Shown: one piece after another, positions 1 to 64,000 of the stretch | Numbering within the stretch: position 1 is the stretch's first letter | How the letters are laid out: each line of letters begins with the position of its first letter | Origin: Pyrinomonadaceae bacterium | GTDB taxonomy: Bacteria; Acidobacteriota; Blastocatellia; Pyrinomonadales; Pyrinomonadaceae | DNA: 64,000 nt | Direction: 5' to 3' | Assembly (NCBI GenBank): GCA_017983495.1 | Contig: JAGOBH010000002.1 | Location: 248,001 to 312,000, forward strand | Made by a program: the position numbers and the translations under genes | The notes under the pieces: generated by a model | Seen by the model: only the letters and a program-made list of their open reading frames with translations | What the model was told of the DNA's origin: nothing | Database searches by the model: none

Positions 1-918
1 TGCGAGAATGTCTTTGGCCGGAACGACGCGCGGCGGGTAGTAGTTATAACCGGCCCAGCAGAATCTGCAGCCCTGCGAGCAACCACGCGAAATTTCGACA
101 AGCAGACGGTCGCCCATCTCCGCCTCGGGGGCCCATACCGCGGTCGACGGGCAAAATGTGTCCAGATCGAGAAGAAATTCTGCCAACTCCGTCTCGCCGC
201 GTTTTAGAGCACGCCGCAGGGTTCCTTCTTTAGGATTAGTTGCCGCCAGGGCACGACCGACACGGCGTGGAACACCATCCTTTTTCGGGACGTAGTCGAA
301 GACCGTTCCGTCTTCGTTATAGATCACGTCGTAGAACGACGGGACGTAAAATCCGCGTCCAATACGAGCAAGCTGCAGCAGAACGTCTTCCTTGCCGTCA
401 TTGTCGAGGATCGCGTCAACGAGCTGATATGCGAGGATCTCGCCTTCGCCGACGGCGATGACATCAGTAAAATCGGCGATCGGCTCGGGATTTAGAAATG
501 ACGCCGCACCGCCCATGACGATCAGGGGGTGATGTTCGCCACGAGCCTCGGACCAAACGGGTACGCCCGACAGTTGGAGCATCCGGGCCATGTTGAGGTA
601 ATCGGTCTCGAACGAGATCGAAAACGCAATGACGTCAAAGCCCTTGACGTGCGACTGGGTCTCAATCGACATCAGCGGCACACCGGTCTTTTCGTATTCA
701 TCGAGCTCTTTGCGGTCAGGCAAAAAGACACGCTCGCATACGACATCTGGGATTGCGTTGAAGAGCTCGTACATCGTATGCAGGCCGAGATTTGCCATCC
801 CGATCGCGTACGTATTGGGATAACAAAGTGCGATGCGAAGTGCGGCACCGCGAGAGATGATGTGTCCCTCCTCGGCCGCCAGCTTCTTCTTATAGCTCTC
901 TATTATCTTCTTGCTCAT
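1..918 (-). CDS. B12-binding domain radical SAM protein (C-terminus cut by window edge)
   Basis: The first 306 codons are present, read from an ATG at 918 on the minus strand, and the frame runs open through base 1. Residues about 27-190 look like a cobalamin-binding-type domain (hydrophobic strand followed by NTYAIGMANLG, then a region on conserved positions of a flavodoxin-like fold). Residues 280-287 contain the radical SAM iron-sulfur motif: C280, C284 and C287 in GCSQGCRFCW, so the enzyme should bind a 4Fe-4S cluster and S-adenosylmethionine. The domain order (B12-binding then radical SAM) fits the family annotated as TIGR03960-type B12-binding radical SAM proteins; the exact substrate is unknown. 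No Shine-Dalgarno sequence is visible. The neighbour on the same strand upstream begins beyond 2291, so it is probably transcribed alone. Confidence 0.8.
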   Translation of the reverse strand, partial: MSKKIIESYKKKLAAEEGHIISRGAALRIALCYPNTYAIGMANLGLHTMYELFNAIPDVVCERVFLPDRKELDEYEKTGVPLMSIETQSHVKGFDVIAFSISFETDYLNMARMLQLSGVPVWSEARGEHHPLIVMGGAASFLNPEPIADFTDVIAVGEGEILAYQLVDAILDNDGKEDVLLQLARIGRGFYVPSFYDVIYNEDGTVFDYVPKKDGVPRRVGRALAATNPKEGTLRRALKRGETELAEFLLDLDTFCPSTAVWAPEAEMGDRLLVEISRGCSQGCRFCWAGYNYYPPRVVPAKDILA

Positions 919-973
919 AAAACGCAATCTTTAACCATAGCAGAACGGAGGGCATGTGCCAATAGAAATCAGA

Positions 974-997
974 AAACGGCGGTCGTAGCCGCCGTTT
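974..997 (-). terminator. Intrinsic terminator of the VWFA-related gene
   Basis: A perfect 9-bp stem (AAACGGCGG at 974-982 with CCGCCGTTT at 989-997, six-base loop) sits 23 bases beyond the stop of the minus-strand gene at 1020. Read on the minus strand it ends in TTTTCT, as expected for Rho-independent termination. Confidence 0.7.
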
Positions 998-1019
998 ACT
1001 AACAATCATACGGTGCCGG

Positions 1020-2291
1020 TCAATTCTTCTTTTTGTCTTTCTTTTCTTTACCGCCGCCGGGTGTCAAATAGTAGGGGCGATGTTGTACCTGATAGACTTT
1101 GTCATCGTAAAGCCCGTCACCGTCGACGTCTACCTTCACTTCCAGCTTAGCCTTGGTTCCGGGAGCTTTTTTCTCGGCGAGGTCGTAGGCAAGGCTGTAT
1201 TGGCTCCGGAGCAAGCCGTTGATATTTCGCAAATACGTCGGAACTTCCGATTCGAACGTCATCGGGTAATGAGCGCCGCCGGATTCTTTCGCAAGCGTAT
1301 TCATTATGTTCTGAGCCTGTAAAAAGGTAAGCCGGCCGGGCCCGCCGGTGATATCGTCGGTCGGCCCGAGGCGATGCTCGTACATCTTGTAAAAGAGGTT
1401 GCCGGTGCTGATGATGTAGATCGGCACGCCGGCTTCCTGGATAATGCGTCGGACCTCGTCGTAACCGATCTTGCTCATCGTGTCGATGCCGGAGGCGACG
1501 AGGATGATCGCTTTTCGCTTGGCACGAACATCGACCATGCCGCCGTAGTTCGATTTTTCTTCTTTAGAGTTGTCTAAGACGACCGAATCGGCACGGCCGC
1601 CAACCATTGCGAGTTTCAGGGCGTCATACATCGCGTTTTCGCGAAACGCCGGCCGATTGCGGAGCAACAGGTCGATCGTTGCTCGAATTCGAACCGGGTC
1701 GTTTGTGAAATCTGTTATCGGCGTGGGCCGAAGGTCATAGGCGATCACCGACGCATAATCGTCGGGCGGCTTGATGAATTGCGTCAGGAATTGGGCGACC
1801 GGGCGGATCACTTCGAACGTGCCGGGCTCAAAGCGGCCGCCGGCTGCAGAGCCAAGGATCTCGCTCCATTTACTGTATTCAACGACAAGCGTAACGGTAA
1901 TAGGTGATTCGGGAGTGGCGAAATTGGATATCTCCTGCTTGACGCCGTTCTCAAAGATCGCAAAATTACCCTTTTTGAGGCCGCTAATGATCTGACCGGT
2001 TTTCTTGTTGATCACGACGGCATCGACCGAAACGACATTGGTCTCGATCTTTTCGATGGTGTCATCGATAATGGCGTTCTTTTCTTCTTCGGCACGACGC
2101 TTTTCTTCTTCGATCTTCTTCAGTTCCTCTTCGGTTGGCGGCGTCGGACGGGTATTTTTCTTTCCGCTCCCGGTGTTGGGGTCCGGTTTTTGCGGCCGCG
2201 ACTGTGCACTAAGGCTGACGCCCATTGTTGAAATGAGCACCGACACGATAATCGCGTAAGCGAAAACAAACCTGGAAAACGGATTTTTCAT
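1020..2291 (-). CDS. Secreted acidobacterial VWFA-related domain protein
   Basis: A 423-residue exported protein. Residues 1-29 form a signal peptide or membrane anchor ending near SLSAQS. A charged helical stretch rich in E and K follows (about residues 50-75), then the segment VDAVVINKKTGQIISGLKKG with FAIFENGVKQEISNF, which is the characteristic lead-in of acidobacterial VWFA-related proteins (TIGR03436-like). The von Willebrand A fold spans about residues 130-330. The usual metal-site motif DxSxS is not intact: at that place the sequence reads VVEYSKWSE, so metal-dependent adhesion may be lost. The start is placed at the ATG at 2291 because AAGGG lies eight bases upstream; the GTG at 2300 would sit directly against that site. 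The C-terminus is lysine-rich. Function in adhesion or surface protein assembly is only inferred. Confidence 0.8.
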   Translation of the reverse strand: MKNPFSRFVFAYAIIVSVLISTMGVSLSAQSRPQKPDPNTGSGKKNTRPTPPTEEELKKIEEEKRRAEEEKNAIIDDTIEKIETNVVSVDAVVINKKTGQIISGLKKGNFAIFENGVKQEISNFATPESPITVTLVVEYSKWSEILGSAAGGRFEPGTFEVIRPVAQFLTQFIKPPDDYASVIAYDLRPTPITDFTNDPVRIRATIDLLLRNRPAFRENAMYDALKLAMVGGRADSVVLDNSKEEKSNYGGMVDVRAKRKAIILVASGIDTMSKIGYDEVRRIIQEAGVPIYIISTGNLFYKMYEHRLGPTDDITGGPGRLTFLQAQNIMNTLAKESGGAHYPMTFESEVPTYLRNINGLLRSQYSLAYDLAEKKAPGTKAKLEVKVDVDGDGLYDDKVYQVQHRPYYLTPGGGKEKKDKKKN

Positions 2292-2395
2292 AAAAGACAC
2301 CCTTGGGATACCAAATGCTATTTAGATACCGATTGTCCGCTTTTGGTTGGTCTAAATCAATGTTATTTGCGCGTTCAGCAACACGGGCAAGACAA

Positions 2396-2419
2396 AGGCC
2401 GCCTCTGGCGAAGCGGCCT
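2396..2419 (-). terminator. Probable terminator after the secreted protein gene
   Basis: AGGCCGC (2396-2402) pairs with GCGGCCT (2413-2419). On the minus strand the stem is followed by TTGTCTTG, a weak T tract, about 35 bases after the stop at 2454. Confidence 0.5.
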
Positions 2420-2453
2420 CCGATCAAACGTTCAGTTTCCGAAAGGTTCAGAA

Positions 2454-3290
2454 CTACTGTTCGCAAACACGATATGCGGAGTTGTAATTAGAATTTTGCG
2501 GAAATGTGGTGATGCCTTCGAAGCAAACTCCGCTGGTAGCGAAGCCGTTGAATATCGCCTCGGTTCCGGTGCCGCCGTCGATAGTGAAATGCAGAGTTTT
2601 GTTTGTAGGTTGGCCGGTTTGATCCCAAAGTCCTGTGTAGCCGGGAGCCTGGGGAATGGTGATCGTGCCACCGAGGTTGAGATCCATCTCAAAACTCTGT
2701 TGTGAGCTTGGGAACAACTCGCATTCATAGAATGAGGTCAGGTTCGTACCGGTGCAGGTAGTAACGACATAGGTGCCGGACGAAATGATGTTGTCAGGGT
2801 ATCGCGGCACTGGGGTGAACGAACGACTGTTGTTCGCGGGATTATTCTCGTTGCCGCTCGTCGAAGACACCGTCGATGTGATTGTCGGCACGATTGTGGC
2901 AACCTGAAATTCAAATGTGAATCTCACGTATTTGACCTGATTTTGGCCAATATTGCCGAAGTTACAGGCTATCTTATTCGAGACGACGCTGCATGTGCCG
3001 CCGCTTGCCTGAATACCGGTTAGTTTTCCAAGTATATAGCGAGTGGGGCTGGTGTTGGTCAATGGGAATTCGACGGTCATTGTCACTCCGGATGCGGTCT
3101 GATTGCCAATGTTTTTAACTCGGCTCGTGAACTGGTAAGGCGACTCGACCAGCGGTGTGGTGTTGCCTTGCCAGGTCATCACCTCAAGGTTTGGAGCGGG
3201 TGGTGCAGCGAAGACGGTACCGGCTCCGACTGCAAAAAGAACGAACATGAACAAGCGAGCTGTTATGCTCTGAGTTAAGTAATTTTTCAT
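2454..3290 (-). CDS. Secreted protein with CARDB/DUF11-like domain, unknown function
   Basis: A 278-residue protein with a clear Sec signal peptide (residues 1-28, ending GTVFA-AP). Residues about 30-150 have the alternating pattern of a CARDB/DUF11-type beta-sandwich (VKNIGNQTASGVTMTVEFP, then ...YVRFTFEFQV), a fold common in repeat-bearing surface proteins. The remaining half is rich in G, T and N and contains paired cysteines, so disulfides are likely after export. The ATG at 3290 is chosen because AGGAG lies seven bases upstream; a longer in-frame start at 3362 has no ribosome binding site and would bury the signal peptide. It runs towards the VWFA gene but is separated from it by a hairpin terminator, so it is probably its own transcript. 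Confidence 0.7.
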   Translation of the reverse strand: MKNYLTQSITARLFMFVLFAVGAGTVFAAPPAPNLEVMTWQGNTTPLVESPYQFTSRVKNIGNQTASGVTMTVEFPLTNTSPTRYILGKLTGIQASGGTCSVVSNKIACNFGNIGQNQVKYVRFTFEFQVATIVPTITSTVSSTSGNENNPANNSRSFTPVPRYPDNIISSGTYVVTTCTGTNLTSFYECELFPSSQQSFEMDLNLGGTITIPQAPGYTGLWDQTGQPTNKTLHFTIDGGTGTEAIFNGFATSGVCFEGITTFPQNSNYNSAYRVCEQ

Positions 3291-3605
3291 TGTTTCTCCT
3301 ATCTGATTTTTATTGAACACAAGATCACGCGTGTCCTGTACCGTAGAGAACGGAGGCCCCAAAAGAACCTTGCAACCTTTTTTTATAAATCTATAACATC
3401 AATGGACACAACGAATACGGTTGCATGATCGACAGTTGAGAAGGACTAACTCGACAATCGGGTTAGATTTGATTAAACTCAGCCCGTCGATTTTGGGGTT
3501 GTTTTAAGCGACCGATGGGAACCGCGAAGTTGGCCGAACGACAGCAACGAGTTAATCGGAAGGATTTGGAAACTCTTTGCTGTACCGGCATGGAGTTTTT
3601 GTTTT
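3291..3605. other. Divergent intergenic region
   Basis: 315 bases between two divergently read genes; promoters for both must lie here but no box pair is convincing. It holds a T-rich stretch (3379-3389), an 8-bp hairpin CTAACTCG / CGGGTTAG at 3446-3466 with loop ACAAT, and the start-proximal hairpin at 3571-3597 listed separately. Confidence 0.5.
3571..3600 (+). promoter_or_regulatory. Leader hairpin next to the M1 peptidase start
   Basis: AACTCTTTGC (3571-3580), seven-base loop, GCATGGAGTT (3588-3597), then TTT GTTTT ATG. One wobble and one mismatch interrupt the ten-base stem. Almost the same structure with identical geometry precedes the next gene (5411-5440). It replaces a Shine-Dalgarno site at this start. 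Function not known; it resembles an attenuator or terminator placed in the leader. Confidence 0.5.
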
Positions 3606-5288
3606 ATGAACAAGTTTTTCGTTTTGTCGAAGGTGAACGCCGCCGCGTTTTTGATCACGGTCGCGACGATAATGCTGCTTCAACTGTTTGCTGAATCCGC
3701 GGCCGCCCAAGTGCCGCCGATAACGCGGCAGGAGACGCTGCGGGGTTCGGTTACGCCGGAGAGGGAGTGGTGGAATCTGCTACATTATGATCTGTCCGTA
3801 CAGTTTCTACCCGAGACGAGATCTCTCAAAGGTTCGAATCTGATCACATTCAAAACTCTGAAAGCAGGGAAACGGATGCAGATCGATCTGCAGATGCCGC
3901 TGATCATCACCAAGGTCACACATGGAACTGCCGAGTTGAAGTTCGAGCGTGAGGGCAATGTTTTTTGGGTATCGTTCGATACAGAGCTGCCCGCGGGGGT
4001 TGAAGACAAGATCCACGTCTTTTACGAAGGGCGGCCGGTGGTCAGCACAAATCCGCCGTGGAGCGGCGGTATATCCTGGGATCGCGACGATCTGGGTGAG
4101 CATTTTATCTCCACGACTTGCCAGGGGATCGGGGCTAGCATTTGGTGGCCGAATAAGGACCATGGCTATGACGAGCCGGACCGAGGGATGCGTATCAATA
4201 TCACCGTGCCTGAAAATCTTGTTGCTGTTTCCAATGGCCGTCTGAAAGGTGTCGATCACGATGTAAAGGCGAAAACCAAGACATATCGCTGGCAGGTCGT
4301 CAATCCGATCAATAATTACGGTGTAAACGCCAACATCGGAAATTACGTCACATGGTCGGAAACATTCCGCGGCGAGGGCGGTGTGCTTGACGTCAGTTAT
4401 TGGGTGCTCGAACACCAAAAGGCGGCGGCGATGAAGCAGTTCCGCGAAGTTCCCCGAATGTTGAAAGCGTTTGAGCACTGGTTCGGGAAGTATCCATTCT
4501 ACGAGGACAGCTACAAACTCGTCACGGTTGGGTACGCCGGAATGGAGCATCAGAGTTCGGTCACGTACGGTAATTGGTTTCGAAACGGCTACCGCGGCCG
4601 CGATGTCAGTTTCACGGGAATCGGGTTCAAGTTTGATTTTATTATCGTTCACGAATCGGGCCACGAATGGTTTGGTAACAACATCTCGATGAAAGACGCC
4701 GCCGATATGTGGATACACGAGGGGTTTACCAACTACAGTGAAAATCTGTTCGTCGAATACCAATTCGGCAAAAAAGATGGCGAAGATTATGTCATCGGCA
4801 GCCGCCGCAATATCCGGAATGAAAGCCCGATAATCGGCACCTACGGTTCTAATCGCGAAGGCTCGGGCGACATGTATTACAAGGGCGGCAACATGCTGCA
4901 CACCATTCGGCAGATCGTCAACGATGACGTCAAATGGCGGGCGATATTGCGAGGCCTGAATTCGACTTTTTGGCATCAGACCGTCACGACACAGCAAGTG
5001 GAGGATTATATTTCTAAACAGTCAAAGATCGACCTGAGCGGGGTGTTTGACCAGTATTTGCGAAACACTAAGATTCCGCTTTTGCGTTACAAGATCGACG
5101 GGAATGACGTTTCGTACAAGTATGAAAACGTCGTCAGCGGATTTGCGATGCCCGTTCGCGTGGAGGTTAACGGCAAAGAGGTGACGATCACGCCGAACGA
5201 AACCGCTCAAACGTTTAGCAATGCGGAAGCGGTAAGATCGTTTGTCGTAAATCGAAATTTCTATGTCGATTCGAAGCCCATTGACTGA
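3606..5288 (+). CDS. Secreted M1-family zinc metallopeptidase
   Basis: A 560-residue gluzincin aminopeptidase-type protein. Residues 1-35 are a Sec signal peptide, so it acts in the periplasm or outside. The N-terminal beta-domain (about 40-260) is followed by the catalytic domain with H349-E350-x-x-H353 (HESGHEWFGNN) and the third zinc ligand E372, exactly 18 residues later as in M1 enzymes. Y424/Y425 in YYKGG supplies the conserved catalytic tyrosine. The exopeptidase GAMEN motif is present in altered form, GMEH at 312-315, so strict aminopeptidase activity is not certain. It is shorter than four-domain M1 enzymes and ends with a small beta domain (about 490-560), lacking the large C-terminal helical domain. 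Expected role is peptide degradation for amino-acid supply. Confidence 0.9.
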   Translation: MNKFFVLSKVNAAAFLITVATIMLLQLFAESAAAQVPPITRQETLRGSVTPEREWWNLLHYDLSVQFLPETRSLKGSNLITFKTLKAGKRMQIDLQMPLIITKVTHGTAELKFEREGNVFWVSFDTELPAGVEDKIHVFYEGRPVVSTNPPWSGGISWDRDDLGEHFISTTCQGIGASIWWPNKDHGYDEPDRGMRINITVPENLVAVSNGRLKGVDHDVKAKTKTYRWQVVNPINNYGVNANIGNYVTWSETFRGEGGVLDVSYWVLEHQKAAAMKQFREVPRMLKAFEHWFGKYPFYEDSYKLVTVGYAGMEHQSSVTYGNWFRNGYRGRDVSFTGIGFKFDFIIVHESGHEWFGNNISMKDAADMWIHEGFTNYSENLFVEYQFGKKDGEDYVIGSRRNIRNESPIIGTYGSNREGSGDMYYKGGNMLHTIRQIVNDDVKWRAILRGLNSTFWHQTVTTQQVEDYISKQSKIDLSGVFDQYLRNTKIPLLRYKIDGNDVSYKYENVVSGFAMPVRVEVNGKEVTITPNETAQTFSNAEAVRSFVVNRNFYVDSKPID

Positions 5289-5410
5289 GCGGCTACTCGA
5301 CATTGATTGGGGATTTCGTTAAACTTGACTGAAATTGTGGTGAGTTATTGCGACTTGCGGCCACGTAAAATAATCGGCTAAACAGCAAGAGTGTCAGCAA
5401 TGATCCATTA

Positions 5411-5440
5411 AACTCTGTGCTTGTTTGGCATAGAGTTTTT
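5411..5440 (+). promoter_or_regulatory. metH leader: Terminator-like hairpin directly before metH
   Basis: AACTCTGTGC (5411-5420), loop TTGTTTG, GCATAGAGTT (5428-5437), TTT, then ten bases to the metH ATG. All ten base pairs form, one as G-T wobble. It matches the hairpin at 3571-3600. As a terminator it could end the peptidase transcript; its position so near the ATG could also control metH translation. Confidence 0.55.
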
Positions 5441-5447
5441 CAATTTT

Positions 5448-8400
5448 ATGGCAGAATTTCTCGATCTATTAAAAGAAAAGATCATCATCTTTGATGGTGC
5501 GATGGGCAGTAATCTCCAGGTGCTTGACCTGACGATCGACGATTGGGGCGGGCCGGAGTTTGAGAACTGTTCGGAAAACCTGCTTTATACGCGGCCGGAC
5601 GCGATCGAAAAGGTGCATACGTCATTTCTCGACGTCGGCTGTGATGTGATCGAGACCAACAGCTTCGGCGGCAGCGAGGTGGTTTTGGCGGAATTTGGGA
5701 TCGCGGACAAAACATACGACGTCAACAAAAAGGCAGCTGAACTTGCTAAACGCCTGGCTCACGACTATTCGACGTACGATCACCGACGCTTTGTCGCCGG
5801 TTCGATCGGGCCGGGAACAAAGCTGCCGACGCTCGGGCATATTACGTATCCCGCGCTTAAGGACGCGTATCGCGAACAGGTGCGCGGGCTTTACGACGGC
5901 GGCTCGGACCTGTTTATTGTCGAAACCTGTCAGGATCTGCTTCAAACAAAAGCGGCACTAGCGGCAATATTTGAATTTTTCGAAGAGAAACGCCTGAGAA
6001 TTCCCGTCATCGCACAGGTGACGATCGAGATCTTTGGGACGATGCTCAACGGTACTGAGATCGGTGCGGCTCTGACCGCGCTTGAGCCGTTTCCGATCGA
6101 CGTGATTGGCATGAACTGCGGCACCGGGCCAAAGCACATGGCAGACAGTTTCCGGTATCTTTGCGAAAATTCACCAATCCCGGTTTCTGTGCTGCCGAAC
6201 GCCGGTTTGCCCGAGGTGAAGGACGGCAAGCAGCATTATGACGAGACGCCTGAGAGTTTTTCGGCACAGGTCGAGCATTTTGCAAGGGATTTTGGAGCGA
6301 ATATCGTCGGCGGTTGCTGCGGCACATCGCCCGAGCATTTACGCCAGGTCGTCGAGCGTCTGAGCGGCGTTTCGCCAAAGGAACGGCACGCCTCGCTCGC
6401 TCCATCGGCTTCATCGATCTATTTTCAACAGCCGTACACCCAAGACGCATCGTTTCTCATCGTTGGCGAACGCGTCAATGCCTCAGGGTCGAAGAAGATG
6501 CGTGACCTGCTCGACGCCGAGGATTGGGACGGGCTTGTTTCCCTGGCCAAATCGCAGGAGAAGGAGGGTGCTCACATTCTCGATGTAAACGTCGATTTTG
6601 TTGGGCGTAATGGCGTCGCGGATATGCACGAACTGGCTTCTCGGCTCGCGACGGCGGTGAAGATACCGCTCATGTTCGATTCGACCGAGTGGGAAAAGAT
6701 GGAAGCCGGGCTCGAGCACGCCGGCGGCAAATCTCTATTAAACTCAACAAATTACGAGGACGGCGAAGAGCGGTTTCTAAAGGTTCTCGACCTGGCTAAA
6801 CGCTACGGTGCCGGCGTCGTCGTCGGTTTGATCGACGAAGATGGTATGGCACGAACGGCCGCCGACAAACTTAAAATAGCTCGTCGTGCCTACAAACAGG
6901 CGGTCGAAACCGGCATCGAGTCGCACGACATATTCTTCGATCCACTTGCTCTGCCGATCTCGACGGGCATCGAAGAAGATCGAAAGAACGCCGACGAGAC
7001 GATAAACGCGATCAAACAGATCAAGTCCGAAATGCCGGACGCGAACATCATTTTGGGAGTGTCGAACATCTCATTCGGACTCAATCCGGCGGCTCGCGTC
7101 GTGCTCAACTCAGTGTTTCTGCACGATTGCGTCGAGGCCGGAATGAACTCGGCGATCGTCAACGCGTCCAAGATCTTGCCATTGATGAGATTCAATGAGC
7201 ACGAGATCGATGTAGCACGCGATCTGATTTACGACCGGCGAAAATTCGAAGGCGATATTTGCACGTACGACCCGCTCGGCGATTTTTCAAACATGTTTCA
7301 GGGCAAATCGGCCCAGTCGATCAAGCCGGATATCTCAAATCTGCCGATCGAAGAAAAGCTGAAGCACCACATTATCGACGGTGAACGTATCGGGCTTGAG
7401 GATTCGCTTCAGGTCGCTCTAGAAAGATACGCTCCGCTCGACATCATCAACGACATTCTCCTCGACGGAATGAAAACGGTCGGTGAGCTTTTTGGCTCGG
7501 GACAGATGCAGCTGCCGTTTGTGCTGCAGTCGGCTGAATCGATGAAAGCGGCGGTAAAGTTCCTTGAGCCGTTCATGGAGAAGGTCGAGGGGTCGAACAA
7601 GGGCGTGATGGTGCTGGCGACCGTCAAGGGCGACGTGCACGACATTGGCAAAAACCTCGTTGATATCATCCTTACCAACAACGGTTATAAGGTCGTAAAC
7701 CTCGGCATCAAACAGTCGATCGACGATATTTTGCGGTCGTGGGAAGAGACCAAGGCCGACGCGATCGGGATGAGCGGTTTGCTGGTCAAATCTACGCTGA
7801 TCATGCGCGACAACCTTGAGTTGATGAACGAACGCGGGATCGACGTTCCGGTCATCCTGGGCGGTGCCGCGCTAAACAGACGTTATGTCGATGCCGATCT
7901 TGTTCCGCTTTACAAGGGCAAGCTTTACTATGCCCGTGATGCCTTTGACGGGCTGCACGCGATGGACGAAATTACAAGTGCGGATTCTGTTGAGTCTGGC
8001 GAGTCGATCGAGTCTGTTGAGACGGTCAAGTCAAATACAATGGCCGTTGGGGCGGATAGTATTCAAACCGTCGTCGACGCTGAGGATCTGGTTGGCGAGG
8101 ACGCCAAATTGGGCAAGGCGGCGGCAAGGGTTTCGACGCGGTCGGCGGGTGACACGACACACACTTCTCGATCTGAGGTAGCAACGGATATTGTCATTCC
8201 AAAGGCTCCGTTCTATGGGTCGAAGGTAGTCGAGATCGGAGATCTGACCAAGGTCTTTGAGTTTATCAACGACACAGCATTGTTCAAGGGCCAGTGGCAG
8301 TACAAACAGGGCAAAAAGTCGAAGGAAGAGTACGATGCGATCCTCGCCGAGACGGTCTATCCGAAATTCGCCGAGGTAAAGACGCAGGCGATCCGCGAGA

Positions 8401-9002
8401 AATTGCTCGAGGCTAAGCTTGTTTACGGCTATTTTCCTTGTCAATCGTCGGGTAACGACCTGATCATTTACAACGAAGACGAAAAGACCGAGCGGATGCG
8501 GTTTACGTTCCCCCGCCAGCCGGCTGAGCAGCGAGGCGGTAAGAACTTGTGTTTGGCGGACTATTTCGCATCGGTCGAATCGGGAATGATGGACGTAGTT
8601 GCGTTTGATCTCGTAACGATGGGACGTAAGGCAAGCGAGCATTCGGCAAAGCTCTTCAAATCGGACAACTATACCGATTATCTGCTTTTCCACGGCCTTT
8701 CGGTCGAATCGGCTGAGGCTCTCGCAGAGATGTGGCACAAGCGAATACGCGAAGAGCTAGGGATAGCGGGCAGCGACGCTCCGGAACTCGCAAAGATGTT
8801 TCACCAGGGCTATCAAGGCTCGCGTTACAGTTTCGGTTATCCCGCGTGTCCGCGGATCGAGGATCAGACGAAGCTGTTCGAGTTGCTCGAACCCGAGCGG
8901 ATCGGTGTTGAGCTTACGGACGAATTTATGCTCGAACCCGAGCAATCGACCTCGGCGATCATAATTCATCACCCCGAGGCGAAGTACTTTAATATCGAAT
9001 AA
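5448..9002 (+). CDS. metH: Cobalamin-dependent methionine synthase
   Basis: A 1184-residue cytoplasmic enzyme that transfers the methyl group of 5-methyltetrahydrofolate to homocysteine through cobalamin. All modules are present in order: homocysteine domain (about 1-310) with zinc cysteines C224, C290 and C291; pterin-binding domain (about 340-610, starting FLIVGERVNASGSKK); B12 cap and binding domains (about 630-840) with the cobalt-ligating H731 in DVHDIGKN; and the S-adenosylmethionine reactivation domain (about 930-1184) with SRYSFGYPACP. Between the last two lies a linker of about 70 residues (842-914) that is rich in S, E, V and T and low in complexity, longer than usual. The ATG at 5448 is preferred over a TTG at 5421 that lies inside the leader hairpin. 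No cobalamin riboswitch is recognisable upstream. Confidence 0.97.
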   Translation: MAEFLDLLKEKIIIFDGAMGSNLQVLDLTIDDWGGPEFENCSENLLYTRPDAIEKVHTSFLDVGCDVIETNSFGGSEVVLAEFGIADKTYDVNKKAAELAKRLAHDYSTYDHRRFVAGSIGPGTKLPTLGHITYPALKDAYREQVRGLYDGGSDLFIVETCQDLLQTKAALAAIFEFFEEKRLRIPVIAQVTIEIFGTMLNGTEIGAALTALEPFPIDVIGMNCGTGPKHMADSFRYLCENSPIPVSVLPNAGLPEVKDGKQHYDETPESFSAQVEHFARDFGANIVGGCCGTSPEHLRQVVERLSGVSPKERHASLAPSASSIYFQQPYTQDASFLIVGERVNASGSKKMRDLLDAEDWDGLVSLAKSQEKEGAHILDVNVDFVGRNGVADMHELASRLATAVKIPLMFDSTEWEKMEAGLEHAGGKSLLNSTNYEDGEERFLKVLDLAKRYGAGVVVGLIDEDGMARTAADKLKIARRAYKQAVETGIESHDIFFDPLALPISTGIEEDRKNADETINAIKQIKSEMPDANIILGVSNISFGLNPAARVVLNSVFLHDCVEAGMNSAIVNASKILPLMRFNEHEIDVARDLIYDRRKFEGDICTYDPLGDFSNMFQGKSAQSIKPDISNLPIEEKLKHHIIDGERIGLEDSLQVALERYAPLDIINDILLDGMKTVGELFGSGQMQLPFVLQSAESMKAAVKFLEPFMEKVEGSNKGVMVLATVKGDVHDIGKNLVDIILTNNGYKVVNLGIKQSIDDILRSWEETKADAIGMSGLLVKSTLIMRDNLELMNERGIDVPVILGGAALNRRYVDADLVPLYKGKLYYARDAFDGLHAMDEITSADSVESGESIESVETVKSNTMAVGADSIQTVVDAEDLVGEDAKLGKAAARVSTRSAGDTTHTSRSEVATDIVIPKAPFYGSKVVEIGDLTKVFEFINDTALFKGQWQYKQGKKSKEEYDAILAETVYPKFAEVKTQAIREKLLEAKLVYGYFPCQSSGNDLIIYNEDEKTERMRFTFPRQPAEQRGGKNLCLADYFASVESGMMDVVAFDLVTMGRKASEHSAKLFKSDNYTDYLLFHGLSVESAEALAEMWHKRIREELGIAGSDAPELAKMFHQGYQGSRYSFGYPACPRIEDQTKLFELLEPERIGVELTDEFMLEPEQSTSAIIIHHPEAKYFNIE

Positions 9003-9029
9003 TCCCGGGACCATTTGTGGCATCAAAAT

Positions 9030-9062
9030 AGCCGGTTTTGCTGAGTAGCAAAGCCGGCTTTT
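9030..9062 (+). terminator. Intrinsic terminator of metH
   Basis: Thirteen-base arms AGCCGGTTTTGCT (9030-9042) and AGCAAAGCCGGCT (9047-9059), one wobble, loop GAGT, followed by TTT. It starts 28 bases after the metH stop. Confidence 0.85.
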
Positions 9063-9112
9063 GCGTTGTAGAATATTAGTAATTTCCTTTAGATAGTTCT
9101 TTTTAAATCATT

Positions 9113-10243
9113 ATGACAAAGACAATTTTTGTTGCCGGTTCCGGAGGGATCGGCGAGGCTGCTGCACTTCTATTGCGGGAGTGGAGCGAATTTGACACCA
9201 ATATTATTCTAGGCGACGTTCAGGAAGATAACTTAAAAAATGCTCACGATTTTGTAATTTCGAATTCCGATAAAAACTCGTCCGTCGAGACGGTTCTGAT
9301 GGCGAAAGACGGCACGAATGATGCGATGAACGCGGCATTTGAGGCCGCCGATGTTCTGCTCGATTGTTCGCCCGGCGGCCAGGCTCCGCGAATGGCCCGC
9401 TACGCTGTCGATTTCAAGATGCATTACGCGAATTTGACCGAGTACGTTGCCGAGACGGATGCGATCATCGACCTCGCCAAAAACGCTGAAACGGGGTTCA
9501 TACTCCAGACCGGGCTTGCTCCTGGCTTTATCAACGTAAAAGCGATGGAGTTGTATAACCAGTTTGTCGAGCTTCACGAAAACGAAAAGGTCGAACGTGT
9601 AGGGATGAAGGTCGGGGCTTTGACGGCACACGCTCACGCTCCGCATTTTTACGGGTTCACGTGGTCGCCGATCGGTGTCGCAACAGAATATGTCAAGAAT
9701 TCGCGTGTGATCCGCGATTTTGTGATTACCGAGCGGCCGGCACTTTCGTCGCGAGAGACGATCATCATCGGTGCACGCAATTACGAGGCCGATCTAACGT
9801 CGGGCGGTGCTGCTGATCTGCCCGACTATTTTGAGGGAAAAGCTCGTCAGCTGGACTATAAGACTCTAAGGTACGCGGGGCATTACCATTGGGTCGAATC
9901 GATCATCGAGACGCTTCCGAAGGACGAAGAACTGCCAAATCGACTGCAGGACGCAATGCTCCAGGCGGTTCCGTCGGTCGAGGACGATCTGGTGCTGGTG
10001 CACGCATCGGTTGACGGCTTTGACGCTGGCGGCCGGCGGCGAATGCTCGAGAAGGCTTACTTCGTGGAACCGCTTGATATCAATGGCAAATCGTTGCGGG
10101 CAATTCAGACAACGACTGCGGCGCCGCTTTGTCAGTCGGCGGCGATGCTGCTGACTGACGAACTTAAAGGCGTCGTGCTGCAGAGCCAGATCGAGCCCAA
10201 ATCGTTCATGTCGGGAAATTTTGTTTCGCGTATATATAAATAA
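9113..10243 (+). CDS. Saccharopine dehydrogenase family oxidoreductase
   Basis: A 376-residue NAD(P)-dependent protein. The N-terminus carries the dinucleotide-binding glycine motif VAGSGGIGEAAALLL (residues 6-20) of the saccharopine dehydrogenase NADP domain, followed by the family pattern LLDCSPGGQAPRMARYAV and QTGLAPGFINV. No signal peptide, so it is cytoplasmic. Relatives include lysine 6-dehydrogenase, saccharopine reductase and carboxynorspermidine dehydrogenase; the sequence alone does not decide the substrate. Its TAA overlaps the next gene's ATG by one base (TAATG), so the two are translationally coupled. A deoxyhypusine-synthase-like gene elsewhere in the window (55019-56149) makes a polyamine-related role conceivable, but that is speculation. 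Confidence 0.8.
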   Translation: MTKTIFVAGSGGIGEAAALLLREWSEFDTNIILGDVQEDNLKNAHDFVISNSDKNSSVETVLMAKDGTNDAMNAAFEAADVLLDCSPGGQAPRMARYAVDFKMHYANLTEYVAETDAIIDLAKNAETGFILQTGLAPGFINVKAMELYNQFVELHENEKVERVGMKVGALTAHAHAPHFYGFTWSPIGVATEYVKNSRVIRDFVITERPALSSRETIIIGARNYEADLTSGGAADLPDYFEGKARQLDYKTLRYAGHYHWVESIIETLPKDEELPNRLQDAMLQAVPSVEDDLVLVHASVDGFDAGGRRRMLEKAYFVEPLDINGKSLRAIQTTTAAPLCQSAAMLLTDELKGVVLQSQIEPKSFMSGNFVSRIYK

Positions 10244-10887
10244 TGCGGGTCGTCTGTCTCTCGGACACACATAACTGTAATGAGCAGATCGCCGTCCCTG
10301 ACGGCGATCTGCTCATTCATTCGGGAGACGCGACATCGACCGGAACGGTTGGCGAGATCGCCCGCTTTAATACGTGGTTCGCGGCACTGCCGCACAAGAC
10401 GAAGATATTTGTCGCCGGTAATCATGACTGGCTGTTCGAACGCGACGGTCAGACCGCTCGGGGTTTGCTCGATGAGTCGATAGTTTATTTGCAAGATTCG
10501 TCGGTGGAGATCGAGGGACTCAAGATCTACGGCAGCCCGTGGCAACCGCGGTTTTACGACTGGGCGTTTAACCTCAACCGCGGTCACGAGATGGCAGCCA
10601 AATGGGAATTGATCCCCGACGATACGAACATTTTGATAACCCACGGTCCACCGAACGGCATTCTCGATGCGGTGCCGAGGGTCTGGGGTGACGAACTGAC
10701 AGGCTGTGAAGAACTTAGACAAAAAGTCAACGGAATTAGCGGGCGTGGCGATCTGAAACTGCACGTTTTTGGCCATATCCATTGCGGTTACGGCAAGCTC
10801 GAGTTGGATGGCGTAACATTTGTAAATGCATCGACATGTGATGAAGCGTATGACCCTACTCAGATGCCAATTGTCGTAGACATTTAG
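10243..10887 (+). CDS. Calcineurin-like metallophosphoesterase
   Basis: A 214-residue cytoplasmic phosphoesterase with the complete dinuclear metal signature: D8-x-H10 (SDTH), G28-D29, G59-N60-H61-D62, the HGPP histidine near 134 and GHIH near 177. The arrangement fits the UPF0046/MPPED-like branch, whose physiological substrates are poorly known (2',3'-cyclic nucleotides are cleaved by some relatives). It starts within the stop codon of the preceding oxidoreductase gene. Codons 13-25 lie in a perfect 18-bp inverted repeat (10279-10317) which should fold into a very stable mRNA hairpin just after initiation; the encoded residues still fit the family, so the gene appears intact. Confidence 0.9.
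   Translation: MRVVCLSDTHNCNEQIAVPDGDLLIHSGDATSTGTVGEIARFNTWFAALPHKTKIFVAGNHDWLFERDGQTARGLLDESIVYLQDSSVEIEGLKIYGSPWQPRFYDWAFNLNRGHEMAAKWELIPDDTNILITHGPPNGILDAVPRVWGDELTGCEELRQKVNGISGRGDLKLHVFGHIHCGYGKLELDGVTFVNASTCDEAYDPTQMPIVVDI
10279..10317. repeat. Perfect 18-bp inverted repeat inside the phosphoesterase gene
   Basis: AATGAGCAGATCGCCGTC (10279-10296), three-base loop CCT, GACGGCGATCTGCTCATT (10300-10317). Every base pairs. Both strands encode nearly the same peptide (NEQIAV-DGDLLI). It begins 36 bases after the start codon. Confidence 0.95.
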
Positions 10888-10901
10888 ATGGTTCAAATAA
10901 G

Positions 10902-10940
10902 AAAAGAGCTGAGTGACTTCAAACTCACTCAGCTCTTTTT
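10902..10940. terminator. Bidirectional terminator between convergent genes
   Basis: Fifteen-base perfect arms AAAAGAGCTGAGTGA (10902-10916) and TCACTCAGCTCTTTT (10925-10939) with an eight-base loop. It gives a T tract in both directions and serves the phosphoesterase gene and the converging metallopeptidase gene. Confidence 0.92.
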
Positions 10941-10958
10941 CATTTGTGGTCCGTGTAC

Positions 10959-13862
10959 TTACGGAACGTACGCACTTGGCGTTGCGATGTCGCCCGCGAT
11001 TCCAAATGTTTGGATCAGTACGCCTGCCGTCGAACGGTTAACGTACCATGTGTTGTTCGACGAGCGGAAGACAGCGGCATCCATTTTGTTGTCGCCGTCG
11101 TAATCACCCGCGACCGGTGTATCGGTGCTGGTGCCGAACGGAAATGCGTAAAAGCTGAAATTTTCACTTCTAAGCACAAACCACTCGCCCGTCGAAGGAC
11201 GGAAGAACGCCATATCGGTCTTGCCGTCACCAGTGAAATCGCCCTGAACAGGTTTATCGGTGGACGTTCCAAACGCTGCGGCAAAGACAACGCCTGTACT
11301 GCTGCGTCTGATCCACCACTGTCCAAGCGACGGACGGAAGATTGCGATATCAGCTTTGCCGTCGCCATCGTAATCGCCAACCGCCGGTTTGTCACCAGGA
11401 GCTCCGAATACGATGATATCGGTGCCGCCGGTTGATTTATTAATGAACCACGTTAATGTCGAGGGACGGAAAACAGCCGAATCGGCCTTGCCGTCGCCGT
11501 CAAAATCAGCGGGGATAACATTGTCGGTGTTGGTGCCAAACGGGAATGCAAAGAATGAGAAATCTTCACTTCTCAGGACGAACCACTGCCCGGTCGAGGC
11601 CCGGAAGAAGGCAAAATCCGTCTTACCGTCGCCCGTGTAGTCCGCCGGTACGATCCTGTCAGTGGAAGCTCCGAACGCCGCAGCGGCATTACCGCCGTTC
11701 GAAGATTTCAGATACCACCATTCGCCCGGGCCCGGACGGAAAACCGAAAGATCGGTCTTGTCGTCACCGTCAAAATCGAACGGTGCACGCCAGCCGACAG
11801 CAACGGCGTTGGTGCTGAAATTAGCATCAGACATGTCGAAGAAGATGTTCCCAACTGCTTCGACCTTGATACGGCCCTGTGTCGTAGTGACATTCGGGAC
11901 CGTAATGGTCTCCGTGCCGTCGTTAGCTGTGCTGGCAAGGATCGTCGTTGGGAACGTAAGCCCGCCATCCGTCGAGAATGAGATCTTGACGTTCGTTGCA
12001 CTTACCGGAGCTGCGGTCGTGTTTGCTACGTTCCAAGTCACGGTCTGTGACGAATTTCCTGCCCACGTGACGCCTGTATTTGGGGCGGTAACATTGAAAG
12101 GACCAGAAGCACCGTCAACGTTGACTGTTGTGGAATTCGAATTGATACCGCCGCCGTTTAGGCGATTATCGCGAACGACGACCTGGAAGACCATAGCCCT
12201 CGTGATCGACGGTAGCAATTCACCGGTTAAAAATCCGCCGGTGGTGCTCGGCGGCACGTTGGCGTTATTGCGGACGTATTGGAGCGAAGGAAAGTAACGT
12301 GTGCCGCTAGTCGTCGGCAGATACGGACGTAGGATCGGCATCGCTCCGCCTGCATCAGAATTTGGGATGGCAGTGGCTGTGGCACCGAGGTTCCATTCCT
12401 GCCAGTCGTAGGTCAATGTGTCGCCGTTAACGTCGGTCGCTGACGCGGTCAACGAAAAAGGCGTCTGCTTTGGAATGTTATACGGTCCTCCGACCACAGG
12501 AACTGTCGGCGGTGTGTTTCCGGTGGCTGTCTCAACATCACAAGTGTTGCCAGTGCCCACCTGCGAAAATGACGTAATTACGTTCAGACTGCGCAAATGG
12601 AAGGTGTCGATGCTGTTTCCAGCTAGATCTTGCGAGCCGCATACACCTGCGTATCCCATGATAGTTACACCGCTGCCCGGTTCGTAGGCCGAACTCGAAG
12701 ATCGATTGCTTCCGCAACTGGCATTAAATGTGTGATTCGCGTTCCACTGATGTCCCATTTCGTGGGCAACAAAATCGATCGCGAACGCGTCGCCTACCGG
12801 ATTGCCCAATCCTGTAGTCCCTCGTCCCTTCGAAGCTCCACAAGATACACCTAATCCCGCAACGCCGCCGCTGCCGGTCGTGAAGACATGGCCAAAATCG
12901 TAGTTTGCCGAACCGATCACTGCGTCCAGATTCGGCGTATTCTGATCAAGTGCTGCCGTTGTGTTCGAGTATGGATCATTGCCGGTCGTACAAGCCGAGC
13001 CCCCGGTTCCAACCGGACAGTTCATATTGTTGGCGGCGTAAACGATCAGATCATTATTTGCCACCAGGACCATACGCAAGGCAACTTCGCGTTCGTAAAC
13101 GCCGTTGACGCGATTCATGATCAAAACCTGAGCGGCGAGGCAATTGGCGACCGTGTTGCCGCCGACAGACGCCGCTGCACAATACTCTGCGTTACCGGCC
13201 ACGGCTGTCCGGTATGTTCTAAGTGTCGCTCCCGATATTACTTGTTGTGATTCGTCAGGAATGCTGGACGTATCAATTTTGTAAACCGACTCAAATCCTT
13301 TCGGTGCGGGTTCGCAATACCATTCGTCGATCTTAGGTAATTCACGTTTGTAGAAGCTGACGTAGTTTTCAGTGTCGTTGACCGAATACGGATCGACCAT
13401 TACGGTTCCGTTCGGTGAAAGGATCATTGCGTGAAATCCGCTCGGTAAAAAGTCGAGGCGAACGGTAGCTGTAGGGTCGTCAATGCCCTGACCGTTAAAA
13501 GTAAGTCCAAGTTCCGGGTACTTATCAACGAGGCCCTGCTCAACAATAGGCGAGTGAAAGACCCTAAATCTGGCAAATTCACCGCCCGGCATCGGTAATT
13601 CCAGAACCGTTTCAATGGCCGACCGGTTAAATTCCGCAGGAGCCGTCGCCAAGAGGCTCTTCATCTTGTCCCTGTCCAATTTGAATGTGCCGTACGAGTC
13701 CGGCGTGCGGGTACGCTGAAATGGACGACGACTCAATTCAGTATCGTCGATTTGTTGCCAAACACTGTCTTTTGAGGCCTGAGCGAAGGTAACTACATTT
13801 AAAACAAACAAAAGGGAAATCGTCAGCGATGCCCCTGCAAATCTAACTAACCACTCTTTCAT
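10959..13862 (-). CDS. Secreted metzincin metallopeptidase with six FG-GAP/VCBS repeats
   Basis: A 967-residue exported protease. The start at 13862 gives a signal peptide (residues 1-28, ending VTFAQ) and has AAGGA eight bases upstream. A prodomain-like region leads into a reprolysin-type catalytic domain with H367-E368-x-x-H371-x5-H377 (HEMGHQWNANH) and a downstream Met-turn (VTIMGYAG). Beta-sandwich segments follow (about 480-680, with SQTVTWNVANT typical of Ig-like folds). The last 290 residues hold six FG-GAP repeats, each with a calcium-loop motif of the type DGDGKxD followed by FRP. Repeats 1-3 resemble 4-6 one by one, so the array arose by duplicating a three-repeat block. The tail may fold as a beta-propeller that binds a cell-surface or matrix target. 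Transcribed alone. Confidence 0.9.
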   Translation of the reverse strand: MKEWLVRFAGASLTISLLFVLNVVTFAQASKDSVWQQIDDTELSRRPFQRTRTPDSYGTFKLDRDKMKSLLATAPAEFNRSAIETVLELPMPGGEFARFRVFHSPIVEQGLVDKYPELGLTFNGQGIDDPTATVRLDFLPSGFHAMILSPNGTVMVDPYSVNDTENYVSFYKRELPKIDEWYCEPAPKGFESVYKIDTSSIPDESQQVISGATLRTYRTAVAGNAEYCAAASVGGNTVANCLAAQVLIMNRVNGVYEREVALRMVLVANNDLIVYAANNMNCPVGTGGSACTTGNDPYSNTTAALDQNTPNLDAVIGSANYDFGHVFTTGSGGVAGLGVSCGASKGRGTTGLGNPVGDAFAIDFVAHEMGHQWNANHTFNASCGSNRSSSSAYEPGSGVTIMGYAGVCGSQDLAGNSIDTFHLRSLNVITSFSQVGTGNTCDVETATGNTPPTVPVVGGPYNIPKQTPFSLTASATDVNGDTLTYDWQEWNLGATATAIPNSDAGGAMPILRPYLPTTSGTRYFPSLQYVRNNANVPPSTTGGFLTGELLPSITRAMVFQVVVRDNRLNGGGINSNSTTVNVDGASGPFNVTAPNTGVTWAGNSSQTVTWNVANTTAAPVSATNVKISFSTDGGLTFPTTILASTANDGTETITVPNVTTTQGRIKVEAVGNIFFDMSDANFSTNAVAVGWRAPFDFDGDDKTDLSVFRPGPGEWWYLKSSNGGNAAAAFGASTDRIVPADYTGDGKTDFAFFRASTGQWFVLRSEDFSFFAFPFGTNTDNVIPADFDGDGKADSAVFRPSTLTWFINKSTGGTDIIVFGAPGDKPAVGDYDGDGKADIAIFRPSLGQWWIRRSSTGVVFAAAFGTSTDKPVQGDFTGDGKTDMAFFRPSTGEWFVLRSENFSFYAFPFGTSTDTPVAGDYDGDNKMDAAVFRSSNNTWYVNRSTAGVLIQTFGIAGDIATPSAYVP

Positions 13863-14064
13863 ATCAAAAATCCTTGAGGTTTGAGTTAACAGCCTAGTCA
13901 ACAAAAGCAGGGTGAATGCCTGGACAGTAGCTGGACGGAATTATATTTCACGGGTGAGCGAGAAACACCACCATGATAGATGATTAGGAGTCAAATGTCC
14001 ATAAAATTTGGTCAAACGCGGGTTTTGGGCTTGCCTCCGAAGTGATAAACTTTTTGTTTCGGCT

Positions 14065-14934
14065 ATGATGCAAGACCTAAACTCTAACGCGATCGAGGTG
14101 GTTGATACCGCCGGAGGCCCATTGGTTCCGCAGGCGGCGGAGACCGCGTTGCTCAACCGACGTGAGCGCGTTGGTTTTTGGCTGACGCATAGGATGAATC
14201 TGGGGGCGATGAAGCGGCTGATGACGTTTTGTCAGCGGCATATCGGCAGTCTTTGGATATATCTTGCAACCTACAATCTAATGTACGTCTTCGGCATCGA
14301 AAACGTTGAGAATGCCGATGTCGATACGCCGATCGTGCTTGTCGCCAACCACCGGTCGTTCTTCGACATGTATACCGTGTCGAGCGTCTTATTTCGCCGT
14401 CTTGATCGGCCGATCACGTTATATTTTCCGGTACGTGCCAAGTTTTTCTACACGAGCCCGATCGGGTGGCTGGTCAATTTCGTAATGGGATGGTTTTCAA
14501 TGTATCCACCGTTTTTTCGCGAAGAACGCGAGGCGAAAAAGCGGGAATTCGATAAATATTCGATGCGTCGCTTGGTTCAGCTTTGCCAAACCGGAAACGG
14601 GCACATCATCGGGTTTCATCCCGAAGGTAAGCGAAATCTTACGGGTGGAACTTACGAGTTCTTGCCGGCGCAGCCGGGAATCGGAAAGGTGATCTACGCG
14701 GCTCACCCACAGGTCATTCCGGTCTTCATAGCCGGTCTTGGGAACGATCTTCCGAAACAGATATTAGGTAATTGGACCGGCGGCCCAAAAGTCAGGATCT
14801 GGTTTGGCGAAAAAGTCGATCTGTCCGAATTCTATGCCAAAGGCGATCGTTTACGGACGCATAAAGAGATATCTGACCATCTGATGATGAAGATCGGTGA
14901 ACTCGGAGAAATGGATCGGGGAAAATTCGGCTAA
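14065..14934 (+). CDS. Lysophospholipid acyltransferase (PlsC-like)
   Basis: A 289-residue member of the LPLAT/PlsC family, which acylates lysophosphatidic acid or related lipids at the inner membrane. The catalytic motif NHRSFFD (NHx4D type) and the glycerophosphate-binding motif GFHPEGKR are both present, and two hydrophobic stretches (IYLATYNLMYVFGI and IGWLVNFVMGWFSMY) fit membrane association. The pair of adjacent ATG codons at 14065/14068 is the likely start; a TTG further upstream adds a segment that does not resemble the family. No clear Shine-Dalgarno site. The following MFS gene is 52 bases downstream on the same strand, so the two may be co-transcribed. Confidence 0.88.
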   Translation: MMQDLNSNAIEVVDTAGGPLVPQAAETALLNRRERVGFWLTHRMNLGAMKRLMTFCQRHIGSLWIYLATYNLMYVFGIENVENADVDTPIVLVANHRSFFDMYTVSSVLFRRLDRPITLYFPVRAKFFYTSPIGWLVNFVMGWFSMYPPFFREEREAKKREFDKYSMRRLVQLCQTGNGHIIGFHPEGKRNLTGGTYEFLPAQPGIGKVIYAAHPQVIPVFIAGLGNDLPKQILGNWTGGPKVRIWFGEKVDLSEFYAKGDRLRTHKEISDHLMMKIGELGEMDRGKFG

Positions 14935-14986
14935 CACCCACTGCTGTGATCGATTCTGCGCCTGAGATATCGGGAACTGACTTAAT

Positions 14987-16633
14987 ATGGACACGTTCTC
15001 TCCCGAAAAGATGCCCGAAGGACCGAGGCTCGAAATGACGAGCCGACGGCGTTGGGCAGTCACCATTGGCGTCATGACCGGAATGGCGATCGCCGCGCTG
15101 GAAGCTACCGTTGTCGGCACGGCAATGCCTACCGTTATTGCGAGTCTTGGCGGGATCAACCATTACAGCTGGGTCTTTTCGGCATACCTTGTGACGTCCA
15201 CGGTCACGGTCCCGGTTTGGGGCAAACTCTCAGATCTTTATGGCCGTCGGTTGCTGTATCAAGTCGGCATCGGTGTCTTTCTGCTCGGCACTCTGCTATC
15301 AGGGTTGGCCGATTCAATGACTCAACTAATCGTTTTTCGCGCTATCCAGGGACTTGGGGCGGGAGCACTTGTTCCGCTTGGGATGACGATCATCGGCGAT
15401 ATCTTCACGCTGAAAGAGCGTGCAAAGATGCAGGCATATTTTAGCGGCGTCTGGGGTCTGTCCAGCGTTATCGGGCCGGTCATCGGCGGCTTTATTACAG
15501 ATCAGATATCGTGGCGGTGGGTATTTTTTGTCAATCTGCCTGTCGGTGTCGCCGCGGCTCTGATCATCGGGCTTGCCTTAAAAGAACCCAAAGTGAGGCA
15601 GAAGCCTACGATCGATTATGCAGGAGCCGCGTTGCTGATGATCGCGATCAGTCTGGTGATGCTCGGCCTTGTCGAGGGCGGCAGTTCGATACGAACTATC
15701 GTTTCGGCGGAAAATCTCGGGCTTTTCGCCGGTGGGGCAGTATTGCTGGCGATCTTCGTATGGGTCGAAACACGGGCCTCCGACCCGATCATTCCATTCC
15801 GGATGTTTCGAAACCGGACGGTCGCAGTCTCGGTGAGTGCCGGATTTTTGGCCGGTATTGCCATGTTTGGAGGCATCTCATTCATACCGCTTTTTGCTCA
15901 GGGAGCTTTGGGAATGACGGCGACGCAGGCAGGCTCGCTGCTTACGCCGTTAATGCTTAGCTGGGTCCTAATGTCTATAGTCGGCGGTCGGCTGCTTCTC
16001 AGGCTTGGATATCGAAACATCACGATCGCGGGCTTTATTGTGATGACGACGGGGTTCGTTCTGCTTTCGACTTTTAACCGCACAACGCCACAGGTGTGGC
16101 TCTATCTGGATCTGATCCTGATCGGTTCCGGACTCGGGCTGACAATGCTGACACTGCTCATCGCGGTTCAGCAAGCGGTCTCGCGTGAGCAGCTCGGAGT
16201 TGCGACGTCTCTCAGTCAGTTTTCACGGGCTATCGGGGGTGCTTTTGGAGTCGCAATAATGGGGGCAGTGCTAACAGGCGGCCTAGCGGCAAATCTTTTG
16301 GAGGCCGCGGCGGTTCCGAACAGTGGAATATCGGTCGAACAGGCCAGCGTATTTGCCGAAAATCCGAACGCCCTTATCGAACCTCAGGCACGAGCGGCTT
16401 TGCCTGCTGAAACTCTTAAGGTTCTAGAGGATGCAATGACAGCGGCTGTTCACCCAGTGTTTTGGTTTGGTGCGGCGGTATGCGTAGTGGCCTTGTTTTT
16501 AGTACTAATGCTGCCGAGGCAGGTGTGTATATCAAAAGAACATGAGGCATCAGCCGACTGCGGCGAGTCAATGCTGATGGCCGAACAGACGACCATAAAC
16601 GCCCGTAACCAACCGGCAGCCGAAGACGGTTAG
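14987..16633 (+). CDS. MFS drug:H+ antiporter, DHA2 (EmrB/QacA) family
   Basis: A 548-residue integral membrane transporter with about 14 predicted transmembrane segments, as in the EmrB/QacA branch. Motif A-like sequence GKLSDLYGRRLLY lies between segments 2 and 3, and the antiporter motif C region reads GPVIGGFITDQISWRWVFFVNLP. The N-terminal 25 residues and the last 40 are hydrophilic and cytoplasmic. Members export hydrophobic or cationic compounds using the proton gradient; no periplasmic adaptor or outer-membrane factor gene lies beside it, so the substrate and partners are open. The stop is only 12 bases from the stop of the converging FHA gene. Confidence 0.9.
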   Translation: MDTFSPEKMPEGPRLEMTSRRRWAVTIGVMTGMAIAALEATVVGTAMPTVIASLGGINHYSWVFSAYLVTSTVTVPVWGKLSDLYGRRLLYQVGIGVFLLGTLLSGLADSMTQLIVFRAIQGLGAGALVPLGMTIIGDIFTLKERAKMQAYFSGVWGLSSVIGPVIGGFITDQISWRWVFFVNLPVGVAAALIIGLALKEPKVRQKPTIDYAGAALLMIAISLVMLGLVEGGSSIRTIVSAENLGLFAGGAVLLAIFVWVETRASDPIIPFRMFRNRTVAVSVSAGFLAGIAMFGGISFIPLFAQGALGMTATQAGSLLTPLMLSWVLMSIVGGRLLLRLGYRNITIAGFIVMTTGFVLLSTFNRTTPQVWLYLDLILIGSGLGLTMLTLLIAVQQAVSREQLGVATSLSQFSRAIGGAFGVAIMGAVLTGGLAANLLEAAAVPNSGISVEQASVFAENPNALIEPQARAALPAETLKVLEDAMTAAVHPVFWFGAAVCVVALFLVLMLPRQVCISKEHEASADCGESMLMAEQTTINARNQPAAEDG

Positions 16634-16645
16634 CCGTTTTGAAGA

Positions 16646-18298
16646 TCATTTATCGCCGGTCTTTGGTACGGTGTTTGAGTTAGTTTCCCCAGCCGCCGAT
16701 TGATTAGTCTGTTCAGCTTCCTGCTTTATTTCTTCAGGTGATTTCCAACCGGCCTTTTTGAGAAGATCGACAGCATAACGGACGGGAACAGCCATATTGG
16801 CCGCGGTATTTTCGGTGAACACACCAAAATTGACGCCAATGACCTTACCGGATTGACCGAATAATGGAGCTCCGGAGCCACCCTCGGCTGTTTTAGCGTC
16901 GTGAACTATCCGACGGGCATCGAGGTCGGTGATCGCTCCTTGAGTCGTAAGCGGGACGATCTTTTGCGACTGAGCAAGGAAGTTGATCAGCCTCTGCCTC
17001 GAATTGCCAAAGCGGGAATTGATCGATTTTGCCTCGTCATCGTCAACCATCGCGAGCAGACGGTCCGGGCCGCTCGGGTATCCCATTGTGACAACCGTCT
17101 TGCCGATAGCGGCCGAATCCGTGTCGATATCGATCGGGATCGTTGCGACGTTGGCCGGCATCAGAGCTGTATCGATCTTGCTGATCGAGATGTCTTCGCG
17201 GCTGCCGAGTTGGCTGACTTTCAGCGGAAACGGTGTCGGATTATTTGGAAAATAAATGACGAGGCTCTTCACACGTGGCCTGCCGTTGGCAGCACTCATC
17301 ATCTGTTTGACGTTGTCGTCCTCTTCCCAAGGCTGCACAACGTGCCGGTTTGAGACGATATATCCACCGCCGACGTGAAATCCGGTTCCAATAAAGTCAT
17401 ATTCCACCGGCGAGCCGTTGCCCTCGGTCGTCAGCCCGATCTGCGGCGTCAATGGCCGCGAACCGGGATCTTCGGATTCGCTTGGTTCGTATGGATTGGG
17501 CCTGAATGCCTGTGGGTCAGCGTAGCGAAGTACCTTGCCGCTTCTCTTATCGACGAGATCGTATACGCCGACGACCAGACAAATAGCATTACCGTATTCG
17601 ACGCGGAGATTTTTCGCCAGTGAAACCGTTTTGATCAGATCTTTGTTTGTTTTATCGAGTTCGCCGATCTGTTCGCTCGTCTCCCCCAGCTTTTCCTCGA
17701 GCTTCTTGATGATGTCGCTCTGTTGTTCAGATTGCTTTCGGCTCTCTCGCAGTTCGCGATTGACGGCAAAACCGATATAAAAAACGCCGGTAATAAAGCC
17801 GATCGTCAGCACCAACGTGATCAGCTTTGTCGTTACGGAAACCTCACGCATGAGTTCGCGTGAAAATTCGCGTAAAAACGCCTTTGCGTCGTCGCGTTTG
17901 GCGGAACTGGCCGATTCGAGAGCGGCGTCCTCGATAAATCGCGAGATGTGCGGCTGTTCACGATTTGTCGTGATCATCGCCGACTTGTTTTCCAGCGAAA
18001 AGAACGAGAACTGAATATCGCTTTCGCCGACCTGTATTACGTCGCCGTCGAGAATGGCAATATAGCGGCGGATCGGTTTTTCGTTGATAGAGAGGTTGAG
18101 TCCCGGGTCGAATTCGACTATCCGGTAGGTGCCGTCCGTGCTTTCGATCTCAAACCAGACATTTGACGCATCAGATTGGCGCGAGTGTATCTGCAGGTCC
18201 GACGATTCATCTGACCCGATCCGGATGCGATCCTGGGAGAAAAATTCGGTGCGCTTTTCGGTCCCGACCGTGATGTGGATGATAATGCCTACTGCCAT
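16646..18298 (-). CDS. FHA domain, membrane-anchored trypsin-like serine protease
   Basis: A 550-residue protein that joins a cytoplasmic FHA-type domain (about 1-105; RIRIGSDESSDLQI and LNLSINEKPI are the strand/loop pattern of phosphothreonine-binding FHA domains) to one transmembrane helix (about 155-177), a coiled coil (about 180-225) and a chymotrypsin-fold protease (about 235-520). The catalytic triad is visible: H319 in SNRHVV, D369 in REDISI and S475 in GGSGAP. No PDZ domain is seen, unlike DegP/HtrA. The layout suggests a signal read inside the cell by FHA and a protease outside, or the reverse if the anchor is inverted. The C-terminal 40 residues are polar and disordered. Divergent from the ferredoxin-like gene. 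Confidence 0.88.
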   Translation of the reverse strand: MAVGIIIHITVGTEKRTEFFSQDRIRIGSDESSDLQIHSRQSDASNVWFEIESTDGTYRIVEFDPGLNLSINEKPIRRYIAILDGDVIQVGESDIQFSFFSLENKSAMITTNREQPHISRFIEDAALESASSAKRDDAKAFLREFSRELMREVSVTTKLITLVLTIGFITGVFYIGFAVNRELRESRKQSEQQSDIIKKLEEKLGETSEQIGELDKTNKDLIKTVSLAKNLRVEYGNAICLVVGVYDLVDKRSGKVLRYADPQAFRPNPYEPSESEDPGSRPLTPQIGLTTEGNGSPVEYDFIGTGFHVGGGYIVSNRHVVQPWEEDDNVKQMMSAANGRPRVKSLVIYFPNNPTPFPLKVSQLGSREDISISKIDTALMPANVATIPIDIDTDSAAIGKTVVTMGYPSGPDRLLAMVDDDEAKSINSRFGNSRQRLINFLAQSQKIVPLTTQGAITDLDARRIVHDAKTAEGGSGAPLFGQSGKVIGVNFGVFTENTAANMAVPVRYAVDLLKKAGWKSPEEIKQEAEQTNQSAAGETNSNTVPKTGDK

Positions 18299-18376
18299 CG
18301 TGTGCGAATCCGCGTCGATTGGATTCTAACATAATTGAACGCCGGATATATGTGAAATTGCGAACGGCGTGTCAAA

Positions 18377-18784
18377 ATGTTTTTAATGAGTAAACCGAAA
18401 TTTATCGCCGACCGCAAAGAACTCGAAAAGACCGCTCCGGTGATCGTTTCACCGATCAAAAGACACGTTTTTGTGTGTAACGGAAAATCGTGTGCGGCGG
18501 TAGGCAGTGCGGACGTCAAGAAGGCATTTGCGGACGAACTCGAGTCAAAGGGAATGCGGCAGGGTAAAGAGACAAAAGGCCGCAATCCGATGGGCGAGGT
18601 CGTCCTGACCGATTGCGGATCGGTCGGCCTATGCACGATCGGCCCGGCGGTTTTGGTCTATCCCGAAGGTGTCTGGTACGCTCAGGTCCAGCCTGAAGAC
18701 GTGCCGGAGATCATCGAACAACATCTTGAAAAGGGAAATCCTGTCAAACGGCTAGTCGTTGTTGAACCGAGTAACCGCGATTAA
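18377..18784 (+). CDS. Thioredoxin-like [2Fe-2S] ferredoxin domain protein
   Basis: A small (135-residue) cytoplasmic iron-sulfur protein. The four cluster cysteines expected for thioredoxin-like [2Fe-2S] ferredoxins can be assigned: VCNGKSC near residues 34-39 and DCGSVGLC near 80-87, the second followed by the family signature GPAVLVYPEGVWYAQV. It probably passes electrons between redox enzymes; such proteins also occur as the NuoE-like module or with chlorophyll and cobalt-related enzymes. The neighbour on its 3' side is the pyridine nucleotide transhydrogenase, but it converges on this gene, so there is no operon. Two ATG codons (18377 and 18386) are possible and neither has a Shine-Dalgarno site. 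Confidence 0.85.
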   Translation: MFLMSKPKFIADRKELEKTAPVIVSPIKRHVFVCNGKSCAAVGSADVKKAFADELESKGMRQGKETKGRNPMGEVVLTDCGSVGLCTIGPAVLVYPEGVWYAQVQPEDVPEIIEQHLEKGNPVKRLVVVEPSNRD

Positions 18785-18806
18785 TAGGCACAACCAGAAT
18801 GTAAAA

Positions 18807-18843
18807 GGCCGCGGGCTTTGCACATCTTGTGCGGTCCGCGGCC
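18807..18843 (-). terminator. Terminator of pntAB
   Basis: GGCCGCGG...CCGCGGCC stem with an inner GCACA/TGTGC pairing. On the minus strand the hairpin ends in CTTTTAC, 30 bases after the pntB stop. It may also stop plus-strand reading from the ferredoxin-like gene. Confidence 0.75.
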
Positions 18844-18872
18844 AGTGTTGCTGGGAAATTTAAGGAAACAAA

Positions 18873-20276
18873 CTAGCTTCTCATCTCCGTCAGGATCTCA
18901 TCGACCACCTTTTTGGCATCGCCAAAGAGCATGAGGGTGTTGTCCTTGTAAAATAGCGGATTGTCGACGCCGGCGTAGCCGCTGGCCATCGAGCGTTTCA
19001 TGACGATAGTGTCGCGGGCTTCCCAACAGTGGAGTACCGGCATTCCGGCGATCGGCGAACCCGGATCGTCGAGTGCCGATGGGTTGACGATGTCATTGGC
19101 ACCGATGACCCAGGCGACGTCTGTTGTCGGGAATTCTTCGTTGACCTCGTCCATTTCGAAGACGATGTCGTACGGGATGCTGGCTTCGGCAAGCAGCACG
19201 TTCATGTGGCCCGGCAGTCGTCCTGCGACGGGGTGAATGGCGAACTTGACGTCGACGCCTTTACCCCTAAGTATCTTAACGACCTCAGCCAGGGAATGCT
19301 GGGCCTGAGCCACGGCGAGTCCGTAGCCCGGGATGATTATGATCTTGCGGGCGTTCGTGAGAAGATCGGCGGCGCCCGGCGATTCGATCGGGTGGACCTC
19401 GCCCTGAGGCTGACCGTTCGAGCTTACAACCGTTCCGCCCTCGGTACCAAATCCGCCGAGCATGACGCTCACAAACGAGCGGTTCATACCCTTGCACATG
19501 ATGTAACTGAGGATTGCGCCGGATGAACCGACGAGAGCACCGGTGATAATGAGCAGGTCGTTGCCGAGCATAAATCCGGCCGCTGCCGCTGCCCAACCGG
19601 AATAGCTGTTGAGCATCGAGACGACAACGGGCATGTCAGCACCACCGATCGCCATGATGAAGTGAATTCCCAGAATGCCCGTGACGATGGTTGCCAAAAG
19701 CAATGCCAATTGACCGTCAGTGCCCGGCTGCATAAAGAACCACACGCCTAGGCCGATCGTGACCAGAAGCATCACGATGTTCAGCAAATGGCGTCCCGGC
19801 AGCATGAACGGCTTACCGCCGATCGAGCCGCGCAGTTTAAGAAATGCAATGACCGAACCGGTAAATGTGATCGAACCGATACACACACCGATAAATATCT
19901 CGACGATATGAAGGTGGTGTTCGGCCGGGGTCAATGGAACCGCCGGTGCGGGCCCAAGATAAGTCGCGAATCCGACCAGCACTGCCGCAAGGCCGACAAA
20001 GCTGTGGAGCATTGCGACAAGCTCGGGCATCGAGGTCATCTGGACACGCGAGGCAAGGATCGCACCGATCACCAGGCCGGGAACAAGGGCTCCGAACAAG
20101 ACCGGTAATCCGCCCGTCTGCATTCCAAAAGCGGTTGCGACCAGAGCGATCAACATTCCAAGAATGCCGTAAAGGTTTCCCCGGCGGGCGGTCTCCTGTT
20201 GGGACAAGCCGCCAAGGCTTAAAATGAACAACGCACTCGCGGCGATGTACGCAATTGTGATTAGACTCTGTGTCAT
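18873..20276 (-). CDS. pntB: NAD(P) transhydrogenase subunit beta
   Basis: A 467-residue inner-membrane subunit of proton-translocating transhydrogenase, which uses the proton gradient to reduce NADP+ with NADH. Roughly nine hydrophobic segments occupy residues 1-270, and the soluble NADP(H)-binding domain III is in the last 180 residues, with [17 protein letters not shown], the [18 protein letters not shown] stretch and [12 protein letters not shown], all family hallmarks. Its ATG overlaps the pntA stop by four bases (ATGA), so the two subunits are translationally coupled. Confidence 0.97.
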
Positions 20277-21841
20277 TTTCTAAACATCGCGAGCATGCGA
20301 TTGGTTACTAAAAATCCGCCGGCGATATTGATCGCGGCAAAAAATACGGCGATAACGCCAAGGATAACTGTAAGGCTCATGTTGGTGCCGGTCAGCTGAA
20401 GCATACCACCCACAAGGATGATGCCGCTGATGGCGTTAGTGACGCTCATTAGCGGTGTATGCAGGGCTGGCTTGACGTTCCAGACGACCTGGAATCCGAC
20501 AAAGCAGGCAAGCATGAAAACCGTGAAATGCGATAGTGCCTTGTCCGGGGCAACAAGGCCGAGGCCGACAAGGACGAGGCCGATGACGCCGAGCGTGACC
20601 GGGCTGATACCCGCTCCTTCGCCATGTCCATGTGCAGGTGCGGCCTTAGCGACCGCTACACTCGCCGTACTCTTGGTCGGAACACCGGGCTCCGGTGGAG
20701 CAGGCGGCAGCGGAGGTGGCCACATCATCTTGCCTTCGTGAAGAACGATAGCACCGCGAACGACCTCATCGTCGAGATTGACGTGTAGGCCTTCTTCATT
20801 GGTCAGATCGCCGAGCAGGGCAACAATGGTAGCTCCGTAGAGTTGGCTGGACATGCTCGACATCCGGCTCGGCAGGTCGGTGTATCCGATGATCGAAACG
20901 CCTTTATGCGTGACGACCGAGCCCGGTTCGGTCAGAGCACAGTTGCCGCCTTGTTCGGCAGCGAGATCGACGATGACCGAGCCCGGTTTCATCGATTCGA
21001 CCATGCCCTGAGTAATAAGTTTAGGGGCGGGCTTGCCCGGGATCAGTGCGGTAGTGACAATGATGTCAACCTGCATTGCCTGTTGGGCAAAGAGAGCCAT
21101 TTCGGCTTTCAGGAAGTTGTCGGACATCTGCTTGGCGTAACCGCCTTTGCCTTCGCCCTCTTCCTTGATGTCGAGCTCGAGAAACTCAGCTCCCATGCTG
21201 GCGACCTGGTCCTTTGTGGCCGAACGAGGGTCAAATGCCTTGACGATCGCTCCGAGTGCTCGGGCAGCTCCGATCGCCGAAAGTCCGGCGACGCCGGCTC
21301 CGATGACCATGACCTTCGCTGGGTCGATGCGTCCCGCAGCTGTAATCTGGCCGCCGAAAAAGCGGGGAAAGTTGTTTGCCGCCTCGATGATCGCCCGATA
21401 ACCAGCGATATTGGCCATGGCGGACAACGTGTCCATCTTCTGAGCCCGCGAGATGCGCGGAATACAGTCCATGCCGAAAACCGTGGCCTTTCTCGCCGCA
21501 AGACGGTCGAGCAGTTCGCGGTTCTGAGCCGGCCACATAAAGCCGATCAGCCAACCGCCCTCTTTGAGCAGTTCGGCTTCATGGACGCCCAGTTCCTTGT
21601 TCTCTTCCGGCGGGCGAACCTTTAGGATCACATCGGACGTTGCCCACAATTCCTTAGTTGTTTCGACAATGCTCGCACCGGCCTCTTTATACTCAGAATT
21701 TGAGCAATTGATACCATGTCCGGCTCCGGATTCGACGGCAACGTCAAAACCTAATTTCTTGAGCTTAAGGATAGTTTGCGGAGTGGCGGCCACCCGTTTT
21801 TCGCCAGGGTGGATCTCTTTCGGAATTCCAATTATGGTCAT
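20273..21841 (-). CDS. pntA: NAD(P) transhydrogenase subunit alpha (fused form)
   Basis: A 522-residue subunit that carries the NAD(H)-binding domain I and the C-terminal membrane part in one chain, as in Escherichia coli and unlike species with separate PntAA and PntAB. Domain I spans about 1-375; the nucleotide-binding motif is [22 protein letters not shown] and the mobile loop region reads [20 protein letters not shown] proline-rich linker ([12 protein letters not shown]) leads to a variable stretch and four hydrophobic segments (about 425-520). The start is supported by alignment of the opening [20 protein letters not shown] with the family. The operon is pntA-pntB. Confidence 0.97.
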
Positions 21842-21922
21842 ATTACAAACAAATATATAGGACTATTGCGGTACCTGCAAAATGGCGGCCGCAATGGCTG
21901 AAATTTATTGTCAAAAATTGAA

Positions 21923-21987
21923 GCATGTGTCCGGCGAAGGCGGAAGCGCTTAAAATGAGTAAAATCGCGTCTTCGCTAGACACATGC
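21923..21987 (-). promoter_or_regulatory. Long interrupted hairpin in the pntA upstream region
   Basis: On either strand GCATGTGTC and GCGAAG pair with CTTCGC and GACACATGC, separated by a 2x2 internal loop: arms at 21923-21939 and 21971-21987, loop about 31 bases. On the minus strand it is followed by TTCAATTTTTGACA. It lies between the stop at 22122 and the pntA start, so it may end the upstream transcript or be part of the pntA leader. A second pair, ATTGCGG with CCGCAAT, lies nearer pntA (about 21864-21894). Confidence 0.4.
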
Positions 21988-22121
21988 TCGATACACAAAC
22001 AATGGTCGCGCATCGTGGACGAGTCGCGTGTGACGCGTATCACAGTTTGAAAATAAGTTGGTTTAAAATTTAGTGGCTGACCGGAATTTCAGATGCTTCG
22101 GTAAGAATGTGAACTCGGTAT

Positions 22122-22625
22122 TTACTGTTTTGCCATTTTCTGCAGAGTAATTACGACCGTTGGGTCGTCTCCGGCCGTGCGGTTGTACGAGACCCAAAAT
22201 CCTGATTCCGGGTATCGAACAAGCTTATATATCGACCCGTCCGCTTCTTTCTTAATGTCTTCGCCAACGACGTCCTTGGTTGACGGAGCCATTTTGAGAT
22301 TGCCTGAGTAGTTGACGGTTATCGATTTAACGGTCTGATCCTTATCCCACAGGATCTGGGCGGATTCGGTGGCAGAAACCGCATAGTAATCGCCGGCGTT
22401 TGAGCGTTGGCTGGCTTCGCCGAGCTTTTCACGCGCAGCCGCCTGGGCCATTCCGACGGTAACACCTCTATATGTCGAATACGGTGGTGTTTTAGCCGCT
22501 GCGGTCTCAGGAGTGGGGCCCGGAGTGATCGAATCAGCACCAGCCGCGTGGGACGCAGTGCCGGATACATTGACGAACAAACCAATTGAAAACACCAATA
22601 ATAAGAATCCTGCTGCCAATTTCAT
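22122..22625 (-). CDS. Secreted protein of unknown function
   Basis: A 167-residue exported protein I do not recognise. Residues 1-28 form a Sec signal peptide (MKLAAGFLLLVFSIGLFVNV, then SGTASHAAG). A short T/P/A-rich linker is followed by YRGVTVGMAQAAAREKLGEASQ, which resembles the 'SmpA/OmlA-like' or repeated beta-hairpin pattern in which a G(V/I)xxGMxxxxVxxxLGxP motif starts a small alpha/beta unit. The remaining 90 residues alternate hydrophobic and polar residues as in a beta sheet. GGAGG lies ten bases before the ATG, giving good support for the start. It may share a transcript with the TVP38-like gene 180 bases upstream. Confidence 0.65.
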   Translation of the reverse strand: MKLAAGFLLLVFSIGLFVNVSGTASHAAGADSITPGPTPETAAAKTPPYSTYRGVTVGMAQAAAREKLGEASQRSNAGDYYAVSATESAQILWDKDQTVKSITVNYSGNLKMAPSTKDVVGEDIKKEADGSIYKLVRYPESGFWVSYNRTAGDDPTVVITLQKMAKQ

Positions 22626-22802
22626 CTACTAAGATCCTCCGAAAAGTCAGCGATAAGTACGAACCGATCCGGCGATCGGAATGACCAAATATATCGCGGT
22701 ATCTTGATAATCGAACAAACGGGAAAGTAGCGAACGAGCCGGATTATATCGCCGTTTTTCGTTAGATGCAATCGAAAAATGAGTGTGAAGTTTTGCTGCC
22801 GT

Positions 22803-23396
22803 CTACGAAAACGAATTGAACAGGGAACCGCCAAGAAATATGTAGATCGAGCACAACACCAATTCACCAACCAGAACAGCTCCGATGAACTTCAAATAAT
22901 CCATCTTCGCCATACCGGCAACATAGCAGACGGCATCAGTTGGTACGAACGGAAAGAAAGACCATGCCGCAACGAAGAGAAATCCGGTGGGATGTTCCAG
23001 CCGGTCGTGCAGCCGACGTGTGAGAGCCGCCTTTCTCTTTTCGAAATATTCACTTGTTCCAAGTAACTCAGAGAAAAAATAGATCATGCTTGATGAAAAC
23101 GCTATGCCGCTAATCGAAACTAAAAGGACAAGCCATGGCTGATCGGGATATATCAGAGTTCCGGCAATTACAAGCGGCGAGCTGGGAAGAAGAGAAAGAC
23201 CTCGAAGAGCAGACATTGCAATGTAAACTAACAATACCTCACCTTGAAATCTGAGCAGGATCGAAGCGATATTCGACGCCGTAAATGAATCAGGGTAGAG
23301 CAGAAATCCGCCGATTCCGGCGATTGCTATAGATGCCCACGTTGCTAGGGTAATGATCCGGACAGTCAAGCTCGCTTTCTTCAGGGTGATTGCCAT
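22803..23396 (-). CDS. TVP38/TMEM64 (VTT domain) membrane protein
   Basis: A 197-residue polytopic membrane protein with about five hydrophobic segments. The VTT/SNARE-associated domain signature is visible as the re-entrant pattern SLLPSSPLVIAGTLIYP and later FFPFVPTDAVCYVAGMAKMDYLKFIG. Related DedA/TVP38 proteins affect lipid or polyprenyl phosphate flipping and membrane homeostasis, but the substrate of this branch is unsettled. It lies downstream of gcvPB, with a terminator-like hairpin between, so it is likely a separate transcriptional unit. Confidence 0.85.
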   Translation of the reverse strand: MAITLKKASLTVRIITLATWASIAIAGIGGFLLYPDSFTASNIASILLRFQGEVLLVYIAMSALRGLSLLPSSPLVIAGTLIYPDQPWLVLLVSISGIAFSSSMIYFFSELLGTSEYFEKRKAALTRRLHDRLEHPTGFLFVAAWSFFPFVPTDAVCYVAGMAKMDYLKFIGAVLVGELVLCSIYIFLGGSLFNSFS

Positions 23397-23412
23397 CGCT
23401 TGAAAGGAAACG

Positions 23413-23443
23413 AAAAAGCCGCAGGAAAGTTCCCATGCGGCTT
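23413..23443 (-). terminator. Terminator after gcvPB
   Basis: AAGCCGCA (23416-23423) pairs with TGCGGCTT (23436-23443); on the minus strand the stem ends in TTTTTCG, 37 bases after the gcvPB stop. Confidence 0.75.
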
Positions 23444-23479
23444 CTTACTGATACAGACTGCTTATGCAGAATTTCGCAA

Positions 23480-24997
23480 CTACGCGGCCGTCGCGGCCGT
23501 ATCCGAATCCTTCTTCCAACGTAGGACTGGCTTTCGGGCAGCAGCCGCTTCGTCGAGACGTCCGATGCGGGTCGAATGCGGTGCATTTATAACCAGATCC
23601 GGATTCGACTGAGCCTCGGCGTCGATGTCGATCATTGCCTCGATGAATGCGTCGAGGTCGGCACGGCCAACCGATTCGGTCGGCTCAATTAGCATCGCTC
23701 CCTCGACAACGAGCGGGAAGTAGACCGTCATCGGATGGAACCCATAGTCAATAAGCCGCTTTGCGATATCAAGGGTGACGACACCATTTTTCGCCTGCAG
23801 TTTGTGTGAGAATATGGCTTCGTGCATGCAATCCGACTGGTAGGGCTCGTCGTAATTATCAGCAAGCTTTTTCGAGACGTATCTAGCGTTCAACACGGCC
23901 GCCTCGGTTGCCTCAAGAAGTCCCTCGGCACCGTGCGTGTAAATGTAAGATAGGGCACGGACCATCATCCCAAAATTGCCGTAAAACGCCTTAACACGTC
24001 CGATCGATGCCGGAAAATCAAAGTTGAGGTGAAATCTCTCACCGCTCTTTTCCACTCTCGGAACCGGCAGATACGGCATAAGATCCGCTGAACAGCAGCA
24101 AGGGCCGCAACCCGGACCGCCGCCGCCGTGGGGTGTCGAAAACGTTTTGTGCAGATTGAGATGAATAACGTCAACGCCCATATCTCCGGGACGGGCAACG
24201 CCGACAAGGGCGTTCATATTCGCACCGTCCATGTAGACGAGGCCGCCTGTGGCATGGATGACGTCGCAGATCTCCTTAATATTGCGTTCGAAGATCCCGA
24301 CGGTGTTGGGATTGGTCAGCATCAGACCTGCAACTCCGCCTTCGTCACACAACTGACGAAGATGATCCATGTCAGTCAAACCCTCGGCGGTCGAATGGAT
24401 GGTCTTGACGGTAAATCCCGCCAGAGCGGCCGATGCGGGATTGGTGCCGTGGGCTGAATCAGGAATGAGCATTACTCGACGGTCTTTCGATGCTTCGCCG
24501 TCGCGGGCGTCAAGAAATGCGCGGATCAGCATGACGCCGGTCATTTCGCCCTGAGCTCCCGCGGCCGGTTGGAGCGAAACGCCGGGAAGGCCGGTGATCT
24601 CGGCAAGATCTTCCTGAAGCAGGTACATCAGCTCGAGAGCACCCTGCGATTCCTCTTCTGGTGCCAGCGGGTGAAGCCCGGCAAAGCCATCGATCCTGGC
24701 GGTCTTTTCGTTGAGACGCGAATTGTATTTCATCGTGCACGAACCAAGCGGATACATTCCGAGATCGATCGAATAATTCCAAGTCGAGATACGTGTAAAG
24801 TGGCGAATGACGTCGACCTCAGAAACTTCGGGCACGCCGTTGAGATCGTCGGTGCGGCGAAGCTCTGCGGGGATGATATCTTCCGAGACAGGTACATCCA
24901 GTTTCGGCAGACGATATCCGATGCGTCCGGTCTGTGAACGCTCAAAGATCAAACCTTCGTTCTGTGTTGGGTGCTGTGTTACTTTTTTGATGCTCAT
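23480..24997 (-). CDS. gcvPB: Glycine dehydrogenase (decarboxylating) subunit 2
   Basis: A 505-residue PLP enzyme, the catalytic half of the split P-protein of the glycine cleavage system. It decarboxylates glycine and passes the aminomethyl group to the lipoyl arm of GcvH. The PLP lysine is K284 in HLNLHKTFSTPHGGGGPG. The family opening (GLIFERSQTGRIGYRLPKLD) and LGSCTMKYN motif are present. It is the last gcv gene in the cluster and is separated from its partner gcvPA by two other genes, which is unusual because the halves are normally adjacent. Confidence 0.96.
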   Translation of the reverse strand: MSIKKVTQHPTQNEGLIFERSQTGRIGYRLPKLDVPVSEDIIPAELRRTDDLNGVPEVSEVDVIRHFTRISTWNYSIDLGMYPLGSCTMKYNSRLNEKTARIDGFAGLHPLAPEEESQGALELMYLLQEDLAEITGLPGVSLQPAAGAQGEMTGVMLIRAFLDARDGEASKDRRVMLIPDSAHGTNPASAALAGFTVKTIHSTAEGLTDMDHLRQLCDEGGVAGLMLTNPNTVGIFERNIKEICDVIHATGGLVYMDGANMNALVGVARPGDMGVDVIHLNLHKTFSTPHGGGGPGCGPCCCSADLMPYLPVPRVEKSGERFHLNFDFPASIGRVKAFYGNFGMMVRALSYIYTHGAEGLLEATEAAVLNARYVSKKLADNYDEPYQSDCMHEAIFSHKLQAKNGVVTLDIAKRLIDYGFHPMTVYFPLVVEGAMLIEPTESVGRADLDAFIEAMIDIDAEAQSNPDLVINAPHSTRIGRLDEAAAARKPVLRWKKDSDTAATAA

Positions 24998-25010
24998 AAA
25001 AATTGTACAA

Positions 25011-25027
25011 GCAGGCTGGCAGCCTGC
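25011..25027. repeat. Short palindromic repeat (REP-like)
   Basis: GCAGGCTGGCAGCCTGC: seven-base perfect arms around GGC, between the class V gene and gcvPB. Such GC-rich palindromes are often dispersed in bacterial genomes; only this one copy is obvious in the window. Confidence 0.4.
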
Positions 25028-25035
25028 GTTCCGGT

Positions 25036-26364
25036 CTATGCCTTCGGCAATCCTTTTCGTGCTATGTCCTCGACGATATTACAAAAACGGTCGAGTTCCC
25101 AAAGTGTTGTGTAGACATTCGGCGTGATGCGAATGCCGGTGAATTCTTCGTGAACGATCGGCGTCGTGAAGATCTTATGTTTCGACATCAGATATCCACC
25201 GATCGCGACCGGATCGATGCCGTCGATCTTGAAATTGGCGATCGCACACGACTGTTTCGGGTCAAATGATGTATTAAATCCGACCTTTGGCACGTCTTTT
25301 AGCTTGTTCATCCAGTAGCGCGCGAGGAACCGCAAACGTTCTTCTTTACGTTTGCCGCCGATTGCGTTGTGAAACAGTATCGATTCGCCAATAGCGAGCC
25401 GCATCGCTGCCGAGTGTGTGCCGATCTCCTCGAACTTGCGAATGTCATTCCTGTTCTTGTCCTCAGACGCCATCAGTGCCCAGACCTTAGCGATCTTGTC
25501 CTTTTTGACGTAGAGCATTCCCGTGCCCTTCGGAGCGTATATCCACTTATGCAGGGAAGTGCCGTAATAGTCGCAGCCGAGATCAGCTTGTTTGAAGTCG
25601 AACTGTGCGAACGCGTGTGCTCCATCCACTATCGTCTCGATCCCTTTTGAACGGGCCATGTCGCAGATCTTCTTGATCGGCAGTATCTGGCCGGTCAGGT
25701 TTATCTGATGCGAAACGAGGATCAGTTTCGTCTTAGGCGTAATCGCTCGCTCAAATGCGGCCGCGATGTCGTCGACGTTGCTCGGTGCGAGCGGAATTTT
25801 GATCAGATTGAGCTTAAGGCCTTCGCGAAGCTCACGCTGTTTGAGCGTGGTGATCATTCGCGGATAATCCTGCGTGGTTGTCAGGATCTCATCCCCGGCT
25901 TTGAAATCCATGCCCATCAGCAGAGTTTCGAGCGATTCGCTGGCATTTCGCGTGATCGCGATCTCCTCAGCAGAGCAACCGAAAACTTCGGCTAAACCGG
26001 TACGCACGGTCTCAGATTGCGGCTCAAGCAGCTGCCACATCGTGTAAGCCGTCGCGTCTTCTTGCTGCCAGGTGTAGCGAACAAATGCCTCGGTGACCAT
26101 TCGCGGGCTTGGGCTTACGCCGCCGTTGTTGAGGTTGACGATGCCGCGGGTGACCGAAAATGCCTGCTGGATCGTCGCCCAGTAATCTTCATCCGTCGCC
26201 GCCTCCAACGGTGAAAGATGTTCGATCCTCTTTCCGGCTGCCAGAACACTTGAGAACAACGAACTCACAACGGACGAGGAAAGAGCCATCAGGCCAAGGC
26301 CTTTCCCGGCATTCGAAAGGAAACTTCGGCGATCAATGTCTTTCTCAAAGCTACGCAATGTCAT
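25036..26364 (-). CDS. Tat-exported class V aminotransferase-fold PLP enzyme
   Basis: A 442-residue fold-type I PLP protein of the class V / isopenicillin-N epimerase-like group. The N-terminus has a twin-arginine signal (R12-R13 in DIDRRSFLSNAGKG followed by a hydrophobic stretch and a Ser/Ala-rich cleavage region), so the folded, cofactor-loaded enzyme should be exported by Tat. The PLP lysine is K273 in SLHKWIYAPKGTGML and the ring-binding aspartate is in VDGAHAFAQFD. Substrate unknown: relatives include cysteine desulfurases, epimerases and serine-pyruvate-type aminotransferases. It lies inside the glycine cleavage cluster and begins within the end of the 43-aa microprotein gene. AAAGGAG is 13 bases before the ATG. 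Confidence 0.85.
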   Translation of the reverse strand: MTLRSFEKDIDRRSFLSNAGKGLGLMALSSSVVSSLFSSVLAAGKRIEHLSPLEAATDEDYWATIQQAFSVTRGIVNLNNGGVSPSPRMVTEAFVRYTWQQEDATAYTMWQLLEPQSETVRTGLAEVFGCSAEEIAITRNASESLETLLMGMDFKAGDEILTTTQDYPRMITTLKQRELREGLKLNLIKIPLAPSNVDDIAAAFERAITPKTKLILVSHQINLTGQILPIKKICDMARSKGIETIVDGAHAFAQFDFKQADLGCDYYGTSLHKWIYAPKGTGMLYVKKDKIAKVWALMASEDKNRNDIRKFEEIGTHSAAMRLAIGESILFHNAIGGKRKEERLRFLARYWMNKLKDVPKVGFNTSFDPKQSCAIANFKIDGIDPVAIGGYLMSKHKIFTTPIVHEEFTGIRITPNVYTTLWELDRFCNIVEDIARKGLPKA

Positions 26365-26482
26365 CTTTGTTATTCGTCTCCTTTTGTCTCAAGTTGTTTA
26401 CGAACAGCCAAATTCCAATTACGAAAATGACCAAAAACACCGGACCGATGCACAGGAGTATTTCTGTTGCACCAAAGATCAT
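26351..26482 (-). CDS. 43-aa single-pass membrane microprotein in the gcv cluster
   Basis: An open frame of 43 codons plus TAG, starting four bases after the gcvPA stop (TAG-CGG-ATG) and overlapping the class V gene by 14 bases. Residues 7-28 are one strongly hydrophobic helix (starting EILLCIGPVFLVIF), followed by a polar, charged tail with several N, K and D residues. The tight spacing on both sides and the clean membrane-helix composition support a real gene, but there is no Shine-Dalgarno site, so translation would depend on coupling to gcvPA. I know no family for it; it could anchor or assist the exported aminotransferase. Confidence 0.6.
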   Translation of the reverse strand: MIFGATEILLCIGPVFLVIFVIGIWLFVNNLRQKETNNKDDIA

Positions 26483-26485
26483 CCG

Positions 26486-27823
26486 CTATGCAGACGCAAG
26501 TCCGCTGACCAAACTGTCTATCTGGTCTTTGGTATTCGTCTCGGTCACGCAGACCAAAAACTCGTTAGCCCGGTCGGAATAGTAATTCGACAGGGCGATG
26601 CCGCCGAGGATGCCGCTTTCGGTCCGGACCTTCGAAAGCACTTCATCGGCCGGTTTTGTTGCACGGACGACGAATTCGTTAAAGACCGGCGACGAGAACG
26701 CGATCTCGTAGTGGTCGAGAGCAGCGATCTGTTTGGCTGCATACGCAGCTTTCTGCGCGTTCTGCATCGCTACCTCTTGCAAGCCTTTTTTGCCCATCGT
26801 TTCCATGTATATGGTTGCGGCGAGGGCGATGAGGCCCTGATTGGTGCAGATGTTCGAGGTCGCTTTCTCACGGCGGATGTGCTGTTCGCGGGTTGAAAGC
26901 GTCAAAACGAAACCGCGGTTGCCGTTTTTGTCGTAAGCAACGCCGCAAAGGCGGCCTGGCATTTGCCGCACGAATTTTTCCTGCGTCGCGAACAGGCCAA
27001 GGTGCGGTCCGCCGAATGACATCGGGACGCCCCAGGACTGGCCTTCGCCAACGACGATGTCGGCACCGCATTCGCCTGGTGTCTTGAGCAGACCGAACGA
27101 TATTGCTTCGGTCACTACGACGACGAACAATGCACCGACGGCATGGGCCGCATCGGCGAGCGATCTCAGATCTTCGATACAGCCAAAGAAATTGGGTGAC
27201 TGCACGACCAGTGCGGCGGTTTTGTCATCGAGAGCCTCCAAACCGTTGACGCGTCCTGTGGCCTCGTCGAATCCGATCTCGACGATCTCGGTGTCACCAT
27301 GCTGTGCGTAGGTCGTGGCAACTTCGCGATATTCCTTATGGACGCTTTTGGCAACAACGATCTTGTCACGTCGGGTAACACGCTGTGCCATCAGATAAGC
27401 CTCGGCCATGGCGGTCGAACCGTCGTACATCGACGCATTCGCAACCTCCATTCCGGTAAGCTGGCAGATCAGCGTCTGGAATTCGAAAATGTACTGAAGG
27501 GTGCCTTGAGAGATCTCAGGCTGGTACGGCGTATAAGATGTAAAAAACTCTGACCGTTGGATCAGGTGGTCTACGACCGTTGGCGAAAAATGAGAATAGA
27601 CACCGCCGCCAAGGAATGATGGTTTTGACGTGCCGGTATTCTTGCCGGCCATGCCTTCCATTGAGGCGATGACCTCCGATTCCGCAAGAGGTTCGGTAAT
27701 ATTGAGGGCACGGTTTAACTGAACATTCTCGGGGATCGAGCGAAATAGTTCCTTTGCGGCTGTAAGACCGACGATCTCCAACATCTCATCGCGTTCTTCG
27801 GGTGAATTTGGTATGTATCTCAT
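26486..27823 (-). CDS. gcvPA: Glycine dehydrogenase (decarboxylating) subunit 1
   Basis: A 445-residue subunit of the split P-protein of the glycine cleavage system. The opening MRYIPNSPEERDEMLEIVG and the middle motif FLGGGVYSHFSPTVVDHLI match GcvPA. It forms an alpha2beta2 enzyme with GcvPB and has no PLP lysine of its own. The gene starts a new unit: a strong terminator lies between it and gcvH. It is followed immediately by the microprotein gene. Confidence 0.96.
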   Translation of the reverse strand: MRYIPNSPEERDEMLEIVGLTAAKELFRSIPENVQLNRALNITEPLAESEVIASMEGMAGKNTGTSKPSFLGGGVYSHFSPTVVDHLIQRSEFFTSYTPYQPEISQGTLQYIFEFQTLICQLTGMEVANASMYDGSTAMAEAYLMAQRVTRRDKIVVAKSVHKEYREVATTYAQHGDTEIVEIGFDEATGRVNGLEALDDKTAALVVQSPNFFGCIEDLRSLADAAHAVGALFVVVVTEAISFGLLKTPGECGADIVVGEGQSWGVPMSFGGPHLGLFATQEKFVRQMPGRLCGVAYDKNGNRGFVLTLSTREQHIRREKATSNICTNQGLIALAATIYMETMGKKGLQEVAMQNAQKAAYAAKQIAALDHYEIAFSSPVFNEFVVRATKPADEVLSKVRTESGILGGIALSNYYSDRANEFLVCVTETNTKDQIDSLVSGLASA

Positions 27824-27935
27824 CTTGAATAGAATCTAAATCTAAATTGTCAAAAATATATAATTTCGCGAAACCACAATGATATCAAAATCGCATTTCG
27901 AATTCGAAAATGCAGTGCCGGAAATCACAAATATT

Positions 27936-27973
27936 AAAAATGGCGGTCACGTGCAGGATGACACATGACCGCC
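27936..27973 (-). terminator. Terminator after gcvTH
   Basis: Twelve-base arms at 27942-27953 (GGCGGTCACGTG) and 27962-27973 (CACATGACCGCC), one wobble, followed on the minus strand by ATTTTTAATATTTG. It lies about 90 bases beyond the gcvH stop and before gcvPA. Confidence 0.85.
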
Positions 27974-28064
27974 GATTCAAATATTGCTGCGAACGTCGCC
28001 GCCCGCGTTACTCCAGTCGATTGACGAACGTATGCCGCCAGTCAATCTCAAGAACATGGAGCAA

Positions 28065-28454
28065 CTATCCAACTGTCGTTAAATACTCTTCGTATTCGAC
28101 GGCTGAGAGCATGGCGTCGGCTTCGCCGGGGTTGTCCATCTTGATCTTGACCATCCAGCCGGCGCCGTATGGATCGTTATTGACAGCTTCAGGAGTGTCA
28201 TTGAGGCCGTCATTTACCTCGACCACCTCACCGGCGACGGGAAGGAAGATCTCGGACACGGCCTTGACCGATTCGACGGAGCCGAACGACTCGTGAGCGG
28301 CAAATTTGTCGCCGACACGCGGCATGTCAATATAAACAACATCGCCTAGCGAATGCTGAGCATAATCGGTGATCCCGATCGTCGCGACGTCGCCGTCTAC
28401 ACCGACGAACTCATGGTCTTTGCTGTAACGTAAATTCTCAGGAATATTGGACAT
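28065..28454 (-). CDS. gcvH: Glycine cleavage system H protein
   Basis: A 129-residue lipoyl carrier protein. The lipoylated lysine is K64 in FGSVESVKAVSEI, the standard motif. It shuttles the aminomethyl group from the P-protein to GcvT and is re-oxidised by dihydrolipoamide dehydrogenase, whose gene is not in this window. It lies 40 bases downstream of gcvT in the same direction; a terminator follows it. Confidence 0.97.
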   Translation of the reverse strand: MSNIPENLRYSKDHEFVGVDGDVATIGITDYAQHSLGDVVYIDMPRVGDKFAAHESFGSVESVKAVSEIFLPVAGEVVEVNDGLNDTPEAVNNDPYGAGWMVKIKMDNPGEADAMLSAVEYEEYLTTVG

Positions 28455-28494
28455 ATGAATTGAAGTTAACCCCTATTTTATTGAAATACAATAT

Positions 28495-29610
28495 CTATTT
28501 TGAACGTTTGTAGAAAGGTGTAGAGACGACCTTTGCTGCGATCTGACGACCCCTAACATCGATTTTAATTTCTTGACCGACAATTGCAAACTTCGGAGGC
28601 AGAAAGGCGAGGCCAATATTCTTTTTAAGGAACGGTGCGGGACTGCCCGACGTGACCTGGCCGACCTTTTCGCCATCGATGTAAACGTCACAGCCGTCAC
28701 GGGCAATGCCCGGTTCGGTCATTTCAAAACCCGCGATCTTTCGGGTGACACCCTCCTCTTTCTGCTTTAAAAGGATCTCGGACCCAATGAATGACCCCTT
28801 TTGAAGCTTGGTGATCCAACCGAGGCCCGCTTCGAGCGGCGAGATGTCGTCGCCAAGTTCGTGACCGTAGAGCGACATTGCCGCTTCGAGCCGAAGCGTG
28901 TTTCTAGCCGCCAGGCCGCACGGTACGATTCCGCCTTCTTTTCCATAGTTGCCGGTTTCGAGGATCTTGTTCCAAAGCTGTTCGGCGAACTCCGCTGCAG
29001 CATAGACCTCAAACCCGTCTTCACCGGTGTAGCCCGTCCTGGAGATGATAGCGTCGACACCGTCCACTCGCCCTGTTGTGAAATGGTAATACCTGATGTC
29101 CGCAAGGTCAGTCTCGGTCAGCTTTTGAACGATGCCGGTCGCATCGGGGCCCTGAACGGCGATCTGACAATACTCTGGGCTCGCATTACGCAGTTCGACA
29201 CGCTGATCGGTCTTGTGTGACGATATCCATGCCCAATCCTTGTCCGTAGTGCCTGCGTTAACGACCAGCAGCAATTTCTCCTGGCCGAATCGGTATACAA
29301 GCAAGTCGTCCACGACGCCGCCATTCTCGTTGGTCAACGCAGAATAGTGAGCTTGACCGTCAACCAAATTAAGGACGTCGTTGGTCGTCAAACTGTTGAC
29401 AAAGCTTATCGCGTCCGGGCCCTCGACCCAGATCTCGCCCATGTGCGAAACGTCAAAAAGCCCCGACCTCGTCCGGGTCGCCATGTGCTCCTCAATAACG
29501 CCCGCAGTGTACTGGACCGGCATATCCCATCCGCCAAAATCCACCATCCGGCCGCCAAGCTGTCTGTGAGCATTATTCAGCGGTGTTTTTTTGAGTATTT
29601 CATCAGTCAT
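28495..29610 (-). CDS. gcvT: Aminomethyltransferase (glycine cleavage T protein)
   Basis: A 371-residue tetrahydrofolate-dependent enzyme that releases ammonia from the lipoyl-bound aminomethyl group and makes 5,10-methylene-tetrahydrofolate. Family features are clear: [17 protein letters not shown] near the start, [10 protein letters not shown], the DLLVYRF strand and the [10 protein letters not shown] motif. The ATG at 29610 ([10 protein letters not shown]) is chosen; upstream in-frame codons to 29724 extend a segment that does not resemble GcvT. No glycine riboswitch is recognisable in the 279 bases before it, which instead hold a large inverted repeat. Confidence 0.96.
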
Positions 29611-29776
29611 ATGAATGAAGTGTAATTTAGCAGTCGGCGGGTTAACAAGTCGCGGTGCGGTATAAGCTAGAATTTTGCAAAGTTCCTCATCAAGAAACAT
29701 GCTTGAGCGGGTTAAGTCTCCCAAAAACTCCCAAACCGCGCCGAGTGAAAAAAAAGCTTGTAACTCTGGTACTAAA

Positions 29777-29865
29777 ATGACATATAATTTTTGAGATCGC
29801 GGTCTCCCACAGTCGAATCGGTGGCCTTCGAGGGGTTGTCCACGGGTTCGCGAGAGACCGCGGTC
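29777..29865 (+). other. Promoter-like box followed by a 12-bp inverted repeat; possible small RNA
   Basis: TATAAT at 29783-29788, and about seven bases downstream a 12-base arm GATCGCGGTCTC (29795-29806) that pairs with GAGACCGCGGTC (29854-29865), one wobble. A transcript from this box would begin with the stem. The 47-base interior can form a further CCAC/GTGG helix. The right arm contains the perfect palindrome AGACCGCGGTCT. No family is recognised. It could equally be a dispersed repeat or an operator. It occupies the gcvT upstream region, on the opposite strand. Confidence 0.3.
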
Positions 29866-29889
29866 TTGCGCGCAGAGGAGGTCGAGCCC

Positions 29890-30471
29890 CTATTTATTTT
29901 TCGATTTCTTTGCCTCGGCAGGGAGTTTGGTGACAGCTTCGATCACTTGGCTGCAGTTTTCGATCAGATCCATATACGCACCCTTTTCGGTTTTGACCTC
30001 TGTTAACGAAAGTTCCTTTTCAAAGACCGGGCGGTAACGAGTCGCTGCGGCCGCGAGCGTGCGAACCGCTTTGTTGAAAAGATCCTTCGGAACCTTCGGT
30101 TTCTTTCCGTCAGTATCGTAGATCACCGCGGAGTCCGGCCGGGCAGCGAGGTTGTCGATATCGTCGATGGCCTTCTGAAATATCCGCTTTACGTCCGAAA
30201 GCAGCTCGATCTTCGAGCCGGTCGGCAGCGGCCCCCAAATATCTTTTTCTTTCAGCTCTTTTTCCGTATTTCCAACATTTATCTTCAAGACCGCCAAACG
30301 ACGATCGATGGCGTGGACCAGGACTGCGATCCGAAGGTCGATCTCCTGAGCGTCACGAATGATCTCTATCTCCTCATCCGTCAGATAATCCCGGCGCTGT
30401 GCGTCGGCCGAGGTCCCGAAAAACGTGAAGATCGCGGCGATCGTTAATATGTAAAAGATACTGCTTTTCAT
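29890..30471 (-). CDS. Exported protein of unknown function
   Basis: A 193-residue protein not recognised by family. It has a signal peptide (about residues 1-24, ending TSADA-Q), then a predicted all-helical body rich in K, E and D (YLTDEEIEIIRDAQEIDLR, later AVRTLAAAATRYRP) and a basic tail of K and S residues. The start at 30471 lies four bases after the stop of the preceding gene and is preferred to an earlier in-frame codon that would overlap it by 38 bases. It is the last gene of a three-gene unit with a second exported helical protein and a TPR protein, so a periplasmic assembly formed by all three is plausible. Confidence 0.65.
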   Translation of the reverse strand: MKSSIFYILTIAAIFTFFGTSADAQRRDYLTDEEIEIIRDAQEIDLRIAVLVHAIDRRLAVLKINVGNTEKELKEKDIWGPLPTGSKIELLSDVKRIFQKAIDDIDNLAARPDSAVIYDTDGKKPKVPKDLFNKAVRTLAAAATRYRPVFEKELSLTEVKTEKGAYMDLIENCSQVIEAVTKLPAEAKKSKNK

Positions 30472-30475
30472 TTGA

Positions 30476-31051
30476 TCAATTTTGTCTCGGCTGACGAACA
30501 ACCGAATCTCCAAAAAGTGGTTCCAACGCCCGCGTGCGTGAATCGCGAATATACTTTATGACGCTTTTGACGTAAGGTTCGTATTTCGGCGACAGCTCCC
30601 GACGAATTATTTCGATCCGCGGCACATAACTGCGGAGGCCGATCTCAAATCGCTTAAAATTGCCGAGCACCTTGTCGCTGTCGGTATTGCTGCGGCTAAG
30701 GAAATCAAGCGTGTTGTCGAGTATTCCCTGAAACCCGCCAAGATCGGTGAACATCTTCTCGAAGTCCTCAGCGGCGGCGGCTTTTTCAGCAGACGCGATC
30801 CGAGCAGTCATCAAATTTAGTGCGAGCACGGTACGGGCCTTTACATCCAATTCGCGAGTTAAAATGGTGCGTTCGTCCTTCGACATAACCCTGACCGGCG
30901 GCGGTGCGGTCTCGACCGAGGGGTCGACCTGACCGTTTGCGGGAAAGCATGTGGCGACGATCACGATCACAAGTCCGGCAAAATAGGTGGACAGCGAGAG
31001 ATAACGCGACATCGCGGAAACCAAAACTGCTGATCTTGCAAGTTGTCGCAT
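30476..31051 (-). CDS. Exported helical protein of unknown function
   Basis: Up to 191 residues, second of three coupled genes. A signal peptide ends near CFPANG-Q; the body is mostly helical and charged (ERTILTRELDVKARTVLALN, ...ADFEKMFTDLGG) and ends RQPRQN. Its first ATG (31051) is five bases after the TPR gene stop, which favours coupling, while a second ATG at 31012 would give a more normal signal peptide length. Both are possible. It shares no clear domain with known families, but has the same style (short secreted helical protein, about 180-190 residues) as its downstream neighbour, which suggests related or partner roles. Confidence 0.65.
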   Translation of the reverse strand: MRQLARSAVLVSAMSRYLSLSTYFAGLVIVIVATCFPANGQVDPSVETAPPPVRVMSKDERTILTRELDVKARTVLALNLMTARIASAEKAAAAEDFEKMFTDLGGFQGILDNTLDFLSRSNTDSDKVLGNFKRFEIGLRSYVPRIEIIRRELSPKYEPYVKSVIKYIRDSRTRALEPLFGDSVVRQPRQN

Positions 31052-31056
31052 TTCGT

Positions 31057-32448
31057 CTATTTGCCCTTTTTGTCCTTGATCTGTTTTTGAAGTATCGGTA
31101 GACGCAATTTTACCTTATCTATCTCGAGCCCACTCTTTGATGGGTCGGCTAATCTCAAAAACTGCTGGTAATTTGCCATAGCGTCGAGATATTCGGCAAG
31201 CTGGTCGTGAGTAATTCCGAGAAAGTAATACGCCGCCGCCAGATCAGGCTGTCGCGAGACAAGCCACTGATACTCGATCTTGGCCTCAGCATATCTTTTC
31301 GATTGAAACAGTGCGGTCGCGAGATTTGCGTGCGAGGTCGAGTTGTCCGGAGCGATCGCGATCACCTTTCGAAACAGCCCTACCGCCTGATCGTACATTT
31401 TTGCCTGAACGAGGGCGGCACCGAAACCGATCGCGTGATTAATATTGGCGGGCTCGGCCTCTGACGCCTTGCGGCAATAGTCCAGAGCCTTTGCTGGCGA
31501 ATCGACTCGATAAAGCGTACACAGCCGGCCGAGGATAGTCGCGTTTCCGGGATCGGCGGCCAGCAGCTTTTCAAGGTCGGAGACGTTCTCGGAACCGGCC
31601 ATGCGGACCTTGTTGCGAAACTCGACGACTTCTTTGTCTGTGTCCCCAAACGTGTCAAGTATCCTTAAAGCTTCATCGGATCGGCCATACGCGGCATGAA
31701 CGCGGGCACGAAGCAATTTTGTCGCAACCGATTCGGGGTCGATCTTTTCGAGAGTGGCGACGGCCTCGGAGGCACGGATCGTATCGCCTTCAGAAAGGGC
31801 AAGCCGCGCCAGTTCCGAAAGTGCAAACTTGTTTCTGGGCTCAAGAGCGAGAGCGTTGTTCAGGCTGGTGCGGGCAGATTCAGCTTTGCCCAAAGCGATC
31901 TCGAGAGCCGCCCTGGCAGACCAAAGACCTGCTGTCGGTTTTGCCTTGCGGGTGAACGCCTCGATCTTTGTCAGCAATTCGGCCAGAGCGGACGCAGGAG
32001 CCTTTGTCTTGAGTCTCAATTCAGCAAGGGCAGCCATCGCCGGGAAACTTTGATCGTCTACCTTTAGAGCATTCGTCAAATGGGTCTCAGCCTCACGAAA
32101 ATTGCCGGTCTCGATCAATAGTGACCCAAGGCTCGATAGCGCAAGCGTCCAGTCGGGCCGTATTGCGATCGCCCGACGAAAGGACGCTTCGGCCTCGGGC
32201 CGCTTTCCAAGTCCAAGGTACGCCGAACCGCATTGATATTCGGCTTCCGGAAATTCCGGAACGACCTTAAGTGCTTTTTTGTATAACTCCACCGCGGCTG
32301 CAAGATCTCCCTTTTCGTGAAGTTCCTGCGCCTGATTGAAGATCGCAACAGCATCTTCGGTACTTTCCTCAGTATCCTGAGCGACAGCAGTTCGTGCCGA
32401 CGCAACGCACATAATGATCGCGAGGGCGACAATTACGAGACGCCTCAT
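31057..32448 (-). CDS. Exported TPR-repeat protein
   Basis: A 463-residue protein with a signal peptide (about 1-23, ending TAVAQ) followed by roughly ten tetratricopeptide repeats covering almost the whole length (AQELHEKGDLAAAVELYKKA, AEYQCGSAYLGLGKRPEAE and so on, down to AAYYFLGITHDQLAEYLDAM). TPRs make a right-handed scaffold that binds partner proteins. It is first of three genes with spacings of five and four bases, so it probably scaffolds the two unknown exported proteins. The ATG at 32448 puts the signal peptide at the N-terminus. No transmembrane segment follows the signal. Confidence 0.85.
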   Translation of the reverse strand: MRRLVIVALAIIMCVASARTAVAQDTEESTEDAVAIFNQAQELHEKGDLAAAVELYKKALKVVPEFPEAEYQCGSAYLGLGKRPEAEASFRRAIAIRPDWTLALSSLGSLLIETGNFREAETHLTNALKVDDQSFPAMAALAELRLKTKAPASALAELLTKIEAFTRKAKPTAGLWSARAALEIALGKAESARTSLNNALALEPRNKFALSELARLALSEGDTIRASEAVATLEKIDPESVATKLLRARVHAAYGRSDEALRILDTFGDTDKEVVEFRNKVRMAGSENVSDLEKLLAADPGNATILGRLCTLYRVDSPAKALDYCRKASEAEPANINHAIGFGAALVQAKMYDQAVGLFRKVIAIAPDNSTSHANLATALFQSKRYAEAKIEYQWLVSRQPDLAAAYYFLGITHDQLAEYLDAMANYQQFLRLADPSKSGLEIDKVKLRLPILQKQIKDKKGK

Positions 32449-32528
32449 CTGAAAGAACGTACTATAAAAACGGGGGCTATAGCTGTGCATTACTGGTTCT
32501 GAAATGTTAACACCTGCGCGAATGTACG

Positions 32529-32558
32529 TCTACATTTTTGAGGTTATGACCGTATAAT
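32529..32558 (+). promoter_or_regulatory. Possible promoter of larE
   Basis: TATAAT at 32553-32558 with a weak -35 (TCTACA, 32529-32534, 18-base spacing). The surrounding ATGACCGTATAATTTTTGAG nearly repeats the sequence at 29777-29795. Confidence 0.4.
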
Positions 32559-32651
32559 TTTTGAGTCCAATCATTTGCGTCTAACATTTTGGTAAGCTAC
32601 CATTTTTACCTTAGGCCGACGTTCAGGCAAAGGTGCCGCAACAGGGCAATA

Positions 32652-33497
32652 ATGATCGCAAACCCCCAACAAATTTTAGACACCCTCGAGAACATCGCAA
32701 CAACTGTTAAGGAGAGTGAACTTCGCAATAGGATGCGCAGGCTGGGAAGTGTGTTGGTCGCGTTTTCTGGTGGGGTTGATAGTTCTTATCTGGCGGTGAT
32801 CGCAAAACAAGAATTGGGATCAGATGCGCTGTGTGTTCTTGGGCTGTCGGCAAGCGTATCTGAATTTCAGCGAAATGAGGCTCGACGAGTTGCCTCGGAG
32901 CAAGGCCTGGAACTGGTCGAGATCGACACGGACGAACTGTCCGATCCGAATTATTCGGCAAATCCGACTAACCGCTGTTATTTTTGTAAGAGCGAGCTTT
33001 ACGGCAAGCTTAGGCAGATGGCCGCCGAGAAGGAAATTGGCTGCGTTATTGACGGAACGAACGCTGACGACCTTAGCGAACATCGCCCCGGCAGAGATGC
33101 CGCGAACGAGAACGGCGTCGTCAGCCCACTGGCTGATGCCGGCTTGACCAAAGTCGAGATCCGCGAGTTGAGCCTGGGGTTGGGCATAAAGGACTGGGAT
33201 AAACCGTCGAGTCCGTGCCTCTCGTCGCGGATCGCTTACGGCGTGCCCGTTACTATCGAGCGTCTGTCAAAAGTCGAGAAGGGCGAAGCAATACTTCGGA
33301 AACTAGGTTTTAGCGAATTTCGCGTTAGAGTGACCGGCGACACAGCGCGTCTCGAGATCGCCCCTGTAGAATTAAGCAGGGCTCAAGATATGGATCTGGC
33401 CGGAACGGTCGAAATTGATTTTCGAAAGATAGGTTTTGAGAGCGTTTTGATCGACCCAAGGGGATTCAGAACCGGGTCGATGAACGAAAAGATATAG
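32652..33497 (+). CDS. larE: Pyridinium-dinucleotide thiol transferase (LarE)
   Basis: A 281-residue cytoplasmic PP-loop ATPase of the LarE family, which donates sulfur from its own cysteine to build the nickel-pincer cofactor of lactate racemase and related enzymes. The PP-loop is S39-G-G-V-D-S44, and the sacrificial cysteine is C189 in SSPCLSSRIAYG, corresponding to C176 of Lactiplantibacillus plantarum LarE. CYFCKSELY adds further cysteines. The start at 32652 (MIANPQQILD) is preferred over an upstream codon at 32589. Neither larA, larB nor larC is in the window, so the cofactor's recipient enzyme lies elsewhere, or this is a LarE-like sulfur donor for another pathway. It lies about 50 bases before gdhA, possibly co-transcribed. 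Confidence 0.9.
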   Translation: MIANPQQILDTLENIATTVKESELRNRMRRLGSVLVAFSGGVDSSYLAVIAKQELGSDALCVLGLSASVSEFQRNEARRVASEQGLELVEIDTDELSDPNYSANPTNRCYFCKSELYGKLRQMAAEKEIGCVIDGTNADDLSEHRPGRDAANENGVVSPLADAGLTKVEIRELSLGLGIKDWDKPSSPCLSSRIAYGVPVTIERLSKVEKGEAILRKLGFSEFRVRVTGDTARLEIAPVELSRAQDMDLAGTVEIDFRKIGFESVLIDPRGFRTGSMNEKI

Positions 33498-33498
33498 T

Positions 33499-33544
33499 AA
33501 ATACATTTTTAACTTGGAGAGAAATACATTTTTAACTTGGAGAG
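33499..33544 (+). repeat. 23-bp tandem duplication before gdhA
   Basis: Two identical 23-base units (33499-33521 and 33522-33544), each containing ACTTGGAGAG. The second GGAGAG is nine bases before the gdhA ATG and serves as ribosome binding site; the first is a spare copy. The unit follows the larE stop directly. Confidence 0.95.
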
Positions 33545-33553
33545 TATATTAAA

Positions 33554-34843
33554 ATGGCAAATCCAATGGCTGACGAAATGCGTCGATTCAAAGGGAGTGA
33601 CGAAAAGAATCCGTTTGAAGCAATGAGTGAGCGCTTTGACCGCGCCGCCAAACTTCTGGGGCTTGAAGAAGACCTCTACGCGGTGATGCGTGTGCCGAGT
33701 CGCGAGATCAAGGTTTACATACCTGTTCGAATGGACACCGGCCACATACAGGTATTTGAGGGTTACCGCGTTCAGCACAACTTTGCACGCGGCCCGGCAA
33801 AGGGTGGCATTCGATATGCTCCGGACGTTTCGCTTGATGAGGTCAAGGCATTGTCAGCGTGGATGACCTGGAAATGTGCGGTCGTCAATGTCCCGTTCGG
33901 CGGCGGCAAAGGCGGCATTATCTGCGATCCCGGCCAGATGTCGATCGGCGAACTCGAGCGGTTGACGCGACGCTACACCTCAGAACTGATCGATTTCATT
34001 GGACCGGACAAGGATGTGCCGGCTCCGGACATGAATACCAATGAACAGACAATGGCGTGGATCATGGATACATATTCTATGCATGCCCGTCACACCGTCA
34101 CCGGTGTCGTGACAGGAAAACCTGTCGCACTCGGTGGTTCGCTTGGTCGTCGAGAGGCAACTGGCCGCGGTGTGTTGATCTCCGTTAATGAGGCTATCAA
34201 GAGATTTGACCTCAAGCCGCAGGACACCACCGTTGTAGTTCAGGGCTCGGGCAATGTCGGCGGTATCGGCGCTGAGTTGTTGCATCAGGCGGGTTACAAG
34301 GTCATTGCGATTTCCGACGTTCACGGCGGCATTTATAACCAGAACGGCCTCGACATGCCGAAGGTGCTAGAACATCTTAAGGAGTTCAAATCTCTCGAAG
34401 GCTATCCTGGCGTCGAATTTATCGACAATAAGGCCCTGCTTGAGATCGAATGCGATGTGCTTGCTCCGTGTGCGACTGAAAATCAGATCACATCAGAGAA
34501 TGCCGATCGCATCAAATGTAAGATCCTTGCGGAGGGTGCCAACGGGCCGACTACGCCGAAAGCCGACAAGATATTGCATGACAAGGGAATATTTGTAATT
34601 CCGGACATTCTGGCAAACGCCGGCGGCGTCACTGTTTCGTACTTTGAATGGGTACAGGACCGCATGGGATATTTCTGGTCCGAAGACGAAGTCAACGCTC
34701 GTCTGGAGGACAAAATGGTGGCCAGCTTTAACGAACTTTGCCATTATGCCGAGAAACATGATGTCGATACTCGTACGGCGGCTTACATGTTGGCGATAGA
34801 TCGGGTGGCCTACGATACCCGAATGCGCGGAATCTATGCGTAA
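33554..34843 (+). CDS. gdhA: Glutamate dehydrogenase
   Basis: A 429-residue Glu/Leu/Phe/Val dehydrogenase family enzyme that interconverts glutamate and 2-oxoglutarate plus ammonia. Substrate-binding and catalytic lysines are in the usual places: K83 in [12 protein letters not shown]107 in WMTWKCAV and K119 in PFGGGKGGI. The dinucleotide motif [12 protein letters not shown] is near residue 235. Length and motifs fit the hexameric catabolic/NAD-type group (GudB/RocG-like), but cofactor preference cannot be read with confidence. A good Shine-Dalgarno site (GGAGAG, duplicated) supports the start. With the glycine cleavage genes it belongs to central nitrogen metabolism. Confidence 0.96.
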
Positions 34844-35146
34844 CAAAATGTCCTAATTGGTTTAAAACACTTGATTTTAGTGATTAGGTGCGTTACCGTA
34901 CTTGGAGGGAAAACTAAAGTCCCATTAGTATTACTGGATTTTGCAGTAGTCTTCCCGTGGAAATTTATTTAGTTAACGGACTAAACTTTTGTGGCATCGC
35001 TTGATTTGTAGGCTTTTGCGGTTGGCAAAAGCGGCAAGTGTATGTAATAATTGGGTAGCTTTTTTAAGACGAAGCTTTTAGGCTAAGAGTATCGCTCTTT
35101 ATGCTACTCATTGAAATTCAATTTATTATTTCGGCGGAGGAATGTG
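34844..35146. other. Intergenic region before the barrel protein gene
   Basis: 303 bases without a gene. It contains an interrupted hairpin after gdhA (CCTAAT...CACT...AGTG...ATTAGG, 34853-34887), a hairpin CTTTTGC / GCAAAAG near 35012-35031, a small AAGAG/CTCTT hairpin near 35083-35097, and GGAGG (35135-35139) as ribosome binding site of the next gene. No RNA family is recognised. Confidence 0.4.
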
Positions 35147-37576
35147 ATGAAACTCGCTAACAAGGTGTTCTTTGCAACACTTTTACTATTTACACTTGCT
35201 TTTGCGGCGATGGCCCAGAGCAACGGCAGACCGGATTCTGATCCGCGCAACACTGCACCGACCGTTGGTACGGGCGGCCCGGTGGGCGGAGCGACTGGTC
35301 TATTTACTGTCTATGACGGTCAGACCCTGCGAAAAGGTGAGTACACCTTGAGCATGGCGTACAGCAACTATGACCGCGATCCGGGCGATGCAGACTTTAC
35401 GTCTGTGCCCATTAGCTTCCAGATCGGTTTGACCAACAAGATCGAATTGTTCTTTGGAACTGAAGCGTATCGCGCTATCAAAGTTAACTCGCGCCGCAAC
35501 CTGTCAAGCAACTATCTGCCGAACTCGCAGTTTTTCTTTATCGGCCCGGGCCTGACACGTGCTCCGGCAATTGTCTTGGCTCCACAGGGACCTGGCGTTA
35601 GCCAGTACCCGAACCAGGCGGTTTACCGCCCGACCGGTGCCCCGTATGCAACGTATCCGTTTATCGGAGCGAATGCAGGAACGTTTGGTCTTTTGCCGCC
35701 GTTCTTCTCGGGTCCGATCTTTGGTTTCGCGGCCGGAACAAACGCACTTCTCGGACCGGCACGTGCCGGTGGAAACGGTGCTGACCTGTTCCCTGGCATC
35801 GGTTCAGTTTATGGCAGCATCCTGCCGGGCGTGGTGCTTCAGAGCACGACACTCGTAAATAATGCAGGTGCACCGGCTGGAGAAGGCCCGCTTGTTTTCA
35901 CACAGGCTCCTTCATATCTGCCGGACGCTCCGTTCATTAACCGCGGCTACGGCGAATCAGCGTTCAACTCATTTGACGTTGGCGTCAAATGGCGCATGAA
36001 CAACATCAACAAGGCGGTCGGCTATGGTTTTGTTGCCGCATACACATTCTATGCTGACAACGCTAACGATGCCTCTGGATTTAACCAGCTCCAGCGTGGT
36101 GCAAGTGCCGGCGGAAACATGGGCGACATCAGCCTTACGTTTTTCACCGACGCTCGTCTCGCTAAGTGGGCTAACCTTTCAGGTAACATCGGTTACAAAT
36201 ACACCAGTTCGACGAAGATGGAATTGGCAGGTGGAACCTTTACCGCTCTCGACCGCCCGGATGAGATCCAGGCATCGATCGGTGTCGATTTCCCGGTCAA
36301 CAAATTCTTCCAGCCGATCATGGAGTTCCGTACGCTCAACTATGTTGGCGGCCGCACTCCGAACGCGTTCGAGAACCACCCGATGGACGGACTCGCAGGC
36401 GCGAGGATCTTCCCGGTACGTTGGGCCAGCATCGGCCTCGCATATCGCCACAACTTCAACCAGCAGGATCGCAACAGCTTTGACGAGGACACAAGGTTCA
36501 GCAACAGCGTGACGATCCCTTGCCGAGTTGGCGTGACGGCTTGTGCTCCGGTGACGATCACGAGCAACTGGCAGGGTGTGCCGAACGGATTTGTTGCTTC
36601 AAGCGATCCGCACGGATTCCTGGCTCAGATCACCCTCGGTCGCCGCATCAAGCGTGTGACGGAGACTGTCAATCAGGCTCCGATGGTTAACTCGGTTACG
36701 ATCAGTGACACGACGATCACACTTGGATGTGCTCCGGGCTTCAAATCACGCTCGGGTGCTTGTGACGACAACCGTACGGTTAACGTTTCAACAAGTGCTA
36801 GCGATCCGGAAAATGATGTCCTGACCTACAACTACACTGTCTCGGGCGGCCGCATTGTCGGCAGCGGAGCAAACGTTCAGTGGGATCTCTCAGGCGTCTC
36901 GAAGGGAACTTACACTATCACAACAGGTGTTGATGACGGTTGCGGCGTTTGCGGCAAAACTGAAACCAAGACCGTTACGGTGGAAGAGTGTGCAGATTGT
37001 GTTCAGGTATGCAGCTGCCCGTCGATCTCGATCAGCGGTCCTGGTCAGACGACCGATCCGGGAGCGACGATGACATTCACGCTCAACGGTGCGGGTTCGA
37101 ACACGGTCAACTGGTCGGTATCTGCAGGAACGATCGAATCGGGACAGGGAACTGCTTCGATCACGGTTCGTGCTCCGGCAGACGGCAGCGTTTCGAACAT
37201 TACGGCAACGGCTGAGGTTGGTGGACTCGATCCGAATTGCAACTGTACTACAACGTACAGCGAAAGCGGACCGGTTGCTCCGAAACCTACGGCAAACCTG
37301 ATCGACGAATTCGGTAAGGCTCCGGATGATGACGTCAAGGCTCGTGTTGACAACTTCTATATCCAGTTGAACAACAATCCGAGTGCCCAGGGCTACATCA
37401 TCAACTACGGTACACCGGCTGAGATCAAGAAGCGTAGAGCTCAGATCATGAAGGCGATCAACTTCCGTAAATACGACGTAGGTCGTGTAACGTTTGTTGA
37501 CGGTGGTGACACCGGTGCCGGAACGAACACGAAGTTCTATCTTGTACCGGCTGGTGCGGATAACCCGAATCCCTAA
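35147..37576 (+). CDS. Outer-membrane beta-barrel protein with Ig-like and OmpA-like C-terminal parts
   Basis: An 809-residue surface protein. The ATG at 35147 has GGAGG eight bases upstream and begins a signal peptide (about residues 1-23, ending FAAMAQ). Residues about 40-520 alternate in the manner of an outer-membrane barrel (YTLSMAYSNYDRDPG, VGYGFVAAYTFYADN, ASIGLAYRHNFNQQD). Cysteine-bearing beta-sandwich segments follow (about 540-700: FKSRSGACDDN, ECADCVQVCSCPSISISGPG), which look like PKD/Ig-type domains. The final 90 residues (LIDEFGKAPDDDVKARVDNF ... DVGRVTFVDGG) fit a degenerate OmpA-like fold, which would contact peptidoglycan. The upstream leader is long and structured, and a strong terminator follows, so it is monocistronic. 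Function: probably envelope structure. Confidence 0.75.
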   Translation: MKLANKVFFATLLLFTLAFAAMAQSNGRPDSDPRNTAPTVGTGGPVGGATGLFTVYDGQTLRKGEYTLSMAYSNYDRDPGDADFTSVPISFQIGLTNKIELFFGTEAYRAIKVNSRRNLSSNYLPNSQFFFIGPGLTRAPAIVLAPQGPGVSQYPNQAVYRPTGAPYATYPFIGANAGTFGLLPPFFSGPIFGFAAGTNALLGPARAGGNGADLFPGIGSVYGSILPGVVLQSTTLVNNAGAPAGEGPLVFTQAPSYLPDAPFINRGYGESAFNSFDVGVKWRMNNINKAVGYGFVAAYTFYADNANDASGFNQLQRGASAGGNMGDISLTFFTDARLAKWANLSGNIGYKYTSSTKMELAGGTFTALDRPDEIQASIGVDFPVNKFFQPIMEFRTLNYVGGRTPNAFENHPMDGLAGARIFPVRWASIGLAYRHNFNQQDRNSFDEDTRFSNSVTIPCRVGVTACAPVTITSNWQGVPNGFVASSDPHGFLAQITLGRRIKRVTETVNQAPMVNSVTISDTTITLGCAPGFKSRSGACDDNRTVNVSTSASDPENDVLTYNYTVSGGRIVGSGANVQWDLSGVSKGTYTITTGVDDGCGVCGKTETKTVTVEECADCVQVCSCPSISISGPGQTTDPGATMTFTLNGAGSNTVNWSVSAGTIESGQGTASITVRAPADGSVSNITATAEVGGLDPNCNCTTTYSESGPVAPKPTANLIDEFGKAPDDDVKARVDNFYIQLNNNPSAQGYIINYGTPAEIKKRRAQIMKAINFRKYDVGRVTFVDGGDTGAGTNTKFYLVPAGADNPNP

Positions 37577-37618
37577 TTACAATAGCTTTGCTTGCCCGAC
37601 CGGGTAAGTGAACATTTC

Positions 37619-37662
37619 AAAACGGCTGAGGTTTCCATCACAAGACCTCAGCCGTTTTTTTT
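37619..37662 (+). terminator. Intrinsic terminator of the barrel protein gene
   Basis: Fourteen-base perfect arms AAAACGGCTGAGGT (37619-37632) and ACCTCAGCCGTTTT (37645-37658) followed by four more T. Confidence 0.95.
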
Positions 37663-37863
37663 CGCGCCTAGGATACGCTTTGAGTGACGGATGAAATTAT
37701 GTAGAATAATCTTATTGTGTTCGCGAGCGGTATTTTTTGCCGTTGAGAAATTGATGCAAACCGATCGAGTACAATATTCATCTTAATTATCGCGATTTCT
37801 AGTTCTCCAATTGGGTCAACACCGACTGTTTACGTATTACAAATCGAGAAGGGAATTATCAGT

Positions 37864-40038
37864 ATGAGGAAGATCAGAAGATTTACGGGTTGGGGTGCAT
37901 TAATAGTGACAACCCTACTTTTTCAGAGTATAGCTTTTGCTGTCGAAACTGCCACGCCTTTTGAAGGAGCTGAGGCCGACAAGTTCGAAACTTGGTCGGT
38001 TGTAGGCCCGAGCGGCGGCGACGTTCGCGTGGTCGCGATCGACCCCAAAGACAAGAACCGACTTTACATCAGCACTCTTGATGGTCAGGTGCACACCTCT
38101 GCGGACGCAGGGAAAACATGGTCATTGTTGGTGAATCTCAATAAGCCGCAATTGATACTTGATCAACTTTTCGTTGACTCGCGTGATTCGAAGATCATTT
38201 ATACATCGGGTCATCGCCACAAGGCTCCCGGAGGCTTTTTCCGGTCGGTCGATGGCGGGGCGACCTGGAAAGAGTCTAAGGAACTCAAGAACGAGTCGAT
38301 TCACGCCATGACCCAATCGCCGATCGACCCCAGCATCATAACTGTGGGCACGACACACGGGGTCTGGATCTCACGTAATTCAGGTGAAGATTGGGAAATG
38401 CTATCGTCGCCGACAGCTCCGGTGAACGTCGACTCGCTGGCTATTGACCCCCGCAGCAACAGCACGATGTATGCCGGTACATGGTGGCGTGCATATAAGA
38501 CGACCGATAGCGGCAAGAGCTGGCGCCTGATCAAGAATGGCATGATCGACGATTCGGATGTTTTTGCTATCACGATCAATCCGCGTAATCCAGAGAATGT
38601 TATCGCGTCCGCTTGTAGTGGAATTTATGAGTCGCAGAATGGCGGCGAGAAATGGTCAAAGATCCAGGGCATTCCGTCTCAGTCGCGACGAACGCGGGAT
38701 ATTGTCCAGCATCCAAGCCTGCCTGGTACTGTTTACGCTGGTACTACAGAAGGTTTTTGGATGTCGACGAATGGCGGCAAGTCGTGGGCATTGACCACAC
38801 AGCGTAATCTTGAGATCAACTCGATCGCCGTTCATCCTTCTGAACCGAATCGCGTCTATATCGGGACAAATAACTACGGTGTGATGGTCTCAACCGATGG
38901 CGGTCGTAATTTTGCCCAGACAAACGACAACTTTAGCAGCCGCTTTACATATTCGATCACCTCGGACAACAAAGTATCGGATCGGCTTTATGCTACGACC
39001 CAGAATACGGCGACAGGCGGGGGATTCTTTTTCACCAGTGCGGACGGCGGCGGGACATGGGTTGCTGCTAAGAACCTCGACTCGAGCCGGATAGTCCCGT
39101 TTGCATTGCTTCAGGACAAGACTAACCCGAATGCGATGTTCCTCGGGACGAACGCAGGCATTTATAAGTCGATCGACCGTGGAACTTCGTGGCTGCCGCT
39201 TCCGGCCGGTAAGGCTGTGGTTGTTCCAAAGGCAAAGCCTAAGGCTCCGGTAAAGAAGGTGGTAAAGAAAACTGCTGCGGTGTCCGCAAAGACTCCGGTC
39301 GCGGTGGTCGAGGCTCCAATACCAGGAAAACTGGTTCCATCGATTACGGGAAAGGTTAAGGTTCTTGCCTTTACTGAAGACGGAAAGGGCGGGATCTACG
39401 CGGGAACGGATAAGGGCCTTTATCGCAGCTACGATCTGACTAAGGGCTGGGAGAGGCTCTCGCTCGGCGCCGGCGTCAACGAGAATATCTTCGCTGTGCA
39501 TAGCTCGCCGCAACGCCCGGGTGTGATCTGGGTTGGTACCGCAACGTCGGGCGTGATGGTATCACGTGATGACGGCAAGACCTGGCAAAAGGCCGGTGGT
39601 GCCGCAGATAATGTCCCGGTTAGCTCGATCGCTTCGGATCCGAAACGTCCGGATTATGTATACATCGGAACGTCGCAAACGTTTTACGCTAGTCGTGACG
39701 GCGGACAGACGTGGCGACGACGCGGGGGCAATCTGCCGCTAGGAAACTACACCAGTATTCTGATCAATCCTGATAACACCGATGAGATCATCGTTTCGAG
39801 TTCGCTCGAAGCTGATGGAGGTATTTACCAATCAACCGATGGCGGCGATAAATGGCGGCGGATAGACACAAAGGAATTGAAGCTGCCCAGCCGCCGCGTT
39901 TGGTCGATGACCATGGACCCGAATGATCCCAATCGTATATTTGCGGGAACGCATTCGTCTGGCGTGTACAAGATAGTTCGACAGGCGGGAGCGGCCGGTG
40001 CCCAGCCCGCCGACCGTCCACGCGTGACAGGCAACTAG
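37864..40038 (+). CDS. Secreted BNR/Asp-box repeat protein (sortilin/VPS10-like propeller)
   Basis: A 724-residue exported protein. Residues 1-26 are a signal peptide. The rest contains about 13 Asp-box repeats of the type SxDxGxTW (SADAGKTWS, SVDGGATWK, STNGGKSWA, SRDDGKTWQ, STDGGDKWR and others), spaced as in WD40/BNR-like photosystem-stability or sortilin/VPS10 propellers. A lysine, alanine and proline-rich linker (about 455-495: KAKPKAPVKKVVKK) splits the array into two propeller domains, about 30-450 and 500-715. Such proteins bind peptides or glycans and are common secreted proteins in Acidobacteria; no sialidase catalytic residues can be assigned. AAGGGA lies nine bases before the ATG. 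A terminator follows, so it stands alone. Confidence 0.85.
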   Translation: MRKIRRFTGWGALIVTTLLFQSIAFAVETATPFEGAEADKFETWSVVGPSGGDVRVVAIDPKDKNRLYISTLDGQVHTSADAGKTWSLLVNLNKPQLILDQLFVDSRDSKIIYTSGHRHKAPGGFFRSVDGGATWKESKELKNESIHAMTQSPIDPSIITVGTTHGVWISRNSGEDWEMLSSPTAPVNVDSLAIDPRSNSTMYAGTWWRAYKTTDSGKSWRLIKNGMIDDSDVFAITINPRNPENVIASACSGIYESQNGGEKWSKIQGIPSQSRRTRDIVQHPSLPGTVYAGTTEGFWMSTNGGKSWALTTQRNLEINSIAVHPSEPNRVYIGTNNYGVMVSTDGGRNFAQTNDNFSSRFTYSITSDNKVSDRLYATTQNTATGGGFFFTSADGGGTWVAAKNLDSSRIVPFALLQDKTNPNAMFLGTNAGIYKSIDRGTSWLPLPAGKAVVVPKAKPKAPVKKVVKKTAAVSAKTPVAVVEAPIPGKLVPSITGKVKVLAFTEDGKGGIYAGTDKGLYRSYDLTKGWERLSLGAGVNENIFAVHSSPQRPGVIWVGTATSGVMVSRDDGKTWQKAGGAADNVPVSSIASDPKRPDYVYIGTSQTFYASRDGGQTWRRRGGNLPLGNYTSILINPDNTDEIIVSSSLEADGGIYQSTDGGDKWRRIDTKELKLPSRRVWSMTMDPNDPNRIFAGTHSSGVYKIVRQAGAAGAQPADRPRVTGN

Positions 40039-40061
40039 AGTTCCCATGATATTTTGCATTT

Positions 40062-40090
40062 GAGGCGACCCGAGCGGGCCGCCTCTTTTT
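40062..40090 (+). terminator. Intrinsic terminator of the BNR gene
   Basis: GAGGCG pairs with CGCCTC, extended by CCC/GGG, followed by TTTTT; 24 bases after the stop at 40038. Confidence 0.8.
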
Positions 40091-40099
40091 ATTCCTAAC

Positions 40100-40128
40100 T
40101 TGGAAGTTCGGTTCGGTAATCCTATAAT
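40100..40128 (+). promoter_or_regulatory. Sigma70-type promoter of bshC
   Basis: TTGGAA (40100-40105), 17-base spacer, TATAAT (40123-40128). The expected start of transcription is near 40135, only about ten bases before the bshC ATG, where no Shine-Dalgarno site is visible, so the transcript would be nearly leaderless. Confidence 0.55.
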
Positions 40129-40144
40129 CTGATACATAACAAGA

Positions 40145-41827
40145 ATGGATCAAGAAATAGCCTGTCAGAGCCGTAGCGGAGCGGTCACATTACATGCGGA
40201 GAGCATTCCCTTTTCCCGGTTTCCGGGTCAATCGAAGCTGTTCAACGACTATCAGCGTGACCCATTATCATTAAGACGATATTACCCTTCGGCCGTTTCA
40301 AGCCAGGACGAGGTCGCTGGTCGAGCGCCGGAGGTTCTTGCTAGTTACAAGGCGGACCGAAAAATACTCTGCGAAGCACTTACCGAGATCAACATCAAGT
40401 TTGGGGCTGGCCACAAGACGCTGAAGAATATCGAGATGCTGAGGTCCGAGGATACGGTCGCAGTAGTGACCGGGCAGCAGGCCGGACTTTTTTCGGGTCC
40501 GCTATATACGATCTACAAGGCGTTGTCCGCAGTCCGACAGGTTGAGCGGTTGAGAGAACAGGGCGTCAAGGCGGTGCCGGTTTTTTGGGTGGCGACCGAA
40601 GATCACGATTTCGAAGAGGTTTCCAAGACCTATGTTGTCGGCCGTAGCGGCGAATTGGTCGAATCCAAGACCGAACCATCGCATTGTTATGAAAATCTCC
40701 CGGTCGGATATGTAAAGCTCGATGAATCCATTCGACAGGGTGTCGCTGATCTCATCACCTCACTTTCGCCTTCCGAGTTTACTGCCGAGGTGCGGCACCT
40801 GCTCGAAGATAGTTGGAAGCCCGGAGAGTATTTTGGTGATGCGTTTGGCAAACTGCTGACGCACATACTGGGCGACTACGGCCTGATCATTTTGTGCCCG
40901 CTGCATCCGAAACTGAAACAACTCGCTGCCCCGATCTATGTCGATGCTATCAAGCGTTCGGCTGAGATCGTCGACGCATTACGGCGACGCAGCGAAGAGT
41001 TGGTCGCGGACGGATATGTTGCCCAGGTCCTTGTGGGCGAAGATTATTTTCCGCTGTTTTGGCAGGCGGAAAACGATACGCGAAATGCGCTTAAGAAGAC
41101 CGAAAAGGGGACTTTCAGGAAGAAGGACGGATCGCGGGAATTCACCCTGGACGAACTCGCTGAGATCGCAGCGTCTGAGCCCGGACGATTTAGCCCGAGT
41201 GTAGTGCTCAGGTCCGTCGTTCAGGACTATATTTTGCCGACGGTCTGCTATTTTGGCGGTGCTGCTGAGATCGCTTATTTTGCTCAGAGCGGCGAGGTTT
41301 ACCGGTTGCTTGACCGCCCGCCGACATTGATCCTGCATCGGCAGAGTTTTACATTCGTCGAATCTAAACATGCCAAGACCCTGGCCAAATTCGACCTCGA
41401 TCTGGTCGACCTATTTGAAGGATTTGAAGAACTGCTGCCGCAGATAGTGGAAAGGTATCTTAACGCCGACTCTGCCAAGGTATTTGCAGAGGTGGAGGAA
41501 GTCATCAACACTCAGCTCAATCGACTTGACCAGGATCTGTCCGCAATTGACGCAACGCTGGCGGACAATCTAGCGAAGCGTCGCCGCAAGATCATTTATC
41601 ACATCGGGGCACTCAGGAATAAGTTCTACAACGTTCAGGTTCGCAAAGACGCGGTCATCCGGCAGCAGATCGAGGGAATGTTTACTGCACTGCTGCCGCA
41701 CAAGCACCTGCAGGAACGGGCAATAAACGTTTCCTATTTCCTGAACCGATTCGGGCTGAACTTTGTTGACTGGATCTATAATGCCATCGACCTTGACGAC
41801 AGAGGGCATCGCGTCATCCGTTTGTAA
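40145..41827 (+). CDS. bshC: Bacillithiol biosynthesis cysteine-adding enzyme
   Basis: A 560-residue member of the BshC family, which adds cysteine to glucosamine-malate in the last step of bacillithiol synthesis. The family nucleotide-site motif TGQQAGLFSGPLYTIYKALS is near residue 115, followed by PVFWVATEDHDFEE, and the C-terminal coiled-coil region with LNRLDQDLSAIDATL. Presence of bshC implies that this bacterium uses bacillithiol as its low-molecular-weight thiol. bshA and a small cytoplasmic BshB-type deacetylase are not in this window; the PIG-L protein at 50250 is exported and too large for that job. mutL follows 27 bases later, so the two are probably co-transcribed. Confidence 0.93.
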   Translation: MDQEIACQSRSGAVTLHAESIPFSRFPGQSKLFNDYQRDPLSLRRYYPSAVSSQDEVAGRAPEVLASYKADRKILCEALTEINIKFGAGHKTLKNIEMLRSEDTVAVVTGQQAGLFSGPLYTIYKALSAVRQVERLREQGVKAVPVFWVATEDHDFEEVSKTYVVGRSGELVESKTEPSHCYENLPVGYVKLDESIRQGVADLITSLSPSEFTAEVRHLLEDSWKPGEYFGDAFGKLLTHILGDYGLIILCPLHPKLKQLAAPIYVDAIKRSAEIVDALRRRSEELVADGYVAQVLVGEDYFPLFWQAENDTRNALKKTEKGTFRKKDGSREFTLDELAEIAASEPGRFSPSVVLRSVVQDYILPTVCYFGGAAEIAYFAQSGEVYRLLDRPPTLILHRQSFTFVESKHAKTLAKFDLDLVDLFEGFEELLPQIVERYLNADSAKVFAEVEEVINTQLNRLDQDLSAIDATLADNLAKRRRKIIYHIGALRNKFYNVQVRKDAVIRQQIEGMFTALLPHKHLQERAINVSYFLNRFGLNFVDWIYNAIDLDDRGHRVIRL

Positions 41828-41854
41828 TGGCGATTCCCGAGCTTCTGTGAGCCT

Positions 41855-43834
41855 ATGTCTTTTCCCGTAATCAGCAAGATCAAGATACTTCCTGACACCC
41901 TGGCGAATCAGATTGCCGCGGGCGAGGTGGTCGAGCGTCCGGCGTCTGTGATCAAAGAGCTTGTTGAGAATTCGATCGACGCGGGTGCGAGGCGCCTGAC
42001 CGTCGAGATCGAGCTTGGCGGCCGACGCTTGATGCGTGTTGTCGATGACGGCGAAGGCATGTCGCGCGACGATGCCGTTCTTGCGTTTGAGCGGCACGCC
42101 ACGTCAAAAATTCGTACGCTGGAAGATCTCGGCGCGATCGCCACACTTGGATTCCGTGGTGAGGCACTGGCATCGATAGCGTCCGTGGCTAAAGTCGGAC
42201 TGACGACAAAGCAAGAGGTTGGAATTGAAGCCACACGCGTAGTTGTCGAAGGCGGACGTCTGCTGGATGTGAAGGATGCGGCCCGCGATACCGGGACAAC
42301 GATCGAGGTCAGGGACCTGTTTTTCAACACACCTGCAAGACGTAAATTTATGCGGTCCGAGGCGACCGAGAATTATCATCTGACCACGATCGTCACCCAC
42401 TACGCCCTCGCTCACCCGGAGATCGCGTTTGAGCTTCGAAATAATGGGCGTGAGGTACTAAGAGTATCGCCGGCTAAAGATCTGAAAGAGCGTGCGTTTC
42501 AGATTTTCGGGGCGGGTTTGCTCGATAGTCTTTTGCCTGTAAGTGGCGGCCGCGAATACGTCGCTAGAGTGTCGGGTTTTATTTCGGCCCCAAGAGAAAG
42601 ACGGACCACCCGTGATTCGCAGTATTTTTTCGTTAATCAGCGATTCGTTCGGGATAAGACGATAACGGGCGGTCTGCTCGAAGGCTATCGATCGGTGCTA
42701 CCTCACGGCGTTTATCCGGTGGCATTTCTCTTTATCGACATCCCGCACGAAGAAGTCGACGTAAACGTTCATCCAGCAAAGACCGAGGTGCGATTTCGGC
42801 GTGGCGAGGCGGTTAAAGATGTCATTGCCGAGGCCGTCAGAGAAGCTTTGGCTTCGGCCGGGATCGTGCCGGATAATGAAGGTACCATTTTAAGAGCCAG
42901 CGAAATTTCAGAAGAGATGGGGCCGGTTCGTGTGCCTGACCTGATCCACGAACAGCCGAGAATCGAATTCTCGGGGTCGCAGTTGCCGGATCTTGTCACG
43001 CCGGAGCACGAACCTTATTTCAACGAGCCCAATAATTCTGCAGAAGTAGTTTCATCCACTGAATATCTTTCTGTCGATTCTGAACCTGATCTACCCACGG
43101 AAAGTAATTTCGACGCAGCCGATTCGCGTGAATTTGAGGAAAGTGCCTCGACCTCGGCTGCGGACGGTGCGACACCGCCTCGGGGTTACGCCGAACTGCC
43201 GCCGGTCAATTCGGCAGAAAGGCTTGTCCGAAGCATCGACTCGGGCGATGTGTCCTCCGCGAAGATTCAACCCATTGGGCAGTTGCACAATAGCTTCATT
43301 ATCGCTGTCGACGATGAGGGCCTGTTGCTGATCGATCAGCACGTCGCCCATGAAAGGATCCTGTTCGATAAATTTCGCAAGAGCGAGACTGAACGGGGAA
43401 TCGAGTCTCAAAATCTCTTGCTGCCGGAGACAATCGACCTTTCCCCGGCTCAGTCCGAGGCGTTTCGACTTATCGAAGGTGATCTAGAATCGCTTGGATT
43501 TGGCTTAATGAGATTGTCCGGCCGAACGGTGGCGATCAAAAGTGTGCCGACCGACCTTGCGGCATCGGAAGCCCGAAATCTGTTTGCGGAGATATTGGAC
43601 ACGGTCGATGCGGAAAAGCGTGGGTCGCCGAAGAGCACGCTTCGTGACGACATCGCTGCAAGCCTTGCATGCAAAGCGGCCGTAAAGATCAATATGAAAC
43701 TGACCACGGAGAAAATGCAGTGGTTAATTGACAGACTGTTGATCACTACATCGCCTACCACATGTCCTCACGGCCGGCCGGTGATCCTGCGGTTTTCCAT
43801 GAAGGATATTGAGCGTGGCTTTCATCGAACCTGA
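41855..43834 (+). CDS. mutL: DNA mismatch repair protein MutL
   Basis: A 659-residue protein. The N-terminal GHKL ATPase has the standard motifs NSIDAGARRL, DDGEGM and TLGFRGEALASIASV. The middle (about 340-460) is a low-complexity linker. The C-terminal domain has endonuclease-type motifs: DQHVAHERILFD (the usual final glutamate of DQHAx2Ex4E is an aspartate here), ACKAAVK and CPHGRPV. It therefore probably belongs to the nicking MutL group that works without MutH. It lies 27 bases after bshC on the same strand. Confidence 0.96.
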   Translation: MSFPVISKIKILPDTLANQIAAGEVVERPASVIKELVENSIDAGARRLTVEIELGGRRLMRVVDDGEGMSRDDAVLAFERHATSKIRTLEDLGAIATLGFRGEALASIASVAKVGLTTKQEVGIEATRVVVEGGRLLDVKDAARDTGTTIEVRDLFFNTPARRKFMRSEATENYHLTTIVTHYALAHPEIAFELRNNGREVLRVSPAKDLKERAFQIFGAGLLDSLLPVSGGREYVARVSGFISAPRERRTTRDSQYFFVNQRFVRDKTITGGLLEGYRSVLPHGVYPVAFLFIDIPHEEVDVNVHPAKTEVRFRRGEAVKDVIAEAVREALASAGIVPDNEGTILRASEISEEMGPVRVPDLIHEQPRIEFSGSQLPDLVTPEHEPYFNEPNNSAEVVSSTEYLSVDSEPDLPTESNFDAADSREFEESASTSAADGATPPRGYAELPPVNSAERLVRSIDSGDVSSAKIQPIGQLHNSFIIAVDDEGLLLIDQHVAHERILFDKFRKSETERGIESQNLLLPETIDLSPAQSEAFRLIEGDLESLGFGLMRLSGRTVAIKSVPTDLAASEARNLFAEILDTVDAEKRGSPKSTLRDDIAASLACKAAVKINMKLTTEKMQWLIDRLLITTSPTTCPHGRPVILRFSMKDIERGFHRT

Positions 43835-44035
43835 TGCACAGTACTTGGCATACGCGAGTTTTGCCATTGCGGCTACGTTCTTATGGTCCCCCCCAAAAAC
43901 TGATTCTTCATTTGTAATTTATCCAGTCTGATATTAGTATGTTTGTCGGGACTCACAACTAAGTATACAGGCAGACAGATTGTCGACTATTTTTTGGGCA
44001 CAAAATGCCCGTGGAAAACGTTGAGATTGATCTTG

Positions 44036-45235
44036 ATGAAGCGGATAAACCTCCAGCGTGCGAAATCTCAGATCGCCAGACCGAATACGATCAGGGATAT
44101 TAATCGACAGATCGTCCTTAACTACGTTAGGGACCGTTCGCCGATTTCGCGAGCCGAGATCGCTCGCGAGACAGCTCTTCACCGCTCAACCGTTTCGGTG
44201 ATCACGGACGACCTGGTCTCGGCCGGTCTGATCGTCATGATCGGTGAGGGCAACTCGTCCGGAGGGCGAAAGCCATCGTTATTCAAGTTAAAGACCGGCA
44301 CGCCGGTAGCGATCGGTATCGATGTTACGCCGCGTAATACTACGATCGCGGTGGCCGATCTGGCCGGCAATGTTTTCAAGCAAGAGGTATTTGCCACGTC
44401 GCCTGATGTCGATTTCATGACGTCCCAGATCGTCGAGAGGGTAAAGCGATTTGCATCGGAGTGTGAATCCGGGGGCGTAGAGATCGGGATGAGTGTTCCT
44501 GGACTTGTCGACCAAAATCTAGGCAAGATCTTTCATGTTCCTTATTTCGATTGGCGGGACTGGGATATTTGCCAGCGTTTGGAAAAGGAGACGGGACTTA
44601 AGGTAATAGTCGAGAATGACGCTAACGCCACCGCACTGGCCGAGTTGTGGTTTGGGCACGAAAAGGTCAGGAAGATAGACACATTCGTCATGGTTTTGGT
44701 GGGCGAGGGCATCGGAACCGGTATCATTTTTGACGGGCAATTATATCGCGGGGAAAAAGGTGCGGGCGGCGAATTCGGCCATATGATCGCCGGTGACAAT
44801 GCCCCGATCGACTGTTCGTGTGGGAGCCGTGAGTGCTGGGAAGCCTACGCCTCGGAGAAATCGATGATCCAGCGATATCAGAGCCTCTGCAGCATGGATG
44901 ACCTGAAAGGTAACGACATCGATTTTTCGAACGTGGTCGAACTGGCCCTTAACGGCGAAAAGCACGCCGCTCAGGCTCTAAGGGAAACCGCGTATTACCT
45001 TGGTAACGGGATCTCGAATCTTATCGTTGGGCTAAGTCCGCAGATGGTTGTCGTAAGTGGCCGGATAACCAAGGCATGGGCACTGTTCTCCGATCAGCTT
45101 TATAGAATATCTGAACGAAGCGTATTGGCAGGCTTGCCGCCAACAGAGCTCGTTCCTTCTTCACTTGGTGACGCCCCAACGTTAATTGGGGCAGTGGGTT
45201 TGGTGCTCGCGAGAAAGTTTGGTTCGGCAAGTTGA
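44036..45235 (+). CDS. ROK-family transcriptional regulator (NagC/XylR type)
   Basis: A 399-residue protein with an N-terminal winged helix-turn-helix (about 15-75: NRQIVLNYVRDRSPISRAEI, then ALHRSTVSVITDDLVSAGLI) and a C-terminal ROK sugar-kinase-like domain. The zinc-binding motif is CSCGSRECWE and the sugar/ATP-binding stretch is ENDANATALAELWFG. Members of this group sense sugars or amino sugars and repress transport and catabolic genes. The preferred start is the ATG at 44036 (MKRINLQRAKS); an upstream TTG at 43943 would add an unlike segment. It precedes a receptor gene on the same strand by 213 bases, and is a likely regulator of the following locus. Confidence 0.88.
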   Translation: MKRINLQRAKSQIARPNTIRDINRQIVLNYVRDRSPISRAEIARETALHRSTVSVITDDLVSAGLIVMIGEGNSSGGRKPSLFKLKTGTPVAIGIDVTPRNTTIAVADLAGNVFKQEVFATSPDVDFMTSQIVERVKRFASECESGGVEIGMSVPGLVDQNLGKIFHVPYFDWRDWDICQRLEKETGLKVIVENDANATALAELWFGHEKVRKIDTFVMVLVGEGIGTGIIFDGQLYRGEKGAGGEFGHMIAGDNAPIDCSCGSRECWEAYASEKSMIQRYQSLCSMDDLKGNDIDFSNVVELALNGEKHAAQALRETAYYLGNGISNLIVGLSPQMVVVSGRITKAWALFSDQLYRISERSVLAGLPPTELVPSSLGDAPTLIGAVGLVLARKFGSAS

Positions 45236-45268
45236 AACAAACTTTCTGCAAATGAGTATTAACCTACC

Positions 45269-45297
45269 TTGACATTAATGTGACGCCTGTATTAAAA
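45269..45297 (+). promoter_or_regulatory. Possible promoter of the TonB-dependent receptor gene
   Basis: TTGACA at 45269-45274 with TTAAAA (45292-45297) at 17-base spacing or TATTAA two bases earlier. The -10 element is poor, as in a regulated promoter. The leader to the ATG is about 145 bases. Confidence 0.4.
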
Positions 45298-45448
45298 CTT
45301 TGTTGGAAGCACCGACAAACAATTTGCCGTTTTGGTTTTTATGGTTCCGTGACAAACGGTTATCTTAGAAATCGGTAACAATTTCATGACCGAGACCATC
45401 ATCTGGTTGGTTGACCCTAGTTTCAAATTTTAAGGAGATCATTACTTT

Positions 45449-48388
45449 ATGCCTAAGTCGTTTGTTAGTTCGAGGCACCTTTTCTCGATCCTCGTTTTGT
45501 TTGCTGTGACAATTACTGCGTTGCAGGTACTTGGCCAGTCACAAGCCATTAACGGTCAGATCGAAGGCGTTGTTACAGATTCGGCTGGTGCGGCTGTTCC
45601 AAACGCAACGGTTATCGTGCGAAATGTTGAATCGGGATCGGAACGCTCACTTACTACCGACGCCAGCGGAGCATATCGTTTTCCGCTTTTGCCGCTCGGT
45701 TCTTACAAAGTGACTATCGAATCAGCAAGCTTTAAGCGGCTTGTGCGAGAGGGCATCACGCTTACAACCGGGCAAACGGCAACTGTCAACGCCACGCTGG
45801 AGGCGGGCGGATTGTCTGAGACGGTCACGGTAAATTTGGATTCGCCGATCGCTGACTCCGGCAAGATCGACGTCGGGCGTGTTATGAATAATCGCGAAAC
45901 GCAGAGCCTTCCGCTTGTGTCGCGTAATCCTTACAACTACGCTCTCTTGCAGGCAAATGTGACGGGACGGCCAAATATTGAGTTCGGCGTGCCCAGGATC
46001 AATGCCAATGGCTATACCCGCCGTACAAATTACCAGCTTGATGGCAATAGCAACACACAGGCAGATCGTGGTGGAATTAGGCTTATGCCGATCTCTGACA
46101 CCTTTGTAAGTGAGGTACAGTTGGTTACCAATGGATTTGCTGCCGAATTTGGCGGAACGCCCGGACTGATCATGAACGCCGTCACTCCTTCCGGCACGAA
46201 TGGTATTCACGGGTCGGCTAGTTACCGTTTCCGCCGCACAGGGATGTCGTCGAAGCCGTTTAACCTCGCTCCGTCTGCAATAAAGCCGGAAACGAAAGTT
46301 GACAATCTTACAGGGGCTGTCGGTGGTCCAATTATCAAAGATCGCTGGCATTTTTATGCCGGTTACGAATGGGTGCAGCGAGATCTCGGTGGCGAACCGC
46401 AGCGTACAATTACGATCTCCGATGCAAATAAAGCGGCACTGATCGCAGCGGGTGTCCCTGCCGGGGCGTTTCCGACCGCAATTCCGACCGCTCAGAAGGT
46501 GAACTTTTTCATTTTGCGAACTGATGCTCAGATCAACGATGCTAACCGGCTGAGTGTTCGGTTCAACTACTTTAAGAATCTCTCGCCGGACAACATTGCG
46601 GGAGGTCTGAATACGCTCCAGCGAAGTATCGATTTCGATGATAAATCGTTTTCAGTTGGAACCCAGTTAGCGTCGATCATTCGTCCTGAGATCCTGAACG
46701 AATTTCGATTCCAGTATGCCAAACGTGATTCGCGAAACGTGGCAAATGCCAATTCCGGCACCGGCCCGAGCATAGTTATCACCGGGGTAGCTAATTTTGG
46801 TGCACCTGAGAATGATGACACGATCGCACCGCTCGAGACCATGACCCAGTTTCAGGACAATTTATCCTGGCAAGTTGGTGACCACGGCTTGAAGTTTGGC
46901 GGTGGCGTCAATTGGATCGATGATACAAGGCGGTCAAATGTATTTGCGCGTTATACGTTTCCGACGATCCAGGCTTATCTTGATGCGAAAAACGGTGTAA
47001 ACGTTCGGAGCTACACGAACTATGTCGAAGCCTTTGGAGATGCAAATATTGAGTATAAGTCGACATTCTTTAACTTATTTGCTCAGGATGATTGGAGAGT
47101 CACGCGTCGTCTGAAGTTTAACTTCGGTGTGAGATACGATCTTTACGACATACCTGATGCCGAAGCGTCATCGCCGTTTATTGCCTCGCGTAAATTTAAG
47201 GTGGATAAAAACAACTTTGCACCGCGAGCGGGAATAGTTTATGGACTTCGCGAGGGTAAACTTCCGACCGTATTGAGGGCCAGTGTGGGACTTTATTACG
47301 ACACTGTGTACCTTGATTTCTATCTCCGTGCTCTGCAAAACAACGGTAGCCCGCGATATTTCAACTTTACGTTTGCCCCTGCTACAGCTGGTTCACCGGC
47401 GTTTCCGACGACGTTGGGAAGTTTGCCTGCCGGTGCTGTTCTTCCGGTTCAGAGTATAGAAACGATAGCGACGGACTTTGAGAATATGTATGCAACGCAT
47501 GCAAACATTCAGGTCGAACAGGCTATTACATCGGACCTGTCGGTTACGGCCGGTTTTATTCACTCCAGCGGCCGACACATTCCGCTCTACCGGAACATTA
47601 ATAGAATTAATCCGCTTACGACCCTTGCCGACGGGCGTCCGATATTTAGCAATACGATAAATGCGACGACCAGATTCGATCCGCGTTTCAATAACATTCT
47701 CTTGGCTGAATCAGTCGGAAACTCGAATTACAACGCGTTGACATTGCAACTCAACAAGCGATTCTCCAACGGGTACCAGTTCAGCGCCAATTACACCTTG
47801 TCGAAGTCCGAAGACGACGCTCCGGAACAAAACCTTGTTGCGACTCAGGTAGGAAACCTGGTAGTGCAGGACCCCTCGAATCGCAAACGAGATTTTGGCC
47901 CCTCGCTGGCTGATCAGCGTCACACATTTGTTATGACCTTTGTAGGGCGTCCACAATTCAAGTTTGAAAGTAAGGCGCTAAGATATTTGGTCAATAACAA
48001 TCAGTTTGGCATTATTGCGACCGCGAATAGCGGCGAGCGATTCAATGTAATTGCGGCAAACGATATCAATCTTGACGGATTTACGGGATCAGACAATCCG
48101 GTCGGAATTGGCCGTAATTCTGGCGTGACCCCGAAACAGTTCAATGTTGACTTTCGATATTCGAGGTTCTTCAATATCAATGAACGCTTTAAGATCGAAG
48201 CGTTTGGTGAGTTTTTGAACCTATTTAATATCAACAGTATCTTTCAGTTGAATTCGCTTACGGTGACCACCGATGCCGCAGGCAATCCTACTGGCCCGAT
48301 ACCGACGCCGGCACTGAGAAAAGCGACTAACCAGGTGACCTCACTTGATAGTCGTCAGTTTCAGATCGGCTTCAAGTTCATATTTTAG
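45449..48388 (+). CDS. Oar-like TonB-dependent outer-membrane receptor
   Basis: A 979-residue outer-membrane protein. Signal peptide about 1-30; a carboxypeptidase-regulatory-like Ig domain (about 34-120: QIEGVVTDSAGAAVPNATVI, then YRFPLLPLGSYKVTIES); a TonB plug (about 125-240, with LPLVSRNPYN and YQLDGNSNTQADRG); and a beta-barrel to the C-terminus, which ends in aromatic FKFIF as barrel proteins do. This architecture is the expanded Oar/SusC-like family of Acidobacteria; ligands are mostly unknown and cannot be read here. AAGGAG is 13 bases before the ATG. It is flanked upstream by the ROK regulator and downstream by a symporter pair and an exported deacetylase. Confidence 0.92.
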   Translation: MPKSFVSSRHLFSILVLFAVTITALQVLGQSQAINGQIEGVVTDSAGAAVPNATVIVRNVESGSERSLTTDASGAYRFPLLPLGSYKVTIESASFKRLVREGITLTTGQTATVNATLEAGGLSETVTVNLDSPIADSGKIDVGRVMNNRETQSLPLVSRNPYNYALLQANVTGRPNIEFGVPRINANGYTRRTNYQLDGNSNTQADRGGIRLMPISDTFVSEVQLVTNGFAAEFGGTPGLIMNAVTPSGTNGIHGSASYRFRRTGMSSKPFNLAPSAIKPETKVDNLTGAVGGPIIKDRWHFYAGYEWVQRDLGGEPQRTITISDANKAALIAAGVPAGAFPTAIPTAQKVNFFILRTDAQINDANRLSVRFNYFKNLSPDNIAGGLNTLQRSIDFDDKSFSVGTQLASIIRPEILNEFRFQYAKRDSRNVANANSGTGPSIVITGVANFGAPENDDTIAPLETMTQFQDNLSWQVGDHGLKFGGGVNWIDDTRRSNVFARYTFPTIQAYLDAKNGVNVRSYTNYVEAFGDANIEYKSTFFNLFAQDDWRVTRRLKFNFGVRYDLYDIPDAEASSPFIASRKFKVDKNNFAPRAGIVYGLREGKLPTVLRASVGLYYDTVYLDFYLRALQNNGSPRYFNFTFAPATAGSPAFPTTLGSLPAGAVLPVQSIETIATDFENMYATHANIQVEQAITSDLSVTAGFIHSSGRHIPLYRNINRINPLTTLADGRPIFSNTINATTRFDPRFNNILLAESVGNSNYNALTLQLNKRFSNGYQFSANYTLSKSEDDAPEQNLVATQVGNLVVQDPSNRKRDFGPSLADQRHTFVMTFVGRPQFKFESKALRYLVNNNQFGIIATANSGERFNVIAANDINLDGFTGSDNPVGIGRNSGVTPKQFNVDFRYSRFFNINERFKIEAFGEFLNLFNINSIFQLNSLTVTTDAAGNPTGPIPTPALRKATNQVTSLDSRQFQIGFKFIF

Positions 48389-48410
48389 TCGGATCTGAAC
48401 CATTCGAGGG

Positions 48411-48431
48411 GGCGGACCGGTCATGTCCGCC
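48411..48431 (+). terminator. Weak hairpin after the receptor gene
   Basis: GGCGGAC pairs with GTCCGCC across a seven-base loop; followed by TCCATTCTT, so termination would be partial. Downstream genes could still be reached by read-through. Confidence 0.4.
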
Positions 48432-48448
48432 TCCATTCTTCACATAAG

Positions 48449-48595
48449 ATGAAGCCACACGAAAAAGAAGACAATAGCAACCAAGTCGAGGAACTGCCGG
48501 ATTCCTGGTGGTATCGGGTTTACGCCGCGGTGATCATCAGCCTTGTGCTCGTGCTCGCGGCCTTGTCATTATTTTCAAAGTACTTTTCGAGCTAG
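48449..48595 (+). CDS. 48-aa SSS symporter accessory membrane protein
   Basis: A 48-codon gene ending in TAG seven bases before the symporter ATG at 48602. The polar N-terminus (rich in E, D, N and K) is followed by WWYRVYAAVIISLVLVLAAL and one membrane helix (about residues 24-43). Short single-helix proteins of this style, with an aromatic/Arg motif before the helix, are known as small accessory subunits beside sodium:solute symporters. The position immediately before the symporter gene supports that. No good Shine-Dalgarno sequence is seen. Confidence 0.7.
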   Translation: MKPHEKEDNSNQVEELPDSWWYRVYAAVIISLVLVLAALSLFSKYFSS

Positions 48596-48601
48596 CCTAA
48601 C

Positions 48602-50281
48602 ATGAGATTTTTAGACTGGGCAGTCGTTGTCGCCTATTTGGTCTACGTTATCTGGGACGGGATACGTATGACCAAACACAGCGGCAACGTGGAGGGTTAT
48701 TTCCTGGCGAACCGCAGCTTGCCTTGGTGGGCCGTCGGTCTGTCTGTGATGGCTACTCAGCTTTCGGCGATCACCCTGGTAGGTACGACGGGTCAAGCGT
48801 ATTCGGACGGGATGAGGTTCATCCAGTTCTATTACGGACTGCCGCTCGCGATGGTGATATTGTGTATTACGGTCGTCCCGTTCTTTTATCGGGCAAACGT
48901 CTACACTGCGTACGAGTATCTGGAAAGGCGTTTTGATGCTAAAACACGCAGCCTGACTAGTTTTCTATTTCTGATCTCACGAGGTCTAGGTGTTGGTGTG
49001 ATCATCGCGGCACCATCTGTGATCCTTTCGATAGTACTCGGTTGGAGCGAGGTAGCAACGATCTTTTTGATCGGTCTATCAACGACGTTTTACACGATGG
49101 TTGGCGGCGTGCAGGCGGTTACCTGGACCGACGTCAAGCAAATGGTCGTCATCTTTGTTGGACTGTTTGTCTGCATTATCGTGATCATCTCGCAGTTTCC
49201 GGAGCAGGTTTCGTTTACTGATGGCCTCTTTTTAGCGGGAACACTCGGTAAGCTGCAGACGATAAATACCAGCTTTGATCTGACTGAGAAATACACGATC
49301 TGGTCGGGTTTGATAGCGGCCTTATTCCTGTTTTTGTCATATTTTGGGTGCGATCAGAGTCAGGTGCAGCGATTCCTGACGGCGAAATCTGTTAGTCAGG
49401 GACGGACGTCGTTGCTGATGAGTGCGTTTCTCAAGATCCCGATGCAGTTTATGATCCTGCTGGTTGGCGTGCTGGTATTTGTCTTTTACCAGTTCTCCAC
49501 TCCGCCCATGATCTTCAATTCGGTCGAATCTGCCAAAGTAGAAAATGTTCAGGGATACAAAGAGATCGAAACGCAGTTCCAGTCGGCACACGCTGCCCGC
49601 GAAACGGCTGCATTAGCATTTGTCGGAGATCGAAACGACGACACTCGGCAAGCATATGTGGCGGCCGACACAATCTTCAACGGCGCCCGGAAAAACGCAG
49701 TGGACTTTGTAAAAACTACGACCGGCAACTCGAGTTTTAACGACGTAAATTACGTTTTTCCGGCGTTCGTTGTCGCAAATATGCCGATGGGCATTATCGG
49801 GTTGATCATTGCCGCCATCTTTGCGGCGGCGATGTCGTCGATCTCGGCGGAATTGAATTCGCTTGCGACCGCGACCACCATCGATTTTTATCGGCGACAC
49901 TTCAAGACCGAGGCCAATGACAGACATTATGTGGCATTCGGCCGATTGGCTACATTGGTGTGGGGTGTTTTCGCTTGTATTGTCGCAATGTACGCGACAA
50001 ATCTCGGCTCGCTGATCGAGGTCGTAAACAAATTTGGCTCGTTCTTTTATGGATCGTTGCTGGGCGTTTTCGTGTTGGCCATAGCGGTAAAGCGTGCCAG
50101 GGCACGAGGAGCCTTTTTCGGACTGTTGTTTGGTATTGGTTCAGTCTGGGTAGCAAGTAGCTTTACGAAGATAGAGTTTTTGTGGTTCAACGTCGTGGGA
50201 TGTTTAGTTACAGTTTTGGCGGGATATCTGATAAGCCTAACCGTCAAGGATGAAGACAATTATGTTGCAGTCGAAAATTAA
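48602..50281 (+). CDS. Sodium:solute symporter (SSS family)
   Basis: A 559-residue inner-membrane transporter with about 13 hydrophobic segments. Family features: [21 protein letters not shown] after the first helix, the ISRGLGVG and [10 protein letters not shown] regions, and [12 protein letters not shown] near residue 420, matching the sodium-site segment of SSS proteins. An extra polar loop of about 85 residues (about 305-390, with [20 protein letters not shown]) interrupts the usual pattern. Substrates in this family include sugars, amino acids, inositols and sialic acid. The gene begins seven bases after the accessory gene stop and overlaps the exported PIG-L gene by 32 bases, so the three are one unit. 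Confidence 0.92.
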
Positions 50282-52937
50282 GATTCGTCGTTTGTCGGTC
50301 GTTGCCCTGGATCTAGCTGTCCTGGTCAGCATTATTGTTCTTTCGCTGCCGGTCAGGGCGCAGGTCCGGCCGGTGTACGATCTTGGCTCGAGCGGGCTCG
50401 GCCAAAAGCTGCGTAGACTTCAGACGACCGCTAGTGCGATGCACACCGCCGCACATCCCGATGACGAAGATTCAGGCCTTTTGGCCAGACTGGCCCGAGG
50501 TGATAATGCACGTGTTTCGTACTTGTCGCTAACGCGTGGGGAAGGCGGGCAGAACGTGATCGGCTCGGAACTTTTCGAATCGCTGGGAATTATCCGGACC
50601 GAGGAATTGCTCCAGGCCAGGCGTCTTGACGGTGGGGAGCAGTTCTTCACTCGATTCATGGAATACGGATTTTCCAAGCAGCGTACCGAAGCGGCACGAA
50701 TATGGGGTGAAAAGGAAGTCCTGGGCGATATGGTCCGAGCTATCCGCCTATTCCGGCCACTTGTTGTCATATCGCGCTTTTCAGGGACACCCGCTGACGG
50801 TCATGGTCAACACCAACTCGCGGGCTATCTGACGCCGATCGCTTTCAAGGCTGCTGCGGATCCGAAGCAGTTTCCGGAACATTTTGCAGAAGGACTGGAA
50901 CCGTGGCAGGCCAAAAAACTGTATGTCGGACAGGGCTTTGCTCCGAACGCAGCCAATCCGGCAAGTTTAGTCGTTCCGACCGGCGAATACGATCCGTTGA
51001 TCGGACGATCATATTACGAGATCGCAACCGAAGGGCGCAGCCAGCATAAATCGCAGGAAATGGGTTCGATCGAACCTCGCGGAAAGGCTCAATCAGGGTT
51101 GCGTCTGCTCGAATCGAGCGTTAATGACGTCAAGAGTGATAAGGGCGTGTTCGACGGCATTGATACGTCGATCAAAGGAATAGCTTCTTTTGCCAGCGGT
51201 TCTACTGACCAATTTAAGGCAACGCTTTCCGAATTGCAGCAGACAGCAGAAACCGCGCTCAGAGAATATGACCCGTATCATCCTGAAAAGTTGATCCCGA
51301 TCCTCGCGAAGGGCATGAAGTTGGCTGAAGCAGCAGTAGGCATGAACAGGGATCCGGAAGTGAAGTTCCTGCTTCGCCAAAAGCATAAAGACTTTGCGAA
51401 TGCTCTACAGGCCGCCGCCGGGATTGTTGTTGATGCTCTGAGCGATTCGGAAACGGTCGTGGCGGGCGATACTATTGGTGTCGCTGTACGAGTATTTGCA
51501 CCGGAAGTATCTGGTGTGAAGATCAACGATGTGGCGATCAAGGCACCGGAAGGTTGGACGACAAGCGACGCAGGCGAACCGGCGCAGGATACGAGCTCAC
51601 CGTTCCGACAGCGGAACGAAGTTGCTTTGGGCAGCAAGTTCTTCAAGTTAACTGCCGCGGCGAACGCCTCACCGACTCAGCCGTATTGGCTTGAGAATCA
51701 GCGGGACAAGTTCACTTTTAATTGGTCGGCGGCGGGCCAGGCGGCAAACATGCCGTTCCAAGCCGCTTTGGCCTCGGCTCAAGTCAAAATGAATGTCGGC
51801 GGTGAAGAACTAACGGTCAACGTTCCAGTGACCTATCGATATGCCGATCAGATCCGCGGTGAGATCCGCCGCGACGTCAATGTCGTGCCGATGGTTACCA
51901 ACGCATTGGAATCAAGCCTTGCGGTCATTCCAACATCGGCCAAGGCACAACAGCAGAAGGTCGTAATGTCGGTGACGAATAATTCACCAAAGGGCGTTTC
52001 AGGAACGGCGAAGCTTGACCTGCCTCAGGGCTGGACGGTGAACCCTGCATCGGTCGATTTTGCAATAAAGTCGAAAGGAGCCAAGACCGCGGTGTCGTTT
52101 GACGTGACCATTCCGGCAAATACCAAGGCCGGTGCGTACAACATACTCGCGAAATCGGTTGTCGGCGGTAAAGAATACGGTCAGACGGTTTTCGAGGTCG
52201 CTTATCCGCACATTCAGACACATCGCCGTTATGCACCGTCGGTGCTTGAGGCAAAGGTCGTCGACCTTAAGGTTTCACCGGTCAATGTTGGTTACGTGAT
52301 GGGAACAGGCGACCGTGTACCTGAGGCTATTAAGCTGCTTGGCCTGCCGGTCACAATGTTATCTGAGAAGGATCTGACGACCGGTGACCTTTCGAAATTT
52401 GATACGATCGTTATCGGAATTCGAGCATCGCAGGTTCGGCCTGACTACACCGCTAACAACGGCCGTCTGCTTGAGTTCGTCAAGAACGGCGGAACGTTGA
52501 TCGTCCAGTATCAGCAAAGCGAATTTATTCGGGACAATCTGGTTCCGTTCCCGGCCAAGATGGAATCGGTCGTAAATGGTACGCAGCGAGTGTCGAATGT
52601 CCGTGTGGTTGACGAAAATGCTCCGGTGACGATGCTCGTCCCGGATCACGTTGTTTTCAATTTTCCAAACAAGATCGTCAGCAGCGACTGGGACAATTGG
52701 GTACAGGAACGCAACCTCTACACGCTCACCGGCCTCGATCCGCAATACACCGCACTCTTGTCGAGTCAGGATGAAGGTGAGGCTCCGGTAACCGGCGGAC
52801 TGGTTTACGCGAAGATCGGGAAGGGACACTATATTTACAATGCCTACTCGTTCTTCCGTCAGTTGCCGACGGGCAATCCCGGTGCATACCGATTGTTCGC
52901 GAATATGCTAAGTTTGCCTAAATCACCAGCAAAATAG
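50250..52937 (+). CDS. Exported PIG-L (LmbE-like) deacetylase with C-terminal extensions
   Basis: An 895-residue protein. It overlaps the symporter gene by 32 bases; a second ATG at 50262 has AAGGA 11 bases upstream and is equally possible. A signal peptide ends near PVRAQ (about 38). The PIG-L domain (about 60-300) has the zinc motif AHPDDE (H69, D71, D72) and HGQHQLAG further on, as in N-acetylglucosaminyl deacetylases. Then come a helical region (about 300-400), NEW3-like beta-sandwich domains (about 400-670) and a glutamine-amidotransferase/ThuA-like fold (about 690-800: [34 protein letters not shown]). It should cleave acyl groups from an amino sugar or similar compound in the periplasm. 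Large size and export make it distinct from cytoplasmic BshB. Confidence 0.9.
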
Positions 52938-52947
52938 GCAATTCAAG

Positions 52948-52988
52948 GCACAGGTACGCGCGGTAATCCGAGCATACCTGTGCTTTTT
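52948..52988 (+). terminator. Terminator of the symporter/PIG-L unit
   Basis: GCACAGGTA (52948-52956) pairs with TACCTGTGC (52975-52983), followed by TTTTT; 11 bases after the stop of the PIG-L gene. Confidence 0.88.
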
Positions 52989-53013
52989 CATTTTTCCCAG
53001 GTATTACCAGATC

Positions 53014-54501
53014 ATGACCGAACAAATAATAGAAGAGAAGTTTCCCGCACAGAGTTATAAGGAAAACGTCCTGGCCGACTGTTTTGCGGATGCAAAGGAG
53101 TATTTTCTCGATCCTTATTATCAGGTCGATCTTGCACATGCATTGATGCTTGCCGAACAGGGCATTATCACGGACAAAGAGCTAAAGATACTGCTCAACG
53201 CGTTGAATCTTTTGGATTTTGACGCTATCCGCGCCCGGACGTACGACGGCACGTTCGAGGATCTTTTCTACTTGCTCCAACAGGAGATCGCAAAATTGTG
53301 CGATCCGGACATTGCCGGAAAGCTCCACACGGCGCGCAGCCGTAACGATATTGATGTTACGATCTACCGGCTCTATCTTCGGCCGCAGTGTCTGAAGCTG
53401 CTAAGTTCGGCGATGGACCTGCGAACGGTTCTGCTCGACCTTGCCGCCAAGAACCACGAAACGGTGATCCCGGCCTACACGCATACGCAACCCGCACAGC
53501 CGTCGACGATGGCTCATTTCCTACTCGCAATGGCGGAGAACACAGGACGCGACATAAAGCGCCTGCAGCGTGCGTACGAGAATATGAACTTTTGCCCGCT
53601 CGGTTCGGGTGCGATCACGACGACAGGATTTCCGATCGATCGTCACCGTGTTGCAGAGTTACTCGGGTTCAAGGCTCCGACGGTTAACTCATACGCGTCG
53701 ATCGCGTCGATCGACTACTTTACCGAACTGTTGGGTGCAACGTCGGCAATGCTGGTCAATATCGGCAAATTCGCACAAGAGTTCCTGCTGATGGCGATGA
53801 TGGAATTTAACGCCATCAGGCTGCCGGATGGTTTTGTACAGGGTTCGTCGATCATGCCGCAAAAGCGCAATCCGGTCGCCCTTGAACATATCAGGGCTAT
53901 CGGTAGTAAGGCTCTCGGTCAGTGCCTCGGGGTAATGACCAGCGTCCACAACACGCCGTTTGGCGACATCAATGATGTCGAGGATGATCTGCAGCCTCTG
54001 ATATACAGCGGTATTCGCGATGCCAATCGTGCGGTCTCGTTATTCGCAAGCACGCTAAAATCGGCGACTTTCAATTACGAAGTTCTGAAAAAGCGTGCGA
54101 GCGAGAATTTCATTGCGGTCACCGAACTCGCCGACACGATCGTCCGGGTTGAGAATTTACCGTTTCGCATTTCCCACAGCATCGTCGGGAAATGCGTCCG
54201 CCGTGCGATTGACGAAAATTCCGATGTCACATATGAGATCGTCCAGGGCGTGGCGAACGAGGTTATCGGCCGGGATCTTAAGTTGTCGCGTGAGGAACTT
54301 GAGCTTGCCGTTTCGCCGGACAATTTTGTGAATATCCGCACAATTTATGGCGGCACGGCACCTAGCGAGACGCGTCGGGCACTCGCGGTCGAGCGGGCGG
54401 CAGAAGTGGCGGATGCCGAGTGGTTTATTTCAGCGACCGGGAATCTGGACGGAGCAAAACGGCAACTTTCCGAGCTTGTTCGGGAAAGGTCAACGAACTG
54501 A
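53014..54501 (+). CDS. argH: Argininosuccinate lyase
   Basis: A 495-residue member of the fumarase/aspartase superfamily. It has LHTARSRNDIDVTIYRLYLR, the HTQPAQPSTMAHFLL motif and the superfamily signature GSSIMPQKRNPVALEHIR, which fits argininosuccinate lyase best although the last part (QKRNPVALEH) also recalls adenylosuccinate lyase. It cleaves argininosuccinate to arginine and fumarate, the last step of arginine synthesis. No argG is nearby. The start is a plain ATG with no strong Shine-Dalgarno sequence. It stands between two terminator-type boundaries and converges on the biotin carrier gene 16 bases away. Confidence 0.85.
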   Translation: MTEQIIEEKFPAQSYKENVLADCFADAKEYFLDPYYQVDLAHALMLAEQGIITDKELKILLNALNLLDFDAIRARTYDGTFEDLFYLLQQEIAKLCDPDIAGKLHTARSRNDIDVTIYRLYLRPQCLKLLSSAMDLRTVLLDLAAKNHETVIPAYTHTQPAQPSTMAHFLLAMAENTGRDIKRLQRAYENMNFCPLGSGAITTTGFPIDRHRVAELLGFKAPTVNSYASIASIDYFTELLGATSAMLVNIGKFAQEFLLMAMMEFNAIRLPDGFVQGSSIMPQKRNPVALEHIRAIGSKALGQCLGVMTSVHNTPFGDINDVEDDLQPLIYSGIRDANRAVSLFASTLKSATFNYEVLKKRASENFIAVTELADTIVRVENLPFRISHSIVGKCVRRAIDENSDVTYEIVQGVANEVIGRDLKLSREELELAVSPDNFVNIRTIYGGTAPSETRRALAVERAAEVADAEWFISATGNLDGAKRQLSELVRERSTN

Positions 54502-54517
54502 TCGCGGTAACGCCCGA

Positions 54518-55018
54518 TCAATCAAGCATCACCAGCACATCGCCGGCATTGACGTTATCGCCTTCGGCAAAATGAATGACCTTGATGGTTCCGTCTTTCG
54601 GAGCTTTCAGTTCGTTTTGCATCTTCATCGCTTCGACGACGATGACTCCGTCGCCGTGGGTGACCGTATCTCCGACCGCCACAAGAATACGCACGACTTT
54701 TCCGGGCATAGCGGTTTTTATCACTGACGAACCTTCGCCCGAACCTGAGCCGTTGTCGGTTCCGCGAAGCTGTTTTGGGTCGACGATCTTAACGTCGATG
54801 GTATGAGCGCCCATTCGGACGGTCGAGACTCCGTTTGCCGCGGTAAAGACCGAGGCCTCCGATATCTTGCCGGAATTTTTGATCAACCAGACATCGTTCT
54901 CGGGTTCGGTCACCTCGAGCGAATACTCACGTCCGTCAACAACGGCGCTGACCTGATCACCATCTTTTTTGAACTCAAGGTCCACCAATTTACCGCCGAT
55001 CTCAGCTTTTAGTTTCAT
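54518..55018 (-). CDS. Biotin carboxyl carrier protein (acyl-CoA carboxylase type)
   Basis: A 166-residue biotin carrier. The C-terminal half is a biotinyl domain with the biotin lysine K132 in VVEAMKMQNELKAP; the usual paired hydrophobic positions around AMPGKVVRILV and GDTVTHGDGV are conserved. The N-terminal 80 residues form a beta-rich docking segment as in propionyl/acetyl-CoA carboxylase alpha subunits, but separated from the carboxylase. A G/S-rich linker (about 88-97) joins the two. It begins exactly at the stop of the deoxyhypusine-synthase-like gene (TAGATG). Partner biotin carboxylase and carboxyltransferase genes are not in the window. Confidence 0.88.
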   Translation of the reverse strand: MKLKAEIGGKLVDLEFKKDGDQVSAVVDGREYSLEVTEPENDVWLIKNSGKISEASVFTAANGVSTVRMGAHTIDVKIVDPKQLRGTDNGSGSGEGSSVIKTAMPGKVVRILVAVGDTVTHGDGVIVVEAMKMQNELKAPKDGTIKVIHFAEGDNVNAGDVLVMLD

Positions 55019-56149
55019 CTATCTTCTCGTCGATCTCTCGTATTCGGATGTAAGCAAATTCATAAACTCGCCGCGGCGGTCGTAGAGCCGTTTGGGCTCA
55101 CGAGGCTCGTGGCGTGCGAGTGCGTAGGCGGTGATCAGCGGCAGAGCCACGGTCGAATCTACGTAACAGACGACCGCGTCAGGCAGTTTGTCGGGGTCGA
55201 CCTTGCCCCAGCTAACGGCTTCGGCGGGGGTCGCACCGCTCAGGCCTCCCGTGTCAGGGCGTGCGTCGGTTACCTGCAAGAAATAATCGTGGCCTTTTTC
55301 GTCGATACCGAGAACCTCTTGTATCTGCGGTTCCGTCTGTAGGGCAAAGTTCTTGGGGCTTCCGCCGCCGAGGATGAAGATCGCGGATTTGCCGCCTTTC
55401 TTACTCTTTTTGCCAGTGTGGACGACGCCGCGTTTGGCGGCGAGGACGATCGAGGCAGTTTCGTTTACGTCGAGATTCGGGTTGAGGACGAGCTTGCCGC
55501 CCTGCAGCTCCATCGCGGCGATGTTCATCCCGATTGACGAGTCGCCCGGTGACGAAGTGTAGATCGGCACGCCGTACTCATAGGCGACGGCGAGCAGGGA
55601 TTTTTCCTTAAGGCCGAGCTTTTCCTCGCGGGCACGGACGTACTTTCCGCATAGGTAGTGAAACTCGGCACTGCTCATCGTCCGTTGAAACTCTTCATGT
55701 TCGATCAGCCGCCGAAAGAACGAATCAGTGTCGAGCAGGACGCTGTAATCGAAAAAGATGTCGTAGATGCGGACGACCTCTTCGTCACGCAGAATGCGGT
55801 CGTCGAGTTTGGCGTCGCCCTGGTGGAGCGAGAGCCCGATGCCGAAATGCGTGTCGTGATAGAGATTGGCACCGGTCGAGATGATCCAATCGATAAATCC
55901 GGCCTTGATCAGCGGGATCAGAGCCGAAATACCGAGGCCTGCGGGCGTCAGGGCTCCGGTCAGCGTGACGCCGATCGTCACGTCCGGCTCAAGCATCTTT
56001 TTGTCAAACAACTGACAAGCCTCGCGCAGACGAGCTCCGTTATAGGCCATGAACGATTCGTCGATAAGATCGGCGATGCTAGTCGTCTTAGATATCGGCG
56101 TCGGATCGATCCGCTTGCCCCTCAGGAATTTACTTTGATTCTTTGCCAT
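55019..56149 (-). CDS. Deoxyhypusine synthase-like protein
   Basis: A 376-residue NAD-dependent protein of the deoxyhypusine synthase family. The active-site lysine region is present: K266 in [15 protein letters not shown] matches the lysine that forms the covalent spermidine intermediate in the eukaryotic enzyme. The dinucleotide-binding segments ([17 protein letters not shown] and [14 protein letters not shown]) are also typical. Bacteria lack eIF5A, so the natural reaction is not hypusine formation; some bacterial relatives make homospermidine from spermidine or putrescine. The start at 56149 ([16 protein letters not shown]) fits the family, in contrast to a longer in-frame opening at 56260. 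It directly abuts the biotin carrier gene, an odd pairing. Confidence 0.88.
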
Positions 56150-56316
56150 TAGGACAAGTTTAACAAAGAATCCGAGACGGGTCATTAAGCCGTCGATGAG
56201 TAGCACTACTTTGCCCCGCGGCGACAGTGTGAATTTCGCCACGGGTGATTGACGCGGCATTCAAATTCAGCGAACGGGCGTGTTTAGGGACTTTTTGGTT
56301 GGTGATGTGATAGGTT

Positions 56317-56499
56317 TCAACCCGGCAGTTTGAAGATCTCCCAGTCCTTTCTGAGGCTCTGTTCGATCTCGGCGACGAGTTTTGCTTTGCCCTTTAGCTC
56401 GGGACGGACATAGGCATTGTTTAGTATATCGAACATTTTTACGAGTTCGATCGATACTGTCAGATAGACATCGTCTTTTTCTATTTGAGTTAGTGGCAT
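56317..56499 (-). CDS. 60-aa protein of unknown function
   Basis: A short soluble protein that I do not recognise, but which looks real: GGGGA lies nine bases before the ATG, and the sequence is a compact amphipathic helical pattern (VYLTVSIELVKMFDILNNAY, then KAKLVAEIEQSLRKDWEIFKL) with no low complexity. It is acidic to neutral and has no signal peptide or membrane helix. It lies 168 bases upstream of the deoxyhypusine-synthase-like gene on the same strand, so a shared transcript is possible. Confidence 0.55.
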   Translation of the reverse strand: MPLTQIEKDDVYLTVSIELVKMFDILNNAYVRPELKGKAKLVAEIEQSLRKDWEIFKLPG

Positions 56500-56620
56500 A
56501 ATATTTATCCCCGCGAACAGACTCCAATATCAACAAACATAAGATACGCTTCAGAAAATTCGAATACTGTGTGTTACCACACATAGGCGTAATTTTTCGT
56601 TCACGGAGGGGATGCCACGA

Positions 56621-57937
56621 CTAGGCGAGTGATTCGGCGTCAGGATCCTCGGTCTCGACGGCCTTTCTCAGACGGAGAAGGTTCAGGCGCTTTTCGTCGG
56701 CCATTAGGATCTCGACATTGAGGCCGCGGATAGTCAGGGTTTCGCCGACCTTGGGGACGTAACCGGCCTCGCTGGTGACCAAGCCAGCGAGTGTCGTGTA
56801 GTCTTCGTCCTCTAGCTCAAGGTCAAAGAGGCGTTCGATCTTGTCGATCTCGGTCGAGCCGATGACGTCCCAGTAGCTGCCGTCGCCTTCCATGATCTCG
56901 ATGATCTCTTCGTGTTCGGTATCTTCGTCCTCGATCTCGCCGACGATCTCTTCGATAATGTCCTCGACCGTTACGATGCCGGCGACGCCGCCGTATTCGT
57001 CGATGACGACCGCGATCTGAACGTGATTGAGCTGCATTCGCTTAAGCAATTCCGACGCGGTGATAGTCTCGGGGACAAAGAACGCGTCACGGAGCACGCT
57101 GTCGACCGGCTGTTCTTCGTTGCCTTCGGCCCATGCCTGCAGCAGATCGCGGACGTAGATCAGGCCTATGATGTTGTCTATCGATTCGCGATAGACTGGA
57201 ATGCGGGAGTATTTTTCCTCGATGATCAACTCGCGGGCGTCCTTGATGGTCGATCCAGCGGCTATTGCACAGATCTCGGTCCGCGGTGTCATTATCTCGC
57301 CGGCACGCGTGTCGGAAAACTCGACCATCGTCTCGATCATCTCGCGTTCGCTCTCTTCGATAATGCCCTCGGCTTCGCCGACTTCCATCAGGGCGTGAAA
57401 ATCGTCGTCATTATCGTCCGAGCGGTCGTCCGCCGCGTCGGGAGCGACGCTTTGCTCAAGCCGCTGCTCGAGACGCGATTGCCGTTTCGAAGCGAACGGG
57501 CTGACGACTGCCGAGGCGATCGCATACAACGGCCTGGCGGCGGGCAGAATAAAGAGCAGTTTTTCTTCGGTATTATTCCTGATCAGTAGCCGCGGCACGA
57601 TCTGCCGGACGATCACCGTCAGGCTCAGGCCGATAACGAGAGCGTAAGCGAACAGTGCGAGCGGCTCATTGGTATAACGCTGGATTATCAGCGTCAGAAC
57701 AACGGCGAAGGTAACTAGAAGGCTCTGAATTGTGGTAGAAATGGCAAAGCGAAAGCGCGGGCGATTTTCGAGTATCTCGCGGAGGAATATCGCGGAACTT
57801 ACCTTTTTCTCGGCCTCGACGTCCGAGGCAAGCCGACGCAGACTCACGTCAGACAGATGAGTAAACGCCATGTCGATCGTGGCCAGAAACACCAGACTCA
57901 ACAAGATCAAGACGGCGAATACCAACTCAAGTTCCAT
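56621..57937 (-). CDS. CorC/HlyC-family protein with CNNM transmembrane and CBS domains
   Basis: A 438-residue inner-membrane protein. The first about 140 residues form the DUF21/CNNM-type transmembrane domain (three hydrophobic helices, e.g. LELVFAVLILLSLVFLATIDM); two CBS domains follow (about 205-335, MTPRTEICAIAAGSTIKDAR then RDAFFVPETITASELLKRMQ), and a C-terminal transporter-associated CorC/HlyC domain closes it. Relatives act in magnesium or cobalt homeostasis; the older hemolysin label is historical. It lies 72 bases from zwf on the same strand. Confidence 0.9.
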   Translation of the reverse strand: MELELVFAVLILLSLVFLATIDMAFTHLSDVSLRRLASDVEAEKKVSSAIFLREILENRPRFRFAISTTIQSLLVTFAVVLTLIIQRYTNEPLALFAYALVIGLSLTVIVRQIVPRLLIRNNTEEKLLFILPAARPLYAIASAVVSPFASKRQSRLEQRLEQSVAPDAADDRSDDNDDDFHALMEVGEAEGIIEESEREMIETMVEFSDTRAGEIMTPRTEICAIAAGSTIKDARELIIEEKYSRIPVYRESIDNIIGLIYVRDLLQAWAEGNEEQPVDSVLRDAFFVPETITASELLKRMQLNHVQIAVVIDEYGGVAGIVTVEDIIEEIVGEIEDEDTEHEEIIEIMEGDGSYWDVIGSTEIDKIERLFDLELEDEDYTTLAGLVTSEAGYVPKVGETLTIRGLNVEILMADEKRLNLLRLRKAVETEDPDAESLA

Positions 57938-58009
57938 ATCTACTCAATTCTAGGTAGTTTCGACTGTTAATCAAGTCAGGATAAACGGCGTCGAACCGCG
58001 TCGTGCGCT

Positions 58010-59521
58010 TTAATCTACTAAATTCTTCCAAGAACGGCCGTCATTTTCGAGCAGGGCATCGGATTGAGCCGGGCCCCAAGAACCCGCCGCGTAGTTAGGA
58101 AACTGACGCGCGGGCAATGCTTTCCAAACGTCGAGAATCGGCGTGACAATGCCCCAACCGGCCTCAACCATATCGGCACGTTGAAAGAGTGTCGCGTCGC
58201 CGATCATGCAGTCAAAGAGCAGGCGTTCATAGCCGGTGCTGACCTGTTCGCCAAAATGATCGAGATAATTGAAATCCATATCGACCGCACCCATATTGAC
58301 GATCGGGCCAGGGATCTTGGCACCGAAATGGAGCGTGATGCCTTCGTCGGGCTGAATATGGATGACGAGGCGGTTGGTCGTTAGCTTTTCGATCGGAGTA
58401 TCGCGAAATAGCATGAACGGAGCCTTTTTGAACTGGATAACGATGCTCGAATGACGGGTCTGCATCCGCTTGCCGGTGCGTATGTAAAACGGCACGTCCG
58501 CCCAACGCCAATTGTCGATCGCGAGTTTGAGGGCCGCGAACGTCTCAGTGTTTGAAAAAGGAGCGATCTTGTCTTCGCTTCGATATCCGGGAACCTTAAC
58601 ACCGTCGATCTCACCCTCGGCGTACTGGCCGCGGACGGAGCTGTGCATTACATCCTCCGGCGAAAACGTGTGGATCGCCTGCAGTATCTTTGCCTGTTCG
58701 TCGCGGACCGAATCGGCCTCGAACGAGACGGGCGGTTCCATCGCGGTCAGCGTCAGGAGTTGGAGAATGTGATTCGGGATCATGTCGCGCAACGCACCGG
58801 CCGAGTCGTAATAACCGCCCCGAAGCTCAACGCCGAGTTTTTCCGCAACGGTGATCTGAACATGATCGATGTAATTGCGATTCCAGATCGGCTCGAAAAT
58901 GCTGTTACCAAAGCGGAAGACGAGTATATTCTGCACCGTCTCTTTGCCGAGATAGTGGTCGATGCGGTAGATCTGGCGCTCTTTTACGATCTTGAGCAGG
59001 TCGGCGTTGAGCTTTTGTGCGGATGCGAGATCGTGGCCGAACGGCTTTTCGTAAATGAATCGCCGCCAATTGCCGTTCTCCTCTTTCCCGAGGCCGTTCT
59101 TAACTATCTTTTGTGTGACATTCGCGAACAATACGGGTGGCGTCGCGAGATAGTAGAAATAATTGTCGGGGATCTGATGCGTGGTCGTCACTTCGCCGAT
59201 CAGCTCCTTCAAGTCGGCAAACAGTTTTTTATCGTCGTCAAAATCGCCGCCGGTGTAATAGGTGCGTTGCTCGAACCAATTGAGGATCTTCTCGTCAGGC
59301 CCATTCGGGATAAATTCACGCAGATGATCGGTCATTTGCTTGCGAAACTCTTCCGATGACATCTCCTGGCGGCCGACGCCGACAATCGCGAACGTGTGCG
59401 GCAGAAAGTCCTCTTTGGCAAGGTTGTAAAGAGCCGGGAAGAGCTTTCGCTTGGTCAGGTCGCCGGTCGCACCGAAAATGACCATGACGCACGGATCAGC
59501 CGTTTTCTTTGTGTCGCTCAT
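58010..59521 (-). CDS. zwf: Glucose-6-phosphate 1-dehydrogenase
   Basis: A 503-residue NADP-linked enzyme that opens the oxidative pentose phosphate pathway. The nucleotide motif [20 protein letters not shown] begins at residue 15, and the active-site signature [13 protein letters not shown] is near residue 190. Length is normal. No pgl or gnd gene lies beside it. It supplies NADPH, as does the pntAB transhydrogenase in this window. Confidence 0.97.
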
Positions 59522-59549
59522 ATCTTATCGCGGTGACTCTATGGTGAGA

Positions 59550-59981
59550 TCAGATTCCAAGCTTATCACGCAGTTCCAATTCGCGTGCGTTCATTTCGCC
59601 ATTGTCAGTCTCGTGGTCGTAGCCGCAAAGGTGGAGAACGCCGTGGAGTATTAACTGCTTGATCTCACCCTCAAGCGTCAGGCCGTTCTCGGTCGCCTGC
59701 TTTGCAGCTTGTTCGGCAGAAATTACGATGTCGCCAAGATTGTCTTTGTCGGGGTCGAACTCGTCGGGTTCATGAGGGAATGAAAGAACATCGGTTGTCG
59801 ACTTTTTCCCGCGAAAGAGCTCGTTTAGCTGTTTCATCCTGGCATTTCCGACAACCGCCACCGAAAAATAAAACCCACTTACCTCTGTTACGTTTTCGAT
59901 TAATACTGCACAGAAGGATTCGATCGATATAGTCTCGATTGGGTACTTTCGCTGCAGATTGAAAATTTGGATAGACGGCAC
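59550..59981 (-). CDS. ybeY: Endoribonuclease YbeY
   Basis: A 143-residue metallo-RNase that acts in 16S rRNA 3' end maturation and ribosome quality control. The zinc motif is H113-x3-H117-x5-H123 (HGVLHLCGYDH). The start is a GTG at 59981. It is third in a unit with phoH and a YcxB-like gene; if the reading-frame break in that gene is corrected, its stop would lie just four bases before this GTG, so translational coupling is likely. Confidence 0.93.
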   Translation of the reverse strand: MPSIQIFNLQRKYPIETISIESFCAVLIENVTEVSGFYFSVAVVGNARMKQLNELFRGKKSTTDVLSFPHEPDEFDPDKDNLGDIVISAEQAAKQATENGLTLEGEIKQLILHGVLHLCGYDHETDNGEMNARELELRDKLGI

Positions 59982-60031
59982 AGTATTAGACTACGGCAGA
60001 CATCTTTTCCTTTGCAAACGACTTAAAAGAC

Positions 60032-60493
60032 TCAAGGTCTTCGGGGGGAATCAAAGGCATCCTTTCTAACAAACAATGCGTTATGCGTGAAGTAGTAATA
60101 AATCGACTCATCAGTTTCTTCAACATGCGTGAAGTTCTTCCAGATTGCGATAGAGCTATTTCCAAGGTGAGTTATAATTACTCCTGCATTTGAGAGTTCA
60201 ACTTCGATAGGATCTTCTAGCAGATGCCTATACCTCTCTTCAAACGTCCTTGAAATGCGTTTATTCCAATAAACGCTAGTTAAGACGAAATAGGCAGCGA
60301 GATTAAACAAAAATATCCCAACTCCGACAAGAAGTTTTTCATTCAAGAACAGATATGCTGGAAAAACAATCGAATTGATCAGTAGGAATATGGAGTAAAC
60401 CCATCTTAGGACTACATCATATTGCCTTCCGGCTTGCAGACTTTCCGCAATAAACATGTAATCGGCTAAGCGAGGGACAAATTTGACCTTCAT
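60032..60493 (-). CDS. YcxB-like membrane protein, apparently truncated by a C6 frameshift
   Basis: A 153-residue protein with two membrane helices (about 33-50 and 56-72) and a C-terminal soluble domain resembling YcxB-like proteins (VELSNAGVIITHLGNSSIAI, ...YYYFTHNALFVRKDAF). The start at 60493 overlaps the phoH stop by one base (TGATG). The frame ends early at DSPRRP after a run of six C (60043-60048 on the plus strand as G). With five C, the reading continues as PEDLESFKSFAKEKMSAVV to a stop at 59986-59988. That ending matches the usual YcxB-like C-terminus. Either a sequencing error, a phase-variable tract or a programmed shift is possible. Confidence 0.75.
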   Translation of the reverse strand: MKVKFVPRLADYMFIAESLQAGRQYDVVLRWVYSIFLLINSIVFPAYLFLNEKLLVGVGIFLFNLAAYFVLTSVYWNKRISRTFEERYRHLLEDPIEVELSNAGVIITHLGNSSIAIWKNFTHVEETDESIYYYFTHNALFVRKDAFDSPRRP

Positions 60494-61458
60494 CACATGT
60501 CACCTTCTTTCTGGGAGTGCTCATCATAGGCTTTCACGATCATCTGGACGAGTTTGTGGCGGACGACGTCTTTTTCGGTGAAGTAAACAAAATCGATGCC
60601 CTCGAGGCCGGCCAGGACGGTTTCGGCTTCTTTGATGCCTGACTTTTGGCCGCGCGGAAGATCGATCTGGGTCTTGTCGCCGGTGACGACAGCTTTTGAA
60701 CCGAACCCGATGCGGGTCAGGAACATCTTCATCTGCTCGCTTGTCGTATTCTGGGCCTCGTCGAGAATAATGAAAGCGTCCGAAAGCGTACGGCCACGCA
60801 TAAATGCGAGCGGGGCGATCTCGATGATACGTTTTTCAAGCATCTTTGTGACCTTTTCGCTGTCGACGAGGTCGAACAGAGCGTCGTAAAGCGGACGCAG
60901 GTACGGGTCGACCTTTTCCTGCAGATCGCCCGGCAAAAATCCAAGCCGCTCGCCGGCTTCGACCGCCGGTCGGGTCAGGATGATCCGGCTGACCTGCTTT
61001 TTGAAAAGGGCATCGACGGCCATCGCGACCGCGAGATAGCTCTTTCCGGTACCGGCGACGCCGATTCCGAAAACGAGGTCGTTGTTTGCGATCGCCTCAA
61101 GGTACTTTCGTTGATTCGCGGTTTTCGGCGCGACCTGCTTCTTGCCCGTGGGGTTGAATCTGGCATTAAGAAAATGATCCTTAAGCCGGTACGCACGGTC
61201 TTCGGCGATCTGCTTGAACGCATCGCGCAGTTCCTTGTCGGTAAAGGTGCTGCCCTCGTCAAAAAGGTCGACAAAATCGCCGAGGATCTCTTCGACGGTC
61301 TTGATGTCGCGTTCGTCACCGTCGATGAGCAACTCGTTGCCGCGGGCGCCGATGGTCACGTCGAGCAGCGTTTCGAGGTATTTGATGTTTTGATCTTGGA
61401 CGCCAAATAGCGTATTCAAGCCTTGCGGAGGAAGTTCGAGTTTTCTTAGATTACCCAA
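60493..61458 (-). CDS. phoH: PhoH-family ATPase (YbeZ-like)
   Basis: A 321-residue cytoplasmic protein with an N-terminal KH-like domain (about 15-65) and a P-loop ATPase domain: Walker A G133-V-A-G-T-G-K-S140 and Walker [10 protein letters not shown] near 218-227. YbeZ/PhoH partners with YbeY in rRNA processing, which fits the gene order here (phoH, YcxB-like, ybeY). It is read away from atpD; the 269 bases between hold both promoters. Confidence 0.93.
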
Positions 61459-61709
61459 TTATTTATATATCTGATCGAGCGTTGGATTTGATATCTTGAG
61501 GCTACTAGAACGCCTTGAGACTGTCAATAAAAAGCTGCTTACGTTCATGTAAATCTTTTTCAGAACGTTACTGTGGTAACGCACTCACTAATTCGAACGA
61601 GAACCACTACATCTTGGGTGCGGCTAAGTGGCCGTGTGCCTTTGCAAGCGTTTCGCCGAATGTGATAATCTTTCTCCTTTGTATTACACGCGTTTTTCGC
61701 ATCTATTAG

Positions 61710-63239
<1,530 letters not shown>

Positions 63240-63258
63240 AATGGGAAAAGTCGGAAGT

Positions 63259-63328
63259 GTGAAAATGTGAAAAAGTTAGGAAGCTGACCTTCTTCCTTTT
63301 TCACATTTTCACTCTTTCACTTTTTCAC
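63259..63328. repeat. Octamer tandem and inverted repeats between atpD and atpC
   Basis: Four tandem octamers of consensus TTTTTCAC occupy 63297-63328. Two copies in reverse orientation lie at 63259-63274 (GTGAAAAT GTGAAAAA). Together 63259-63275 and 63296-63312 form a perfect 17-bp stem, with an inner GGAAG/CTTC pairing. It replaces any Shine-Dalgarno site before atpC. Confidence 0.9.
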
Positions 63329-63337
63329 TTGAATCAT

Positions 63338-63739
63338 ATGCTTAAACTAGAAATTGTAACTCCTGAAAAACGCGTATTCGATGCGGAGGTTGATTCGGTT
63401 ACCGTTCCGACAACGACCGGTGAAGCCGGCATCTTGCCGAATCACGCACCGCTTATCTCTGCACTAAAACCCGGCATTCTCTCCTATTCAGTAAAGGGAG
63501 TTTCTGAGAAGTTCGCCGTCGCCGGCGGATTTGTCGAAGTTAACGCGAACAAGGTCGCCGTCCTTGCCGACACGGCAGAAACTGCTGAAGAGATCGACCT
63601 CAATGCCGCAAAGTCAGACCGTGAGAATGCGGAAAAGACTCTATCGGCAGCCGCATCAGGGTCGATCGAAGATAATGAGGCCGTCCGTGAGCAGCTTGCA
63701 GCAGCGAATGTTCGCATTTTGCTTGCATCCGGAAAGTAG
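63338..63739 (+). CDS. atpC: F1F0 ATP synthase subunit epsilon
   Basis: A 133-residue epsilon subunit, which regulates ATP hydrolysis and joins the gamma stalk. Family start LKLEIVTPEKRVFDAEVDSV and the beta-sandwich motif GEAGILPNHAPLISALKPG are clear, with the two-helix C-terminal segment about 85-133. The ATG at 63338 is used. A repeat-rich hairpin of 99 bases lies between atpD and this gene, and a terminator follows. Confidence 0.96.
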   Translation: MLKLEIVTPEKRVFDAEVDSVTVPTTTGEAGILPNHAPLISALKPGILSYSVKGVSEKFAVAGGFVEVNANKVAVLADTAETAEEIDLNAAKSDRENAEKTLSAAASGSIEDNEAVREQLAAANVRILLASGK

Positions 63740-63762
63740 TTTCATTCAAATCAATAGGATCA

Positions 63763-63790
63763 GGCGGAGGCATTTGCTTCCGCCTTTTTT
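63763..63790 (+). terminator. Terminator of atpDC
   Basis: GGCGGAGGC (63763-63771) pairs with GCTTCCGCC (63776-63784), followed by six T. Confidence 0.92.
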
Positions 63791-64000
63791 GCGTGGCAAC
63801 TTATGTCAAAACCCAAGCAAATAGTCTAATTGGTATCAATGTTGGCCATTGGAAAGACGTATCGGATGGATCGACTATTTTCACGAGATCAGGACACCAA
63901 CTAACCTGTTGACAACGCAAAAGAAAAGAGCTAAAGTTCCAACCAATTTTCTAAATAAAATTATTGACGCGTAAACTGCCGTTGACCAAGGGTCTGTAGC
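63791..64000. other. No gene recognised up to the window edge
   Basis: 210 bases downstream of the atpC terminator. No convincing coding frame, tRNA or repeat is visible; an upstream region of a gene beyond the edge is likely. Confidence 0.5.

Follow-up and report, generated by a model that had tools for sequence, protein, structure and literature searches.

Which compound does a bacterial gene cluster serve when it joins a ROK repressor, an outer-membrane receptor, a sodium symporter and an exported PIG-L enzyme? The question is raised by a locus in a 64,000-nucleotide stretch of DNA from a Pyrinomonadaceae bacterium, the whole of which is called the window here. A sequence-only reading had proposed a module for uptake and deacylation, with an N-acetylated sugar or conjugate as its supposed substrate. 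The outline of that proposal, a conserved module with an exported PIG-L protein and a Na+ symporter, is supported, but an N-acetylated sugar is probably the wrong substrate: links to the bacillithiol synthesis (bsh) genes, a putative fumarate-releasing lyase and catabolic genes of the glucosamine (GlcN) type in relatives favour bacillithiol or its S-conjugates. We consider it probable that the cluster is a regulated module for the uptake and breakdown (or salvage) of these compounds.

Bacillithiol (L-Cys-D-GlcN-L-malate) is a widespread bacterial counterpart of glutathione. Together with its derivatives, it has been counted among what are termed the most broadly distributed low-molecular-weight thiols (PMC6282198). 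In Bacillus, S-conjugates of bacillithiol are cut by the cytosolic PIG-L enzyme Bca (PMC4101496, PMC4360819). The literature that we found describes the synthesis of bacillithiol and the cytosolic cleavage of its conjugates; searches for its uptake or catabolism, for PIG-L proteins with sodium symporters, for bacillithiol with a PIG-L protein and a symporter, and for a GlcN-malate lyase returned nothing.

Organization of the locus

The features of the locus are as follows.

40145–41827, + strand: BshC, the bacillithiol cysteine-adding enzyme, a context gene upstream in the window (TIGR03998, 457 bits, cut-off 266)
43942–43962, no strand: weaker copy of the predicted ROK operator, TTTGTCGGGACTCACAACTAA, with 2 mismatches, 74–94 bp before the ROK start codon
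44036–45235, + strand: ROK repressor with an N-terminal HTH (PF00480; NagC/Mlc-like, equivalog of neither)
45269–45296, + strand: predicted promoter of the receptor operon, TTGACA and TATTAAA, conserved in an alignment of eight relatives
45299–45319, no strand: predicted ROK operator, palindrome TTTGTTGGAAGCACCGACAAA, conserved in ROK-bearing relatives
45449–48388, + strand: Oar-like outer-membrane receptor (CarboxypepD_reg PF13620 and OMP_b-brl_4 PF25183)
48449–48595, + strand: 48-aa one-helix partner of the symporter, with homologues directly before SSS genes
48602–50281, + strand: SSS-family Na+ symporter (PF00474; TIGR00813, 263 bits, cut-off 184)
50250–52937, + strand: exported PIG-L/LmbE protein, a predicted amidase, with NEW3 and a C-terminal Rossmann-like region (PF02585)
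52946–52990, + strand: intrinsic terminator-like hairpin in the gap between the PIG-L and lyase genes, from folding
53014–54501, + strand: argininosuccinate-lyase-like protein, proposed GlcN-malate (fumarate-releasing) lyase

When the frames and domain matches were read again, the five genes of the earlier proposal lay on one strand exactly where it had put them. All five are real, but the set was incomplete since it left out the lyase gene at 53014–54501 as a sixth member. The 32-base overlap attributed to the symporter and PIG-L genes agrees exactly with a start at the first ATG, while an in-frame ATG at 50262 would give 20. Scans of the window for promoters and terminators returned no more matches than shuffled sequences. 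The terminator that had been placed after the PIG-L gene escaped the scan because of its long loop and was revealed by folding as a strong hairpin (-26.4 kcal/mol, z = -5.5) with a 12-bp outer stem and a T-rich tail.

The sequence-only reading would have fallen had the cluster not been kept in relatives. A comparison of their loci shows that the five-gene order recurs across the genus and the family, and that the succession receptor, 48-aa protein, SSS symporter, PIG-L, lyase is found in the same genus as well as in other genera of the family. This shared order is far beyond chance. At several of these loci (L036, L041 and L044) there is no gap between the PIG-L stop codon and the lyase gene, which abut or overlap. 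Three genomes (L035, L037 and L044) carry the module elsewhere than at the mutL site, and in those places this ROK gene is absent.

Linkage to bacillithiol synthesis

The source genome encodes BshA, BshB1 and BshC. In about 10 families of Acidobacteriota, homologues of the exported PIG-L protein have bshA or bshC as a direct neighbour or close by. The PIG-L gene directly adjoins bshC in f32 (gaps of 166–316 bp) and f65 (90 bp), lies about 2 kb from it in f10 and f59, and has bshA as its neighbour in f63, f49, f33, f67 and f23. Entire blocks also occur, in the order PIGL-BshC-BshB1-BshA-SSS at L168 and BshC-BshB1-BshA-PIGL-SSS at L171, L172 and L173, with BshA scoring 517 bits in L168 and 390 bits in L171 (cut-off 274). 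In a tree of the PIG-L proteins, the bsh-linked members fall into several separate clades, and lyase-linked PIG-Ls (f49, f64) share one of these with them. Adjacency to bshA, bshB or bshC is repeated in unrelated lineages.

Across the phylum, bshC is present in 155 of 160 Acidobacteriota genomes with the PIG-L protein, against 49 of 137 without it, counts to be read in the light of the shared ancestry of these genomes. Two of the five PIG-L genomes without bshC (G019 and G185) have bshA beside the PIG-L gene. The same test was uninformative in Bacteroidota, where BshC occurs in 242 of 247 genomes. Gene neighbourhood, together with co-occurrence among genomes of common descent, points to a tie between the module and bacillithiol.

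The exported PIG-L protein

The N-terminus of the PIG-L protein carries, by inspection, a hydrophobic segment that runs up to near LPVRAQ (helix 9–31 in the model), which supports the export proposed earlier. The PF02585 match reaches 46 bits (cut-off 28), the His-Pro-Asp-Asp motif of the family and a more distal His are present, and the zinc ligands assigned by homology, H69, D72 and H188, are invariant or nearly so in sets of 16 and 38 sequences. An AF2 model with a pLDDT of 91 gives the first domain the fold of LmbE-type deacetylases, as judged with Foldseek.

The protein shares this fold and the positions of its zinc ligands with Bca and Mca, and a cut at the cysteinyl-glucosamine amide is proposed here as well. 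However, Bca and Mca are small and cytosolic, whereas the window protein is exported, has about 895 aa including NEW3 and a Rossmann-like C-terminus, and shares its locus with a symporter and a receptor. Mca is its sole NCBIfam match, at 47 bits far under the curated cut-off of 277, so that it falls outside the equivalog; we infer at most that it may work like Bca.

The lyase

The aspartase/fumarase superfamily comprises lyases that handle various leaving groups. The window lyase belongs here by its Lyase_1 domain and its GSSxMPxKxN loop, and it shares both this loop and TxRSRND with ArgH and EDDS lyase; fumarate release is expected. It passes the argH model TIGR00838 with 346 bits (cut-off 279.5), whereas the true argH of the genome, located elsewhere beside argG, scores 627 bits. 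In the tree, the lyases from Acidobacteriota group with those from Alphaproteobacteria in a single clade (98/95), adjoined by Deinococcus (86/75) and separate from ArgH (100/100), EDDS lyase and a Cereibacter lyase. A role in arginine synthesis was rejected, given the separate argH beside argG and the position of the lyase outside ArgH. To our knowledge, GlcN-malate lyase activity has no description.

A phylum search found homologues of the window lyase in 42 of 297 Acidobacteriota genomes, every one of which (42/42) has bshC. Beyond the family to which the window belongs, the lyase gene abuts bshC in f20 (four genomes), and in two of these a ROK gene precedes it. The lyase follows the PIG-L gene in f49 and is itself followed by the SSS gene in f28, f33, f36, f49, f61 and f64. 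It is co-conserved with the receptor in f14, f64 and f6, the f14 locus reading PIG-L on one strand and ROK, receptor, lyase and amino-acid permease on the other.

The symporter and its small partner

The 48-aa accessory protein of the earlier reading proved to be a real small partner gene of the Na+ symporter. Although without an above-cut-off match in either Pfam or NCBIfam, it has homologues immediately 5' of SSS genes at more than 40 loci in Acidobacteriota, Ignavibacteriota, Bacteroidota, Eisenbacteria and Verrucomicrobiota, and many of the gene pairs overlap by 4 bp. The homologues are mostly about 40–60 aa long and share a W..Y motif and a single hydrophobic helix. The SSS family thereby gains a one-helix partner without earlier description. 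In 26 of 59 independent groups, the PIG-L gene has an SSS gene nearby.

The sialic acid transporter SiaT, the best solved match, and vSGLT belong to the same SSS family; unlike these systems, the window symporter stands in an operon with a one-helix partner of 40–50 aa. Catabolism of sialic acid was rejected, the cluster having no supporting genes and SiaT being merely the nearest solved structure.

Proposed route of bacillithiol breakdown

A PIG-L amidase would act on an N-acyl-glucosamine and a fumarate-releasing lyase on a succinate with a substituent at position 2, malate for example; with the amino-sugar genes, these activities match the bonds of bacillithiol, which the bsh neighbours name directly. 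In the scheme that we infer for substrate, reactions, direction of transport and inducer, the outer-membrane receptor would carry bacillithiol (or an S-conjugate) into the periplasm, where the zinc-dependent PIG-L amidase would cut the cysteinyl-glucosamine amide to yield cysteine and GlcN-malate. The symporter and its 48-aa partner would then import the product, most likely GlcN-malate, coupled to Na+, and the cytosolic lyase would eliminate fumarate from the malyl group. The glucosamine thus freed could enter hexosamine metabolism. The ROK repressor would sit on the palindrome before the receptor gene and be released by the amino-sugar product.

Taken as a whole, this would be the first breakdown pathway for bacillithiol, made up of an exported bacillithiol amidase, a Na+ symporter with a new 48-aa subunit and a new GlcN-malate-splitting enzyme of the fumarase superfamily, with the same logic and other importers serving Alphaproteobacteria, probably without bacillithiol synthesis, in the use of the thiol as food. 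We regard the chances of this joint reading as evenly balanced. If the assignment to bacillithiol breakdown is right, it would provide a function for exported PIG-L proteins that make up a large family still without a name (Acidobacteriota, Bacteroidota, Gemmatimonadota, Ignavibacteriota), correct a class of genes annotated as argH, name a new lyase reaction and open an easy way to find out whether bacteria use one another's thiols as food. S. aureus imports glutathione as nutrient sulfur by means of an ABC transporter and Ggt (PMC10355420). By analogy, the window cluster may likewise pair a transporter with a thiol-cleaving enzyme for the uptake of a low-molecular-weight thiol, but the S. aureus proteins, a gamma-glutamyl transpeptidase and an ABC transporter, are unrelated, the substrate is glutathione and there is no lyase (PMC10355420).

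Related loci in other phyla

On plasmids of Alphaproteobacteria (Aminobacter, Thalassospira, Roseinatronobacter, Rhizobium and Qingshengfaniella), a ROK gene and a PIG-L gene are divergent from genes for a sugar-ABC importer, the lyase and a PfkB- or ribokinase-type sugar kinase. A signal peptide is not evident in the Aminobacter PIG-L, which fits the ABC import of an intact compound. In Deinococcus ficus, the lyase and a ROK-family protein are accompanied by two PIG-Ls, one of them an exported PIG-L/NEW3 protein, as well as by ABC genes and a kinase. In Roseomonas, the lyase occurs with ABC genes, a ROK kinase and a SIS protein that scores best against the GlcN-6-P deaminase NagB-II (313 bits, under the cut-off of 430). 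The alphaproteobacterial and Deinococcus PIG-Ls form long branches in their tree. The importer differs among lineages (SSS, the APC amino-acid permease of f14, or sugar-ABC in Alphaproteobacteria), so that GlcN-malate is no more than the likely imported half of the substrate.

The Cereibacter lyase, more distant and outside the clade, is paired with a SIS protein resembling fructoselysine deglycase. This pair had suggested an Amadori compound (fructosyl-aspartate), a reading that was rejected because of the position of the lyase. The plasmid argH neighbours of Azospirillum, Sinorhizobium, Acinetobacter and two haloarchaea were also set aside as outside the lyase clade.

Alternative explanations

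The module might serve periplasmic detoxification and recycling rather than nutrition: the cell's own bacillithiol S-conjugates would be exported and cut by the PIG-L protein, GlcN-malate would be retrieved through the symporter for BshC, and the lyase would clear any excess. Such a function would suit the several families in which PIG-L and SSS genes lie inside the biosynthetic operon without receptor or lyase, and the cytosolic enzymes Bca and Mca cleave conjugates in the same way (PMC4101496, PMC4360819). Yet the window set, with its outer-membrane receptor, ROK regulator and lyase, looks catabolic, the plasmid versions of Alphaproteobacteria carry sugar-ABC importers, and the L091 bin has PIGL-SSS-lyase with BshC not seen, although this genome may be incomplete or misbinned. 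On balance we judge recycling unlikely. An N-acetylated sugar that enters the periplasm, loses its acetyl group there and is then imported, as first proposed, would account for the NagC-like ROK regulator and the PIG-L family membership; it leaves the lyase and the bsh linkage unexplained, no chitin, sugar-lyase or nag genes lie within the cluster, and we give it next to no credence.

Other readings turn on the bond that the lyase breaks. Several leaving groups are established within its superfamily, and it could cleave the C–S bond of S-(2-succino)-bacillithiol or 2-succinocysteine to release fumarate, the permease importing the cysteine-side product. The replacement of SSS by a lyase-linked APC amino-acid permease in f14 would agree with this, but the ROK regulators, sugar-ABC importers, sugar kinases and NagB-II-like deaminase that accompany the lyase clade better fit an amino-sugar product, so that an S-succino substrate seems quite improbable. 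Similarly poor prospects attach to a glucosamine conjugate other than bacillithiol that bears a dicarboxylate or aspartate group, the bsh neighbours then reflecting shared regulation or chance. The substrates of PIG-L enzymes do include many N-acyl-glucosamines (PMC4101496), the flanks that were read show no bsh gene at most PIG-L loci beyond the families named above, and the SIS partner of the Cereibacter lyase could be taken in the same sense. Against this stand the bshA or bshC neighbours that recur in about 10 families, the lyase-bshC pair of f20 and the place of the Cereibacter lyase outside the clade.

Predicted control by the ROK protein

The open frame of the ROK gene extends from 43943, and the ATG at 44036 fits as its start; an orthologue is found at the same place in most of the genus. 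Downstream, the receptor has a barrel and a CarboxypepD_reg domain, the plug domain typical of TonB-dependent receptors being without match at E 0.001. The gap between the two genes contains TTGACA, TATTAAA and the palindrome TTTGTYGGNNNNNCCRACAAA. With few changes, this 21-bp palindrome is present in the 8 aligned ROK-bearing sequences and missing in the 4 without this ROK, a restriction that supports the control of the receptor by the ROK protein, as had been suggested. A ROK domain, an HTH and a predicted operator at the candidate target promoter are thus found together, as would be expected of a ROK repressor.

HTH, ROK domain and a palindromic operator (predicted in our case) at a promoter are shared with repressors of the NagC/Mlc type. 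The window protein differs from these in its own operator sequence and its single predicted target region: the palindrome at 45299–45319 is the sole match with at most 1 mismatch in the whole genome (control matches, 0). The weaker copy ahead of the ROK gene suggests autoregulation, and second predicted sites upstream of ROK also occur in G038 and, by position, in G141.

A putative one-helix partner of the symporter

The 48-aa protein (window 48449-48595) belongs to a family of one-helix proteins of about 40-60 aa, which has no entry in Pfam or NCBIfam. Homologues of this protein are encoded 5' of the SSS symporter gene at more than 40 loci, and the family accompanies this SSS clade in several phyla. 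Human SGLT2 has a single-helix partner, MAP17, of which this family is reminiscent.

Gene content of related loci

In the Acidobacteriota family f14, an APC amino-acid permease replaces SSS 3' of the argininosuccinate-lyase-like gene. In f32 the pair bshC-PIG-L is preceded, directly or nearly, by a gene that is argG-like as judged from the N-terminal sequence of its product (L169, L170).

L242-L246, L257, L260-L262: f14 loci with APC permease (PF13520) in the SSS position
L266:15294-15947: Roseinatronobacter gene adjoining the PIG-L operon, annotated as cysteine dioxygenase family, an annotation without confirmation in Pfam or NCBIfam

One bin labelled Gammaproteobacteria (locus L091), in whose genome BshC was not found, carries SSS, PIG-L and lyase genes close to the Blastocatellia version; these may reflect either horizontal transfer or a misbinned contig.

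Downstream of the module, this bacterial genome has a deoxyhypusine-synthase family gene adjoining a small biotin/lipoyl-domain gene.

54518-55018: small biotin/lipoyl-domain protein
55019-56260, minus: deoxyhypusine-synthase family (PF01916)
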